From Roseivirga sp. (lineage in GTDB: Bacteria > Bacteroidota > Bacteroidia > Cytophagales > Cyclobacteriaceae), in the NCBI GenBank assembly GCA_018402485.1, contig JAGYIY010000001.1:838001-902000 (forward strand): a stretch of 64,000 nt of DNA, written 5' to 3'. Of the stretch, positions 1 through 64,000 are shown piece after piece (within the stretch, counting starts at the first letter, position 1; each line of letters starts with the position of its first letter). The position numbers and the translations under genes are program-made. The notes under the pieces were generated by a model. That model worked only from the letters and a program-made list of their open reading frames with translations, was not told the DNA's origin and did no database searches.

Positions 1-36
1 TGAATCGAAATAAACCTGATATAGGCAGACAAGAAA

Positions 37-252
37 CTAACGATTTTTTCTTGCCTTCATTCTTGCCGGTAGGTATTTATACCGGTAGTAACCGTAACCA
101 ACACCTGCTGGCAAGGCAATGAGTAAATTCAATAAATTATTCTCAACCTCCATGGGTTTTTCTGCATCGAAATATGGGATGCCTACGTAAACAATGAGCC
201 AAATTACGACCATGAATAAAATGCCTTTTAGGGCCCAATGAATTTTTGTCAT
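37..252 (-). CDS. small hypothetical membrane protein (71 aa)
   Basis: ORF with N-terminal TM segment; overlaps coaX by 4 nt on the same strand. Confidence 0.6.
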   Translation of the reverse strand: MTKIHWALKGILFMVVIWLIVYVGIPYFDAEKPMEVENNLLNLLIALPAGVGYGYYRYKYLPARMKARKNR

Positions 253-1016
253 TTTCTTATGAGATTATGAATGAGTCTTAACCCTTCAAGGGTTAAGTTT
301 TTATCTACCTTATGAAACCGAGCATGCAAAGGGTGCAATATAGAGGAAAGGCCACCAGTAGCAATAACCGTTGACGAATAACCGAGCTCTTCTTCAATTT
401 TGTCGAGCATTCCTTCGATCATGCTTACATAACCCCAAAGAATACCTGCTTGAATAGCTTCAGTAGTGTTTTTCCCCATCTTCGAATCTGGCAGCTCAAG
501 TGGTACATCAGGTAATTGAGCTGTATTTCCAACCAATGCCTTGATGGCTGTTTTTAATCCTGGAGCTATACTTACGCCCAAAACGGTTCCTTTGGCATTG
601 ACCACTGTAAAGGTCAATGCTGTTCCAAAGTCGATGATAATGATATTTTTTTTGTAATGCATGAACCCAGCCACCGCATTGGCTAATAGATCGGTTCCAA
701 TTTGATAGGGTTGTAAGGTACGAACCGGCAACTGATCGAAAATTTTTGGCTCAATAAATAGTGGTTTTCGATGAATCAAAGGTTTGGAAAATTCTGTCAA
801 AATGGGATTGAGCTGAGGAACAACCGAAGATATGACAACAGCCTCCACATCTTCTAACTTTAGGTTGGCTTCTAAAAACTGAAGCCGAAGGAAGAGCTCG
901 TACTCCATCTGGTTTTTTATAGGAAGCGTTTCGTATCTCCATTCGGCAATCCACTCTTGGTTTTTATAAATTCCAAAAACAATGTTGGTATTTCCGGCAT
1001 CAACAGCTAGTAGCAT
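249..1016 (-). CDS. coaX: type III pantothenate kinase
   Basis: MLLAVDAGNTNIVFGIY start, IIIIDFGTALTFTVV and PGLKTAIKAL motifs. Confidence 0.95.
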   Translation of the reverse strand: MLLAVDAGNTNIVFGIYKNQEWIAEWRYETLPIKNQMEYELFLRLQFLEANLKLEDVEAVVISSVVPQLNPILTEFSKPLIHRKPLFIEPKIFDQLPVRTLQPYQIGTDLLANAVAGFMHYKKNIIIIDFGTALTFTVVNAKGTVLGVSIAPGLKTAIKALVGNTAQLPDVPLELPDSKMGKNTTEAIQAGILWGYVSMIEGMLDKIEEELGYSSTVIATGGLSSILHPLHARFHKVDKNLTLEGLRLIHNLIRK

Positions 1017-1033
1017 AAAAGATTGGGTCAGGT

Positions 1034-2728
1034 TTATTTAAACACGAATTCCGGGGGATGTTCTTCATCAAAATCGGTGGCACTCTGATAAGCATGAGCA
1101 ACTGCCAAAATTTTTGCCTCTTCAAATAAATTACCAATAAATGAGATGCTTGTGGGACTTCCATTTTCGGAATATCCGTTTTTAACCACTACGCAAGGAT
1201 GACCCGTTAGGTTGGTGGTGATGAGTTGGCTACCACCAAAACTAGGCGTTACGATCACGTCAAAATCCTTCATTAATTCATTGACCTGATCCACCAATTC
1301 ATACCTTACCCGATTGGCATTGATGTAATCTACGGCTGAGACAAACCGGGCACTACGAAAGGAGTTTGGCCATGCACCCCGGTCTTGCCTCACCAAAAGA
1401 GAATCTCGATTGGAGCGGGTCAGCTCATCGAATGCAGCCGCAGCCTCAGCGCTTAAAATGGCCTGCATGGCAGGAAACGGCATATCGGAAACCCATTCCA
1501 CGGGTTTTAAATCTGCTCCTAAGTCCCTCAATACATTTAGAACAGCATTGTCTTGTTTTTTTTGGCTTTCCCGATTGCGATCGAAATAAGTTTTTAGGTA
1601 GCCTATCTGCAAGCGCGATAAATCAATGTCTTCCTGAAAATTGAAAGGAGCCTCTTTTACCGTTAGGTCTTTCCCGTCAGTTCCTCGAATTACCTCAAAA
1701 ACCAAGGCTAAATCTTTTGCATTGCGTGCGATTGGCCCCACCTTATCCATGCTCCAACTTAAAGCCATTGCTCCGGCTCGACTAACCCTGCCAAAAGTTG
1801 GTCTTAATCCGCTTACACCATTCCGGGTGGAGGGAGAAACAATCGACCCTAAGGTTTCCGTTCCAAGGGCAAAGGGAATCAGACCGGCCGCGGTAGCAGC
1901 AGACGAACCTGCGCTTGAACCGCTGGCGCCTTCTTCTTTATTCCATGGGTTTCTGGTTTTTCCACCATACCAAACATCTCCCATGGCCAAAGCACCTAAG
2001 GTCAATTTGGCAACCAAAACAGCACCTGCATCATCTAGCTTTTTAATAACGGTTGCCAATTCATCACCTCGATTTTGATCTTTAAAAGGTGCTGCTCCCC
2101 AAGTAGTTTTATAGCCGGGAACAGCAAAAAGGTCTTTTGCTCCATACGGAATGCCGTGCAGTGGACCTAAATAGGTGCCATTTTTTAGTAAATCATCAGC
2201 GCGTTTGGCTTGCGATAAAGCCCTTTCTTCAGTAAGGGTAATAACCGCTTCCAGATCATTCCCATACCGCTTCAGCCTACTCAGGAAAAATTTAGTCAAA
2301 GCTTCTGAACTGATTTTCCGGGACTTGATAAGTGATGCTAACTCGGAAAGGGTATAAAATGCCAGTTCTTCTAGATTTGCAGGCATGTCAATATCTTCTG
2401 GTATATTCCAATCTATTGCGCCTTGTAAACTATCAATGGAATGGGTTTCGCCATGCGGTTGAAAAATAAGTGCGGGAGGTGTACCATTGTCCAAACGGTA
2501 TTCGTGGAGCTCTTGAATGCCTCTAAGGGTACGGTTGACATTAGGTAAAAGCTGCTCAACTTCCTGGTCAGTAAAATCTAAACCAAAAACTTTTTGGGCT
2601 GCCATTATTTCATCCTTAGAAAGAGAGTTCTCTTTTGCAGCCTGATAGCCAAAAAGAAACCCTGTCGTTAAAAGGAGGCAGACCAAAAATAAGGACATTA
2701 GATTATATTTTTTAAGGCTAGGCAGCAT
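1034..2728 (-). CDS. amidase signature family protein with N-terminal signal/TM segment
   Basis: Amidase signature EEGASGSSAGSSAATAAGL; likely start is the MLPSLKKYNLMSLFLVCLLL Met (about 2728), not the ORF start at 2848. Confidence 0.9.
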   Translation of the reverse strand: MLPSLKKYNLMSLFLVCLLLTTGFLFGYQAAKENSLSKDEIMAAQKVFGLDFTDQEVEQLLPNVNRTLRGIQELHEYRLDNGTPPALIFQPHGETHSIDSLQGAIDWNIPEDIDMPANLEELAFYTLSELASLIKSRKISSEALTKFFLSRLKRYGNDLEAVITLTEERALSQAKRADDLLKNGTYLGPLHGIPYGAKDLFAVPGYKTTWGAAPFKDQNRGDELATVIKKLDDAGAVLVAKLTLGALAMGDVWYGGKTRNPWNKEEGASGSSAGSSAATAAGLIPFALGTETLGSIVSPSTRNGVSGLRPTFGRVSRAGAMALSWSMDKVGPIARNAKDLALVFEVIRGTDGKDLTVKEAPFNFQEDIDLSRLQIGYLKTYFDRNRESQKKQDNAVLNVLRDLGADLKPVEWVSDMPFPAMQAILSAEAAAAFDELTRSNRDSLLVRQDRGAWPNSFRSARFVSAVDYINANRVRYELVDQVNELMKDFDVIVTPSFGGSQLITTNLTGHPCVVVKNGYSENGSPTSISFIGNLFEEAKILAVAHAYQSATDFDEEHPPEFVFK

Positions 2729-2815
2729 CGCTGGTCTGGGTTTTATGGCTAATTTTGTTCCATTACACGTAGTCTTTAAGAAGACCAACATGCTTAGAAG
2801 AGTGAAGTTATACAA

Positions 2816-3226
2816 ATGATGAATACCGAACAACGATTTTTCCCGCAATGGATGCGCGGATTTCTATTGGCTGCAGCAGCCTACAATGTGCTTTGGGGTT
2901 TTTTGATGGCCTGGATGCCTGAGAGTTTTTATCATTGGGTGACCCAAAGCTCACAAACTACGCCGGACATCATTGTTTGGCAGGGAAGAGGGGTGCTCCT
3001 ATTGGCATTAATCTTTATCGCTGCTGCGATCCATCCAGGTCGTTTGTGGTATTTACCGGCCGTTGGGGCATTGGCTAAGTTGGTCGGAGCCGCTTGGTTT
3101 TATACCATAATATTAGATCAATTCTTGAGTGATCAGGCTATTTTTCACCTGCTTATGAATGATTTATTGTGGATACCTTTTCTATTACTTGTTTCATTTA
3201 AAGCATATTACTATAGTAAAATGTAA
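2816..3226 (+). CDS. hypothetical multi-pass membrane protein
   Basis: 136 aa, several hydrophobic helices. Confidence 0.7.
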   Translation: MMNTEQRFFPQWMRGFLLAAAAYNVLWGFLMAWMPESFYHWVTQSSQTTPDIIVWQGRGVLLLALIFIAAAIHPGRLWYLPAVGALAKLVGAAWFYTIILDQFLSDQAIFHLLMNDLLWIPFLLLVSFKAYYYSKM

Positions 3227-3399
3227 GGATCTGCCTCTTTTTTACCTCACCTATCTGTGGTTGATGTACAAAGGGATAAAACGTTTGAAGAGTGCCTTGC
3301 AGACAACATTGAGGAACTTAATAGAGTCATTCATGCGGCCATTCATGAATTTGCTTCCCCTTAAAAGGGTGAAATATTGGGGCTTAAATAGAAAAAACG

Positions 3400-3430
3400 T
3401 TTTCACACTTCTTCGAATGACGTACCTTTA
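3400..3430 (+). promoter_or_regulatory. putative Bacteroidota promoter of polA (TTTT...TACCTTTA)
   Basis: TACCTTTA at 3423-3430, 4 nt before ATG at 3435; possible -33 element about 19 nt upstream. Confidence 0.45.
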
Positions 3431-3434
3431 GGGC

Positions 3435-6239
3435 ATGAGTAAGCCCGAAAAAACGTTATTTCTTTTGGATGCAATGGCTTTGATTTACCGAGCCCACTTT
3501 GCATTTGCTAAAAACCCTCGGTTCAATTCCAAAGGCCTTAATACTGGAGCTCCTTTTGGCTTCACCAACAGTCTATTTGAGATTATTTCTAAGCGTAAGC
3601 CTACGCATATTGGGGTGGCTTTCGATACCCACGCCCCAACTTTTCGACATGTTGCATATAAAGAGTACAAAGCCAACCGCGATGAGACTCCCGAAGATAT
3701 TAAAATGGGTACACCCATTGTAAAGGACATTGTGCGTGCTTTTAATATTCCTGTGTTAGAAATGGATGGTTTTGAAGCAGATGACATTATAGGAACCTTG
3801 GCCAAAAAAGCAGTTAAAGATGGTTTTCAAGTGTTTATGATGACACCCGACAAGGATTTCGGACAATTGGTGGAGGAAAATATTTTACTTTATAAACCAG
3901 CTTTCATGGGCAATGGGGTAGATATTATGGGTGTTGATGAGGTGTTAAAAAAGTGGGACATCGACCATATTGATCAGGTGGTAGATATGTTAGGTTTACA
4001 GGGAGATGCCGTGGATAATATTCCTGGAATACCTGGTGTTGGCCCAAAAACCGCTTCAAAACTGTTGAAACAGTACGGGAGTGTAGAAGAAATTATCAAC
4101 AACGCCCACGAAATTAAAGGGAAGCTGGGGGAAAAGATTGCAGCCAATGCCGAGCAAGGACGTATGTCGAAAGAGTTGGCACGAATCAATATGGAAGTGC
4201 CCATTGAGTGGGATGAAGACGCGCTCATATATGAGGGGCCTAATGTGGAGCAATTGACAAAGTTATTCGAGGAGCTTGAGTTTCGAAATACTTTAAAAAG
4301 GGTTTTGGGTGAGGGAAAAGATGATCAAAGTACTTCAATCAAGGCAATCAAAGCAACCGATCAAATGTCTTTATTTGGGGAAGGTACTCCCGCCCTAGCA
4401 GCTCAAGCTTCTGCCGAACCCGAAGAAAAATTGAACATAAAAGAAGTTGATCATCAGTATCACCTCCTAGAAGATGAAAAAGACATTAAGCGACTGGTGC
4501 ACTTTCTTTCTTTGCAAAAAGAATTTTGTTTCGATACTGAAACCGATAACCTAGATCCTATAAAAGCCAATTTACTTGGCTTTTCATTCTCCTACCAGCA
4601 GGGCGAAGCTTATTATATTCCTGTACCAAAAGAGGTGAACGCCATAAAAAAAGTATTGGCTTTATTCCAAATGGTTTTTGAAGATGAAAGCATCACAAAG
4701 ATTGCTCAGAATGCAAAGTATGACTTACAGGTTTTGCAAAACTACGGTGTTCAGGTGAAAGGAAAGGTATTTGATACCATGATAGCCCACTATCTCATTG
4801 ATCCTGATACAAGGCATGGAATGGACGTAATGGCAGAAAACTATTTAAATTACACCCCCATCTCAATAACTGAATTGATAGGAAAAAAGGGGGTTAAGCA
4901 AGGAAATATGAGAGATGTTCCCTTGCACCAAGTGGTAGAATATGCAGGGGAGGATGCAGACATTACCCTTCAGCTCAAACATGCCCTAGCACCCTCTATT
5001 ACTGGGCGACTTAAAAAATTATTTGAAGAAGTTGAAATGCCGTTGGTACGTGTTTTGGCCGATATTGAATACAACGGTGTCAAAATTGACACGGAGGTTT
5101 TGAAGCAAATGTCCTCAGAGCTAGAACTGGAAAGTCAAAAGGCACAAAAAGAAATTTTTGAAATGGCGGGGGAAGAATTCAATGTCGCTTCGCCCAAACA
5201 ATTAGGCGTTATTTTATTTGATAAACTGAAGCTTTCTGATAAGCCGAAAAAAACCAAAACGGGACAATACGCGACAGGAGAAGATATTTTATCTAAACTC
5301 GCTGTCAAACATAATATTGCACAAAGAATTCTTGAGTTTAGAGAATACCAAAAACTCAAATCAACCTACGTCGATGCATTGCCCAATATGATCAGTTTGG
5401 TGGACGGGCTGGTGCATACGGATTATCGTCAGGCTGTGGCAGCTACCGGCCGACTGAGCTCCAATAATCCTAACCTACAAAATATTCCTATTCGTACAGA
5501 AAAGGGAAGAGAAATTCGGAAAGCTTTTATCCCTCGGGACAAAGAACATGTTTTGATGGCTGCAGATTATTCTCAAATTGAGCTTCGCATTGTAGCCGCA
5601 TTCGCCAGAGATGAAAGCATGATGAAAGCCTTCAAAGATGGCCAAGACATACATTCAACCACTGCTTCGAAGGTATTTGGAGTAGATTTGGCAGAGGTCG
5701 ATCGTGACATGAGGCGCAAAGCAAAAGAAGTAAATTTTGGTTTGATTTATGGCATTTCTGCCTTTGGATTGGCACAAAACATCGGCATCTCGCGTACCGA
5801 AGCCCAAGAAATCATCACAGCTTATTTCAATGAATTTCCAGGAGTCAAAGCTTACATGGACAAGCAAGTGAATGAAGCCAGAGAGAAGGGATATGTGACA
5901 ACTATTCTAGGTAGAAGAAGGTATTTACCGGACATCAATTCTAAAAACATGGTAGGTCGAGGTCATGCAGAAAGGAATGCCATTAATGCGCCCATACAAG
6001 GTAGTGCTGCAGATATGATCAAAATGGCGATGATTAGCATTCATGATTGGATGAAAAAAGAGAAGCTCAAATCTAAAATGATCATGCAAGTACATGATGA
6101 ATTGGTTTTTGATGTACATCAATCGGAGTTAAAGTTGATGCAAGAAAAAGTGCCTGAAATGATGAAGAATGCCATGATTTTGGAGGTGCCAATGGAAGTA
6201 GAAGTAGGAACAGGGGAGAATTGGTTAATTGCACACTAA
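3435..6239 (+). CDS. polA: DNA polymerase I
   Basis: 5'-3' exonuclease start LFLLDAMALIYRAHFAF, 3'-5' exonuclease FCFDTETDNLDP, polymerase motifs ADYSQIELRI and MQVHDELVFD. Confidence 0.98.
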   Translation: MSKPEKTLFLLDAMALIYRAHFAFAKNPRFNSKGLNTGAPFGFTNSLFEIISKRKPTHIGVAFDTHAPTFRHVAYKEYKANRDETPEDIKMGTPIVKDIVRAFNIPVLEMDGFEADDIIGTLAKKAVKDGFQVFMMTPDKDFGQLVEENILLYKPAFMGNGVDIMGVDEVLKKWDIDHIDQVVDMLGLQGDAVDNIPGIPGVGPKTASKLLKQYGSVEEIINNAHEIKGKLGEKIAANAEQGRMSKELARINMEVPIEWDEDALIYEGPNVEQLTKLFEELEFRNTLKRVLGEGKDDQSTSIKAIKATDQMSLFGEGTPALAAQASAEPEEKLNIKEVDHQYHLLEDEKDIKRLVHFLSLQKEFCFDTETDNLDPIKANLLGFSFSYQQGEAYYIPVPKEVNAIKKVLALFQMVFEDESITKIAQNAKYDLQVLQNYGVQVKGKVFDTMIAHYLIDPDTRHGMDVMAENYLNYTPISITELIGKKGVKQGNMRDVPLHQVVEYAGEDADITLQLKHALAPSITGRLKKLFEEVEMPLVRVLADIEYNGVKIDTEVLKQMSSELELESQKAQKEIFEMAGEEFNVASPKQLGVILFDKLKLSDKPKKTKTGQYATGEDILSKLAVKHNIAQRILEFREYQKLKSTYVDALPNMISLVDGLVHTDYRQAVAATGRLSSNNPNLQNIPIRTEKGREIRKAFIPRDKEHVLMAADYSQIELRIVAAFARDESMMKAFKDGQDIHSTTASKVFGVDLAEVDRDMRRKAKEVNFGLIYGISAFGLAQNIGISRTEAQEIITAYFNEFPGVKAYMDKQVNEAREKGYVTTILGRRRYLPDINSKNMVGRGHAERNAINAPIQGSAADMIKMAMISIHDWMKKEKLKSKMIMQVHDELVFDVHQSELKLMQEKVPEMMKNAMILEVPMEVEVGTGENWLIAH

Positions 6240-7186
6240 TGGAATTTAATATTAACCTTTCACATATTGAAGCAGCACACAATCGGATCCGTGCGTATAT
6301 TCATCGTACTCCGGTAATGACCTCAGCTAGTTTAGACAAAATGGCGGGTTGTTCTCTGTACTTTAAATGTGAGAACTTCCAGAAAATTGGGGCGTTTAAA
6401 GCGCGAGGAGGTTTAAATGCGGTGATGACTTTGCCTGAATCTCAAAAAGCAAAGGGTGTGGTAACCCATAGCTCAGGTAATCATGCACAAGCGGTAGCTT
6501 TAGCTGCCAAGCTAGCAGGAATTCCTGCTTACATAGTAATGCCAAGGACAGCCCCAAAAATCAAACAAAAAGGAGTAAATGCTCTAAATGCAAATATAAC
6601 CCTCTGTGAGCCCACATTAGAGGCTCGGGAACAGGGCGCTGAAGAAATCATGCGAAAAACGGGTGCCACTTTTATCTCACCTTATAATAACCATGCGGTA
6701 ATCGCTGGTCAAGCTACCTGCGCCAAGGAATTGTTAGAAGACTACCCTGAACTAGATCAGATCGTTACACCTGTAGGTGGGGGTGGCCTATTGGCAGGTA
6801 CCTTGCTCAGCGCCAACTATTTGAAACCCATAATAGAGGTGTTTGCCGGTGAACCTGAAGGGGCCATGGATACCTATTTATCATTTAAAAGTGGTGTCCA
6901 TCAAAAAGTGGCAAACCCTAAAACCATTGCAGACGGTTTGTTGGCTTCTATGGGCGATATCAACTTTGCCATAATAAAGCCTCTCCTAAAGGATGTTTTT
7001 TTGGTGAATGATGATGAAATTGTTGCTGCTATGCGGTTGATTTGGGAGCGCATGAAGATAGTTATTGAGCCTTCCTGCGCTGTTCCCTTTGCCGCGTTAC
7101 TTAAAAATAAGACTGTTTTTTCTGGTAAAAAAGTAGGGATAATTCTCACAGGAGGGAATGTTGATTTAAATCATTTACCCTTCTAA
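6239..7186 (+). CDS. PLP-dependent threonine/serine dehydratase family
   Basis: FKCENFQKIGAFKARGG PLP-Lys motif, VGGGGLLAG; ATG overlaps polA stop by 1 nt (TAATG). Confidence 0.9.
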   Translation: MEFNINLSHIEAAHNRIRAYIHRTPVMTSASLDKMAGCSLYFKCENFQKIGAFKARGGLNAVMTLPESQKAKGVVTHSSGNHAQAVALAAKLAGIPAYIVMPRTAPKIKQKGVNALNANITLCEPTLEAREQGAEEIMRKTGATFISPYNNHAVIAGQATCAKELLEDYPELDQIVTPVGGGGLLAGTLLSANYLKPIIEVFAGEPEGAMDTYLSFKSGVHQKVANPKTIADGLLASMGDINFAIIKPLLKDVFLVNDDEIVAAMRLIWERMKIVIEPSCAVPFAALLKNKTVFSGKKVGIILTGGNVDLNHLPF

Positions 7187-7636
7187 ATTTTTTTGTTGAG
7201 CGTAGGGGTTAATATCATTGAGTTTTTGCTCCAAAGCTCTAAGGTCCTTCAGGCTGATCCAGCTAATTTTAATTTTATGTTTTCGCAATTGATCTTTTTC
7301 ATCTAACACTTTTAAGCCTAGAAAGCGATGGCTCGTTTTGTAAAAACCGTCAAAATTAGCCTTATTAACCATTAGGCTATTTTGTTTTTTGAAGAAGACT
7401 TTTCGGGTATGAATTAAAATTCCATTGTCAGTTGGCAAGGCGTGAAAATGAATCGGCCAATTACTTAATGTGGCTAAAAAAGCGAGAAGAGGTAGTACGG
7501 AAGCCCAAAGCCATACCTTTGAACTATCTGGTAACCACAAATATTGATAAACAAACACAAACAAGAAGAATAAGAGGTAAGCAATCAATAGGGCCTTAAA
7601 TAAAAAAATACGCCCTTTGTTTTGAATGGTTTTCAT
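7175..7636 (-). CDS. hypothetical membrane protein (two TM, PH-like C-terminal region)
   Basis: Two N-terminal hydrophobic segments, soluble C-terminus; convergent overlap with the dehydratase gene. Confidence 0.6.
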   Translation of the reverse strand: MKTIQNKGRIFLFKALLIAYLLFFLFVFVYQYLWLPDSSKVWLWASVLPLLAFLATLSNWPIHFHALPTDNGILIHTRKVFFKKQNSLMVNKANFDGFYKTSHRFLGLKVLDEKDQLRKHKIKISWISLKDLRALEQKLNDINPYAQQKNLEG

Positions 7637-7853
7637 AGCTTCTTAAAGTTAAAACGAATTTCTTGTAATGTCTTACGAGTACTGATATTTGTGCGGTTTA
7701 ATCAGGTTTAAGGCATCAATGCGCCCGAAAAAATAGCTTGTAATTGAAATGAATACACCTTCTGTTTTATGTATGAAAAGAATTTCTCATGGTATCTATT
7801 AAAATATTACGATGCCATAACTCGTATTTCCTTTAAGGTTTTTACCTTCGCAC

Positions 7854-8696
7854 ATGCCCAAACGCTTGATTGCAGACAGTGGTTTTACCAAAACAGATTG
7901 GCGCCTTATACTGGCAGATGGTAGCATCGAACAGGCCAGAACGGCTGGCATTAACCCTTACTATCAGACCGAAGACGAAATGTTGTCTGTGATTAAAGAT
8001 ATATATGCTCAGCTGCCTGTCAGTGTAGATGAAATCTTTTATTACGGAACGGGTTGCTCTTCAAGGGTTAATCGAGATAAGATTGCTGGTCTGCTGAAAA
8101 AGTATTATTCCCATGCAATCGTAGATGTAAACCACGATCTGTTGGCAGCAGCACGTTCTTTATGTGGCCAGGAACCCGGAATCGCTTGCATTTTGGGAAC
8201 AGGCGCGAATTCTTGTTTTTACGATGGTCAAAAAATTACCCATAATGTTCCTTCACTGGGCTGGGCCATTGCAGATGAAGGAGGCGGAACGTATTTAGGC
8301 AAAACCCTTCTGACAAATTATTACAGAAAGGATATGCCTGAGGAGTTGCGAAAGGTTTTTAAAGCAACCTTCGACTTAACAAAGGATCAGTTTTTGGTAC
8401 ATGTCTACCAAGAACCTATGCCTGGACGTTTTTTGGCAGGGTTTTCTAAATTCATTAGTCAGCACATAAGTCATCCCTACCTTTATCAGCTAGTGGCCAA
8501 TGGTTTCGATGTGTTCATACGAAAGAATGTTTTAAAATATGAGAGTCATCATGAAGTGCCCGTTCATTTTACCGGATCGGTAGCCTATTATTTTGGCAGT
8601 ATTTTACGCCAAATCGCAGAAAAGTACAATTTACATGTCAAGCATATTACAGAACACCCCATAGCAGGACTTACCCTTTTTCATCAAGGGACTTGA
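7854..8696 (+). CDS. BadF/BadG/BcrA/BcrD-type ATPase, N-acetylglucosamine-kinase-like
   Basis: ADSGFTKTDWRLI phosphate-binding start, ACILGTGANSCFYDG, ADEGGGTYLGK. Confidence 0.85.
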   Translation: MPKRLIADSGFTKTDWRLILADGSIEQARTAGINPYYQTEDEMLSVIKDIYAQLPVSVDEIFYYGTGCSSRVNRDKIAGLLKKYYSHAIVDVNHDLLAAARSLCGQEPGIACILGTGANSCFYDGQKITHNVPSLGWAIADEGGGTYLGKTLLTNYYRKDMPEELRKVFKATFDLTKDQFLVHVYQEPMPGRFLAGFSKFISQHISHPYLYQLVANGFDVFIRKNVLKYESHHEVPVHFTGSVAYYFGSILRQIAEKYNLHVKHITEHPIAGLTLFHQGT

Positions 8697-9757
8697 TACA
8701 CCATAGCATTGATGTGCATTCCGGCTCCTACTGAGGCGAAAACCACATGATCGCCTGAAGACAAGCTATGACCCTCCATTTCGCCACGTAAAATTAAATC
8801 GAGCATGGTAGGGATGGTGGCAACGGAGCTATTGCCCAAAGTTTGGATTGTCATGGGCATGAGTCGTTCAACATCTGGTGATTGATCGTAGAGCTTGAAA
8901 AGCTTTAAAATAATGGCCTCATCCATTTTTTCGTTAGCCTGATGAATCAAAATTTTATTGATATCACTCAAATCTAGATGGGCCTTGTCAATGGCACTTT
9001 TGATTGATTCGGCAACATATAACAATGCATACTCATAAATTTTGCGACCTTTCATTTTGATATAGCGCTTGGCACTATCTTTTAATTTGGGGTGATTCGA
9101 AGGTCCCATGGCTAGGTAATCGAGCTCTATGGCGGCATCTGTTCTAGAACTTTGACTTAAACAACCTCCCTTGCTGTTTTCTGAAGCTTGAAAAATAACG
9201 GCTCCCGCACCATCAGAAAAAATCATCGAATCTCTGTCGTGTTTATCTACAATACGGCTTAAGGTTTCGGCACCTATCACCATCACCGCTTTGGCATCGC
9301 CACAACGAATCATTTGCGAAGCTTGTATGGCACCCTGTACCCAGCCGGGGCACCCAAAAATCAAATCATAACAAGTAACGTTAGGGTTTGTAATACCTAA
9401 ACGATGCTTTACTCTACTGGCAAGGCTTGGCATTACATCTACCAGATTAGCTTCATCTTCTAATTCACCAAAGTTTTGAGCGAAAATAATGTAGTCTAAA
9501 TCTTCTTGATCGATACTGCTGCGATTAAGTGCCTCACGAGCAGCCTCAGCTGCTAAATCAGAGCAAAGTTGCCCGGCTAAAGCGTAGCGCCTTTCTTTGA
9601 TGCCCGTTATTTTTTCAAACTTTTGAATGATAACTTCATTGCTCATTGGAAAGGGTTCGCCATTTTCCTGATAAAATTCTGAATCAAGGAAGTCTTCGTT
9701 TTTCACAATTCTTTCCGGAAGGCAACTGCCTACCCCATTTATGATTACTTTCGGCAT
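8684..9757 (-). CDS. 3-oxoacyl-ACP synthase III (KAS III) family
   Basis: FGCPGWVQGAIQA active-site Cys region, IHQANEKMDEAI, LGNSSVATIP; likely start MPKVIINGVG. Confidence 0.88.
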   Translation of the reverse strand: MPKVIINGVGSCLPERIVKNEDFLDSEFYQENGEPFPMSNEVIIQKFEKITGIKERRYALAGQLCSDLAAEAAREALNRSSIDQEDLDYIIFAQNFGELEDEANLVDVMPSLASRVKHRLGITNPNVTCYDLIFGCPGWVQGAIQASQMIRCGDAKAVMVIGAETLSRIVDKHDRDSMIFSDGAGAVIFQASENSKGGCLSQSSRTDAAIELDYLAMGPSNHPKLKDSAKRYIKMKGRKIYEYALLYVAESIKSAIDKAHLDLSDINKILIHQANEKMDEAIILKLFKLYDQSPDVERLMPMTIQTLGNSSVATIPTMLDLILRGEMEGHSLSSGDHVVFASVGAGMHINAMVYQVP

Positions 9758-9762
9758 AATTT

Positions 9763-10350
9763 CTATTTGTTTGGAGCGAGAGCTACAGACCTCCAACAGG
9801 CCTCTGCAGCTTGCTCAATTTTAGTTTCTGTTAAATTTTGATTGTGGTCCAAGTGAAGTTTCACTAACATCACGATGGGCCCGTAGAGTAAAGCAACCAA
9901 AGTATAGAGTGGAAGATCTTTCATGGCTTTGGCTTTTTTGGACTCAATGAAAAATGACATAATCGGAGCCAGAATAATAAAGGTTTCTTCACGCGTCATG
10001 TTGCCCACAAAAGGGGCATATCGGTATTGCTCTACAAACTGAAAGGATTTGGGGTGCTCTAAACAATAGTGTATTAAATTAATCCACAGGTGTTTGAACC
10101 GTTCTTTAAAAGTGCCTTCTTCCTTGTAATTTTTTAAAATGGCCTTGATAACCCGTTTTTTAATGGTCGTAAACAATTCATTAATCAACTCTTCTTTGTT
10201 GGAAAAGTATCGATAAATAGTTCCCGCTCCGATTCCTGCTTTCTGGGCAATTAAGGAAATAGGTGTGGCATGAAAACCTCTCTCTGTAACCAGTTCTAAG
10301 GTGGCTTCTAGAATCAAAGTTCTTTTGTCTGTAACCTGTTGATCAATCAT
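9763..10350 (-). CDS. TetR/AcrR family transcriptional regulator
   Basis: ILEATLELVTERGFHATPISLIAQKAGIGAGTIYRYFSNKEEL HTH. Confidence 0.93.
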   Translation of the reverse strand: MIDQQVTDKRTLILEATLELVTERGFHATPISLIAQKAGIGAGTIYRYFSNKEELINELFTTIKKRVIKAILKNYKEEGTFKERFKHLWINLIHYCLEHPKSFQFVEQYRYAPFVGNMTREETFIILAPIMSFFIESKKAKAMKDLPLYTLVALLYGPIVMLVKLHLDHNQNLTETKIEQAAEACWRSVALAPNK

Positions 10351-10356
10351 AGGCTA

Positions 10357-10378
10357 GCGGAATGAATGTTCATTCCGC
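10357..10378. promoter_or_regulatory. perfect 22-bp inverted repeat GCGGAATGAA-TG-TTCATTCCGC, putative TetR operator
   Basis: 10-bp arms with 2-bp spacer, 6 nt upstream of the tetR start. Confidence 0.8.
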
Positions 10379-10490
10379 ACAAATTAAGCGATGTTAGAGC
10401 TTCAATACAAAGAATTTACGATATTCTTTTCTTGGTAATGGACATCCTATTGCTTAATTGAGCTACCTGAATGGATGTGTGACAATTTGC

Positions 10491-10522
10491 TTTGGCTTAC
10501 GATTCATTTTGACGTAATTTTG
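10491..10522 (+). promoter_or_regulatory. putative promoter of accD (TTTG-N20-TAATTTTG)
   Basis: TTTG 10491-10494, TAATTTTG 10515-10522; matches Bacteroidota -33/-7 consensus. Confidence 0.65.
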
Positions 10523-10544
10523 ACATCACAATTAACTTAACCGA

Positions 10545-11393
10545 TTGCGTATGTCTTGGTTTCAAAGAAAAGTAAAAGGAATTACCACACCTACAGACCA
10601 AAAAAAGGACGCTCCTGATGGCTTATGGTTTAAAACACCTAGTGGTTCAATCATTCATACACGTGAGTTAAAGAACAATGCTTATGTATGTCCCGAAGAT
10701 GGTTTCCATGTACGCATAGGTTCTAAAGAATATTTTGAGATTCTTTTCGATCATAACAAGTTTACAGAGTTGGATGCCAATTTAAGTTCTGCCGACCCGC
10801 TCAACTTTGTAGATAGTAAGCCTTACACCAAAAGAATAAAGGCAACACAAGAGAAAACCAAGCTCACAGATGCTGTTCGAACAGCCTATGGGCAAATGGA
10901 TGGGCAAGACTTAGTGGTGTCCTGTATGGACTTCGCTTTCATTGGCGGGTCCATGGGATCTGTGGTAGGCGAAAAGATTTCACGCGGAATAGACCATGCG
11001 ATTAAAACCAAAACGCCTTTTCTAATGATTTCTAAGTCGGGTGGGGCTAGAATGATGGAAGCAGGTTTTTCTTTAATGCAATTGGGAAAGACCTCTGCAA
11101 AATTAGCTTTGCTTAGCGAAGCAGGCATTCCTTACATCTCCTTATTAACAGACCCAACAACAGGTGGGGTAACAGCATCTTACGCCATGTTGGGGGATTT
11201 CAATATTTCTGAACCTGGGGCGCTCATTGGCTTTGCCGGGCCAAGAGTCATTCGCGATACGGTGGGCAAAGACCTTCCCAAAGGCTTTCAAAGCTCGGAG
11301 TTTGTATTAGAGCATGGTTTTCTCGATTTTATCGTTGATAGAAGAGACTTAAAGAAGCAGCTTTCTACATTATTGAACATGCTACAAAGTTGA
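10545..11393 (+). CDS. accD: acetyl-CoA carboxylase carboxyltransferase subunit beta
   Basis: [59 protein letters not shown]. Confidence 0.95.
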
Positions 11394-11568
11394 ATTTCTT
11401 TGAAGCTTTTTGTATCAGGGGAATTTCTTTGGAACAAATATTTTGATGGGTTAAAATCAAGCCCACTTTCTCAAGGGTTATATACCTCGCAGTTTCCAAC
11501 GCAAGGACTATCCCCTACTTACCTGAATGTCAACTCTCTAATACGTAGAAAATATTATTTTAAAACCT

Positions 11569-11598
11569 TTTGATTTTCAAAAAGCTACTGTACGTTTG
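11569..11598 (+). promoter_or_regulatory. putative promoter of the riboswitch-metX-hom unit (TTTG-N18-TACGTTTG)
   Basis: TTTG 11569-11572 and TACGTTTG 11591-11598, shortly upstream of the aptamer. Confidence 0.7.
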
Positions 11599-11627
11599 TG
11601 ACATCAAGTCATTCCTAAGCGGAATCG

Positions 11628-11749
11628 ATTTATAAAGAAGCGTGGAGAGACAGGCTCTTCGAAGCGCTAGCAACCATCCCGATGCCTCGGGAAAGGTGCT
11701 AAATCCTGATCCCAAATGGGTGTCAAGTGACATTCGGGAGAATATAAAT
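11628..11749 (+). ncRNA. SAM-I-type S-adenosylmethionine riboswitch
   Basis: Conserved core GTGGAGAGACAGGCTC...GAAGCGCTAGCAACC...CCCGATGCCTCGGG AAAGGTGCTAAATCC; P1 closed by ATTTATA (11628-11634) / TATAAAT (11743-11749); directly upstream of metX. Confidence 0.92.
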
Positions 11750-11893
11750 TGGTACATCATGTTCACTAATTTTATCCAATTACCGCCCAAAGGTGGGCAC
11801 AAGCTCACCCAACTGCACTTACCTTTTCGCCATGTTCATTTCACCCATTTATTGAGCTTTTCAGTTCATCTTGGTTAATAATTTTTGAGCAAC

Positions 11894-12958
11894 ATGTTGA
11901 TAGAAAACCGCAATGTGGAGGCAAACCCTAGGGGTGAGAACCACAACAATTTGCAATCTTTTAGCCTAAAGGGAAATTTTAGTCTCGAAAGTGGTGCCTT
12001 TTTAACGAATGCCAAGGTAGCTTACCGAACGTTTGGTCAACTTAATGCTGATCAAACTAATGTGGTTTGGGTTTGCCATGCGCTAACTGCTGATACCAAT
12101 CCTACCGATTGGTGGTCAGGTCTGGTTGGGAAAGGGTCTTTGATTGATTCGGATGTTTATTTTATTGTATGTGCCAATATTTTGGGTTCTTGCTATGGTA
12201 GTACAGGGCCGAAAGCGTTTAATCCTGCTACTGGTGAAAGGTACTTGAGGGAATTTCCATTGATCACCATACGTGATATTGCGAAAGCACATGACCAGTT
12301 ACGTGATCATTTGGGAATTACACAAATTACCTTGGGAATTGGCGGTTCTATGGGGGGGCAACAACTTTTGGAATGGGCCATTTTAAAGCCACGGCTTTTT
12401 AAAAAGCTTGCCTTGGTGGCCTGTTCGGCTAAGAGCTCGCCATGGGGTATTGCCATTCGATCTGCTCAGCGCATGGCCATTGAAGCAGACCCTTCTTTTT
12501 ATGCAAAATCACCAAAAGGAGGATGGAAGGGTTTGGAGGCGGCCCGTGCCATGGCAATGGTAACTTATCGTACCGATGCCATTTATAATGCCAGGCAATT
12601 CGAAGATCAGGAGAAAATGGATGGGTTTCTTTCCGAAAGTTATCAACGCTATCAAGGTAAAAAATTGCGCAACCGCTTTGATGCCCGATCTTATTATGCC
12701 CTTACCAAAACCATGGATACCCATGACGTAGGGCGTCGACGAGGTGGAGTAGTTACTGCCCTACAGCACATTAAATCGCACTGCTTGATTGTAGGAATTC
12801 TCTCAGACATGCTTTTTGCCCGTTTTGAATCGGAACTAATGGCCAAAGAAATACCAAATGCAAATCTGCATTGGATAGATTCACTACACGGACATGATGG
12901 TTTTCTGACGGAAACCGAACAGCTTTCTCAACTTATTAGACCCTTTTTAACTCAGTAA
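11894..12958 (+). CDS. metX: homoserine O-acetyltransferase
   Basis: CHALTADTNPTDWW, GIGGSMGGQQLLEWA nucleophile elbow, C-terminal DSLHGHDGFL. Confidence 0.93.
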   Translation: MLIENRNVEANPRGENHNNLQSFSLKGNFSLESGAFLTNAKVAYRTFGQLNADQTNVVWVCHALTADTNPTDWWSGLVGKGSLIDSDVYFIVCANILGSCYGSTGPKAFNPATGERYLREFPLITIRDIAKAHDQLRDHLGITQITLGIGGSMGGQQLLEWAILKPRLFKKLALVACSAKSSPWGIAIRSAQRMAIEADPSFYAKSPKGGWKGLEAARAMAMVTYRTDAIYNARQFEDQEKMDGFLSESYQRYQGKKLRNRFDARSYYALTKTMDTHDVGRRRGGVVTALQHIKSHCLIVGILSDMLFARFESELMAKEIPNANLHWIDSLHGHDGFLTETEQLSQLIRPFLTQ

Positions 12959-12960
12959 TT

Positions 12961-14244
12961 ATGAAAAACATTTCCATTGGATTATTTGGCTTTGGCTGTG
13001 TGGGTCAGGGCCTTTATCAAACATTAAATCAGTCAAAAAACTTTGCAGGTTATATTGCTAAAATTGGAATTAAAGACCCTAGAAAAAAACGCGAATTACC
13101 TAGTCATTTGTTTACTACTGATGCACTTTCAATCATAGAAGATCCTAAAATCGATATCATAGTGGAGCTGATTGATGATGCATCCGCAGCATTAGAAATT
13201 GTGGTATCAGCTCTTAAAGCGGGTAAATCTGTGGTAACAGCTAATAAGAAGATGGTTGCAGAAAACATGCAGTTACTGGTAGATTTGCAGAAAGAAACCG
13301 GTAATGCTGTCCTTTATGAAGGAGCAGTTTGTGCCAGTATTCCCATCATTAGAACCTTAGAAGAGTATTTCGGTCATGAACCGCTCACGGAGGTCAAAGG
13401 CGTTTTCAATGGCTCAACCAATTACATCTTAAGCCGTGTTTTTCATGATAAATTAGATTACGAAACGGCACTTGCTCAAGCGCAGGATTTAGGCTTTGCT
13501 GAGTCAGACCCGGCTTTAGATGTGGAAGGCTATGATGCGAAATATAAGCTTTGTATACTTATCAGCCATACTTTTGGGCTACATGTGCACCCCGATCAGG
13601 TTTTGAATTTGGGTATTCAGCGCATCAAATCGGCTGACCTTGAATATGCCAGTGCTCATGGATGGCGCATTAAACTGTTAGGTCATGCGCAACGTATTGA
13701 GGATAAGGTGTATGCCTTTGTAATGCCTCGATTTGTACCGATTAATGATAATTTAGCCACAACAGAAAACGAATACAATGCTGTGGTCATCAATGGTGAA
13801 TTTTGTGATAATCAATGGTTTACAGGCAAAGGGGCAGGTAGTTTGCCCACAGGTGCGGCTGTACTCTCAGACGTTTCTGCTTTGAGCTATGCGTATAAGT
13901 ATGAGTATAAAAAAGAGTCTCACAAAGAAAACGTATTTTTTTCGAACGACTCACCGGTAAAAATTTATGCCAGTTTTCAATCTCCGGAGGATGTTTTACT
14001 CAACGATTTTGACCAAGTGATTGAAAAATATTTCAGCTACGATCATTGCTATGTTGTTGGAACAATTTGTTTAAATAAACTAAGGACAGAAATATGGCAA
14101 AACAATCCTCATATTAATGTGGTTTTGACTGCCGATACGTTAGATAACTCTTTAGGAAAGTTATGCGTTAATCAACTGAAAGTAGAAATCGATGAATTGA
14201 AGAAGGGTCAAAGGCTGAGGAAAAAATTGATGTTGCAGTTGTAA
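12961..14244 (+). CDS. hom: homoserine dehydrogenase
   Basis: IGLFGFGCVGQGLYQTL NAD-binding motif, NGSTNYILSRV, GFAESDPALDVEGYDAKYKL. Confidence 0.93.
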   Translation: MKNISIGLFGFGCVGQGLYQTLNQSKNFAGYIAKIGIKDPRKKRELPSHLFTTDALSIIEDPKIDIIVELIDDASAALEIVVSALKAGKSVVTANKKMVAENMQLLVDLQKETGNAVLYEGAVCASIPIIRTLEEYFGHEPLTEVKGVFNGSTNYILSRVFHDKLDYETALAQAQDLGFAESDPALDVEGYDAKYKLCILISHTFGLHVHPDQVLNLGIQRIKSADLEYASAHGWRIKLLGHAQRIEDKVYAFVMPRFVPINDNLATTENEYNAVVINGEFCDNQWFTGKGAGSLPTGAAVLSDVSALSYAYKYEYKKESHKENVFFSNDSPVKIYASFQSPEDVLLNDFDQVIEKYFSYDHCYVVGTICLNKLRTEIWQNNPHINVVLTADTLDNSLGKLCVNQLKVEIDELKKGQRLRKKLMLQL

Positions 14245-14296
14245 TCAATTCTCTCATATTTTTTCGGTTCTCTTACTGATTTCATCTTTTAGTGAA

Positions 14297-14304
14297 TATA
14301 TTTG
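14297..14304 (+). promoter_or_regulatory. putative -7 element TATATTTG upstream of nqrF
   Basis: TATATTTG matches TAnnTTTG; 57 nt upstream of ATG. Confidence 0.45.
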
Positions 14305-14361
14305 TAGCCATTTCAGGCATTTAGGCTTGATTTCATTTGTTGATAAAAAAACGATTAGTAG

Positions 14362-15666
14362 ATGTCTTCTGTAATAATTACTTCCATTGCTGCCTTTGCA
14401 GTTATTATTCTCTTACTGGTGATGATTCTGCTCTATGCGCAGTCGAAATTGGTACAATCTGGTGATGTGAAAATTATAGTGAATGGTGATGAAGAAAATC
14501 CCATTGTAACGCAAGCAGGCTCAACATTACTGAATACCCTTTCCAATCAGAAAGTATTTTTGCCTTCAGCTTGTGGCGGAGGGGGTACTTGCGCCATGTG
14601 TAAATGTACCATTAACGAGGGTGGTGGAGATGTTCTTCCAACGGAAGAAGGTCACCTGAGCCGCTCAGAGAAAAAAGAAGGTGTGCGTTTATCTTGCCAA
14701 GTTAAGGTGAAAAACGACATGCGTATCGAGATTCCTGAAGAAATATTTGGTATCAAAAAATGGGAATGCGAAGTAGTTTCCAACTACAATGTAGCCTCGT
14801 TTATTAAAGAGTTTGTTGTTCAACTGCCTCAAGGTGAAAGCCTAGACTTCGAAGCCGGAGGTTACATTCAAATTGATGTGCCACCAGTGGAATGCGATTT
14901 CAAAGACATCGATATTAAACCTAACCCTGATGACCCTGCAGGTCCGGAAAAATTCAAAGGAGACTGGGATAAATTTGGCTTGTGGAATTTGAAAATGGTG
15001 AACAAGGAAGAAATCTTTAGGGCATATTCCATGGCCAACCACCCTGCTGAAGGTAATATCATCATGTTGAACATCAGGATTGCAACACCGCCCTGGGATA
15101 GAGCCAACAATAAGTGGATGGATGTCAATCCTGGCATTTGTTCTTCTTATGTATTTACTCGTAAACCAGGTGATAAAGTAACCATTTCAGGGCCTTATGG
15201 TGAGTTCTTTATTAAACCAACTGAAGCAGAGATGCTTTACATTGGTGGGGGTGCTGGAATGGCACCAATGAGGTCTCATTTATTTCATTTATTCCACACT
15301 TTAAAGACCGATCGTAAAGTTTCTTTCTGGTATGGAGGTCGTTCTAAAACAGAGTTATTCTATCTCAACGATTTCAGAAAGATAGAAAAAGAGTTCCCAA
15401 ACTTCAATTTCCATGTAGTTCTTTCAGAACCTCTTCCGGAAGATAATTGGAAAGAGAAAAAAGATTTAGAGGATAAAGAAGGTGATGGTTTCTTAGGATT
15501 TGTTCACCAAGCAGTAATTGATCAATATTTGTCAAAGCACGATGCCCCAGAAGACATAGAGTTTTATTTCTGTGGACCTCCATTGATGAATGCTGCAGTG
15601 CTTAAAATGTGCGATGATTGGGGTATTCCTGATGAAAATGTTGCCTTTGATGATTTTGGAGGCTAG
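14362..15666 (+). CDS. nqrF: Na+-translocating NADH:quinone reductase subunit F
   Basis: N-terminal TM, [2Fe-2S] motif [20 protein letters not shown] domain [14 protein letters not shown]. Confidence 0.95.
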
Positions 15667-15685
15667 CATGTTTGGTTCGAGTATT

Positions 15686-15713
15686 AAAAGGCTATCTTAG
15701 GATGGCCTTTTTT
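15686..15713 (+). terminator. intrinsic terminator after nqrF
   Basis: AAAAGGCTATCTTAGGATGGCCTTTTTTG hairpin plus T-run. Confidence 0.8.
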
Positions 15714-15742
15714 GTTTTTATGTAGGCGGAGACATACATGAC

Positions 15743-15772
15743 TTGACTATTCATCTATTCCCATTAACTTTA
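15743..15772 (+). promoter_or_regulatory. putative promoter of the arginase-family gene (TTG-N19-TAACTTTA)
   Basis: -7 element ends 4 nt before ATG at 15777. Confidence 0.5.
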
Positions 15773-15776
15773 TCTT

Positions 15777-16913
15777 ATGAATTTAAAGTTGTTCTTTCAG
15801 CTACCAAAATTTGAGAATGATCTTCTGCACAGTGCATTAGGTACGAGCATACTCACCTTAATTAATGAAAACCTAGATTTTGCTAAAGTTGACGTTGCAC
15901 TTATTGGTCTCACAGAAAACAGAGGAACGAAGTTGAATACCGGTGTTTCTCGAGCCGCAGATTGCATTCGTAAAGAGCTTTACAGACTGAAAAAAAGCAA
16001 AAGTAATTATCGGATTATTGATTTGGGAAACCTTCAGAATGGAGAGCACTTAGAGGATACCTCTGATCGTTTGCGTGAGGTATGTGAGTTTCTAATCGGA
16101 CAAAAAATTATACCTGTTATCTTAGGCGGAACACACGATTTATCCTTGGCTCAGTATAAGGCTTTTGAAGCTTCTAACGATCTGATTTCGGTTTTGAATG
16201 TGGATGCAAAAATGGATGTAGAGGTAAAAGGAGCTGCTAATGAAACCTTTCTGTCAAAGCTAATTACGCACAAGCCGAATTTCTTGTTCAGCTACAATCA
16301 TTTGGCACATCAAGAATTTTTGGTAGAGGCTGGAGCACTCATGGCCATGAATCAGTTGTATTTTGAATCTATGCGTTTAGGCGAGCTAAGGGAAAACTTT
16401 GAAAAAGCAGAACCAATCATTCGCATGGCGAATATGCTGGCTTTTGATATATCGGCCATCAGAAGTGCAGATGCGCCCGGTCATTTTGAGGCGCAACCGT
16501 TCGGGCTCACAGGAGAAGAGGCTTGTCGTATTATGTGGTATGCAGGAATGAATGAGCGAATGAAGTCCGTTAGTATATCGGAGTTCAATCCTGATTTAGA
16601 TGAGGCACAAAATAAAACTGCCAAAGTAGTAGCAACCATGGTGTGGTATTTTCTGGAAGGTTATTATCACCGTAAGGATACGGGTGAATTCAATTCTTCG
16701 GCTTACACAAAATATACGGTAAGTTTTGAAGGGACCGATGACACCCTTACGTTTTATAAAAGCAATAAGACTGAAAAATGGTGGATGTTGGTTCAGTATG
16801 GCGAAGGTTTTAGGGACAGGGCTTATGTTCCTTGTAGCTATGAGGATTATACAGAAGCCACACATGGCGGATTTCCGGAGAGATGGATCAAGGCACAGGG
16901 AAAATTAATTTAA
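15777..16913 (+). CDS. arginase/formimidoylglutamase-family protein
   Basis: IPVILGGTHDLSLAQYKAF, LNVDAKMDV, AFDISAIRSADAPG ureohydrolase-like motifs. Confidence 0.85.
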   Translation: MNLKLFFQLPKFENDLLHSALGTSILTLINENLDFAKVDVALIGLTENRGTKLNTGVSRAADCIRKELYRLKKSKSNYRIIDLGNLQNGEHLEDTSDRLREVCEFLIGQKIIPVILGGTHDLSLAQYKAFEASNDLISVLNVDAKMDVEVKGAANETFLSKLITHKPNFLFSYNHLAHQEFLVEAGALMAMNQLYFESMRLGELRENFEKAEPIIRMANMLAFDISAIRSADAPGHFEAQPFGLTGEEACRIMWYAGMNERMKSVSISEFNPDLDEAQNKTAKVVATMVWYFLEGYYHRKDTGEFNSSAYTKYTVSFEGTDDTLTFYKSNKTEKWWMLVQYGEGFRDRAYVPCSYEDYTEATHGGFPERWIKAQGKLI

Positions 16914-17311
16914 TCGGCATTGAATGGGCTAATCAACAACCTTTGGCCTTGAAAGCTTTTTTCATAAAGGGCTATGCAATAGGGTTCGAAGTCTATTGAA
17001 AATGGACTTGTTCCAGCATAAATCTGCTGCGGATAAGGTTGGCCTGATTCAAAAAAATAAACCTTGGTTTCTCCTAGTTTAGTAAATGGCATCAAGTTCC
17101 CATAAGCTTCCATTTCTTCCTGGTTTTCCGTATTCAAAGTAGTAACCACATACCTGCGAATAACAGGCCCTGTATTGTTTTCACTGCGATAGCTTGCGAC
17201 TTCCACAAAGCCCGAAGATAAGTCTTCTACCCCTGGTTGATTGAGGGCTTGCCGCAACATGAGGGTGACCAAAAGCGTTGTGCAGACCCAAAAAAGCCAC
17301 TTTTTTGTCAT
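16910..17311 (-). CDS. hypothetical protein with N-terminal TM, last gene of the MoxR/DUF58 locus
   Basis: 4-nt overlap with the upstream DUF58 ORF. Confidence 0.6.
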   Translation of the reverse strand: MTKKWLFWVCTTLLVTLMLRQALNQPGVEDLSSGFVEVASYRSENNTGPVIRRYVVTTLNTENQEEMEAYGNLMPFTKLGETKVYFFESGQPYPQQIYAGTSPFSIDFEPYCIALYEKSFQGQRLLISPFNAD

Positions 17312-18639
17312 ATCAGACCCCTAGATTTAAGTTCAAAATATTGATTGATCGTATTGATATTGAGGGATTGGGGTGAAGTGATGATGGAGTAGATTCCATG
17401 TGCCTTTAATGTTTTAGCAATCAAACGTTTTTCGTAAAGCATCTGTTCAGTAACACCCTTTGTATAAACATGCTCTAAATTTTCAGCAGGCTGTTGACTA
17501 AAGGAGGCCAATTCAGTATTTTCGAAAATGATACAGACCAACAGGTGATGCTTGTTGATTTGACGAAGATAGGGCAACTGCCGTTTTAAGCCTGACATAG
17601 ATTCAAAATTAGTATAGAGCAACATTAAGGAACGTTGACTAACCTTTCTTTTTATACCGGCATACAAAGCGCCAAAATTAGATTCTTTAAAAGCTGTTTT
17701 TTGCTTGTATAAATGTTCTAAAATCAAATGCATTTGCATGTCTCGGTTAGAGGCTGGTAAGATGGCGTTGAATGTGTGCTGAAACGTAATGATGCCAGCT
17801 TTATCACCCTTTTTAAGGGCCAAATTACTTATTACCAAAGAGGAATTAATGGCATAGTCAAGTAGGCTGAGCCCATCAAAGGGCATTTGCATAAGCCTAC
17901 CTTTGTCTATGACAGCGTATACAGGTTGTGAGCGTTCGTCTTGAAACTGGTTGATCATTAAACCCCCTTTTCTGGCTGTAGCTTTCCAGTTTACTTTGCG
18001 GTAATCATCTCCGTTGACATAGTTTTTGATTTGCTCAAACTCCATGTTATGGCCAATGCGTCTGATTTTTTTCACGCCAAAAGCTTGAAGCTGATGGCTC
18101 ATGGCTAATAATTCATACTGATGCATTTGTACGAAGGAAGGATAAACCACAATGGTCTTAGGCTTTGCCAAAGAATGCCTTCGGCTAAGTAACCCAAGCG
18201 GAGATTGAGCAAACACTTTAATATGACCAAAATGATAGTTCCCCCTTTTTACAGGTCGAAGCTGGTATTTAAATTGTATTTCCTCCCCTCTTTTACACCA
18301 AGCCTTGTGCTCAAAATCTCGGATCTGAAACTGTTCGGGTAGCTCGTCAATGATTCGCAGAAGCATGCGCTGACTGTAAAAACTGCGGACGCGTAAGCTT
18401 ACTTCATTGAGGTCACTGTTAGAAAATTTTTCCGCACAAGTGCGTTCAGCTTCCATGGTTTTTCGTGGCAGGTATAGTAAGAGGAAATCTACAATCACCA
18501 AGCCCAAAAAAACGTAGAAAAGAACGTGAGTTGCAGAAAGTAACGCTGGCCAGAAAAAGGCAAAGATGTACAGGATCACCACCAATGTGGAAAAGAAGAA
18601 AAACCGCTGGTTGCAATATAGTTGTTTAAACAACTGCAT
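17308..18639 (-). CDS. DUF58 domain protein (vWA-like)
   Basis: N-terminal TM pair, EFEQIKNYVNGDDYRKVNWKATARKGGLMINQFQDERSQPVYAVID. Confidence 0.9.
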   Translation of the reverse strand: MQLFKQLYCNQRFFFFSTLVVILYIFAFFWPALLSATHVLFYVFLGLVIVDFLLLYLPRKTMEAERTCAEKFSNSDLNEVSLRVRSFYSQRMLLRIIDELPEQFQIRDFEHKAWCKRGEEIQFKYQLRPVKRGNYHFGHIKVFAQSPLGLLSRRHSLAKPKTIVVYPSFVQMHQYELLAMSHQLQAFGVKKIRRIGHNMEFEQIKNYVNGDDYRKVNWKATARKGGLMINQFQDERSQPVYAVIDKGRLMQMPFDGLSLLDYAINSSLVISNLALKKGDKAGIITFQHTFNAILPASNRDMQMHLILEHLYKQKTAFKESNFGALYAGIKRKVSQRSLMLLYTNFESMSGLKRQLPYLRQINKHHLLVCIIFENTELASFSQQPAENLEHVYTKGVTEQMLYEKRLIAKTLKAHGIYSIITSPQSLNINTINQYFELKSRGLI

Positions 18640-19631
18640 TAGCGTGGCACTTCAATTTTGGCAACGAGTTGCTGAATGACCTCCTCTGCAGAAGTCCCCT
18701 CCATTTCTTTTTCAGGTGTGAGTAGAATGCGATGCTGTAAGACCGGTGGAGCCAAGTATTTGATATCATCGGGTGTAACGAAGTCCCTGCCTTGAATGGC
18801 GGCAAAAGCCCGTGAGCTATGCAATAGTGCCAATGATGCACGAGGAGAAGCCCCTAAGTAGATAGCAGGATCTTTTCGTGTCTGATTCACCATTTCTGCA
18901 ATGTATTGCAATAGGTTTTCGTCTATGACAATATGATGAAGCTGATTCTTATATTCTTGGATGTCTTTAGCCGTCAATACGGCCTCAATACTTTCCAAAG
19001 CGGAAGAGGTTCTTTGTACCTCTCTGTATAGTATTTCCACTTCTTCGGAAACACTGGGGTAACCCAAGGTCAATTTAAAGAGAAAACGATCGAGCTGGGC
19101 TTCGGGTAGTCGGTAAGTTCCTTCTTGCTCGATGGGGTTTTGTGTGGCTAAAACCATGTAAGGTTCTTCCATGGAATAGGTATGGCCGTCAATCGACACT
19201 TGCCGCTCCTCCATTACCTCAAAGAGTGCCGCTTGTGTTTTTGCCGGAGCGCGATTGATTTCATCAATCAATACGATGTTGGAGAAAATGGGTCCCGACC
19301 TGAATTCGAATTCAGAACTTTTCATGTTGAAAACACTGGTGCCCAATACATCCGAGGGCATTAAGTCAGGGGTGAACTGTATGCGAGAAAATCCTACATC
19401 TACAGAGCGAGCTACTAATTTAGCCACCAATGTTTTAGCCACGCCCGGAACGCCCTCTAACAATACATGCCCATTGGCAAGCATAGCAGTCATGATAAGG
19501 TCAACCATTTGCGTTTGCCCCACAATCACTTTCCCAATCATTGCACGCATGCGATCTACACCATCTTTTAAAGGGGCTAGGTCAATTCTGTTTTCGAATG
19601 ACCCTTCTTCATCCATTTGATTCTTTTCCAT
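18639..19631 (-). CDS. MoxR family AAA+ ATPase
   Basis: Walker A EGVPGVAKTLVAK, Walker B VLIDEINRAPAKTQAALFEVMEERQVS, ATQNPIEQEGTYRLPEAQLDRF. Confidence 0.95.
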   Translation of the reverse strand: MEKNQMDEEGSFENRIDLAPLKDGVDRMRAMIGKVIVGQTQMVDLIMTAMLANGHVLLEGVPGVAKTLVAKLVARSVDVGFSRIQFTPDLMPSDVLGTSVFNMKSSEFEFRSGPIFSNIVLIDEINRAPAKTQAALFEVMEERQVSIDGHTYSMEEPYMVLATQNPIEQEGTYRLPEAQLDRFLFKLTLGYPSVSEEVEILYREVQRTSSALESIEAVLTAKDIQEYKNQLHHIVIDENLLQYIAEMVNQTRKDPAIYLGASPRASLALLHSSRAFAAIQGRDFVTPDDIKYLAPPVLQHRILLTPEKEMEGTSAEEVIQQLVAKIEVPR

Positions 19632-20799
19632 AAAATGTATTCAATTGTTTTTCTAACTCCAGCAGTTCTTCCTTGCTGATTTGTTCTTGTTGATCTACTT
19701 TTTCAAAGAGTAAAAATAGGGCTTGTATGTTTTCTTTGGGCCTACCCGATTTATGAGTAAGCTCATTGATTTGCCCTTGTTTCCATTGGCCTATCTGAAC
19801 TAAAAAATGACAATGAACATATTCTTTCCAAAACAACAAACGCTTGTATGCGAGTTTTTGATGGTTAAACTGTCGATAATAAAGTTGCCCTAAGGTTTGA
19901 GCAAACTCAAGTGAGGTATTGCGCAATGGGGCGATTACAGGTATGGGTCTTTGCTCTCTTTTCGATTGAAACAAAAGAAACAATAACCCAGTAAACATGG
20001 CTAAATAGGTGGCAGAGCGTAAGGCGTCCTCACGCAATAAAACCCGGAGGGGAGTACTTTGTTCCATACTGCCCATTTCATAAAATTCGTTGTGCAGTAT
20101 GGTTTCTCCCTCAGGGAAATAGTTCATCAATTTTTCTGCAATGGAGGCATTATTGGCGTGAAGAATAAAATAATTAGTCAGCAATAAAGGAGTTGTAGAG
20201 ACCAATAATTTCCCTTCTCCAAAAGCATAACGCAGTAAAACGGCTTCCTTGTTTTGATTAGTGGCTAGTACTTCTGCCGATTTTTGGTATTCTGAAAAAT
20301 GCCCAGTCATCGCAAGTTCGGAAATAGGTAGAGCTTCCTCCTCATTTTCGAAAAGGATAGATTCCTTGGGTGTGTTTACGAGTACCTTTTCGATTTCACT
20401 TGGCAAATTGAAACGGAGCCTTTCAGAAACACCTAAACTTAAAGAATCTGCAAGAGCTCCTTGATAGTTAAAAGCATGGATCATTACCGTTTTACCGCTG
20501 GATACGTAGTTCAATAAAGCATGGGTATCTTGTTTTGTAGTTGTAAATGTATTGGCCATGATCAGCAGGTGGGCTTCAATACGGTCATGGGTGATAAGTT
20601 CATAATTGGTTTTGAAAGCCGATTGTAAATTCACCGGCTCTTCTTGCATGAGTTGATGTAAGACATAACTACCAAAAGGTTGGGTATGTGCATGGTGGTA
20701 GGAACTTTCCCAATCAATGGGCACAGGGCGATTGATTTCGTAGATCACAAAAATTAGCAGGACCACAAACAAACCAAGAAAGTACTTCTTGTCTGTCAT
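19609..20799 (-). CDS. DUF4350-type membrane protein
   Basis: TM, HTQPFGSYVLHQLM, C-terminal TM; position in MoxR operon. Confidence 0.75.
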   Translation of the reverse strand: MTDKKYFLGLFVVLLIFVIYEINRPVPIDWESSYHHAHTQPFGSYVLHQLMQEEPVNLQSAFKTNYELITHDRIEAHLLIMANTFTTTKQDTHALLNYVSSGKTVMIHAFNYQGALADSLSLGVSERLRFNLPSEIEKVLVNTPKESILFENEEEALPISELAMTGHFSEYQKSAEVLATNQNKEAVLLRYAFGEGKLLVSTTPLLLTNYFILHANNASIAEKLMNYFPEGETILHNEFYEMGSMEQSTPLRVLLREDALRSATYLAMFTGLLFLLFQSKREQRPIPVIAPLRNTSLEFAQTLGQLYYRQFNHQKLAYKRLLFWKEYVHCHFLVQIGQWKQGQINELTHKSGRPKENIQALFLLFEKVDQQEQISKEELLELEKQLNTFYGKESNG

Positions 20800-21473
20800 G
20801 CTTTTCCTTTTTGATAAATCTCTTGAAAATAGTTTTCTGCTTTTTGGCTAATCCTTTCTGTAGCTTCGAAATGACCATACCACGTGTAATCGAAGAGAAA
20901 GCTGAGCGATTTAAAAGGTGTTGCTATGGCTTTACCTTCAATTTCATAAAGGTATTCTCGGTTGGTTTTACCTTTTCGTAAACCCACCATTTCTGACTCC
21001 CACATCAATTTAAGTGCTTTTAGATAGATCAATCGAATCACAAGTCGCCAATCTTTTGCCTGTCTGGCCTTTTCTAACTCTTCTTCTAGGTCAACCGTTT
21101 CAAGGTTCTCTTCAGTTATGGGCTCTTTTCGAGAAGATTTTTCAGGTTTGAAAACAGCCGTAAATTCAACGCCTAAAAGTTTGATCAGAAAGTAAATCAC
21201 CGCTGCAGCAAGGAGTAATCTAAATACAATAGCACTCATGGTGCCTCCAATAATGGAATCTATCCAACTGAAAAAGCGTTTCCAAAGCCTTTCTAGTGAA
21301 CCCTCAGCCGCTTGGGGCTGTAGGTCATATTGAAGCGTAGGTTCAGAACGCAAACGCTCCAATTGATTAGGGTCGAATCCTTGTTGAGCTGCTAAATCAT
21401 AGCCCTCAAAAAAGATAGACATGAAAATAAATGCAAATAAGAGATGTTTAAAAGTTTTCGTCGTCATCCTCAT
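20796..21473 (-). CDS. DUF4129-type membrane protein
   Basis: TM followed by EKARQAKDWRLVIRLIYLKALKLM...TNREYLYEIEG. Confidence 0.75.
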   Translation of the reverse strand: MRMTTKTFKHLLFAFIFMSIFFEGYDLAAQQGFDPNQLERLRSEPTLQYDLQPQAAEGSLERLWKRFFSWIDSIIGGTMSAIVFRLLLAAAVIYFLIKLLGVEFTAVFKPEKSSRKEPITEENLETVDLEEELEKARQAKDWRLVIRLIYLKALKLMWESEMVGLRKGKTNREYLYEIEGKAIATPFKSLSFLFDYTWYGHFEATERISQKAENYFQEIYQKGKA

Positions 21474-22353
21474 CTACTTTCTTGTCCAACTCGTCTATTT
21501 CTGCCATCAAACCCCGAGATTCCCTTCGCTCTACTAAATTGAAAAATTGAAAGGCAAGCGCAATATAAATTAGTGAGTAAAGCAGGATTTGACCAAAAGT
21601 TTCAAAAACAGAAAAAACAACATTCAAAGTTTGTTCGCCTTTAGCTGCCTCTAGTGCTTCTTGCATGTCTCTATTCTCGGTGAGGGAAGTAAAGGCTTTG
21701 AGACCAAACGTAAGCGTTCTCGGTAAGCCAAAAACAATAGAAATGATATAACCAATAATGGCCGATACGATAATCAAACCAAAAGTACTCCACCATTTTC
21801 CACCAATAAGTGTAAAGGAACGGCCTATGGCATCTAAGGGGTTTTTGCCCTCAAATAAAATCACAGCCGTACCTAGCGAAAGCACTACCCATAGGTAAAT
21901 GGCAGGAATAATGAATAGGAACATCCCTAAAACAACAAGAATCGCAACGATGATATTGAAGAGCAGCAGGTAAAAGACCTTTGTACCGATGTTTTTAAGA
22001 ATGATGCTTGCAGTTATTTCATGGGGTGGATGAAATTGATAGGCATGCATGTAACCGTAAGTAACGAAAGGAATAAGCGTCGCTGTAACTATAACACTCA
22101 AAAAAATTAGGCCATACATATTCAGAACGTTGATAAAGAAATCGACCGTTACTTCGTCAGCATTTATAAAAGAAGCAAAATCCAACGACAACTGATTTAC
22201 AAAGATGTTAATGACAAGCAGTACCATTCCTGATATGAGCAACTGGGCTTTGATATAGGGCCAGGCATTTTCACGGATAAAAGAGAATGTGGCATTGATT
22301 TTTTCACCAAACTGCCTTTTCTCGTAAAATTTAATCAATGGAGAATGAGCCAT
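21448..22353 (-). CDS. multi-pass integral membrane protein (MoxR locus)
   Basis: Multiple TM helices; overlaps both neighbours. Confidence 0.75.
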   Translation of the reverse strand: MAHSPLIKFYEKRQFGEKINATFSFIRENAWPYIKAQLLISGMVLLVINIFVNQLSLDFASFINADEVTVDFFINVLNMYGLIFLSVIVTATLIPFVTYGYMHAYQFHPPHEITASIILKNIGTKVFYLLLFNIIVAILVVLGMFLFIIPAIYLWVVLSLGTAVILFEGKNPLDAIGRSFTLIGGKWWSTFGLIIVSAIIGYIISIVFGLPRTLTFGLKAFTSLTENRDMQEALEAAKGEQTLNVVFSVFETFGQILLYSLIYIALAFQFFNLVERRESRGLMAEIDELDKKVDEDDDENF

Positions 22354-23299
22354 TTTTGTAGAGTTTTCTTGGGTAAATGATAATGTAATATACTGTGCAA
22401 AATAAAGACAACACTATGATTGAGGTTTTAACTAGCTCTGGCATGCCAAATAATCGGGTGACGTAGGATTCTAAAAAACCTGCCACGATAAAAAGGGGCA
22501 CGAGACCTAAAACAACCTTTGCTCCTTTTAGAGCTCCTTTTTTTAGTGAAACCCCGCGCGGCAAAGTACCCGGAAATAGTAAAGCGTTCCCCATAATCAA
22601 TCCTGCACCTCCTGCCATTATAATGGCCGTAATTTCAATGGTACCATGAATCCAAATGGTGAGCATAGAGGTAAGCAACAAGTTTTTGGTAAAAAAGAAA
22701 TACTGAAACGAGCCGAGCATAATACCATTTTGAAGCAATAAGAAGAGGCTTCCTAAGGAGGCACAAATACCGGCAGCAAAAGCAATAAAAGATACTCTGA
22801 TATTATTCACAGTTATGACAACAAACATATCCGAACGGGCAATGGATCCATATACTCCCATGGGTTCTCCTTTTTCAATATTCTCCAAAGTCATGTTCAC
22901 ATAATTGTCACCAAGAATAAGGCGGACAAAGCGATCATCTTGTGAGGCTGAAAAAGCACCAATGGTTACTGCCATGGCAAAAAACAGGAAAGAGATCAAA
23001 AATTCCTTTCGGTGTTCGTAGAATAGCTCTGGGAGTTCAATGCGCCAAAAATGGACGAATCTATTCTTTCGTTCCTTTTTGTTGCGGTAAATGTATTGAT
23101 GTACTTTCGTAGAAAGGTTATTGAGGTAATGTGTGGTATCCGATTGTGGAAAATGTGTCTTGGCGAAGGCTAAATCATCTGTTAAAGCAATGAATAAGTC
23201 TGCCAGTTGGTCAGGATCCTTGTGGGCTTTTGAAACAATCAGCTCTTCAAACTTTTGCCATTTGCTTATGTTTGTACTTATGAATGCAGATTCTCTCAT
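22331..23299 (-). CDS. stage II sporulation protein M (SpoIIM)-like membrane protein
   Basis: Multi-TM, VRLILGDNYVNMTLENIEKGEPMGVYGSIA...IWIHGTIEITAIIMAGGAGLIMG. Confidence 0.85.
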   Translation of the reverse strand: MRESAFISTNISKWQKFEELIVSKAHKDPDQLADLFIALTDDLAFAKTHFPQSDTTHYLNNLSTKVHQYIYRNKKERKNRFVHFWRIELPELFYEHRKEFLISFLFFAMAVTIGAFSASQDDRFVRLILGDNYVNMTLENIEKGEPMGVYGSIARSDMFVVITVNNIRVSFIAFAAGICASLGSLFLLLQNGIMLGSFQYFFFTKNLLLTSMLTIWIHGTIEITAIIMAGGAGLIMGNALLFPGTLPRGVSLKKGALKGAKVVLGLVPLFIVAGFLESYVTRLFGMPELVKTSIIVLSLFCTVYYIIIYPRKLYKNGSFSID

Positions 23300-23342
23300 T
23301 ACTTTTAAAAATCAACTCAAAAATTAAATAAAATTACCTTCC

Positions 23343-24053
23343 ATGCAAGGTGTAAGCATCCAAACCTCACAAAATATTGCCCTGGATTTTGAATTAGCCG
23401 GAATAGGAGAAAGACTACTGGCTTTTTTGATTGATTTATTTATCATTCTGGGTTTTATTTTAGGTCTGTTTTTGTTTTTAGAACTCTTGAATACTGGTTC
23501 CGACATACTCAGAAACTCCTTGTTTTTTTTAATTGGGTACGGTTATCGTTTGGTTTCAGAAATATACTTTAACGGTCAAACGGCTGGTAAGATGGCCTTG
23601 CGAATAAAAGTAGTTAAGTTAGATGGAGGTTCACCTTCATTTGCAGCGTATTTTCTGAGGTGGTTGATGGAAGTTTTTGATTTTTTGATTATAGGTCTGG
23701 GGGTAGTATTCATTATTTTAACCAAAAAAGGGCAGCGCATTGGAGACTTATTGGCAGGAACAACAGTGGTAAAAATCAGAAAAGTGTCTGCCATCAATGT
23801 GCAAAACAAAATATTTATGGACAAGGTAGACGAAACATATGAACCTACTTTTTTTGAAGCTTCGCACCTGAGTGATGTAGAGGTTCGTTTAATCAAATCA
23901 GCTTTAAAAACGTACAAGGAGAATGCAGTGAAAACACCTGCTTTGACCATTGAGCAAAAGCTAAAGCAAAAATATCAAATCAAAAGTGATCTTGCCACAG
24001 TTAAATTTTTGTATACCTTATTGAGAGATCATATTTATTATGTTACCAAGTAA
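23343..24053 (+). CDS. RDD family membrane protein
   Basis: ELAGIGERLLAFLIDLFIILG, GQTAGKMALRIKVV, KKGQRIGDLLAGTTVV. Confidence 0.9.
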   Translation: MQGVSIQTSQNIALDFELAGIGERLLAFLIDLFIILGFILGLFLFLELLNTGSDILRNSLFFLIGYGYRLVSEIYFNGQTAGKMALRIKVVKLDGGSPSFAAYFLRWLMEVFDFLIIGLGVVFIILTKKGQRIGDLLAGTTVVKIRKVSAINVQNKIFMDKVDETYEPTFFEASHLSDVEVRLIKSALKTYKENAVKTPALTIEQKLKQKYQIKSDLATVKFLYTLLRDHIYYVTK

Positions 24054-24119
24054 GTTGAAGAAGCATCGTTTTTTACTTCAGATCATTAAGTACCACAAGC
24101 GTACAATTGATTACATGAT

Positions 24120-24371
24120 ATGAGTGTCGTTAAGGTTTATTCAAAGCAGCAACTGGCTTTGCGCAACGGCCAAGATATGCCTGAAACATGGGTAGCTTTT
24201 CGGGGTTGCATTTATGACGTTAGTACATCTCCCATGTGGAAAAATGGGCAACATTATGAGCATTGGGCAGGTCAAGATTTGACCTCAGAATTAGAAAATG
24301 CCCCGCACACTGAGGAGGTATTCAAGCGCTTTCCACAAGTTGGTAAGCTGGAAGCCACTGGCATGCACTAA
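24120..24371 (+). CDS. cytochrome b5-like heme-binding domain protein
   Basis: WVAFRGCIYDVSTSPMWKNGQHYEHWAGQDLTSELENAPHTEEVF. Confidence 0.85.
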   Translation: MSVVKVYSKQQLALRNGQDMPETWVAFRGCIYDVSTSPMWKNGQHYEHWAGQDLTSELENAPHTEEVFKRFPQVGKLEATGMH

Positions 24372-24409
24372 TTCTTTGAAACTCGCATGACATATTTAAA
24401 AAAAACACT

Positions 24410-24417
24410 TACCTTTG
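24410..24417 (+). promoter_or_regulatory. putative -7 element TACCTTTG upstream of the rpsP leader
   Basis: TACCTTTG 12 nt upstream of hairpin 1. Confidence 0.5.
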
Positions 24418-24428
24418 CAATCCTTTTT

Positions 24429-24465
24429 CAGGACGTGTTCCTGAGAAAGAGAGGACGTGATCCTC
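24429..24465 (+). ncRNA. tandem hairpins in the rpsP 5' leader (candidate ribosomal-protein leader)
   Basis: CAGGA-CGTGT-TCCTG (24429-24443) and GAGGA-CGTGA-TCCTC (24451-24465), between the -7 element and the ATG at 24485. Confidence 0.6.
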
Positions 24466-24484
24466 ATAAACCATAAAAAATAAA

Positions 24485-25195
24485 ATGGCAGTAAAAATCA
24501 GATTGGCCCGAAGAGGTCGCAAAAAGAAAGCAATGTACGATGTTGTCGTTGCAGATGCTAGAGCTCCACGTGATGGACGCTTTATCGAAAAAATTGGTGT
24601 ATACGATCCTAATACCGATCCTGCATTTATCAAAATTGATAATGATAAAGCTTTCGATTGGTTAATGAAAGGAGCATTGCCTACCGATACGGTGAAGGCC
24701 ATGCTGTCTTATCGTGGTTTGATGTACAAAAAACATTTGCAAATTGGTGTTGTCAAAGGTGCCATTACCCAAGAAGAAGCTGATAAAAAGCTAGAAGCTT
24801 GGTTGCAAGAGAAAAATGCTAAAATTGAAGGTAAGGCAGATCAATTGGCCAAAGCTAAAGCAGATGCTAAGAAGCAAAAACTTGAGGCAGAAGCCAAAGT
24901 AAGTGCTGCTAGAGCCGAGGCACTCGCTGCCAAAAAGGCAGAAGCAGAAGCTGCTGCTGCACCAGCACCTGCACCTGAAGAAGAAAAGGCTGAAGAAACA
25001 GCTCCTGAGCCAAAAGCGGAGGAAGTAGCTATTGAAGAAAAGGCTGAAGAAGCTCCTGTAATGGAAGATGAAAAGGAGTCTGCTCCTGAAGAGATAAAGG
25101 CCGAGGAGGAAAAGGAAGAACCCAAAGCCGAGGCTCCTAAGGACGAGGAGACAAAGGCTGATGAGGCCGAAGGAGAGAAGAAAGAGGAGAAATAA
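24485..25195 (+). CDS. rpsP: 30S ribosomal protein S16 (bS16) with long Ala/Glu/Lys-rich C-terminal extension
   Basis: [46 protein letters not shown]; tail from about residue 115. Confidence 0.96.
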
Positions 25196-25203
25196 TTAAT
25201 CTG

Positions 25204-25743
25204 ATGCATCTTGATGACTGTTATCAACTGGGTTACATCATCAAGCCTCACGGATTGAAGGGGGAATTGAAGCTCTTTATAGATGCAGATATTCCCGAAA
25301 ACTATCAGAATTTGGAATCATTTTTTGTTCTTAAAGAACATCAAATGGTTCCTTTTTTTATTGAATACCTTTCCATAAAAGGCAATACGGGTATTTGTGC
25401 GCTCGAAGAAATTTTGAGCATAGAAGATGCGAGCATTCTAAAAGGTTTACCGATCTATCTGCCATTAACCATGTTACCGGAACTGCCAGAGAGCGAGTTT
25501 TACTTGCATGACCTGCAACATTGCCAATTGTATGATCAGAACAATCAGTGGGTTGGTGAAGTCAAAGATTTGGTGGAAGCCGGACCGCAAATTCTCTTAA
25601 CGGTTTACGATTCGGACAACCGAGAGCTTTTGATTCCTTACAACAAAGAACTATTGAAAAGTTTTGACAAAGAGGAAAAGAAACTGTGCTTAGAAATTCC
25701 AGAAGGTCTAATCGATATTTATATAGAAGATCATGAGGATTGA
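25204..25743 (+). CDS. rimM: ribosome maturation factor RimM
   Basis: [32 protein letters not shown]; between rpsP and trmD. Confidence 0.92.
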
Positions 25744-26410
25744 TATCATCACATGTTTACCTAAATTATTGGAAAGCCCTTTTTCCCATTCTATTTTAGA
25801 AAGGGCACAAAAGAAAGGGTTGGTTGAAGTAGTTGTACACGACTTAAGAGCATACGCAACAACTAAATCTCGTCAAATAGATGATTATGCCTTTGGAGGT
25901 GGGGCTGGAATGGTTATGATGATCGAGCCCATTGACAAATGCATTTCGGCATTGCAATCGGAGCGCAAATATGACGATGTGATCTACCTTACACCTGATG
26001 GAGCAACACTCAACCAGCAAATGGCCAATCGCATGTCGCTACAAAAAAACTTGATCATGCTTTGTGGACATTACAAGGGTGTTGACGAACGGGTGAGGGA
26101 AAAATTCATTACCAAAGAAGTGAGCATTGGCGACTATGTGCTTTCCGGAGGAGAGCTGGCAGCCGCTGTATTATCAGACGCTATCATTAGGCTCTTGCCG
26201 GGTGTTTTATCAGACGAGACCTCTGCATTGACCGATTCTTTTCAAGATCATATGCTCGCTCCACCTGTGTACACACGACCAGCAGAGTACAAAGGCTTAA
26301 AGGTGCCTGAAATATTGACATCGGGACACGCTGGTAAAATAGAAGAATGGCGATACGAAAAAGCCATGGAAAGAACTGCTGAACGAAGACCAGATTTGTT
26401 GAAGAATTAA
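25733..26410 (+). CDS. trmD: tRNA (guanine37-N1)-methyltransferase
   Basis: [47 protein letters not shown]. Confidence 0.97.
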
Positions 26411-26448
26411 ATATTATAAGAAGGAAAGGTTTATCAAAAACTAATTCC

Positions 26449-26456
26449 TATATTTG
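26449..26456 (+). promoter_or_regulatory. putative -7 element TATATTTG upstream of rplS
   Basis: TATATTTG, 38 nt upstream of ATG. Confidence 0.45.
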
Positions 26457-26494
26457 CAGTCCGTTTTGCAAAAACAGCTTTAGAAGACATTACC

Positions 26495-26854
26495 ATGAGC
26501 GATTTAATTAAATTTATAGAGGAAGAAGATAGCGCAAGAAGAGCCAATATGCCCTCTTTCAATGCTGGAGATACTGTTAACGTCCACGTAAAAATCCGTG
26601 AGGGTAACAAAGAAAGAATCCAGCAGTTCCAAGGAACTGTTATTCAACGTAAAAACTCAGGTTCCAATGGCGAAACTTTTACAGTTCGTAAAATCTCTGG
26701 AGGTATAGGTGTAGAAAGAATTTTTCCTTTACTTTCACCTAACATTGACAAAATTGATGTAGTGAGAAGAGGTAAAGTAAGAAGAGCTAAGTTGTTCTAC
26801 ATGAGGGGACGACAAGGCAAGGCCGCTCGAATCAAAGAGCGTTTGGCCAGATAG
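26495..26854 (+). CDS. rplS: 50S ribosomal protein L19
   Basis: [65 protein letters not shown]. Confidence 0.98.
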
Positions 26855-26879
26855 TCAGCTGCTTACTTAAAAAAACTAG

Positions 26880-26901
26880 AGCCCCATTTGGGGCTTTTTT
26901 T
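26880..26901 (+). terminator. intrinsic terminator after rplS
   Basis: AGCCCC-ATTT-GGGGCT followed by T-run. Confidence 0.92.
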
Positions 26902-26938
26902 ATGTATTATATTTTACTAATTTAATGTTTTATTAAGT

Positions 26939-27388
26939 TTGGTAAATATGAAGAGGATAAGTAAGCTAAGAATTTTATTGGTATTGGTTTTATTAATTTC
27001 CTTTTCACACTGCTCCAAAGCTCAGATTGGTTTTTCATATCTTCATTCAGAGGTAATTTCTAGTTTTGGTATTAGCACTAATCCTGAAAAAAGAATTTGG
27101 GCTGAGGTAAGGTTAGGTTTGAATTTGAACTGGTCTGATGCTTCTCCCGAGTTAATAGGTTTTTACAATCTGGTAAGACGTGATGATTTTGATTTCTTTT
27201 TGGGAGCTGGAGCACGATTCAATGCTTTTGAAGGAGTGATTATTCCGGCCTTTGGTTTTCAAATTAGACCCATTGATTCAAAACCAAACCTAGCTATTCA
27301 TACGGAAGGGATGTATGTAATTGGAGAATCGGCTGAAATATTTAGGGGTTCAATTGGCCTCAGATATTACCTCAGAAAAAGGAAATAA
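26939..27388 (+). CDS. small outer-membrane beta-barrel-like hypothetical protein
   Basis: Signal peptide, alternating beta-strand pattern, C-terminal GSIGLRYYLRKRK. Confidence 0.65.
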   Translation: MVNMKRISKLRILLVLVLLISFSHCSKAQIGFSYLHSEVISSFGISTNPEKRIWAEVRLGLNLNWSDASPELIGFYNLVRRDDFDFFLGAGARFNAFEGVIIPAFGFQIRPIDSKPNLAIHTEGMYVIGESAEIFRGSIGLRYYLRKRK

Positions 27389-27467
27389 TTCTACCTAATG
27401 AGCCATTTTGTCACAACGTTTTTAAAAGGCTCGGTAATTGTTGTGTATGGTCAAAATAGAATCTATG

Positions 27468-28238
27468 GCTACAGTTTCATTTCATAAATACCAAGGTACA
27501 GGGAATGACTTTGTCATCATTGACAACAGGCAACTGAGTATCGACCCAACCAATTTGAAATGGATTACTCAATTGTGTGATCGTAGGTTTGGTATTGGTG
27601 CTGATGGTCTGATTCTCATCCAAAATCATGCGCAAGCAGATTTCGAAATGGTTTATTTCAACCCGGACGGTAGCCAATCGCTTTGTGGTAATGGCAGCCG
27701 ATGTGCCGTGATGTTTGCACGTTCTTTAGGTATCATCACCAACCAAACGGTTTTTTATGCAATTGATGGGCTGCACAATGCTTTTATAGACAACGATCAG
27801 GTACATCTAAAAATGAATGATGTTACAGAGTGGCATATGGTAGAAAAGGATTATGTTTTGGATACGGGTTCGCCGCACTATTTGCGTTACGTAAAGTCAA
27901 CGGAAAGCGTTGATGTGGTTCAGGAAGGAAGAAGTGTAAGGAACCAAGATGCCTACCGTGATAAAGGTATTAACGTCAATTTTTTGGAACAAGTGAAGCC
28001 AAATGCATTGAAGATTCGTACCTATGAAAGAGGTGTAGAGGCAGAGACCCTCTCTTGCGGTACGGGATGTACTGCTGCTGCATTGTCATTGCATATGAAA
28101 AACGGGGTCGAAAAAGTGACACTATATACGCGAGGGGGCGACTTAAAGGTACATTTTACCAAAACCACAAAAGGCTTTGAAAATGTTTACCTCATAGGAC
28201 CGGCTAAGTTCGTTTTTAAAGGGGAAGTGGTTCTATAA
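27468..28238 (+). CDS. dapF: diaminopimelate epimerase
   Basis: FHKYQGTGNDFVIIDNR, YFNPDGSQSLCGNGSRC, ERGVEAETLSCGTGCTAAA; likely start is an internal Met of ORF 27438..28238. Confidence 0.94.
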   Translation, partial: ATVSFHKYQGTGNDFVIIDNRQLSIDPTNLKWITQLCDRRFGIGADGLILIQNHAQADFEMVYFNPDGSQSLCGNGSRCAVMFARSLGIITNQTVFYAIDGLHNAFIDNDQVHLKMNDVTEWHMVEKDYVLDTGSPHYLRYVKSTESVDVVQEGRSVRNQDAYRDKGINVNFLEQVKPNALKIRTYERGVEAETLSCGTGCTAAALSLHMKNGVEKVTLYTRGGDLKVHFTKTTKGFENVYLIGPAKFVFKGEVVL

Positions 28239-28303
28239 AGATTTAAGACCTCTCCTTCCTTATTAGCAAACAAGCCATTAACTTTAGCATTTAAAATTAA
28301 TAT

Positions 28304-31300
28304 ATGAGTATTCTTACTAAAGGGTTATCCAAACTTTTCGGTAGCAAGTCAGATCGCGATATCAAGGCAGCTATGCCTTATGTGGATAAGACCAACCAAG
28401 TTTATGAAATGCTGAAAGCCATCAGTGATGATGATCTACGCAATAAAACCGCAGAACTTAAGGATCGAATCAATCAAGCTTTACAGCAGATAGATCAGGA
28501 AATCACCGATCAACATCAACTCTTAGAAGATGAACCCAACCTCAGTTTACAAGACAAAGAGGCAGCTTTCAATAAAATCGATAGCCTGGAGGAACAACGC
28601 AATAAAGAGTTGGAAGAAGTACTCATGGATATTCTACCAGAGGCTTTTGCTGTGGTGAAAGAAACCGCAAGAAGATTTAAAGACAATGGAGGGCTTACCG
28701 TTACGGCTACCATGCTTGATAAGCAGCTGGCAGCTAACAAAAGCCACATAGAAATCAAAGGAGAGAAGGCCATATGGAAAAATGAGTGGGAGGCCGCCGG
28801 TACATTGACCAAATGGGAAATGCTACACTATGATGTGCAGCTTATAGGTGGAATCGTTTTACATGAAGGAAAGATTGCCGAAATGGCAACGGGAGAAGGA
28901 AAAACCCTTGTAGCTACCTTGCCGGCTTACCTCAATGCCCTTGCAGGTAGAGGTGTTCATGTGGTAACGGTAAATAACTACCTAGCCAAAAGAGACTCGG
29001 AGTGGATGGCTCCCTTGTTTCAATTTCATGGTCTTACCATTGATTGTATTGATAATTACTCACCCAATTCTGAGGAAAGAAGACAAGCCTACACTTGCGA
29101 CATTATTTATGGTACAAACAATGAATTTGGTTTCGATTACCTTCGAGATAACATGGCTCGGGAGGAGAAAGAACTGGTTCAGCGCAAGCACCATTTTGCC
29201 ATGGTCGATGAGGTAGATTCAGTATTGATTGATGAAGCCCGAACACCATTAATCATTTCAGGGCCTGTTCCGAAAGGAGATGAACACGAGTTTTACGAAC
29301 TTAAACCTAGAATTCAAAAATTAGTTGATGCGCAGCGTAAACTTTGTAGTCAATATTTGAATGAGGCCAAAAAACTCATCAAAGAAGGAAATGAAGAAGA
29401 TGGTGGCCTAGCTCTTTTTCGTGCCTTTCGCGGGCTTCCAAAATACAAGCCTTTGATCAAATACCTCAGCGAGACAGGCATGAAAATGGTGATGCAAAAA
29501 ACAGAAAATTTCTATTTGCAAGACAATCAGAAAAACATGCCTTTGGCTGATGAACCCCTTTATTTCACCATTGACGAAAAAACCAATGCTGTAAACTTAA
29601 CAGAGAAGGGTACAGAGTTAATTACAGGCGAAGGAGAAGATCAAAACTTTTTTATCCTTACCGACATAGGCGAGGTGGTTGCCAAGCTAGAAAAAGACGA
29701 AGGCCTCTCAGACGAGGAAAAGCTGAAGCAAAAGGAAGAAGCCATTAAAGACTATAGCGTAAAGGCACAGCGTATTCATACTGTAAACCAGTTGCTAAAA
29801 GCCTATACCATGTTTGAGCGCGACACAGAGTACATCATCGAAAACAATAAGGTCAAAATTGTTGATGAACAGACTGGCCGTGTTATGGATGGAAGAAGGT
29901 ACTCAGATGGCTTGCATCAAGCCATAGAAGCAAAGGAAAATGTGAAGGTCGAAGATGCCACACAAACCTATGCTACCATTACCTTACAGAACTATTTCCG
30001 AATGTATCACAAGCTGGCAGGGATGACCGGTACTGCAGAAACAGAAGCTGGAGAGTTTTGGGAGATATACAAGTTAGATACTGTTGTGATTCCAACCAAC
30101 CGCCCCATACAGCGCGACGATCGTCAGGATATGGTTTATAAAACCGTCAGAGAAAAGTTCAATGCGGTGGTAGATGAAATTATTAGATTGACAGAGGAAG
30201 GTAGGCCTGTACTTGTGGGTACTACTTCAGTAGAAATTTCAGAAGTGCTCAGCCGAATGTTGCACCTCAAAAAAATCAATCATCAGGTATTGAATGCCAA
30301 GCAGCATGCTAAAGAGGCCGATGTAGTGGCAGAGGCTGGTAAACCAGGCACGGTAACCATTGCCACCAATATGGCTGGTAGAGGAACAGACATTAAGCTA
30401 CACCCCGACTCCAAAGCTGCCGGCGGGTTAGCCATCGTTGGTACAGAAAGGCATGAGTCTAGGCGTGTAGACCGACAGTTGCGAGGTCGTGCAGGGAGAC
30501 AAGGAGACCCTGGATCATCTCAGTTTTTTGTTTCACTAGAAGACAACCTGATGAGACTCTTTGGCTCTGATCGTGTGGCAAAATTAATGGATAGAATGGG
30601 TCTGAAAGAAGGTGAAATGATTCAACACTCCATGATTACAAAGTCCATTGAACGTGCACAACGAAAGGTAGAAGAAAACAACTTTGGCGTACGTAAACGT
30701 TTGTTAGAGTATGATGATGTAATGAATCAGCAGCGCCAAGTGATTTACGATAGAAGACGCAATGCCCTGATGGGGGAAAGATTGCAGCTCGATATTCTCA
30801 ATATGATCTATGATACTTGTGAGGAGATTGTCGAAAACACCAAAAGTGGTGAGGATTTTGATGCTTTTAAATTGAGCACCATTAGCGTATTAGGATATGA
30901 TTCAGGAATAACCGAAGATCAGTTTAGAACATCTGACACCAATAAATTGACCAACGATTTATATGAGGACACACTGAACAATTACAATACGAAAAATAAA
31001 AATATTGCTAATAGTACCCTGCCCTTATTGAAGCATGTCAAGAAAGAAAGAGGCGCTACGGTAGAAAACATATTACTTCCTTTTACAGATGGTAAAAGAC
31101 AAACGGGTGTTGTTGTTAATTTGGACAAATCCATTGAATCTGAAAATACTGAATTGATTAAGGCCATGGAGAAATCAATTACCCTAGGTGTGATTGATAT
31201 GACTTGGAAGGAACATTTGAGAGAGATGGACGATTTAAAGCAGTCTGTCCAAAATGCGGTTTATGAGCAAAAGGATCCATTATTGATTTATAAGTTTGAG

Positions 31301-31657
31301 GCTTTTGAAATGTTCAAACGCTTTTTAACCAGGGTAAATGAAGAAACCATCTCGTTCTTGACGAAATCTTACATACCAAGTGAAGATCCCAGTCGAGTGC
31401 GTGAAGCCACGCAAAGCAAAGGTAAGCAGAGCTACAATGAATCTAAGGCAGAATCTCAAAGTGCTTTGGCAGGTAGACAAGATACCAGGAATAGACCGCC
31501 TGCCGAAAAAGTAGCTCCCATCAAATCAGAAAAAATTCATGGTAGAAACGACCGTGTTTCAGTGCAATATGCAGATGGTACAATCAAGAAAGATGTGAAA
31601 TTCAAACATGTGGAAGAAGATGTTTTGAGCAATAAATGTGTTGTGATCGATGATTAA
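28304..31657 (+). CDS. secA: preprotein translocase subunit SecA
   Basis: MATGEGKTLVATLPAYLNAL, MVDEVDSVLIDEARTPLIISGP, ATNMAGRGTDIKL. Confidence 0.98.
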   Translation: MSILTKGLSKLFGSKSDRDIKAAMPYVDKTNQVYEMLKAISDDDLRNKTAELKDRINQALQQIDQEITDQHQLLEDEPNLSLQDKEAAFNKIDSLEEQRNKELEEVLMDILPEAFAVVKETARRFKDNGGLTVTATMLDKQLAANKSHIEIKGEKAIWKNEWEAAGTLTKWEMLHYDVQLIGGIVLHEGKIAEMATGEGKTLVATLPAYLNALAGRGVHVVTVNNYLAKRDSEWMAPLFQFHGLTIDCIDNYSPNSEERRQAYTCDIIYGTNNEFGFDYLRDNMAREEKELVQRKHHFAMVDEVDSVLIDEARTPLIISGPVPKGDEHEFYELKPRIQKLVDAQRKLCSQYLNEAKKLIKEGNEEDGGLALFRAFRGLPKYKPLIKYLSETGMKMVMQKTENFYLQDNQKNMPLADEPLYFTIDEKTNAVNLTEKGTELITGEGEDQNFFILTDIGEVVAKLEKDEGLSDEEKLKQKEEAIKDYSVKAQRIHTVNQLLKAYTMFERDTEYIIENNKVKIVDEQTGRVMDGRRYSDGLHQAIEAKENVKVEDATQTYATITLQNYFRMYHKLAGMTGTAETEAGEFWEIYKLDTVVIPTNRPIQRDDRQDMVYKTVREKFNAVVDEIIRLTEEGRPVLVGTTSVEISEVLSRMLHLKKINHQVLNAKQHAKEADVVAEAGKPGTVTIATNMAGRGTDIKLHPDSKAAGGLAIVGTERHESRRVDRQLRGRAGRQGDPGSSQFFVSLEDNLMRLFGSDRVAKLMDRMGLKEGEMIQHSMITKSIERAQRKVEENNFGVRKRLLEYDDVMNQQRQVIYDRRRNALMGERLQLDILNMIYDTCEEIVENTKSGEDFDAFKLSTISVLGYDSGITEDQFRTSDTNKLTNDLYEDTLNNYNTKNKNIANSTLPLLKHVKKERGATVENILLPFTDGKRQTGVVVNLDKSIESENTELIKAMEKSITLGVIDMTWKEHLREMDDLKQSVQNAVYEQKDPLLIYKFEAFEMFKRFLTRVNEETISFLTKSYIPSEDPSRVREATQSKGKQSYNESKAESQSALAGRQDTRNRPPAEKVAPIKSEKIHGRNDRVSVQYADGTIKKDVKFKHVEEDVLSNKCVVIDD

Positions 31658-32171
31658 AATCAAAACCATAACTGTCATTTGTTTTTTCTTTTTGCTTGCT
31701 GCGTGTACCAAACCACCCGTTACAAGTCAAAAAGAAACAGTAGATTATCAATGGTCGGACGACTTGAGTAGGTACCGACCCAAAACCCAATGGGAGAAGC
31801 CTTCTGAGCCAGAGATAACTGAAACCATTGCCAATCAACCTTTATCTTCGGAAAGGAATAGGTCTGATGCGCTTAACGGTGTATTGGACAGCATCATTGT
31901 ACGTAATGATAGCATCCGTATGTATGAGGGATATACCCTGTTGGTGTATTCCGGCAATAATGAAATTGAGGCAGGAAGAGTAAGAAATAGCCTTTATGAT
32001 TTGGTGCCAGAATATAAGGCTATTCTAAGTTACAAACTTCCTACTTACTTTGTAAAGGTGGGTGTTTTTCTCCAGCAAATAGAAGCACAACCTTTGTACA
32101 GGCGTATGAGAAAGGTTTATCCAACCGCAACCATTGTTCCAGAGCTTTTCCCCCTAGTTGAGGACCAATGA
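31650..32171 (+). CDS. lipoprotein with possible SPOR-like C-terminal domain
   Basis: Lipobox FFLLAAC; YTLLVYSGNNEIEAGRVRNSL...YFVKVGVFLQQIEAQPLYRRMRKVYPTATIVPE. Confidence 0.65.
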   Translation: MIKIKTITVICFFFLLAACTKPPVTSQKETVDYQWSDDLSRYRPKTQWEKPSEPEITETIANQPLSSERNRSDALNGVLDSIIVRNDSIRMYEGYTLLVYSGNNEIEAGRVRNSLYDLVPEYKAILSYKLPTYFVKVGVFLQQIEAQPLYRRMRKVYPTATIVPELFPLVEDQ

Positions 32172-33367
32172 TTTCTGTTGATTCCATAAAACAAAGAGCT
32201 CAGGAGCTTGCAGATACTTTCATTAATATACGAAGGCATTTGCATCAGCACCCAGAGCTTTCTTATCAAGAGTTTGAAACAGTAAAATTCGTCCAACGGC
32301 AATTAGAACTACTAGGTATCCAAAACAGCATCTCCAAAGCAGAAACGGGCTTAGTGGCAATCATTGAGGGTAAAAACCCAGACAAAAAAACAATTGCCTT
32401 GAGAGCGGACATGGACGCACTCCCCATTCAAGAAGAAAATAATGTTTCTTACCGATCTAAAAAAGAAGGAATTATGCATGCTTGTGGCCACGATGTGCAT
32501 ACAGCATGTGTTTTAGGAGCTGCGAAATTACTGGTAGACTTGAAGGATGAATGGGAGGGTACGGTAAAGCTCATTTTTCAGCCCGGTGAAGAGAAAAACC
32601 CAGGGGGTGCTTCCCTAATGATTGCTGATGGAGTTCTTTCTAATCCTGCACCTGCTCAAATATTTGGACAGCATGTCATGCCTTTTATACCTACAGGAAA
32701 AGTCGGTTTTCGTCAGGGAAAGTATATGGCAAGTGCTGATGAGGTTTATCTTACCGTTAAAGGTGTAAGCGGACATGCCGCATTGCCTGATCGTACTGTT
32801 GATCCTATTGTCATTGCCTCTCACATCATTACCGCACTGCAGCAGGTGGTAAGCCGCAAAGCTGATCCCCGTAAACCAACAGTTCTGACCTTTGGTAGCA
32901 TCCATGGTGGACATGCGCAAAATGTGATACCCTCCGAAGTTAAAATTTCTGGTACATTTCGCGCCTTAGATGAAAAATGGAGGTTTGAAGCACATCAGCA
33001 TATCAAAGATATGGCCGAAGGTATTGCCAAGGGCATGGGAGGAAGTTGCAGTGTAAACATAGATGTAGGATACCCCTATTTAAATAATGATGAATCAACT
33101 ACATTTCGTGCTCAAAAGGCAGCAGAAATCTATTTAGGAGAAGAGAATGTGCAGGAACTAGACCTTTGGATGGGCGCAGAGGATTTTGCCTACTATAGCC
33201 ATGAAATTCCTGCTTGCTTTTATAGATTGGGTACAGGCAACGCAGAAAAAGACACAGAAAGAGGAGTTCATACCCCACTGTTTAATGTAGATGAAGATGC
33301 TATTGCCATAGGAATGGGGTTGATGGCTTGGCTAGCCATCAATGAGTTGACTCATAGCGAATCATAG
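32168..33367 (+). CDS. M20 family amidohydrolase/peptidase
   Basis: IRRHLHQHPELSYQEFET, ALRADMDALPIQEEN, MHACGHDVHT. Confidence 0.93.
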   Translation: MISVDSIKQRAQELADTFINIRRHLHQHPELSYQEFETVKFVQRQLELLGIQNSISKAETGLVAIIEGKNPDKKTIALRADMDALPIQEENNVSYRSKKEGIMHACGHDVHTACVLGAAKLLVDLKDEWEGTVKLIFQPGEEKNPGGASLMIADGVLSNPAPAQIFGQHVMPFIPTGKVGFRQGKYMASADEVYLTVKGVSGHAALPDRTVDPIVIASHIITALQQVVSRKADPRKPTVLTFGSIHGGHAQNVIPSEVKISGTFRALDEKWRFEAHQHIKDMAEGIAKGMGGSCSVNIDVGYPYLNNDESTTFRAQKAAEIYLGEENVQELDLWMGAEDFAYYSHEIPACFYRLGTGNAEKDTERGVHTPLFNVDEDAIAIGMGLMAWLAINELTHSES

Positions 33368-34619
33368 GTTTTTCTTCTTCGACAATAATGATTGCAGAAC
33401 TAGTATGATCATCCAAAGTATTCGTTTCAATTGCGTTTGATTCCTTATTGTTTTGCTGACCAATATAGATTAAAGTGAAGGGTAGAAGAAAAAATGTGAA
33501 AAGTACATAAGAAAAACCAATTACCCGTGAATCTAGCGTTAAAACACCAAATTTATAAGCCATCCACACAGGAATACGTCTGAGTACGGGCCATGGAAGA
33601 AAAATTAAAACGCCTATAAGGTTAAATATAAGGTGTACTAAGGCTAAACTAAGGGCTGCATCCGATTTATTAATGGCAGCTATAAGGGCTGTGATGGTTG
33701 TTCCAATGTTAGCTCCCATGATAAAAGGGAAAGCATGCTTGAGCTGAATTTTACTCGAAGCAACAAGTGGCACAATCAACGAACTCGTGATAGAGCTCGA
33801 CTGTACCCCAGATGTAATGACAATGCCCCATCCAAAAGATTTGAAAGGATTTGCAAAAATATAGCGTTGAAGTTTATCCTTTGAACTTCCGATAAGTCTA
33901 GTGTAAATCACGCGAGAGAGAATTTTCACAGAAATGTAAAGTAGCACAAGCGAAATGATTATAGCAAAGACATTATTGGGCAGCATTTCTGCAAAGAAAT
34001 TACTCGCCTTAGAAAAACCATAAGTGAAGTTTTGCCCCTCATTGGGAAGCTGACCATTTGATAAACCTGTAATCTGAATTAAGCCCTGGCTAAGTTTACT
34101 TAAAAAACCAAAATAGTATTCTAATGGAAAGACAATGACAGCTGTAACAATGTTAAAAAAGTCGTGAATGGTGGCACCGGAAATGGCTTTACGGAAAAGG
34201 TTTCGGTTACCAATAAACCCAAGGGCTACCAACGTACTTGTGAGAGTAGTGCCAATATTGGCTCCCAGAACAATGGGTACAGCACTTGTTAGAGGAAGCG
34301 CTCCAGATGCCACTATAGCCACTGTCATGGCGCTTACAATTGAGCTACTTTGCATGAGAGCAGTTGCTAAGAGGCCAATGAAAAAACCAATGAAGGGGTT
34401 CGAGTCTACAATCAGGGATCTCGCAGCATCTTGTCCCAATAAGCCCACCGAAACAGACATTAAGTCAATAGCTATCAAAAACAATGCGATGGAAAGCGCA
34501 AACTTAATGAAGGTGGGAGCCCATGTAAAGAGATTATATTTTTTCATCAGGGCATGGGTTTCCATACATGGTATAGGGTAGTTTGAGGGTACTAAACAGG
34601 CAAAAGTAGTATAAACCAA
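33339..34619 (-). CDS. Na/Pi-cotransporter II-related protein
   Basis: TALMQSSSIVSAMTVAIVASGALPL, VLGANIGTTLTSTL, SGVQSSSITSSLIVPL repeats. Confidence 0.9.
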   Translation of the reverse strand: MVYTTFACLVPSNYPIPCMETHALMKKYNLFTWAPTFIKFALSIALFLIAIDLMSVSVGLLGQDAARSLIVDSNPFIGFFIGLLATALMQSSSIVSAMTVAIVASGALPLTSAVPIVLGANIGTTLTSTLVALGFIGNRNLFRKAISGATIHDFFNIVTAVIVFPLEYYFGFLSKLSQGLIQITGLSNGQLPNEGQNFTYGFSKASNFFAEMLPNNVFAIIISLVLLYISVKILSRVIYTRLIGSSKDKLQRYIFANPFKSFGWGIVITSGVQSSSITSSLIVPLVASSKIQLKHAFPFIMGANIGTTITALIAAINKSDAALSLALVHLIFNLIGVLIFLPWPVLRRIPVWMAYKFGVLTLDSRVIGFSYVLFTFFLLPFTLIYIGQQNNKESNAIETNTLDDHTSSAIIIVEEEKPMIRYESTH

Positions 34620-34795
34620 CCCGATCCTAGATGCAAACGTGTAAAGTATATGTTAATTAATTACGGCTAATGTATAGATTGCTTAACATTTACCTCTTCA
34701 AAGATCACCCTGTTTACAGGTTGCTTTTAAAGCATGTGACGACTGAAGCCAAAAAATCAATAGGTTCTTTTTATCTTGCATAAAATAAAAACACC

Positions 34796-35149
34796 TTGGG
34801 CAATATAGATTTAAGCAAATTAATCACTACGTTCACTGCATTCATTGAGACAAAGATTGCCTTGTTGAAATGGGATGCGCAGGAGGAGGTGCTTGTCTTT
34901 TTGAGTAAAACCATCATTTTATTCTTGGTTTTTTCTGTCATAAGCTTAGCCATCATCTTCTTCTCTGTAGCCCTGGCCATTGGTGTCAATTTTTGGATGG
35001 ACTCTGATTATTTAGGCTTTATGGTGGTAGCCGTATTATACTTATTGTTTGCCTTGCTCATTTTGTTAGTAAGAAAAAATTTAAAATTGAAAATCCAACG
35101 AACTCTTGGTCAGACCATTCGACAACAAAAAGCGGAGAAAAATGAATGA
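34796..35149 (+). CDS. putative phage holin-family/DUF1469-like membrane protein
   Basis: 117 aa, two TM, TTG start; composition typical of Bacteroidota holin-superfamily-III-like proteins. Confidence 0.55.
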   Translation: MGNIDLSKLITTFTAFIETKIALLKWDAQEEVLVFLSKTIILFLVFSVISLAIIFFSVALAIGVNFWMDSDYLGFMVVAVLYLLFALLILLVRKNLKLKIQRTLGQTIRQQKAEKNE

Positions 35150-35498
35150 GAGGGAAAAACTGGAAGCTTTAAATCAATCACTGCGCGATTCGCTGAGTCA
35201 CCAATTAAATGATGGAAAAGCGCAAACCATCGCATGGTTGAAAAAGTCCTTGGTTGTGGGGGGGTCTGCTTTGATTGTGTATGGTCTGGCCAAGGCCTTT
35301 ACATCGCCTATCGATAGCAAGTCGTCTAAAAAGAAAATAAAAAAAACAAATAATAGTAGCCAAAACGATGATCCTTTATACTTGGTGGAAAAAGTCAAGA
35401 ATGAGGCGATTGCGTGGTCCCTATCTATGGCTGCCGAAAGGTTAGAGGCCTTTTTAAACAAAATAGATAAGGAACATGAAGAGAAAAGTTCATCATAA
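35142..35498 (+). CDS. hypothetical protein, one TM
   Basis: ORF overlaps both neighbours; start probably MNEREKLEALNQSL. Confidence 0.6.
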   Translation: MNEREKLEALNQSLRDSLSHQLNDGKAQTIAWLKKSLVVGGSALIVYGLAKAFTSPIDSKSSKKKIKKTNNSSQNDDPLYLVEKVKNEAIAWSLSMAAERLEAFLNKIDKEHEEKSSS

Positions 35499-36234
35499 TC
35501 TTCTCTCGGGCTACCAAGAAGGTGTCAAGAAGGTCGCGTTGCTGATTGACCCAGATGATTTTGATCCGAATTTATTCGGCTATGAAAAATTACCTTTTCA
35601 AGAAAAATGCATTGATTTTATTTTTGTTGGAGGTAGCTTACTAAGCTCAAATCATATGCAAGAGGTTGTGGGTCTGGTTAAAAAACACTCCAATGTACCT
35701 TGCGTTCTTTTTCCTCGCAATTCTATTGTGATTGATGCCTCTGCTGATGCCATTTTATTTTTATCATTAATTTCAGGTAGAAACCCGGAGTATTTAATTG
35801 GACACCATGTTGTCTCGGCACCTATCATCAAAAGAAGTCAGTTAGAAGTACTCCCGACAGGCTATATGCTCGTCAATTCTGGTAGGGCAACCAGTGATTC
35901 TTATATGAGCAATACAACGCCTTTGCCTAATGATAAACCTGCCCTTGCGGCAAGTACTGCGATGGCAGGTGAGATGCTCGGCTTACAAGTACTATACATG
36001 GACACGGGAAGTGGTGCTGATTATCCAGTTTCTCCAAAACTGATTCGAGCAGTGAGAAGTGTTACGAATGTTCCATTGATTGTTGGCGGAGGGTTAAATA
36101 CAAAAGAAAGAATTAAATCGGCATTCGATGCGGGTGCTGATGTGGTTGTGATTGGGGCACAAAAAAACCCCGGTCTTTTGACCGAGGTTTCTGATTTCAT
36201 GCACGCTTATCGCGCGGCCTTAAACATTCATTAA
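35476..36234 (+). CDS. geranylgeranylglyceryl phosphate synthase-like (PcrB/GGGPS family)
   Basis: ALLIDPDDFD, FVGGSLL, LFPRNS, GRNPEYLIGHHV, LPTGYMLVNSGRAT, VGGGLNTKERIKSAFDAGADVVVIG. Confidence 0.9.
   Translation: MKRKVHHNLLSGYQEGVKKVALLIDPDDFDPNLFGYEKLPFQEKCIDFIFVGGSLLSSNHMQEVVGLVKKHSNVPCVLFPRNSIVIDASADAILFLSLISGRNPEYLIGHHVVSAPIIKRSQLEVLPTGYMLVNSGRATSDSYMSNTTPLPNDKPALAASTAMAGEMLGLQVLYMDTGSGADYPVSPKLIRAVRSVTNVPLIVGGGLNTKERIKSAFDAGADVVVIGAQKNPGLLTEVSDFMHAYRAALNIH
36161..36190 (-). terminator. intrinsic terminator of the AraC-family gene, embedded in the 3' CDS of the GGGPS gene
   Basis: Minus strand AAACCTCGGTC-AAAA-GACCGGGGTTT followed by T-run; 30 nt downstream of the araC-type stop. Confidence 0.8.
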
Positions 36235-37143
36235 GGTTTCTCTTTTTCTCATTTTCCCTGCCGGAATACCAAACATCATTTTGAATCTGCGGCAGAAGTA
36301 AGCGGTGTCTTTATAACCCACTCGTTTTCCCACTTCACGGATGCTGACTTTAGTAGTTCTCAGCAAATCAACAGCAGCTTCCATTCTTTGATACTCAATG
36401 TAATCTTGAGGGTTAGTACCGGTTAACATTTTAAAGAATTGACCTACATAATCTTCGGATACATTCGCAATTTTTGCTAAAACCTTATTCGAAAGGTCAC
36501 CGTTCAAGTTCGATTTGATATATGCAAATAAATCGATGAGTCGAGGGTCTTTGAAGTAGGTGCTGTTGGTAACCAGTTCTTCCAAGAACATACGGTTATC
36601 TAGTAGGTATCTGATGATTTCAACTACAAGATGTTCCGTGCCAATCTTAATGATTCTTCCACTTCCTGCACGCATCTCCATTTCTTCTTCAATGATCATT
36701 CGAATAAGCTTGGAAATGTTTGCTGCATCTTTGATGGCAAAGGCAGGTAAATTTAGTGAACTAAAAAAATTGACGGAGTCAAACACTTTAGCCTCTAACA
36801 TTACTTGGCTGTAGCCATCAACATCAAAATCGTTTACTTCTTGCTGTGTAGCATTTTGAAGGTATTTCTTTTTATTGAGGACAAACTCTTCATTTGAAAT
36901 GGCCTTGGGGGTATCTACACCAAACGAAAGTTTAACGGGTTTGCCACCTGGAATAAAAAGCATATCACCTTCTGTCAGCCTTTCGCTATCTGGTCCGTAA
37001 TAAATACTCCCATTGTTCACCAAGAGAATTGAGTTCTCTTTATCGAAATAATCTTCAATGGTAATTCCTTTTGCAATTTTGATGTTGCGGCTTTTGATGT
37101 ATCGAATACCAAGGGATTCGATAATTTTGTTATAATCGTACAT
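36220..37143 (-). CDS. AraC family transcriptional regulator
   Basis: C-terminal HTH: LAKIANVSEDYVGQFFKMLTGTNPQDYIEYQRMEAAVDLLRTTKVSIREVGKRVGYKDTAYFCRRFKMMFG. Confidence 0.93.
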   Translation of the reverse strand: MYDYNKIIESLGIRYIKSRNIKIAKGITIEDYFDKENSILLVNNGSIYYGPDSERLTEGDMLFIPGGKPVKLSFGVDTPKAISNEEFVLNKKKYLQNATQQEVNDFDVDGYSQVMLEAKVFDSVNFFSSLNLPAFAIKDAANISKLIRMIIEEEMEMRAGSGRIIKIGTEHLVVEIIRYLLDNRMFLEELVTNSTYFKDPRLIDLFAYIKSNLNGDLSNKVLAKIANVSEDYVGQFFKMLTGTNPQDYIEYQRMEAAVDLLRTTKVSIREVGKRVGYKDTAYFCRRFKMMFGIPAGKMRKRETLMNV

Positions 37144-37176
37144 AGTCTCTTAGTAAAATTAAATTTGTTGTGTGTA

Positions 37177-37207
37177 CAAAATTAATATATCGATATGAAT
37201 AAACCAA
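37177..37207 (-). promoter_or_regulatory. putative promoter of the AraC-family gene (TTG-N20-TAATTTTG)
   Basis: Minus strand TTGGTTTATTCATATCGATATATTAATTTTG; includes ATATCGATAT palindrome. Confidence 0.6.
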
Positions 37208-37219
37208 GAAGAAGTGTCT

Positions 37220-37248
37220 AATGGTTAGAATCGATACATCAATGGTTA
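37220..37248. repeat. two AATGGTTA direct repeats, 21 bp start-to-start, upstream of the AraC-family promoter
   Basis: 37220-37227 and 37241-37248. Confidence 0.55.
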
Positions 37249-37267
37249 AATGTGTTGAATGAAGCTA

Positions 37268-38407
37268 TTACCTTAACAATTCCCTTGAGATTACAATCTT
37301 TTGTATTTCAGATGTTCCCTCATAAATTTGAGTAATTTTGGCATCACGCATCAATCTTTCCACATGGTACTCTTTCACGTAGCCATAGCCTCCATGAATT
37401 TGAACAGCTTCTATCGTAACATCCATGGCCACCTGAGAGGCATACAATTTAGCCATCGCACTTTCTTTTGAGAAGTTCCTTCCCAAATCTTTAAATCGAG
37501 CGGCCTTCAAACACAATAAACGAGCCGCATCAATTTGAGTTGCCATATCGGCCAATTTAAACTGAATTGCCTGATGCTGGCAGATGGGTTTACCAAATGC
37601 CTTGCGTTCTTTGGCATAAGCAAGTGCCAATTCATAAGCACCCGAAGCAATACCCAATGCTTGTGCAGCAATGCCTATTCTTCCACCATTGAGCGTAGAC
37701 ATGGCGAATTTAAATCCAAAACCATCTTCTCCAATCCTATTTTCTTTTGGAACTTTAATATCCTGAAACATCAAGGAATGGGTATCTGAACCTCGGATAC
37801 CTAACTTGTCTTCTTTTTTTCCTACGACAAAACCCTCCATGTCACGTTCTACAATCAGGCAGTTGATTCCTTTATGACCCTTTTCACGATCCGTTTGCGC
37901 TATTACAAGATAGATGGAAGCACTGTTGCCATTGGTAATCCAGTTTTTTGTGCCGTTAAGGAGATAATATTCGCCTTTATCTTCAGCAGTAGTCTTCTGT
38001 GAGGTGGCATCAGAACCCGCCTCAGGCTCAGAAAGACAAAATGCACCAATTTTTTCTCCCGATGCTAATGGTTTTAAGTACTTTTCTTTTTGAGCCTCTG
38101 TACCAAACTTTTCTAGGCCCCAACACACAAGGCTATTATTGACAGACATGCAGACACTCGCTGAGGCATCTATCTTTGAGAGTTCTTCCATGGCTAAAAC
38201 ATAAGATACCGTATCCATTCCGCCGCCATTGTATTGGGTGTCTACCATCATGCCCATAAAGCCAAGATCACCCATCATTTTCACCTGCTCTTTTGGGAAT
38301 TGTTGTTTTTCGTCTCTTTCAATCACGCCTGCTAAAAGCTCATTTTTAGCAAAATCTCTTGCGGCATCTCTTACCGCTAACTGCTCCTCTGTCAATTCAA
38401 AATTCAT
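37268..38407 (-). CDS. acyl-CoA dehydrogenase
   Basis: GAFCLSEPEAGSDATS, YGYVKEYHVERLMRDAKITQIYEGTSEIQKIVISREL. Confidence 0.95.
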   Translation of the reverse strand: MNFELTEEQLAVRDAARDFAKNELLAGVIERDEKQQFPKEQVKMMGDLGFMGMMVDTQYNGGGMDTVSYVLAMEELSKIDASASVCMSVNNSLVCWGLEKFGTEAQKEKYLKPLASGEKIGAFCLSEPEAGSDATSQKTTAEDKGEYYLLNGTKNWITNGNSASIYLVIAQTDREKGHKGINCLIVERDMEGFVVGKKEDKLGIRGSDTHSLMFQDIKVPKENRIGEDGFGFKFAMSTLNGGRIGIAAQALGIASGAYELALAYAKERKAFGKPICQHQAIQFKLADMATQIDAARLLCLKAARFKDLGRNFSKESAMAKLYASQVAMDVTIEAVQIHGGYGYVKEYHVERLMRDAKITQIYEGTSEIQKIVISRELLR

Positions 38408-38463
38408 AGTCTATTTCTTAACTAACGTTTGTTAGGCAAATGTAATAAATTGGCATGAAATTT

Positions 38464-39150
38464 TTAGTCATTTCCTAAAAAGGCCAAGGCGTAGTAAAGC
38501 AGCATGGCCAAAGAGCCTAGAGCTGCCACCAAATATGTGTTTGCTGCAGCATTTAAAGCATCGTCAGCCATTTTATGTTCTTCCCCCGTGGTAATGTTTC
38601 TTTCATTAACCCAAGCTAAGGCACGCCTGGTAGCATCGTATTCTACGGGGAGCGTTATGAATGCAAACAATGTGAAAATGGCATAGGCTGCGACAATGGC
38701 AATGCCAGCAATTTGAAGTGGAATCAGCTGTAAGCCAAAGGAGCTGACCAGCATAGCCATAAAAATGAAGTTAATGACCCTACCACTTACATTTTGCAAA
38801 GGCACAAGTGTTGATCGCATCTGTAAAGGTCCGTATGCCTGGGCATGTTGTATGGCATGGCCACACTCGTGAGCTGCCACGGCCGCCGACATTACCGATC
38901 TTCCACTATAAACTTCTGGGCTCAGGTTGACAGTTTTATCTGCTGGGTTGTAATGATCAGTCAATTTTCCCTGAACAGACACAACCTGTACATCATGAAT
39001 GCCATTATCACTTAGCATTAGTTCAGCCACTTCTTTACCACTGAGCCCTTTTGATAAGCCGATTTGTGAATACTTTTTGAATTTACCTTTGAGCCTGTTT
39101 TGAACAACCCAACTCACTACCATAATGCCAATTACTAATACAAAGAACAT
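38464..39150 (-). CDS. zinc metallopeptidase, YugP-like membrane family
   Basis: AAHECGHAIQHAQAYGPLQMRS, LPVEYDATRRAL. Confidence 0.92.
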   Translation of the reverse strand: MFFVLVIGIMVVSWVVQNRLKGKFKKYSQIGLSKGLSGKEVAELMLSDNGIHDVQVVSVQGKLTDHYNPADKTVNLSPEVYSGRSVMSAAVAAHECGHAIQHAQAYGPLQMRSTLVPLQNVSGRVINFIFMAMLVSSFGLQLIPLQIAGIAIVAAYAIFTLFAFITLPVEYDATRRALAWVNERNITTGEEHKMADDALNAAANTYLVAALGSLAMLLYYALAFLGND

Positions 39151-39154
39151 ATCT

Positions 39155-39631
39155 TTACCTTTTTATTTTTTCAATTAAACTTGATGTAGAATAACCTGTT
39201 ATAAATGCTAAAGTTTTTACCTCACCACCATTGTTAATAACCTCTTGGCTCCCAACGATGTGCTCTACTTCATAGTCACTTCCCTTCACTAAAATATCAG
39301 GAAGTAAAAACGTAATTAAGTCTCGCGGAGTTTCACTTTTGAAAAATACAACTAGATCTACAAAGGACAAAGCGGCCAATAAACGTGCTCGCTCTTCTTC
39401 GGAGTTTATAGGGCGGTTTGGACCCTTCAATTGCTTCACAGAACGATCTGTATTCAAACCAATGACCAATACGTCGCCAAGTGCTTGCGCTTTTTCGAGA
39501 TAATCGATGTGTCCTAAATGAAGTAAATCGAAACAACCATTTGTAAAAACAACCTTTTTACCTGCTTGTTTCCATAAATCTACCTGTTGCTTAGCCTCTT
39601 CTCTCGACTTTATTTTCAGTGCAGTTTTCAA
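39155..39631 (-). CDS. rfaE2: D-glycero-beta-D-manno-heptose 1-phosphate adenylyltransferase-like nucleotidyltransferase
   Basis: [50 protein letters not shown]. Confidence 0.9.
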
Positions 39632-40643
39632 TATTTTTATGTCTGGTGATAAAATGAATCATGACAAAACTAATCAGCCCAATTACAATCACTGCAACGA
39701 ACTGTGAGCTATGCATGATGGTAGCAAAAATAATTCCGTCTTCTCGGGGTATGCCATATAGTACTAAAACTCCTGCCACAAAGGCATGAAAAGTAGCAAG
39801 CCCGTTAGGTGTAGGCGAAGCCATACCAAAACTTCCCATAACCAAAATGGCAAAACTAGCCGCCATCCCCAAATTTTCAGTGACCTCGCTTCCAAAGGTT
39901 ATGACATACATCATTAAAAAGTACATAACCCAGATTCCCAAGGTAGCAGACCAAAACTGAAGGTGTTGTTTCATTTTTATGATACTGCCAATCCCAACGG
40001 CAAACTGTCTTAAGAAATACCGGACTTTATCTAAAAATACACTTTGCCTTGCTTTGGCAAAAAAGAAGATAACATAAATAATGATTAAGAAAAGGGTAAT
40101 GCCAATGGCGAGGAACGGCCATTGTGCAGCGATCAAATTTCCTATTTTCTCCTGTCCTTTAATAAGATACGGCTGCAGCACTTCGAATTGCCAAAGGAAC
40201 GTAAAAGCACCGATCAATAGCAAGACGGTGAGGTCAATGATGCGCTCAGTAACCACAGTTCCTAATGAAATTGCAACGGGGATACGATCTGTTTTGTGCA
40301 ATACTCCGCAACGTGATACCTCACCCAAACGAGGAAAAACGGAATTGGCTAGATAGCCAATCATTACGGCGTAAAAAGCATTTTGGGTGGAGGGTTTGTG
40401 ATGAGACACTTTGAGCAAAAGTGTCCAACGATAGGCCCTAAGCAAATGGCTAAAAATAGATAGCAGCACACTAAGGAAAATCCATCGATAATCGAATGCT
40501 CTAATAGCAGACAGGACTTTTTCAATGGGTATGTCATGGAATAAGTACCAAAACAACACGACCGTTACAAACAGCACAATTAAGTATTTGATGAGCGATC
40601 GGTAGTTGAATTTCAAGGAGATTTTTTTCCGTAGTAACTGCAA
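39591..40643 (-). CDS. lysylphosphatidylglycerol synthase TM region / UPF0104-type flippase family
   Basis: Multi-[30 protein letters not shown]; exact start uncertain. Confidence 0.8.
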
Positions 40644-40696
40644 ATGTATACTTAAAGTCTAAAAGTTAGAGGTGTTGATATTTTCTTTTATCCAAA

Positions 40697-41539
40697 TCAT
40701 TTCAGTGGCAAATTATCAATTAAGCGAACACCACCAATTTCGGCTGCCAAACACAGAACGACTGGCTTCTCTAAACGGAGCACTTCCAAAGGTAAAAATT
40801 CATCAGCATAAGCCACCTCAAAGTATTCTAAATGAATGATTTTTTGAGAAGCAAACATTTTTTGCACCTGATCTTTTGCCAAAGCGATACTTTTTTCTGC
40901 TAACAAAATTTTTTGAGCAGCTCGAAGAGCCTGGTGAATCAAGCTTGCCTGTTCCCTTTGCTCTTGGCTTAGCCTAAGGTTTCGAGATGACATGGCCAAA
41001 CCATTTTTTTCCCTTGCTGTAGGGACTTGTTCTATGCTTACAGGAAAACTCAGATCTTGGGTAAGCTTTTCAATGACATAATATTGCTGAATGTCTTTTT
41101 GCCCAAAATAAGCGTAATCGGGTAGGCAAATGTTGAAAAGCTTAGCAATGACCAAAGCCACTCCATTAAAATGGCCGGGCCGGAATTCTCCCTCCATGAA
41201 TTGACCTATTTTGCCGAGTGCCATTTTTAAATGCTCTCCATTAGGATACATTTCTTCTGCTTGCGGGATAAATACTACATCGCAGCCTGTTTCTTCCAAT
41301 TTGGCGAGATCTGCCTCTAAGGTTCTTGGGTAAAAGGCTAGGTCCTCTTTTTTATTGAATTGAGCAGGGTTAACAAAAATACTGGCGATCACTACCTGAG
41401 ATTTTTCCTGGGCTTGCTCTACCAGATTGAGGTGTCCTTGATGCAAAGCACCCATTGTTGGAACCAATCCAATCGTTTTTTTGAATTTCAAGGGTTTGAC
41501 AAAAACCCTCATTTCATCTATGTGTTCAATGATTTTCAT
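40697..41539 (-). CDS. panC: pantothenate synthetase
   Basis: GLVPTMGALHQGHLNLVE, FVNPAQFNKKEDLAFYPRT, DYAYFGQKDIQQYYVI. Confidence 0.96.
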   Translation of the reverse strand: MKIIEHIDEMRVFVKPLKFKKTIGLVPTMGALHQGHLNLVEQAQEKSQVVIASIFVNPAQFNKKEDLAFYPRTLEADLAKLEETGCDVVFIPQAEEMYPNGEHLKMALGKIGQFMEGEFRPGHFNGVALVIAKLFNICLPDYAYFGQKDIQQYYVIEKLTQDLSFPVSIEQVPTAREKNGLAMSSRNLRLSQEQREQASLIHQALRAAQKILLAEKSIALAKDQVQKMFASQKIIHLEYFEVAYADEFLPLEVLRLEKPVVLCLAAEIGGVRLIDNLPLK

Positions 41540-41624
41540 TGTGGTTTAACCATTATTAACGGCATAAGGTAAGTCATCTCCTGCCTTTTTCCTTAAAATT
41601 GACGGAAAATTGGCCGAATATCCG

Positions 41625-41632
41625 TACTTTTG
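41625..41632 (+). promoter_or_regulatory. putative -7 element TACTTTTG of the starch-synthase-like/DUF4270 unit
   Basis: TACTTTTG with TTG about 23 nt upstream. Confidence 0.45.
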
Positions 41633-41673
41633 TGCTTCTTTTAGCAAAGAGGTTTCATTAAATTCCATTAGAT

Positions 41674-42486
41674 ATGTCAAAATTAAGGATACTGTACGTA
41701 GCAAGCGAAATTAATCCGTTTCTTCAAACATCAGCCGTAGCCGATTTCGTAAGAAAACTACCTCAGGCCATGCAAGAGCGAGGGATGGAAATAAGGATTT
41801 TAGTTCCCCGCTTTGGTTTAATCAATGAGAGGAAGAACAGATTGCACGAAGTAGTAAGGCTATCGGGCATCAATATTGCAGTTGGGGAGGAGGAAAAGCC
41901 TTTGGTAATCAAAGTAGCTTCTATTCCAAATGCCAAGTTACAAGTTTATTTTATCGATAATGAAGACTATTTTCATAGAAAGTCCGTTTTCTTCGATAAA
42001 GAGAATAACTTTTACGCAGACAATGACGAACGAGCCATTTTCTTCTGTAAGGGTGTGTTGGAAACAGTGAAGAAGTTGGGATGGGCACCTGATATTGTTC
42101 ACTGCAATGACTGGATGACCAGTTTAATACCGTTATACTTAAAAACTACTTACAAAAACGACCCCTTATTTTTGAATACAAAATCGGTATTCACCATTTA
42201 TAACAATGCTTTTGCACACCAATTCAACGATGACTTGCTGGACAAAGTGAAAATGATGGATATTTCTGATAATATGCTTGAAAACTTAAAAACTGCTGAT
42301 TTTGGTGGCTTCATCAAAACGGGTGCACAATATGCAGATGCTGTAATTCGTGCGGAAGAAGATTGTAGTGAGAGTTTAAATCAGTTGTTGGAGGAGATAG
42401 AAAAGAAAAGTACTGTAAGTACAATTGAGAAGGGCGATAACTTTTTAGATTCATACTTTAATTTATACAATGAGCTTGTCGGCTAA
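41674..42486 (+). CDS. starch/glycogen synthase N-terminal-domain (GT5-like) protein lacking the C-terminal catalytic half
   Basis: LRILYVASEINPFLQTSAVADFVRKLPQAMQERGMEIRILVPRFG; 270 aa only. Confidence 0.8.
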   Translation: MSKLRILYVASEINPFLQTSAVADFVRKLPQAMQERGMEIRILVPRFGLINERKNRLHEVVRLSGINIAVGEEEKPLVIKVASIPNAKLQVYFIDNEDYFHRKSVFFDKENNFYADNDERAIFFCKGVLETVKKLGWAPDIVHCNDWMTSLIPLYLKTTYKNDPLFLNTKSVFTIYNNAFAHQFNDDLLDKVKMMDISDNMLENLKTADFGGFIKTGAQYADAVIRAEEDCSESLNQLLEEIEKKSTVSTIEKGDNFLDSYFNLYNELVG

Positions 42487-43771
42487 GATGAAATGTATGG
42501 GGACTTTTTTCATAATAAGTCTCCTTTCTTTTAATGCATGTGAACAGAGTGGAGGGTTTGGATTAGGTGAAGAAAACATCACTCCAGTTGAATTCGTTCT
42601 AGAAGAAGTCGAAGTAACCTCTTCCGTGGTATTATTGGACTCTGTAGTTTCTTCTGATGTGGGAAGAGGCCTTTTTGGTGAGGTTGTTGATGCAGGCTTT
42701 GGAAAATCAGTTTTTACAGCCTACACCGGCCTTTCGGCTAATACCGCCCTTCAACCTGATATCCCAGAAGATGCCGTTTTTGATTCTCTAAAAATAAGAT
42801 TTCAATTAGGATATATTTATGATACCACAGACAATAATAGAGATTTGGAAATTTCCTTTGTGTCCATAGATGAGCCTTTTCCTGATTTAAACTATGAAAA
42901 TACCGATTCCTTTGCCAATGGAAATAGGGTTATTGGTTCAGGAAAAGTTAAGGTCAATACATTGGATTCAATTTATGGCATTGATGGAGATGATAATTGG
43001 GGTAGAGAGATTTTTGAACTGTTGAAGGATAAAGATGAAAAAGTAACTGACCAATCAAATTTCAGGAATTTTTTCCCTGGGTTTGCGATAAAAGCAAAAG
43101 AAGGAACGCAAAATGTTTTTGGATTCAACCCGGGTCAAAATTTTCAAGTTTCTTTTTTCTATAACGAGTCAAATGAGGATAATACCGGACGTATAGCTCG
43201 TGGGTTTACAATGAATGGATCCAGTGTTCCTGCATCCTATAGTTATGAAGCCGATCGTTCTGGTAGTATTATGAGTCTATTGAATGAAACAAGTACCGAA
43301 TTCGATGCCCCATTAAATGGCATTCAAGCGGGTACTGGAATCGTTACAAAACTTGATATCAGTGGTTTAGAAAGTTTTGTGGAGTCTAAAGATAAAATCA
43401 TTATTAATTTGGCTGAACTTACCGTAGGTCCGATTGAAGATTTAGCAGATGGGACCGAACCACCAAATTTTCTTTTCTTGTTTATAACCGATCAAACAAA
43501 CACTCTTATACCGTCGAACCAAGGATTTCGTGCAATTCAGCAAGATGGCGCTAACCCAATCGGTAAAGATTTTCCATTGCAGTTGTTTTATAACCCTGAT
43601 ACTAGAACATATAGCGCTTCCATAACAACCTATGCACAAGCTTATAATCGCGGAGACTTTAGAAGAAATGAGCTTTTTCTCTATCCTTCGAGTATGAACG
43701 TATCATTTGCAAATTTTCTTGTTAACCCAGAAAATATTGGTTTTAAGATTTTCTTTTCAGAAATACGCTAG
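42470..43771 (+). CDS. DUF4270 family lipoprotein
   Basis: Lipobox SFNAC; DSVVSSDVGRGLFGEVVDAGFGKSVFTAYTGLS; located between the GT5-like gene and glmS. Confidence 0.8.
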   Translation: MSLSAKMKCMGTFFIISLLSFNACEQSGGFGLGEENITPVEFVLEEVEVTSSVVLLDSVVSSDVGRGLFGEVVDAGFGKSVFTAYTGLSANTALQPDIPEDAVFDSLKIRFQLGYIYDTTDNNRDLEISFVSIDEPFPDLNYENTDSFANGNRVIGSGKVKVNTLDSIYGIDGDDNWGREIFELLKDKDEKVTDQSNFRNFFPGFAIKAKEGTQNVFGFNPGQNFQVSFFYNESNEDNTGRIARGFTMNGSSVPASYSYEADRSGSIMSLLNETSTEFDAPLNGIQAGTGIVTKLDISGLESFVESKDKIIINLAELTVGPIEDLADGTEPPNFLFLFITDQTNTLIPSNQGFRAIQQDGANPIGKDFPLQLFYNPDTRTYSASITTYAQAYNRGDFRRNELFLYPSSMNVSFANFLVNPENIGFKIFFSEIR

Positions 43772-43810
43772 TTGAATTTTAATTGATAAATTGTCGTAAA
43801 TAAGGAAGAC

Positions 43811-45646
43811 ATGTGTGGAATTGTTGGTTATATAGGTAACAGAGAGGCTTATCCTATCATCATAAAAGGTTTGCAGCGTTTGGAATACAGAGGCTATGAC
43901 AGTGCCGGAGTAGCTTTGCTGAATGGGGAGATGAATGTTTATAAGAAACAGGGAAAAGTAGCCGATCTGCACAATTTTGCTAAAAATGAAAACCTGAAAG
44001 CTCATGTGGGTATAGGCCACACCCGTTGGGCTACACATGGTGCGCCAAGCGATGAAAATGCCCATCCACATATGTCAAACAACGGTCGGCTGGTAATGAT
44101 ACATAATGGCATCATAGAAAATTATGCTGCTTTAAAAACAGACCTAAAGAAAAAAGGGTATACTTTTCAAAGCGAAACAGATACCGAAGTCTTCATCAAT
44201 TTTATTGAGGATATTTACCAAAACACAAAAGTAGATTTACCTGAAGCAGTTCGTTTGGCTCTTACTAAAGTGGTGGGCGCTTATGCCATTGCCATAATTG
44301 ATGTGAATCAACCTGGTCAACTCATCGCTGCCAGAAAAGGAAGTCCCTTAGTAATTGGAATAGGTAAAGGAGAATACTTTCTTGCCTCTGATGCAACTCC
44401 TATTGTGGAATATACAAGTGAAGTGGTATACTTAGACGATGAGGAGATTGCCGTAATGGGCAAGGATGGTTTAAGTATTAAGAACCTAGAGGAGGTGACA
44501 ACTAAACCATATATTCAAACTTTGGATATGGAATTGGAAGCCATTGAAAAAGGAGGGTATGATCATTTTATGCTTAAGGAAATATTTGAACAACCCAAGT
44601 CTATAGGAGATTGTCTTAGAGGTAGGCTTAATGCGGCCGAGGGCAGATTGCATCTGGGAGGTATTAGCGATTATGTGAATAAGGTAATGCATGCCGATCG
44701 TATTTTAATTATTGCCTGTGGTACTTCTTGGCATGCCGGTTTAGTAGCTGAATATATTTTTGAAGATTTTTGTCGAATTCCAGTAGAGGTAGAATATGCA
44801 TCTGAATTCAGATATAGAAACCCAATTGTTGGGGAAAAAGATGTAGTGATTGCTATTTCTCAATCAGGAGAAACGGCCGATACCCTGGCTGCGATTGAAT
44901 TGGCAAAAAGCAAAGGAGCTACAATATTGGGGGTATGTAATGTTGTAGGCAGTTCAATTCCGCGAACAACTCATGCTGGAAGTTACACACATGCAGGCCC
45001 AGAAATTGGGGTTGCAAGTACAAAAGCATTTACTGCTCAAATTTCAGTCTTAACCATGATGGCGCTAATGATTGCGCAAAAGAAAGGTACAATGGCCGAA
45101 AGTGCTTTTAGGAAGATTTTGTTTGAATTAGAGGCTGTTCCTGACAAGGTGGCAAAATGCTTAGACCTTAATGCTCAGATTGAAATCATAGCAGAACAAT
45201 TCAAAGACGCAACAAACTTTCTTTACTTAGGACGAGGTTTTAATTTTCCAGTGGCCCTTGAGGGGGCATTGAAGCTGAAAGAAATTTCATACATACATGC
45301 TGAGGGATATCCCGCCGCAGAAATGAAGCATGGTCCCATTGCCTTAATTGATGAAAACATGCCTGTCGTTTTTATTGCTACGCGTGATAGTTCTTACGAA
45401 AAAATAGTCTCTAATATCCAAGAAGTGAAAGCTAGAAAGGGTAAAGTCATTGCGATTGTAACGGAAGGAGATAAACATATTGTGGAAATGGCAGACCATA
45501 TTATTGAGGTACCCCATGCTAGCGAAGCCATTATGCCTTTGATTTCGGTGGTGCCGTTGCAACTGCTTTCTTACCACATTGCTGTTATGCGGGATTGCAA
45601 CGTAGATCAGCCAAGAAATTTAGCGAAATCAGTTACAGTGGAATAA
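43811..45646 (+). CDS. glmS: glutamine-fructose-6-phosphate aminotransferase (isomerizing)
   Basis: MCGIVGYIGNREA; SQSGETADTLAAIELAK; C-terminal DQPRNLAKSVTVE. Confidence 0.98.
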   Translation: MCGIVGYIGNREAYPIIIKGLQRLEYRGYDSAGVALLNGEMNVYKKQGKVADLHNFAKNENLKAHVGIGHTRWATHGAPSDENAHPHMSNNGRLVMIHNGIIENYAALKTDLKKKGYTFQSETDTEVFINFIEDIYQNTKVDLPEAVRLALTKVVGAYAIAIIDVNQPGQLIAARKGSPLVIGIGKGEYFLASDATPIVEYTSEVVYLDDEEIAVMGKDGLSIKNLEEVTTKPYIQTLDMELEAIEKGGYDHFMLKEIFEQPKSIGDCLRGRLNAAEGRLHLGGISDYVNKVMHADRILIIACGTSWHAGLVAEYIFEDFCRIPVEVEYASEFRYRNPIVGEKDVVIAISQSGETADTLAAIELAKSKGATILGVCNVVGSSIPRTTHAGSYTHAGPEIGVASTKAFTAQISVLTMMALMIAQKKGTMAESAFRKILFELEAVPDKVAKCLDLNAQIEIIAEQFKDATNFLYLGRGFNFPVALEGALKLKEISYIHAEGYPAAEMKHGPIALIDENMPVVFIATRDSSYEKIVSNIQEVKARKGKVIAIVTEGDKHIVEMADHIIEVPHASEAIMPLISVVPLQLLSYHIAVMRDCNVDQPRNLAKSVTVE

Positions 45647-45769
45647 GTTAAAGGTAATACCCTCTACTTCTCTCTGCTCATTTTATTACACCGCAGGCTT
45701 CAAAAAGATTGACTACCCACTTATAAGTTTCATCTATGCCTTATTAATGAAACAAATTTTGGATGTTGA

Positions 45770-48085
<2,316 letters not shown>

Positions 48086-48111
48086 GATGTTAAAATAGCA
48101 TTAAATGAAAA

Positions 48112-48146
48112 GAAAGGCTCTGCTCTGCAGGGCCTTTCTTGTTTTT
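48112..48146 (+). terminator. intrinsic terminator after katG
   Basis: GAAAGGC...GCCTTTC followed by TTGTTTTT. Confidence 0.82.
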
Positions 48147-48347
48147 AAGAATGAAACAAGATGTTAGCATTCCAAACCTTTTATGATTGGTCATAGGTGC
48201 ATTCAATGTAAACCTAAACTTTAGATCTCATCTCAATAAATTGGTGTTTATGACCATGGATAATGGGTGATAACATTGAATAACTCAAACGGATTTTACA
48301 GGCCTAAATCGTTCTATTATGAGCTGTTGGTTGCCGCCATTATAGGA

Positions 48348-48926
48348 TTAACCTTTCGACTTTAATCCTCTGATACGTTTAGGACCAAAGTAAAGCCATA
48401 GCCCTGAGAAAATCAAAATAAATAAACCAATGCCTAGGAAGTTCATAGAGATTAATTTGAATGTGTCAGAAACGATCGACCCATCGTGCAATCGCTCTAT
48501 CCAGTCTGAATTTCGTTTGGCTATGGAAAGCACTTCAAGATTAACAGCGTCTACTTGAACCTCCAAATAACCTTCTGTAAATCGTACTTTTGCCATTCCT
48601 TTATTAGGTCGGTACTCAATTCGGTCTACATGGCTCAGATTTAAGCCTAAAGAATCAACGGCTATAAGTGCTGCTTGAGTAAGCTTTTCAATGGGTTGGA
48701 ATTTTGAAATTTCTATTGAAACTCCTTTCTCAGAAGGGGGCTGAAGCCAATCAATGTTTTTTTTCCAACCTAAAAGAATACCAGTAACAGCACTGATAAT
48801 CAATAAAAGGGCGAGCGTGAGTCCGAGATATCGATGATATAAGCGATAATTTCTAACAGACCTTACTGTTCTCTTTAGCTTCATTTCAATTGATTTTTGC
48901 CAATAAGCATAATTTTCGCAGTTCAT
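48348..48926 (-). CDS. PepSY-associated TM (PepSY_TM-like) protein
   Basis: YHRYLGLTLALLLIISAVTGILLGWKKN, C-terminal TM; likely start MKLKRTVRSV (about 48884). Confidence 0.8.
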   Translation of the reverse strand: MNCENYAYWQKSIEMKLKRTVRSVRNYRLYHRYLGLTLALLLIISAVTGILLGWKKNIDWLQPPSEKGVSIEISKFQPIEKLTQAALIAVDSLGLNLSHVDRIEYRPNKGMAKVRFTEGYLEVQVDAVNLEVLSIAKRNSDWIERLHDGSIVSDTFKLISMNFLGIGLFILIFSGLWLYFGPKRIRGLKSKG

Positions 48927-48940
48927 ACAAGAAAATGATA

Positions 48941-48962
48941 TGTTATGTAAATGTTATGTAAA
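48941..48962. repeat. perfect tandem 11-bp repeat TGTTATGTAAA x2
   Basis: 48941-48951 and 48952-48962; related ATGTTATGT near 49033. Confidence 0.75.
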
Positions 48963-49084
48963 TCGGTATTGACGGTGTATAATAGCTAAAAAGTCAATTA
49001 TGCACGACAATATTTGGTCTAATGTTAATTTAATGTTATGTTTGTATTACCTTGAAAAGGCATTGATGATGTATTAAACTATTT

Positions 49085-49933
49085 ATGCGGTTGAAAAGAG
49101 ATGTTATTTTGGCAATATGGGTGATGGCTTTCGGCCTGTTATCGGTTGCTCATGTCTGTGCTCAACCACAAATTCAAGATCGCAAAACTCATTCACTAGC
49201 ACCTTTTTTGCCTAATGGAAATACGAAAGATATAACGGCCAATTACACAAAATTATTAACGAAACTAGAAAAGAAAAGGGCAAAAAAGCCAGATGAAGCC
49301 TTTTTGAAATCTCTGTTTTATTTAACGCAAAGAAGTATTCTTTCGGAATACAGTAAAACGGCTACTATGCAGCAAACTTTAGAAAAGGGAACTTTTGGAT
49401 GCTTAACAGGTACGGCAATTTATGCCGCATTACTCGAATATTTTGATTTTGAAATTAAAATCATAGAATTACCCAACCACGTATTTTTAATTGTACGTGC
49501 AGATGAACAATCCTACTTATTTGAATCGACGTTGCCGATGGATGGTTTTATGAAAACCAATGAAAAACTAGACGCACTTTTGGAGCAACCTTGGCTGAAT
49601 AGTCGTAATATTTTGTCCTTAGAGGTTGTTGGTAAGTGGTATGATAATGAAACCTTACTTCATGGTTTTACTACGATTGATCTAAATGATTTGGCTGGCT
49701 TACAATTCTTTAATCAGTCCGTGGAGGCTTATCAAAATAAAAAGTACAAAAAAGCAATGGATATGAGCTTCGAAGCCTTTCGTCTTTATCCATCCAAACG
49801 AAGTGAAAATATGATGCAGTTAGTGATCAATAAATTATTAAAACAAGAAGAGATCGATGAAGCTATGAAAGACAAATATTTAAAGACCTATATAAATTTT
49901 ATTAAGTCCAATGAGCTAAGCCAGGTTAAGTAG
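49085..49933 (+). CDS. hypothetical secreted protein, possibly transglutaminase-like
   Basis: Signal peptide; FGCLTGTAIYAALLEYFDFEIKIIELPNHVFLIV resembles a Cys/His transglutaminase-like core. Confidence 0.55.
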   Translation: MRLKRDVILAIWVMAFGLLSVAHVCAQPQIQDRKTHSLAPFLPNGNTKDITANYTKLLTKLEKKRAKKPDEAFLKSLFYLTQRSILSEYSKTATMQQTLEKGTFGCLTGTAIYAALLEYFDFEIKIIELPNHVFLIVRADEQSYLFESTLPMDGFMKTNEKLDALLEQPWLNSRNILSLEVVGKWYDNETLLHGFTTIDLNDLAGLQFFNQSVEAYQNKKYKKAMDMSFEAFRLYPSKRSENMMQLVINKLLKQEEIDEAMKDKYLKTYINFIKSNELSQVK

Positions 49934-50215
49934 GTTTATATGTGGCCATGTTAAAAATTGTATACCTGTGAAGATCGCATTTGTTCGAATTGACCCCACT
50001 CAGCCCTTACAATTATCGAACTATTACACACTTCTTTTGATGCAACTGACGGTAATTAAGCTGAACATTCTACTTTGAGTATGCAATACTTAAGAAAATA
50101 TTTCTTGTGTCAATGCTGATGTAGGGAAAAGAATCGTAACAGCTTTCAAACGAATTAAAAACGAGTAATTCTTTAAGCCGTTGATGCTTTTCTAGCTCCA
50201 AAAGTGAGTTACGTT

Positions 50216-52534
50216 TCATTGGTAGGACCTGTCACCAAAGATGAGATAACCGAACGATAGTATAAAACCAAGTTTGGGTGTATGGTCTTGAATATAATTT
50301 AAATGGAAACTCAAGGGTCCAGCTAATGATTCATACACGAGTGTAGAACCTCCAATAAATTTAGGTGTACTCCAATTATTTTCAATGATGGCTGTTTGGT
50401 TTTCTGCAGCGGTAACGTTTCGAAGCTTACTTAGGCCATAAAGCTCTAATCTTAGAGAAAGATTTTTTTTGATTTGATAGACATGGCGCATGCCAGCTGC
50501 TACATATCCTGGGGCTCTAAAACTGTTTAAAAAATACGTTTGAGAGTTGAACATAGGTTCAAAAGCTGCACTATAAAGAAGAGTGGCTTTAAAATTATCT
50601 AGTGGTTTGAGGTTGCTATAAACAGCTTCTACTAACCAGCCAAATGTATATGCCGACTCTGTATCGAAAAATTTTTCCATCTTAAGCTTGATAGACCACC
50701 AATTTCTATTGGTTTGAATTTCGGTATTTACACTACTTGCATAGGCTACTGAGCTAGTGCCTGGAGTAAATCCAGTCCTACCATCTATAAAGGAAAAAGA
50801 TCCTTTATAACGCTCTCCTTTGGTTGGAAATTGTTTCTTATTAAGCGTGTTTTTTTCAAAGGAAACTTTAGTCATAATGGCGTTCATTTCAAATCTATCC
50901 AATATTTCGTTGGCTCTAATTTCTTGTAAATTGGAATAGTCATCAGAGTTTAGAAAATAACCAACATCAGCTGTTAACATCGTTTTTTTGTCGAGCCCAA
51001 TACCCAGCTCAAAACCAATTTTTCGATCTATTCGGTTGAGCAATACGGGTTCAACGGCATTATCTAATATATCTTCAGTGTTAAAATAGTCCCACTCATT
51101 GAATCGAAAATACGGCTGTGCAAAAAGCCTTTTTTGGGGGTTAAAATTGAGCCGTGCCCCCGCATGAAACGATTGATAAAAGCGGCCTGTACTTACTTCC
51201 AAAGCGTAGGTATTGAGTTTTCGGTTAAAGGAGTTATAAATAGCGCCTATTTGTAAGGTACTTACCTCCCGGGTAGATAAATTACCACCTAGCTTTACGG
51301 TAAGTTCGTTGTTAGCAGTTGGTTTTAAATAGAGTTCTAAACCATGATGATTGGCAGCTCGATTGTAATAAAAAGCAGGGTAAATATTTTTAAAATAGGG
51401 TTCCGATAAAAGCTCAAAATAGGCTTGATTAATGTCTTTTATGCTCTTTTTACCTTCTTCAAAGTTGAGTAGTTTTCGAATATAAAGTTCTTGTTTAGGT
51501 TGAAAACCGATAAGGCTCAATTCGCCAAATTGGAAGGGTTTGAATTGGTTTTTAAAATTTTCCCTTTTTTTCTCAAGTTGCATGTTGGTGCTTGATTTAT
51601 TCATCTTCGACTTTAGCTCTTTGATTTTAGAGAGAGTTGCCACGTAGCCTGAATCAATTAAGGCATTCACCTGAGGAAAGTCCATCGCAGTGAAAGTCAT
51701 AATATTGGGTTCAATGTAAATATCCTTTTCATCGAGCCAATTGGGATTGGTTTTATCCAAAAACATAAAAAGGAGTGCATCACCTATTTTATCTTCGTCT
51801 GCATCAAAGGGATAAGTGTCGCTTACTTTCGTTGCCACATTCACGCCAATGATCACATCTGGTTGAAAATCATTTTTCATAACATCTACAGGAAAGTTGT
51901 TGTAGATACCACCGTCGAAAAGGTACTTGTTTTTATTTTTTATGGGTCGGTAAAAAAGGGGTACGGTCATAGAAGACCTTACCGCTTTCATAAGAGACCC
52001 GCTACTTTGTGAAATTGCAGTTTGAGTAAAAACATCCGCTGCCATAGCTCTGAAGGGTATAAAGAGTTGGTCGAAGTTTGAGTCCGCCACTTGGTTGGCA
52101 GGTGTAAGGTATTCGTTAAGCACGAAATTGATGATGAAATCGTTCGCTATGGGCGTATTGATTTGTGGAGTACCGGTAGAGGAGAGTAAAAGATCAAATG
52201 AGACCCAAGAGGCATCTTTTTCTTTGCGGATAAAGCTGTACTGGTATTTTTGTGTTTCTGTGCCGTTAATCCAGTTTTGGAAAGAAGGTCTTTTGGCCAA
52301 AAGTTCAATTTCGCCAGGACTCATTCCTGATGCATAAAAAGCACCAATTACTGCACCCATAGATGTTCCCACAATGTAGTCTATAGGTATATTGTTTTCT
52401 TCTAAGGCCTTAAGAACACCTATGTGAGCTAAGCCTTTTGCACCACCTCCGCTGAGTACTACCCCTACTTTTTCTTGAGCTTGTACTCCTATGACCAGAC
52501 AGATAAGAAACCATATGGTCAGTGTTTTTTTCAT
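50216..52534 (-). CDS. patatin-like phospholipase with C-terminal Omp85-type beta-barrel
   Basis: Signal peptide; GVVLSGGGAKGLAHIGVL, VGTSMGAVIGAFYASG, FDGGIYNNFPVDVM; beta-rich C-terminal 400 aa. Confidence 0.88.
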   Translation of the reverse strand: MKKTLTIWFLICLVIGVQAQEKVGVVLSGGGAKGLAHIGVLKALEENNIPIDYIVGTSMGAVIGAFYASGMSPGEIELLAKRPSFQNWINGTETQKYQYSFIRKEKDASWVSFDLLLSSTGTPQINTPIANDFIINFVLNEYLTPANQVADSNFDQLFIPFRAMAADVFTQTAISQSSGSLMKAVRSSMTVPLFYRPIKNKNKYLFDGGIYNNFPVDVMKNDFQPDVIIGVNVATKVSDTYPFDADEDKIGDALLFMFLDKTNPNWLDEKDIYIEPNIMTFTAMDFPQVNALIDSGYVATLSKIKELKSKMNKSSTNMQLEKKRENFKNQFKPFQFGELSLIGFQPKQELYIRKLLNFEEGKKSIKDINQAYFELLSEPYFKNIYPAFYYNRAANHHGLELYLKPTANNELTVKLGGNLSTREVSTLQIGAIYNSFNRKLNTYALEVSTGRFYQSFHAGARLNFNPQKRLFAQPYFRFNEWDYFNTEDILDNAVEPVLLNRIDRKIGFELGIGLDKKTMLTADVGYFLNSDDYSNLQEIRANEILDRFEMNAIMTKVSFEKNTLNKKQFPTKGERYKGSFSFIDGRTGFTPGTSSVAYASSVNTEIQTNRNWWSIKLKMEKFFDTESAYTFGWLVEAVYSNLKPLDNFKATLLYSAAFEPMFNSQTYFLNSFRAPGYVAAGMRHVYQIKKNLSLRLELYGLSKLRNVTAAENQTAIIENNWSTPKFIGGSTLVYESLAGPLSFHLNYIQDHTPKLGFILSFGYLIFGDRSYQ

Positions 52535-52586
52535 GCTCAGTTAAAGAATGATCAATCTAAAAAATCGTACTTGGGTATGAACAAGA

Positions 52587-53897
52587 TTAACGTGCATTGA
52601 AGGTGGCATTTGATTGAACCCAAGGCATATCAATGTTTTTCAATTTGTCCTCAATGGTGCGAGCTATTACAATAAAATCAGTTTTGTAATCTGCCTTGAG
52701 TGAGAGCTCAGCCGGTAATTCTTCTTTCAAAAAATCAACTTGTTTTCCCCTTTTCCAAAAGCGAAAGCAGAGATGGTAACCGGTGGCAAGGCCTGTTTTA
52801 CCAACATAACCAATCACATCACCTTTTTTCACCCTTTGACCTTGTTTAAAATCACCAAATCTGCTCATGTGCAAATAGCCAGTAGTGTAGGTGCCATTGT
52901 GCTTAATCTTAATGTAGTTGCCATTACCCCCAGTGAATCCGCGTGCTACAATAATGCCATCTCCAGCGGCTTTAATAGGGGTTCCCCTACTGGCCGCATA
53001 ATCTGTGCCTAAGTGTGGTGTTCTCCGTTTCAGAACAGGGTGGAATCTACGTGGATTGTATCGAGAAGAGATCCTAGAATATTCTACGGGATATCTCAAA
53101 AATGCTTTTTGAATGCTTACACCATTTTCATCAAAATAGTTGAGGCCTTCTCCTTGGTCGAAACCATAAGCTTTGTAGCTGTTGCTATGGTAATTAAACT
53201 CTGCTCCAAGAATATTTCCTATGCCAACAGGCTCTCCATTTACCATGCGTTCTTCATAAATTATTTTAAACCAATCGCCTTTGAAAAGTGTGCGCATGTC
53301 GATTTGCCAACCAAACAAATCTGCAACAGCATTGACCAAGGCTGCAGATCCCCCCTCATCACGAATAGATTGGTCTAAAGATGCTGTGATTTTACCAGAC
53401 ATTGTTTTTTCAACTACTTCTACCATACGATTTTCTCTATATACCGCTAGGCTATCTTGAAACTGATAAACGACATAGTCCATAGGGCTTGGCTCATAAA
53501 CAAAAAAACTTGCTTTTTTTATGGAATCGCCTGTGTAAAAAATACTGTAGTTTTTATTCGTATTGAGCCTCCTTACGCTGTGTACGTTTCTGGCAAGCTT
53601 TTCTATTTCATATAACTCTTGGCTAGATATGCCATAAGGCGTCAGTAAGTCAGCGAATGTTTGGTTTCTTTTGATTGTTCCAGATTCAATCTCGTATAAG
53701 CCTGATGGAATACCGAATAAAAAAACAGGTGCTTCTGCCTGAGCTAAAGGATTGATGGCAGACGCATTGAAGAATTCAGGTTCATAAGTATTACCTACAG
53801 GCTTCTTGGTGGTAAAAAACCAGATGCAAATCAGTAGAGAGATCAACATAAAAGCCAATCCGGTAATTCCTTTTTTTCCTGTTAACAAATTTTGCAT
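52587..53897 (-). CDS. M23 family metallopeptidase
   Basis: HLGTDYAASRGTPIKAAGDGIIVARGFTGGNGNYIKIKHNGTYTTGYLHMSRF...GYHLCFRFW. Confidence 0.93.
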   Translation of the reverse strand: MQNLLTGKKGITGLAFMLISLLICIWFFTTKKPVGNTYEPEFFNASAINPLAQAEAPVFLFGIPSGLYEIESGTIKRNQTFADLLTPYGISSQELYEIEKLARNVHSVRRLNTNKNYSIFYTGDSIKKASFFVYEPSPMDYVVYQFQDSLAVYRENRMVEVVEKTMSGKITASLDQSIRDEGGSAALVNAVADLFGWQIDMRTLFKGDWFKIIYEERMVNGEPVGIGNILGAEFNYHSNSYKAYGFDQGEGLNYFDENGVSIQKAFLRYPVEYSRISSRYNPRRFHPVLKRRTPHLGTDYAASRGTPIKAAGDGIIVARGFTGGNGNYIKIKHNGTYTTGYLHMSRFGDFKQGQRVKKGDVIGYVGKTGLATGYHLCFRFWKRGKQVDFLKEELPAELSLKADYKTDFIVIARTIEDKLKNIDMPWVQSNATFNAR

Positions 53898-53946
53898 ACC
53901 TCAAAAATAGAGAATTTCATGTGTACTAAATAGCTTGAGTACTTCT

Positions 53947-56142
53947 TTAACGTCTTACTTTTAATCGAAGACTGTTCAAAACCACCGTTAAAGAGGAAAA
54001 AGCCATTGCACCTCCAGCAATCATTGGGCTCAATAAAAAACCATAAGTGGAATAAAAGACACCTGCTGCCAAAGGAATAGCCACTACATTATAAGCAAAC
54101 GCCCAAAATAGATTTTGTTGCATGGTTTGCGATATTTGTTGTGATAAACGAAAAAAAGCATTGATTTTTTGGATATCGCCATGCATTAGGGTAACCTGAG
54201 CACTTTCGATGGCCACATCTGTTCCGGTGCTCATGGCAATGCTTAAATCTGCTTGTGCCAAGGCAGGAGCATCATTGATACCATCACCAACGAAGGCTGT
54301 GAGGCCATATTGCTCTTGTACTTCCTTTAAATAATTGAGTTTGTCTTCAGGTAACATATTTGCCTGATAGGCTTCAATACCTGCTGCCTCGGCAACTGCT
54401 GCCACCGCATGTCGATGATCTCCTGATAAAATTTCAAGGTGAAGTCCTCTTTGTTTTAAGGAAGTGATCGCTGCCTTTGTCTCAGGTTTGATATTATCTT
54501 GCAATCCAAAAACGGCCAATAACTCTTCATCGCGCCAAAATAAGACCAAAGAGTATCCTTTATGTTCTAATTCCTGAACTAACTTTTGTTGTGCTTTAGG
54601 TACTTTCACCTTCCTTTTTTTATTACCTGTAATCCAAAAGCTTTGATCTTCTACTTGTGCAGATAAACCTATTCCGGAATGTGTTTTAACAGATTGAAAT
54701 TGGAAGGGCAGTAGATTGTAATTTTCGCTTAAGTGTTCACTTAAAGCTTGTGCAATGGGGTGTTGAGATTGGTTTTCCATGCCATTGAGAATGCTGAGTA
54801 ATTCCAGACTTTCCTCTTTTTCGAAGAAGGTATGATAAGCTACAACCTCCATTTTCCCTTTCGAAAGCGTTCCTGTTTTGTCAAAAAGTAAGGCTTTAAT
54901 TTTTTTCGGTTTCTCAATGCTCTCTGCATTTTTGATTAAAATGCCTTGTGATGCAGCTTTACCAATTCCTACCATAATGGCCGTGGGAGTAGCCAAGCCC
55001 AAAGCACAAGGGCAAGCAATGATAAGGACACTGAATGTGCTGACAAAGGCTAAAGAAACGGCATTTTCCCCGCCAAAGAGCATCCAAACCAAAAATGTGA
55101 TTAAGGCAAGTACCAGAACAGCCGGTACAAAAACAGAGGCAATACGATCTGCTAATTTTTGGGCTGGCGCTTTCGAGCCCATGGCATCTGAAACCAAATG
55201 AATGATTTTTCCAAGCAACGTTTCTTTGCCTAATTTTTCGGCAATAATTTTCAAACTGCCATTTTGCAAAGTTGTACCCGCACTTACTTTTTCACCCTTC
55301 GATTTTTCTACAGGTAAAGATTCACCGGTAAGCATACTTTCATCAATTGTGGCATTTCCCGATTGTACATGACCATCTACAGGAATATTTTCACCTGTTC
55401 TTACCCATAAAAGGTCTCCTGGTTTTACTTCATTGAGGTTTACTTCAATGGCTTTGTCATGCCGAAGAAGTGTTGCGGTTTTGGCTTGTAGCTTTAAGAG
55501 TTTTTCAATGGCTCCGGAAGACTTTGCTTTGGCTTTTTCTTCCAAATACTTGCCGAGAACAATAAAAGAGATGATCACAGCAGCAGATTCATAGTAAACT
55601 TGAACTTGTAAACCCTGATTGCGAATAAATTCTGGAAAAAGGGTCTGCACCAAACTATATAGAAAGGCTGCCCCGGTGCCGCTGGCAATCAATGTATCCA
55701 TATTACTTTGCCACTGTAGCAATTGCTTCCAAGCACTTCTAAAAAAGTGCCCACCCGAATAGTAAAGTACAGGAATGGTTAAGGCAAGTAGGATAAAATT
55801 TTTGAAGGCAAAATCACCAACAAACATTGAAAGGATAACGATGACTACCGTAAGAGGAATCGCTCCATTCAATTTGGCTTTTAACTTTTTAAGGTGGGCA
55901 GTTTTGTCGGAAGCCTCCTCTGGCTGAATGATGAGTTGATAACCTGCTTTCTTAACAGATTTTTGAAGCGATTTTAAAATAGTTGTATCTGTAACTTCTA
56001 GCTTGGCTGACTGTGTGGCATAATTTACCTCAGCGGATATCACGTTACTATGTTTGCGTAAGGTTTTTTCTACGGTGCTGGCGCAAGCAGCACAAGTCAT
56101 GCCTTCTACCGGTAAAGACAACTTTTCTTGCGTCTCAGACAT
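53947..56142 (-). CDS. copA: heavy-metal (copper) translocating P-type ATPase
   Basis: HMA motif GMTCAACAST, CPC motif IACPCALGLATP, FDKTGTLSKG, GDGINDAPALAQAD. Confidence 0.94.
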   Translation of the reverse strand: MSETQEKLSLPVEGMTCAACASTVEKTLRKHSNVISAEVNYATQSAKLEVTDTTILKSLQKSVKKAGYQLIIQPEEASDKTAHLKKLKAKLNGAIPLTVVIVILSMFVGDFAFKNFILLALTIPVLYYSGGHFFRSAWKQLLQWQSNMDTLIASGTGAAFLYSLVQTLFPEFIRNQGLQVQVYYESAAVIISFIVLGKYLEEKAKAKSSGAIEKLLKLQAKTATLLRHDKAIEVNLNEVKPGDLLWVRTGENIPVDGHVQSGNATIDESMLTGESLPVEKSKGEKVSAGTTLQNGSLKIIAEKLGKETLLGKIIHLVSDAMGSKAPAQKLADRIASVFVPAVLVLALITFLVWMLFGGENAVSLAFVSTFSVLIIACPCALGLATPTAIMVGIGKAASQGILIKNAESIEKPKKIKALLFDKTGTLSKGKMEVVAYHTFFEKEESLELLSILNGMENQSQHPIAQALSEHLSENYNLLPFQFQSVKTHSGIGLSAQVEDQSFWITGNKKRKVKVPKAQQKLVQELEHKGYSLVLFWRDEELLAVFGLQDNIKPETKAAITSLKQRGLHLEILSGDHRHAVAAVAEAAGIEAYQANMLPEDKLNYLKEVQEQYGLTAFVGDGINDAPALAQADLSIAMSTGTDVAIESAQVTLMHGDIQKINAFFRLSQQISQTMQQNLFWAFAYNVVAIPLAAGVFYSTYGFLLSPMIAGGAMAFSSLTVVLNSLRLKVRR

Positions 56143-56151
56143 TTGCTACAT

Positions 56152-58158
56152 TTAATTTCCTTCAACAATTGCACTTTTTCTCTGTTCAAATTCCGATAAA
56201 CCTTCTTTCAAATACGATACAAAAGCTTCTATACTGCTTTCATAACCTTTAGGGGTTGTTAAGGGCTGTTCGCCGGTATCGAGTAAAACATAATATGGCT
56301 GTGCATTGCCATTAAATTTGGTAATCTGTAGATCAAAATTTTGTTTGCCAATTGTTTTCTTTACGCGCTCATCAAAGGAAGAAGTATACCATTCGGACTC
56401 TGGCAACTCCGTTTTATCATCTACATAAAGTGCCAGTACGACATATTCTGTGGCCAGTAAGTTCAGCACTTTTTCATCAGACCAAACATATTGTTCCATT
56501 TTACGACAATTAACACAGCCATGCCCCGTAAAGTCGATGAAAATTGGCTTATCTACTTCTTTAGCATATTTCAATGCTTGGTCGTAATCAAAGAAACCGC
56601 GTAGGCCGTGGGGTAGCTCAAGAAAGTCTGCGTACTTTACTTCCCCCTCGAATCCTTCCGGCCCAAGCTGCCTGACTTCTAGTTTCTCCTCGATTCCCAA
56701 GGCAACGGCAAAAGAAAAATCGTTATTCTTTTCGGGAGGAAGATAACCTGCCAAGGCATTTAGTGGGTTGCCTAAAAATCCTAAGAAAAGATACACGGCA
56801 AAACCAAAGCTTAATAGACCCAGGGAAAATTTGGGGAGACTAAAGGTTCTTTTTTTACTGTCGTGCGGGAAGCGAATAACACCAAAAAGATAAAGGGCAA
56901 GTGCAAGGCCAATGACAATCCATATGGCCAAGTAAACCTCTCGATCGAGTAACCCCCAGTGGTAGGCTTGGTCTGCAATACTTAAAAACTTGAAGCCCAA
57001 TGCCAACTCAATAAAGCCAAGTACAACTTTTACGGAATTGAGCCATCCGCCAGACTTAGGAAGATCTTTTAATAAGCCCGGAAAGAAAGCAAAAATGGTA
57101 AAGGGAATGGCAAAAGCTGAAGAAAATCCAAGCATACCAATCACCGGTTTGATTACCTCACCTTGGAAAGATTGAATAAGAACGGAGCCTACAATAGGTC
57201 CGGTACAAGAGAAGCTTACCAAAACAAGGGTAAAGGCCATAAAAAAAACACCTAAAAAACCGCCTTTGTCAGCTTTTCGATCCATTTTGTTGACAAACCC
57301 GGTAGGTAAATTAATTTCGAAATAGCCAAAAAAGGAGATCGCAAATACAACAAAAACCGTAAAGAAAATAATATTGGCCACTGCTCCCGTGGCTAAATCG
57401 TTGGCAATGCCTACGCCAAAAAAGCTTGTGAAAATCATCCCAATTAAGATATAGATCAATATGATGGAAAAGCCATAACTCAAGGCTTTTACTTTGGCCT
57501 GTACACGGCTTTGTGAGCTATTGGTAAAGAAGGCTACCGTCATTGGAATCATCGGAAATACGCACGGTGTTAGTAAAGCTGCCAAACCAAACAGGAAAGC
57601 CGCAAAGAAAAAACCTACTAAAGAATCACCGTGGTTTACTTTTAATAAACCGTCATAGCCTTTCGACGCTTCTAGGTTTTCACCGCCGATTACATCAATA
57701 AAGGCGAAGTTAAAATCCGCTTCTCCCGGAATACATTGGCCATTAACATCTGTACAGGTTTGAAAAGAAAGTGTTCCAGAAAGCTTTAGGTCTTTCGCTA
57801 ATACCTTAACTTTTTGTTTAAATACGCCGGACGGCTCAAAATACCGAACATCACCCTCCCATATGCTGTCGTATTTTTCTTTTGGATTCACAGAGGTTAA
57901 ACCACCAATTAACTCGAAAGAGTCGTTGTCCTCAAAGGCTGCCGCAGTAGGCATGGGGCCTAAATCCTCATCGATATCGCTAGCGTAAATGTACCACTCA
58001 TCTATCACCTTTACCTTAAAGATCAATTCAATGACCTCACCGGTTTTTACTTCTGATTGAGAAGCTTCAAAAGTCCAGGAGGTTGTTTTCTTGAATTGAG
58101 CTTGAGAAAGGCTCGCACTAGCCAAGAGAAGTAGAACAAAAAATATGACCTTTTTCAT
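56152..58158 (-). CDS. DsbD-like protein-disulfide reductase (DsbD-alpha, CcdA-like TM, thioredoxin domain)
   Basis: TPCVFPMIPMTVAFF, FSCTGPIVGSVLI, FIDFTGHGCVNCRKMEQYVW. Confidence 0.93.
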   Translation of the reverse strand: MKKVIFFVLLLLASASLSQAQFKKTTSWTFEASQSEVKTGEVIELIFKVKVIDEWYIYASDIDEDLGPMPTAAAFEDNDSFELIGGLTSVNPKEKYDSIWEGDVRYFEPSGVFKQKVKVLAKDLKLSGTLSFQTCTDVNGQCIPGEADFNFAFIDVIGGENLEASKGYDGLLKVNHGDSLVGFFFAAFLFGLAALLTPCVFPMIPMTVAFFTNSSQSRVQAKVKALSYGFSIILIYILIGMIFTSFFGVGIANDLATGAVANIIFFTVFVVFAISFFGYFEINLPTGFVNKMDRKADKGGFLGVFFMAFTLVLVSFSCTGPIVGSVLIQSFQGEVIKPVIGMLGFSSAFAIPFTIFAFFPGLLKDLPKSGGWLNSVKVVLGFIELALGFKFLSIADQAYHWGLLDREVYLAIWIVIGLALALYLFGVIRFPHDSKKRTFSLPKFSLGLLSFGFAVYLFLGFLGNPLNALAGYLPPEKNNDFSFAVALGIEEKLEVRQLGPEGFEGEVKYADFLELPHGLRGFFDYDQALKYAKEVDKPIFIDFTGHGCVNCRKMEQYVWSDEKVLNLLATEYVVLALYVDDKTELPESEWYTSSFDERVKKTIGKQNFDLQITKFNGNAQPYYVLLDTGEQPLTTPKGYESSIEAFVSYLKEGLSEFEQRKSAIVEGN

Positions 58159-58225
58159 TATGGTTAGAAGACAATTTTTCTACGTGATTGATTCATTTTA
58201 CATCTATTAAATTAAGCAACGGTCT

Positions 58226-59608
58226 TCAAAACGACTTGGCATAGTATTGGTAAAACAATGGTATTGTCTCTATTCCTTTATAGAAATTGAACAGTCCAAA
58301 GTGTTCATTGGGGGAATGAATTGCATCAGAATCTAATCCAAATCCCATGAGTACTGTTTTACTTCCTAATATTTGTTCGAAAGAAGAAACGATAGGAATA
58401 CTACCTCCACCTCTAAAAGGAACAGGACTTTTCCCAAAAGTATCGGTCATGGCCTGCGCAGCTGCCTGGTAAGCCGGAGAATCAGTTGGGGTTACAGCCG
58501 GCATGGCTCCATGGTGGGGAGTTACTTTGACTGTAACAGAAGCTGGTGCAATGGACTCAAAGTATTTTTTAAAAAGGGCTGTAATTTTATTAGGATCTTG
58601 GTGTGGTACCAAACGCATAGAAACTTTAGCGTATGCCTTTGAGGGAATAACTGTTTTTGCGCCTTCTCCTGTGTATCCACCCCACATGCCGTTAATGTCC
58701 AAGGTAGGCCTAATAGAAGAGCGTTCCATGGTCGAAAAACCAATCTCACCTTCTACATCTTTTAAGCCAATTGACTTTTTATAATCAACTTCACTAAATG
58801 GTGCTTTGGCCATTGCCGCTCGATCTTCCGCTGAAAGCTCATCCACATCGTTATAAAATCCGGGGATGTTAATGTGTTTGTTATCGTCTTTTAATGAAGC
58901 CAACATTTCAGAAAGCACATTCAAAGGATTTGGCACTGCTCCACCATATAAGCCACTGTGCAGGTCTCTGTTCGGGCCTGTGACTTCAATTTCTACATAG
59001 CTTAGTCCACGAAGTCCAACAGTAATCGATGGAATATCATTGGCAATGATGCCTGTGTCAGAAACCAAGACAATGTCGCAAGATAACCTGTCTTTATTTT
59101 CTTCCATAAAAATTTCAAGGTTGTCAGAGCCTACCTCTTCCTCTCCTTCAATTAAAAATTTGACGTTGCAATCTAAACTGTCTGTTGCAATCAAGGCCTC
59201 AATGGCTTTGATGTGCATGTACATTTGGCCTTTGTCGTCACAGGCTCCACGCGCAAAAATGGCACCTTCAGGATGAATTTCTGTTTTTTTGATGACTGGC
59301 TCGAAGGGGGGAGAATCCCACAATTCGTAAGGATCGGCCGGCTGCACATCGTAATGTCCATAAACCAAAACAGTAGGGGCGTTTGAATCAATAAGTTTCT
59401 CCCCATAAACAATAGGGTGGCCTTTGGTTTCGCAAAGTTCAGCGCTATCTATACCAGCAGCCAGTAATTTTTCTTTGATGAAGGAAGCGGCTTTTTGAAC
59501 ATCAGCGCTAAACTTTTTATCTGCACTTATTGATGGAATGCGCAATAGCTCCAGAAGTTCTTCTAGGAATTGGCCTTTGTGCGCTTTTATGTAGTCGTTT
59601 ACCTTGCT
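58226..59608 (-). CDS. M20 family dipeptidase
   Basis: VLVYGHYDVQPADPYELWDSPPFEP, GACDDKGQMYMHIKA, LIEGEEEVGS. Confidence 0.93.
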   Translation of the reverse strand, partial: SKVNDYIKAHKGQFLEELLELLRIPSISADKKFSADVQKAASFIKEKLLAAGIDSAELCETKGHPIVYGEKLIDSNAPTVLVYGHYDVQPADPYELWDSPPFEPVIKKTEIHPEGAIFARGACDDKGQMYMHIKAIEALIATDSLDCNVKFLIEGEEEVGSDNLEIFMEENKDRLSCDIVLVSDTGIIANDIPSITVGLRGLSYVEIEVTGPNRDLHSGLYGGAVPNPLNVLSEMLASLKDDNKHINIPGFYNDVDELSAEDRAAMAKAPFSEVDYKKSIGLKDVEGEIGFSTMERSSIRPTLDINGMWGGYTGEGAKTVIPSKAYAKVSMRLVPHQDPNKITALFKKYFESIAPASVTVKVTPHHGAMPAVTPTDSPAYQAAAQAMTDTFGKSPVPFRGGGSIPIVSSFEQILGSKTVLMGFGLDSDAIHSPNEHFGLFNFYKGIETIPLFYQYYAKSF

Positions 59609-59747
59609 CATAGATTTAAAAGTTTCTGTGAAATTAACGGATTTTGTTGCCAGCACCAATAATCTGTACCTAATTACCCAGCTATACTTTTTTGCAAAGG
59701 GGCATTAACAGTTAAACTAATCTGACAAGGATATAATCTGTTTTTTC

Positions 59748-60515
59748 TTATTTCTTTTCCAACAACTCCTTCAAGGCTAACTCAATAGATTGTATTACGC
59801 CTTTGCCATAGCCCACTTGAACATAAACGACTTCTCTTTGTGGACTCAGAAGCAAATGAGTAGGGTAAGAACTCACACCATAGGATCTTGCAACCCTGAG
59901 TCCATTGGTAAGAATTTCATAGTGAAAGGGGTGTTTTTTTAAAAAAGTTTTAATCCGTTCCGGATTGTCCAAACCAATGGCAAAAAACAAAACTTCTTCA
60001 TTTTGGAAATTTTCTACCAGCTCATTCAGTTCTGGAATCTCTTTGATGCAAGGGGCACAAGTGGTGAACCAAAAATTAAGGAGAATGGGTTGATTGTTGT
60101 AGTCACTGAGTTTTATTTCTTTACCCGATAATGTTGTGAGCTGAAAGTCAGGAACAGTTTCTCCCAACATAAAAAGATTACTCTTTTGTCTGCTAGGAGT
60201 TTTAGACGCATTTGTGGGTGTGGCTAAGTTGATTTTATTTTTTCTCTCCTCAGCCACAAAAACAATGGCTTTGACCTCCTCAGGCGATTCGCCATAGAAT
60301 AAGGGATAAAATGATGGGTTCGATAAATATTCACTTAATAAGGGAAGTTCTATCTTATCTCCACTTTCTTTGAAGGCTTTCAGACCCTTCTCTTTGAATT
60401 GAATACTGCCTGTCACTTCTATTTTGTTCCATGATTTGGGTAGAAAATCGAAGCGTTGCGCCCATCCCATTTCAGTAATGAGAAGAATAAAAATCAGTAA
60501 AAGAAGATTTTTCAT
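59748..60515 (-). CDS. TlpA-like thiol-disulfide oxidoreductase
   Basis: Signal peptide; VPDFQLTTLSGKEIKLSDYNNQPILLNFWFTTCAPCIKEIPELNE. Confidence 0.9.
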   Translation of the reverse strand: MKNLLLLIFILLITEMGWAQRFDFLPKSWNKIEVTGSIQFKEKGLKAFKESGDKIELPLLSEYLSNPSFYPLFYGESPEEVKAIVFVAEERKNKINLATPTNASKTPSRQKSNLFMLGETVPDFQLTTLSGKEIKLSDYNNQPILLNFWFTTCAPCIKEIPELNELVENFQNEEVLFFAIGLDNPERIKTFLKKHPFHYEILTNGLRVARSYGVSSYPTHLLLSPQREVVYVQVGYGKGVIQSIELALKELLEKK

Positions 60516-60533
60516 AGAGAGTAAATATAAAAA

Positions 60534-63500
60534 TTAAAAACCATCTCCTTTTAATTTCTTTTTGTTTTTGAGGGTTTGGCTAGATTCACCAGACATGAGC
60601 AAACGATATGGCTCATCAATACCATAATACAGTTTTCTAAAGTCCATTACCCATTGCCTGACTTCTTCAATGGTAACAGGGTAAGCTTTGAAGTTACCCG
60701 CTTTTGTTTTTCCGGAATTGATAGAACCAATGGACGCGTTATAGGCATCATTAGAAGAAAATGTATTTAGACTGAAGCCATCAAACATAAAATAGTACCA
60801 GGTGCCATCAGTCATTTCAAGCAGCAAATTCATGATATCACCTTCCGGTGTTTTTCGAATTTCCATGTATCCATCTAACAAAAGGTTGAGGTCAACATTC
60901 GACACATTGGAAATCGCAATTTTACCCTCACTGTAAAACGCCTTATTTTGTTTCGACCATTTGAGGTTTACGTCTGTAACAACCAAATCATGGTTTAAGA
61001 CCTCCCCACCCACATTCACTAATCCCATGGGTAATGTTTGGTATGAGCGATCCCAATTGAGCGTAGCCTCGTTTCCAATGAACTCTGCCACACAGTAAAT
61101 AAGTTCAGAGCGGTCTGCATGCGCTTTAGCGACACCCAAAGTGTTACCCATTTTTTTTAAATCACTTGCCATGGCAGCGGCAGTTTCCAAAGAAAATCCA
61201 AGTTTAAGGGTAAACATGCTATTCACTTCGAAGTGAAGTGAGTCAAGATTTCCTTTCCCTTTTCCGGCAGCTTCAATCTGCGCAGCAGGCTTTCCAGATA
61301 GCAGATTGATTTTTCCTTCAAACGTTACGGTCTGCTTTTCTTCATGGTAAGAGAACATATTACCTGCTAAAAATTGAGAAGGATCTTCTTTTTTCTTTGC
61401 GTTTTCAATTTTGTATGCTCCTTGCTTCACATCAAAGTATAAAGCACCTCCTTTTGGCATAAAAAAGTCATCGTCTGAACCACTGCGTTTTTCTGTAATA
61501 AATGAAATGTAGGGTTGACCATCTTCAAAATGAATCCCTGCATTGAGTGGGCGACCTTGTCGTGTTATAGCCTGATCGAAGGGTATGATGATCTCCTCAA
61601 TATCATCGGTGGAAGTATATTCAATCCAAATATTCCGTTCTGCCAATTTTTTAAGATTGAGCTTTACTGCTCCTTCAAGTTCGAGTGCTTTTTTATAGGA
61701 TAACATGGTAACTTTTCCTGCAAAAACAAAGCCTGGGGAAATCAAAAAATTTTCATCTTCCTGAATGTCACCACTTGCTTTAGTGTATGCTTCTGGTTTT
61801 TCATCTTGAGTTATAAACTCAAAATCATTGAAATCAATGGCGAAGGTATCTTTCAAAGTGATTAATTCGTAGGAGCCTCTTCCTGTGAAGCTTTTACGTG
61901 AGGTAATGGTGATATCCGCATCAAACAATCTGTGAAATTCATTGGTAGTGTCTATAACCACTACGGCATTGGTTAATTCACCTATTTCGGAGTTTTCCAA
62001 TACGGTTAGTTCGTTGCCTTCTGGTGTTACCCGGATAGATCCAACAGTAATATAAGGTATACCCTGGATTTTCAATTCTTTAGATTCTATGTTATAAATG
62101 GCATCCGTGGCGTTAAAAACGAGTGAATCATAAGATTTCCTGGTTGAGTAGAAAAAGGAGTTCTCTAAAGGAACATTTTCTGGCTTGCTCATGGTAACTT
62201 TATTCGCTTTTACATCCCATAGTGCTGTAGGAATGGAGGTCTTGAACATGGCGAAAGGAAAGTCTAAAACGGCATCTCCTGATACTTCTGGACGTATTTC
62301 TGCTTTTTTATTTTCAATGTCGAAGTTAATGCGAACGTTTTTTGAACTGAGTATAGGTTTTCTGGAATTCTCTGCATTGAGTTGAAAGGAGCTTTCTCTA
62401 GATTCGAAAGCACCTTGAGTAAAGGCAATGGAATCTGAACTTAGTTCGGAGCCTTGCAGAAACATGTTGCCTTTGCCGAATAATCCTGATTTACGTAGGA
62501 TCATTTCACCACGAAGTTTGGCTTCCTCATCGAATAGTAAGAAGGGTTTTTCTTCTACTAAGTTATTCATTATCATGCTGTCTTTTTTGGCTAACCAAGT
62601 CATTTTGTAATCCTCTATCTTTAATTTGGGGAAGCCTACTCCGTTTACTTCACCCGCAGATAAAATGCCTTTGGCTCCATTCTCAACCACCATAGAGTCA
62701 GAAAAAAATGTTGCATATTCATTGTTGAAGGTACCCGTCAAAAACGATAGGGTTCCTGGTGAGGTAATTCCTTGTTGGTCTAATTGGACTTTACCAAATA
62801 GTCTACCTCCCGTTTGATAAACATTATATCCACTATCGGGAATGTTATGAATAAAACCAAAGCTCTTGTCTCCCATCATTTTTAAGTTTCCCTTAAAATC
62901 GGGTAAAATTTTATTCGAGTAAAAGGTGCCGGCAAAAGCATATGTTGACGGCTCGGCGTCAGCTACACTATCTAATTGAAAAGGAGCTACATCGAAATAA
63001 ACGGTACTATCATACGCTCCTTTCAAAACATCAGTTTTATTGAAATTAACTCGAGCGTTTTCTAAAGAGCTAAACTTAGGATAGTCTGGCAGACTTCTCA
63101 ATGCAGACTTATTATCGGGCTCATTAATTACCAAAACGCCTGAAGTCTTCACCAATTGATTATTCAAGGCTTTCCGCTGGCCTTCTTCCATTTCTACTTT
63201 AAGTTTAATGGAATCGATCTTTACAAGATTGACTAAAAAACTATCGTAGCGAAAAGTAAAATTTTCACCATTGAACTGAAAGTTTCCTGCATCTAAAGAT
63301 CCATTAAACTCTATATCTCTGTTTTTTAAAAACCTTATTTCACCATGGGTAGGTGTAATAAGAACATCGAGTGAATCGCTTATTTGAAATGGTTCCACAC
63401 CTCGAACAGTGAGCGTGGAATTTTCAAAATTGAAAGTGGCATTGGGCATGTTGGCAATGGTTGATAAAATCATGATATTATCATAATCTTTGTCTCCGTA

Positions 63501-63992
63501 ATAAGATTGTAAGTAATGATATCCTTTTTGAAGTACTTCCACCTTTTGGGTTACTTCATCGTAAGTCACCATACCCTTCGACATTAAAAATTTCATGGTG
63601 TTGATGACCATATCTTCGTTGAGTTTATGGTCTTTGGCCATTTGGCTTGTATAGAATGCTCCGCCGTATTTATCCGCCATACGCACGGCTATAATGAGGG
63701 GGTGAAAACTAAAAATTTGGGCCAAGTCATTGTAGGTGTCAGCGCTGTAATAGTCTTTTGATTCAAGGGTTAAGGGTACATCTGACCGAGCGGAGTTTAT
63801 AAATAGATCGAGTTTCTGACTCCTTGGGTTCCAATTGATTTCGTCGCCCACCAAATCAATATTGTAGTAAGAAGATCGAAAGGGGGTAGTTTTAAAGCCA
63901 GGTACACTAGATTCTGCTGTGAGTTGTTGGTTTTTATAATCGAAGTGAAAAGAGGCAGCAGGATGATAAATAGAGTCGCTGTCATGGTACAA
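60534..63992 (-). CDS. very large uncharacterised beta-rich protein, truncated by the window edge
   Basis: 1152 codons open to the right edge with no convincing N-terminus; many repeating short beta-strand segments. Confidence 0.8.
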   Translation of the reverse strand: MYHDSDSIYHPAASFHFDYKNQQLTAESSVPGFKTTPFRSSYYNIDLVGDEINWNPRSQKLDLFINSARSDVPLTLESKDYYSADTYNDLAQIFSFHPLIIAVRMADKYGGAFYTSQMAKDHKLNEDMVINTMKFLMSKGMVTYDEVTQKVEVLQKGYHYLQSYYGDKDYDNIMILSTIANMPNATFNFENSTLTVRGVEPFQISDSLDVLITPTHGEIRFLKNRDIEFNGSLDAGNFQFNGENFTFRYDSFLVNLVKIDSIKLKVEMEEGQRKALNNQLVKTSGVLVINEPDNKSALRSLPDYPKFSSLENARVNFNKTDVLKGAYDSTVYFDVAPFQLDSVADAEPSTYAFAGTFYSNKILPDFKGNLKMMGDKSFGFIHNIPDSGYNVYQTGGRLFGKVQLDQQGITSPGTLSFLTGTFNNEYATFFSDSMVVENGAKGILSAGEVNGVGFPKLKIEDYKMTWLAKKDSMIMNNLVEEKPFLLFDEEAKLRGEMILRKSGLFGKGNMFLQGSELSSDSIAFTQGAFESRESSFQLNAENSRKPILSSKNVRINFDIENKKAEIRPEVSGDAVLDFPFAMFKTSIPTALWDVKANKVTMSKPENVPLENSFFYSTRKSYDSLVFNATDAIYNIESKELKIQGIPYITVGSIRVTPEGNELTVLENSEIGELTNAVVVIDTTNEFHRLFDADITITSRKSFTGRGSYELITLKDTFAIDFNDFEFITQDEKPEAYTKASGDIQEDENFLISPGFVFAGKVTMLSYKKALELEGAVKLNLKKLAERNIWIEYTSTDDIEEIIIPFDQAITRQGRPLNAGIHFEDGQPYISFITEKRSGSDDDFFMPKGGALYFDVKQGAYKIENAKKKEDPSQFLAGNMFSYHEEKQTVTFEGKINLLSGKPAAQIEAAGKGKGNLDSLHFEVNSMFTLKLGFSLETAAAMASDLKKMGNTLGVAKAHADRSELIYCVAEFIGNEATLNWDRSYQTLPMGLVNVGGEVLNHDLVVTDVNLKWSKQNKAFYSEGKIAISNVSNVDLNLLLDGYMEIRKTPEGDIMNLLLEMTDGTWYYFMFDGFSLNTFSSNDAYNASIGSINSGKTKAGNFKAYPVTIEEVRQWVMDFRKLYYGIDEPYRLLMSGESSQTLKNKKKLKGDGF

Positions 63993-64000
63993 AACGAGCT

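Follow-up and report, generated by a model that had tools for sequence, protein, structure and literature searches.

A tandem-hairpin rpsP leader of Roseivirga as a candidate S16 autoregulatory element

According to a review of ribosomal-protein regulation, nothing is known on the control of expression of the trmD operon, which includes rpsP (PMC10931766). The closest described system is an S16 leader predicted in Flavobacteria by Eckert and Weinberg (2020; PMC7247131), Rfam family RF03138, with the consensus AUUAAU-AACC-GAGGU-CGAGA-ACCUC-AAAA-AUUAAU. A sequence-only reading of the Roseivirga DNA considered here had mentioned S16 leader candidates in Flavobacteria; such a leader does exist, and it is this one. 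Other ribosomal-protein leaders of Bacteroidota described in the same paper, among them the L13 and S4 motifs, are likewise small structured 5' leaders whose presumed ligand is the ribosomal protein encoded downstream; the paper describes its S4 motifs, one from Bacteroidia and one from Flavobacteria, as hairpins with no likeness to one another or to further S4 leaders. These motifs belong to operons other than that of the element reported here.

The rpsP leader in Roseivirga and its relation to RF03138

The window (the whole 64-kb stretch of DNA analysed) contains the following features of the rpsP leader and its operon.

24410..24417, + strand: -7 element TACCTTTG, Bacteroidota sigma-A type (TAnnTTTG), read from the sequence
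24422..24484, + strand: predicted rpsP 5' leader RNA, 63 nt, its start inferred
24429..24443, + strand: hairpin 1, CAGGA-CGTGT-TCCTG (sequence, fold, covariance model 20.9 bits)
24451..24465, + strand: hairpin 2, GAGGA-CGTGA-TCCTC (sequence, fold, covariance model 21.0 bits)
24485..25195, + strand: rpsP, ribosomal protein bS16 (Pfam PF00886 over residues 9-67)
25204..25743, + strand: rimM, 16S rRNA processing protein (Pfam)
25733..26410, + strand: trmD, tRNA (guanine-1) methyltransferase (Pfam)
26495..26854, + strand: rplS, ribosomal protein bL19 (Pfam)

Because the TAnnTTTG box occupies -12 to -5 relative to the transcription start (PMC9723704), the position of TACCTTTG predicts a start near 24422, just 5' of hairpin 1. 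The sequence-only reading had described two consecutive hairpins between the -7 element and the rpsP ATG, sharing a GGACGTG(T/A)TCC core and differing at one stem pair. All of this is borne out: the predicted fold of the leader consists of exactly these two hairpins, each with a 5-bp stem and a five-base CGNGN loop (CGUGU and CGUGA), and their stems differ in the outermost pair alone, C-G versus G-C. A genome search placed the core (GGACGTGWTCC) at two sites only in the entire genome, both in the rpsP leader, and the leader copies were also the only two matches of our hairpin covariance model within the window.

Hairpin 1 has a lower A/U-rich extension (24423-24428 paired with 24444-24449), giving 11 pairs in the predicted fold (24423-24433 with 24439-24449) and leaving one base before hairpin 2. 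The base of hairpin 2 lies 19 nt from the rpsP ATG (24485), a position that matches that of the lone hairpin of other Cytophagales, and the region beside the AUG is A-rich with little structure. The leader is predicted to fold at -21.8 kcal/mol, whereas shuffled versions average -10.4 (z = -4.4).

In the bS16 of the window, the part beyond about residue 70 of 236 lies outside the Pfam S16 domain and forms a long, charged C-terminal extension; long rpsP frames are also frequent in relatives. A known L19 leader was looked for upstream of rplS in the window and none was found. Elsewhere in the window there is a SAM riboswitch (RF00162, 69 bits; 11627-11750, + strand), 3' of which are homoserine O-acetyltransferase-like (11885-12958) and homoserine dehydrogenase-like (12961-14244) reading frames, both named by eye from their translations.

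The Roseivirga element resembles RF03138 in lying directly 5' of rpsP, with rimM usually the next gene, in its predicted S16 ligand, and in having a stem of 5 bp capped by a loop of five bases, which in RF03138 is of the CGAGA type. It differs in three respects: the loop is closed by A-U within GGA...UCC, whereas RF03138 has U-A within GGU...ACC; the outer AUUAAU helix that RF03138 carries across a 4-nt internal loop is absent from the window; and the window has two tandem copies. The closing pair is U-A in Flavobacterium-type leaders and A-U in Chryseobacterium-type and Cytophagales leaders.

The RF03138 model matched seven of the 16 Flavobacteriales loci tested. It gave no match in the 64-kb window at its 35.7-bit gathering cut-off, none in 24250-24700 at E up to 10, and none at the cut-off in 15 Cytophagales loci; hairpin-bearing Bacteroidales (L073, L074, L086, and L102) and the Chryseobacterium-type leaders with A-U-closed hairpins were also without a match. 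Since the model misses all of these, we have not filed the element in RF03138. The sequence-only reading could not say whether its motif was the flavobacterial one, and the answer is divided: judged by the RF03138 model, the window element is not of the same family, but under a broader definition it can be regarded as the same kind of element. What was already known is a predicted one-hairpin S16 leader in Flavobacteria; what is new is a two-hairpin, A-U-closed version that is missed by Rfam.

A conserved, covarying RNA structure specific to rpsP

Conservation was assessed in 211 upstream regions, chosen by rpsP alone except for L139, which entered through the pattern. Of these leaders, 158 contain a CGNGN hairpin with 4 bp or more, where shuffled sequences lead one to expect 2.4 and other loop patterns give 0-12; this comparative count is far stronger evidence against chance than is the fold of the window. 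The hairpin was found in 19/19 leaders of the genus (all double), in 116/134 other leaders taken as Cytophagales (nearly always as a single copy) and in 23/58 leaders from other Bacteroidota, these groups having been set from record titles and kinship, with a few possibly misplaced. Both copies were at the same place in 18 of 18 same-genus genomes compared, and a pattern search across 195 genomes of the order located the motif 10-40 nt 5' of rpsP in 95 of them, against a handful of matches in controls. A scan that ignored loop sequence took the most stable hairpin within the 75 nt preceding rpsP, and for 127 of the 153 Cytophagales leaders this was of the CGNG type.

In the C-G-N-G-N loop the C and both Gs are fixed, while the stem sequence is nearly free. 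The covariation score was 0.656 on 105 distinct hairpins, compared to 0.155 for shuffles and at most 0.18 when partners were slid; these hairpins had been selected for at least 4 pairs, a bias toward pairing, and for this reason the pair count was redone on leaders for which the loop and its closing pair were the sole basis of selection. In these, pairs 2 to 6 were kept in 189, 188, 178, 158, and 120 of 194 (shuffled means 154, 144, 74, 92, and 71), and pairing was at chance level for pairs 7 and 8. All four Watson-Crick combinations occur in similar numbers at pair 4, and on the rpsP protein tree pairs 1 to 4 show at least 4, 12, 18, and 48 changes of state, respectively. Within the genus there are two-sided changes in both helices with 99% of cells paired, and the four inner pairs of hairpin 1 are kept in 19/19 sequences despite such changes. 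The sequence-only reading had taken the single C-G versus G-C difference as a sign of structural conservation and had proposed that rpsP upstream regions of relatives be compared for covariation; that comparison supports its suggestion, with the hairpins kept in every same-genus genome compared and in most Cytophagales, and with a stem that covaries.

The loop has the sense orientation in 158 leaders and the antisense orientation in 2. A TAnnTTTG-type box is located upstream in 152 of the 158 hairpin-bearing leaders, and in 150 of those 152 no part of the first hairpin precedes the predicted transcription start; the hairpin base is usually 14-24 nt 5' of the AUG.

In ten whole genomes, the only leader matches of the covariance model were those of rpsP. 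All but two of the remaining matches overlap reading frames; of these two, the one in Chryseobacterium is followed by a T-run and is terminator-like, and the one in Algoriphagus appears by eye to be coding. We therefore rejected the idea that the hairpin is common to the leaders of other genes. The model is short and its E-values are weak, such that ranking alone proves little. These computational analyses show that the leader element is an RNA structure, encoded on the sense strand, which is conserved, covaries and is specific to rpsP, features shared with ribosomal-protein leaders as a class. The proposal that a regulatory RNA element resides here is well supported.

The probable ligand and competing explanations

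We place at roughly 0.7 the probability that the element is an S16 autoregulatory leader, a tandem leader that allows free bS16 to repress the mRNA encoding it. That bS16 is the ligand is probable on several grounds. In hairpin-bearing Flavobacteria rpsP is followed by rimM, and trmD and rplS were not found within 3.3 kb. In two Cytophagales bins, L048 (hairpin GAAGGA-CGGGU-UCCUUC) and L053 (GAAUUGA-CGAGU-UCAAUU), the gene after rpsP is convergent, on the opposite strand, and RimM was not found downstream of rpsP. As rpsP stands alone in these two hairpin-bearing loci, bS16 is the sole possible operon-encoded ligand there, and together with the flavobacterial gene order this eliminates TrmD and bL19 as ligands and leaves RimM an unlikely one. 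Gene context thus favours bS16, and we also count in its favour the fact that a predicted S16 leader (RF03138) is already known at the same place.

The leader RNA might instead be bound by another protein (RimM, TrmD, bL19 or an unlinked RNA-binding protein), with the operon regulated in trans. We consider this unlikely, even though RimM is encoded after rpsP in most hairpin-bearing genomes and acts in 30S maturation, because of the gene contexts described above and because known ribosomal-protein leader ligands are encoded by a gene under the control of the leader (PMC7247131). Also on the side of another protein is our failure to find mimicry of the S16 rRNA site in the hairpin model searches of 16S rRNA and in the helix 17 tips. 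Helix 17 of 16S rRNA is part of the S16 binding site (PMC5591316), and its tip in a Chryseobacterium 16S (L230) is CUUUCC-A-CGUG-U-GGAAAG, with loop letters similar to those of the leader. However, that loop has four bases rather than five, and the tip is UGCG in twelve Cytophagales 16S loci from eight genomes, so that on this evidence the helix 17 tip is not a shared recognition element. The hairpin model had no sense-strand match in nine 16S loci, and on these results mimicry of 16S rRNA was rejected. Eckert and Weinberg (2020; PMC7247131) do not mark the flavobacterial S16 leader as rRNA-like.

It is distinctly unlikely that the leader is a ligand-free structural element, protecting the mRNA or holding the A-rich initiation region open, with stems conserved only as stems. 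The location of the hairpins just after the predicted start and the A-rich, weakly structured region adjoining the AUG are consistent with such a role, but stability alone would permit any stable loop, whereas the loop C, G, and G are kept in most leaders across several orders. Swaps to loops such as UGCG or UUCG are possible yet rare. They are seen in the rpsP leaders L056 (Spirosoma) and L215, in which a strong hairpin is kept with a TGCG or TTCG loop in place of CGNGN, which looks like loss of the recognition loop; the element is thus dispensable in some lineages, a point that weighs against the S16 reading.

A DNA inverted repeat read by a transcription factor could account for near-palindromic cores just downstream of a promoter, but is very improbable given the strand bias of the asymmetric loop, half-sites that are free to vary while pairing holds (with G-U pairs tolerated), and the lack of the hairpin in other leaders. 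A transcription attenuator or terminator, which two consecutive hairpins in the short leader of a ribosomal-protein operon might bring to mind, is scarcely credible, as neither hairpin is followed by a U-run on the sense strand and the sole terminator-like match of the region is on the opposite strand.

If the element is an S16 autoregulatory leader, bS16 in surplus over the available 16S rRNA would bind the leader. The C-G-N-G-N loop on a 5-6 bp stem of near-free sequence suggests that the protein would read the loop and the shape of the helix. Hairpin 2 ends 19 nt 5' of the AUG, at what would be the 5' boundary of the site where the 30S subunit lands, and because of this position leader-bound bS16 might block or trap initiation of rpsP and, via coupling, of rimM, trmD, and rplS as well. 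We regard it as an even bet that repression acts at initiation and not on mRNA stability or on elongation. With its second hairpin, the leader would bind more tightly or accommodate two proteins.

Copy number and lineage variation of rpsP leaders

Two-copy leaders occur in the genus of the window, in two other Cytophagales genera (L273-L276; L280) and in Polaribacter (L077 and L104), and those of different lineages have differing stems and spacings. By parsimony on the rpsP tree, copy number has changed at least four times. This pattern suggests a recurrent benefit of a second hairpin site, possibly through cooperative binding. Loop-loop kissing via the ACGU of the two loops would be possible in the window; in relatives loop base 3 is A or G, and this interaction, not being conserved, was rejected.

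We lean slightly toward a single ancient S16 leader, a CGNGN-capped hairpin with a free stem, across the Cytophagales, Flavobacteriales, and Bacteroidales of the Bacteroidia, of which RF03138 would be one branch and in which the two-hairpin form would have arisen several times independently, suggesting two S16 molecules or surfaces per leader. The current database model (RF03138) covers one lineage only, and the hairpin is far more widespread than described. With 15 nt and three fixed loop bases, it is a compact, widespread and readily testable regulatory candidate for the trmD operon. Genera that can be cultured are among those that have it, including Algoriphagus, Hymenobacter, Flavobacterium, and Chryseobacterium. 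The recurrent tandem copies also allow leaders with one site to be compared with naturally occurring two-site leaders.

Other elements were observed 5' of rpsP in some groups. Some Flavobacteriales (L088, L089, and L090) have a GGGT...ACCC hairpin with a TTAGG loop just 5' of rpsP, where others have CGNGN. The rpsP leaders of Sphingobacteriales (L054, L067, L068, L070, L072, L076, and L078) have a different invariant element, ATGTTGAATACAT, with a hairpin loop of TGAAT, situated about 10-30 nt 5' of rpsP and preceded by a variable GC-rich hairpin. The ATGTTGAATACAT element is a candidate for a separate S16 leader.
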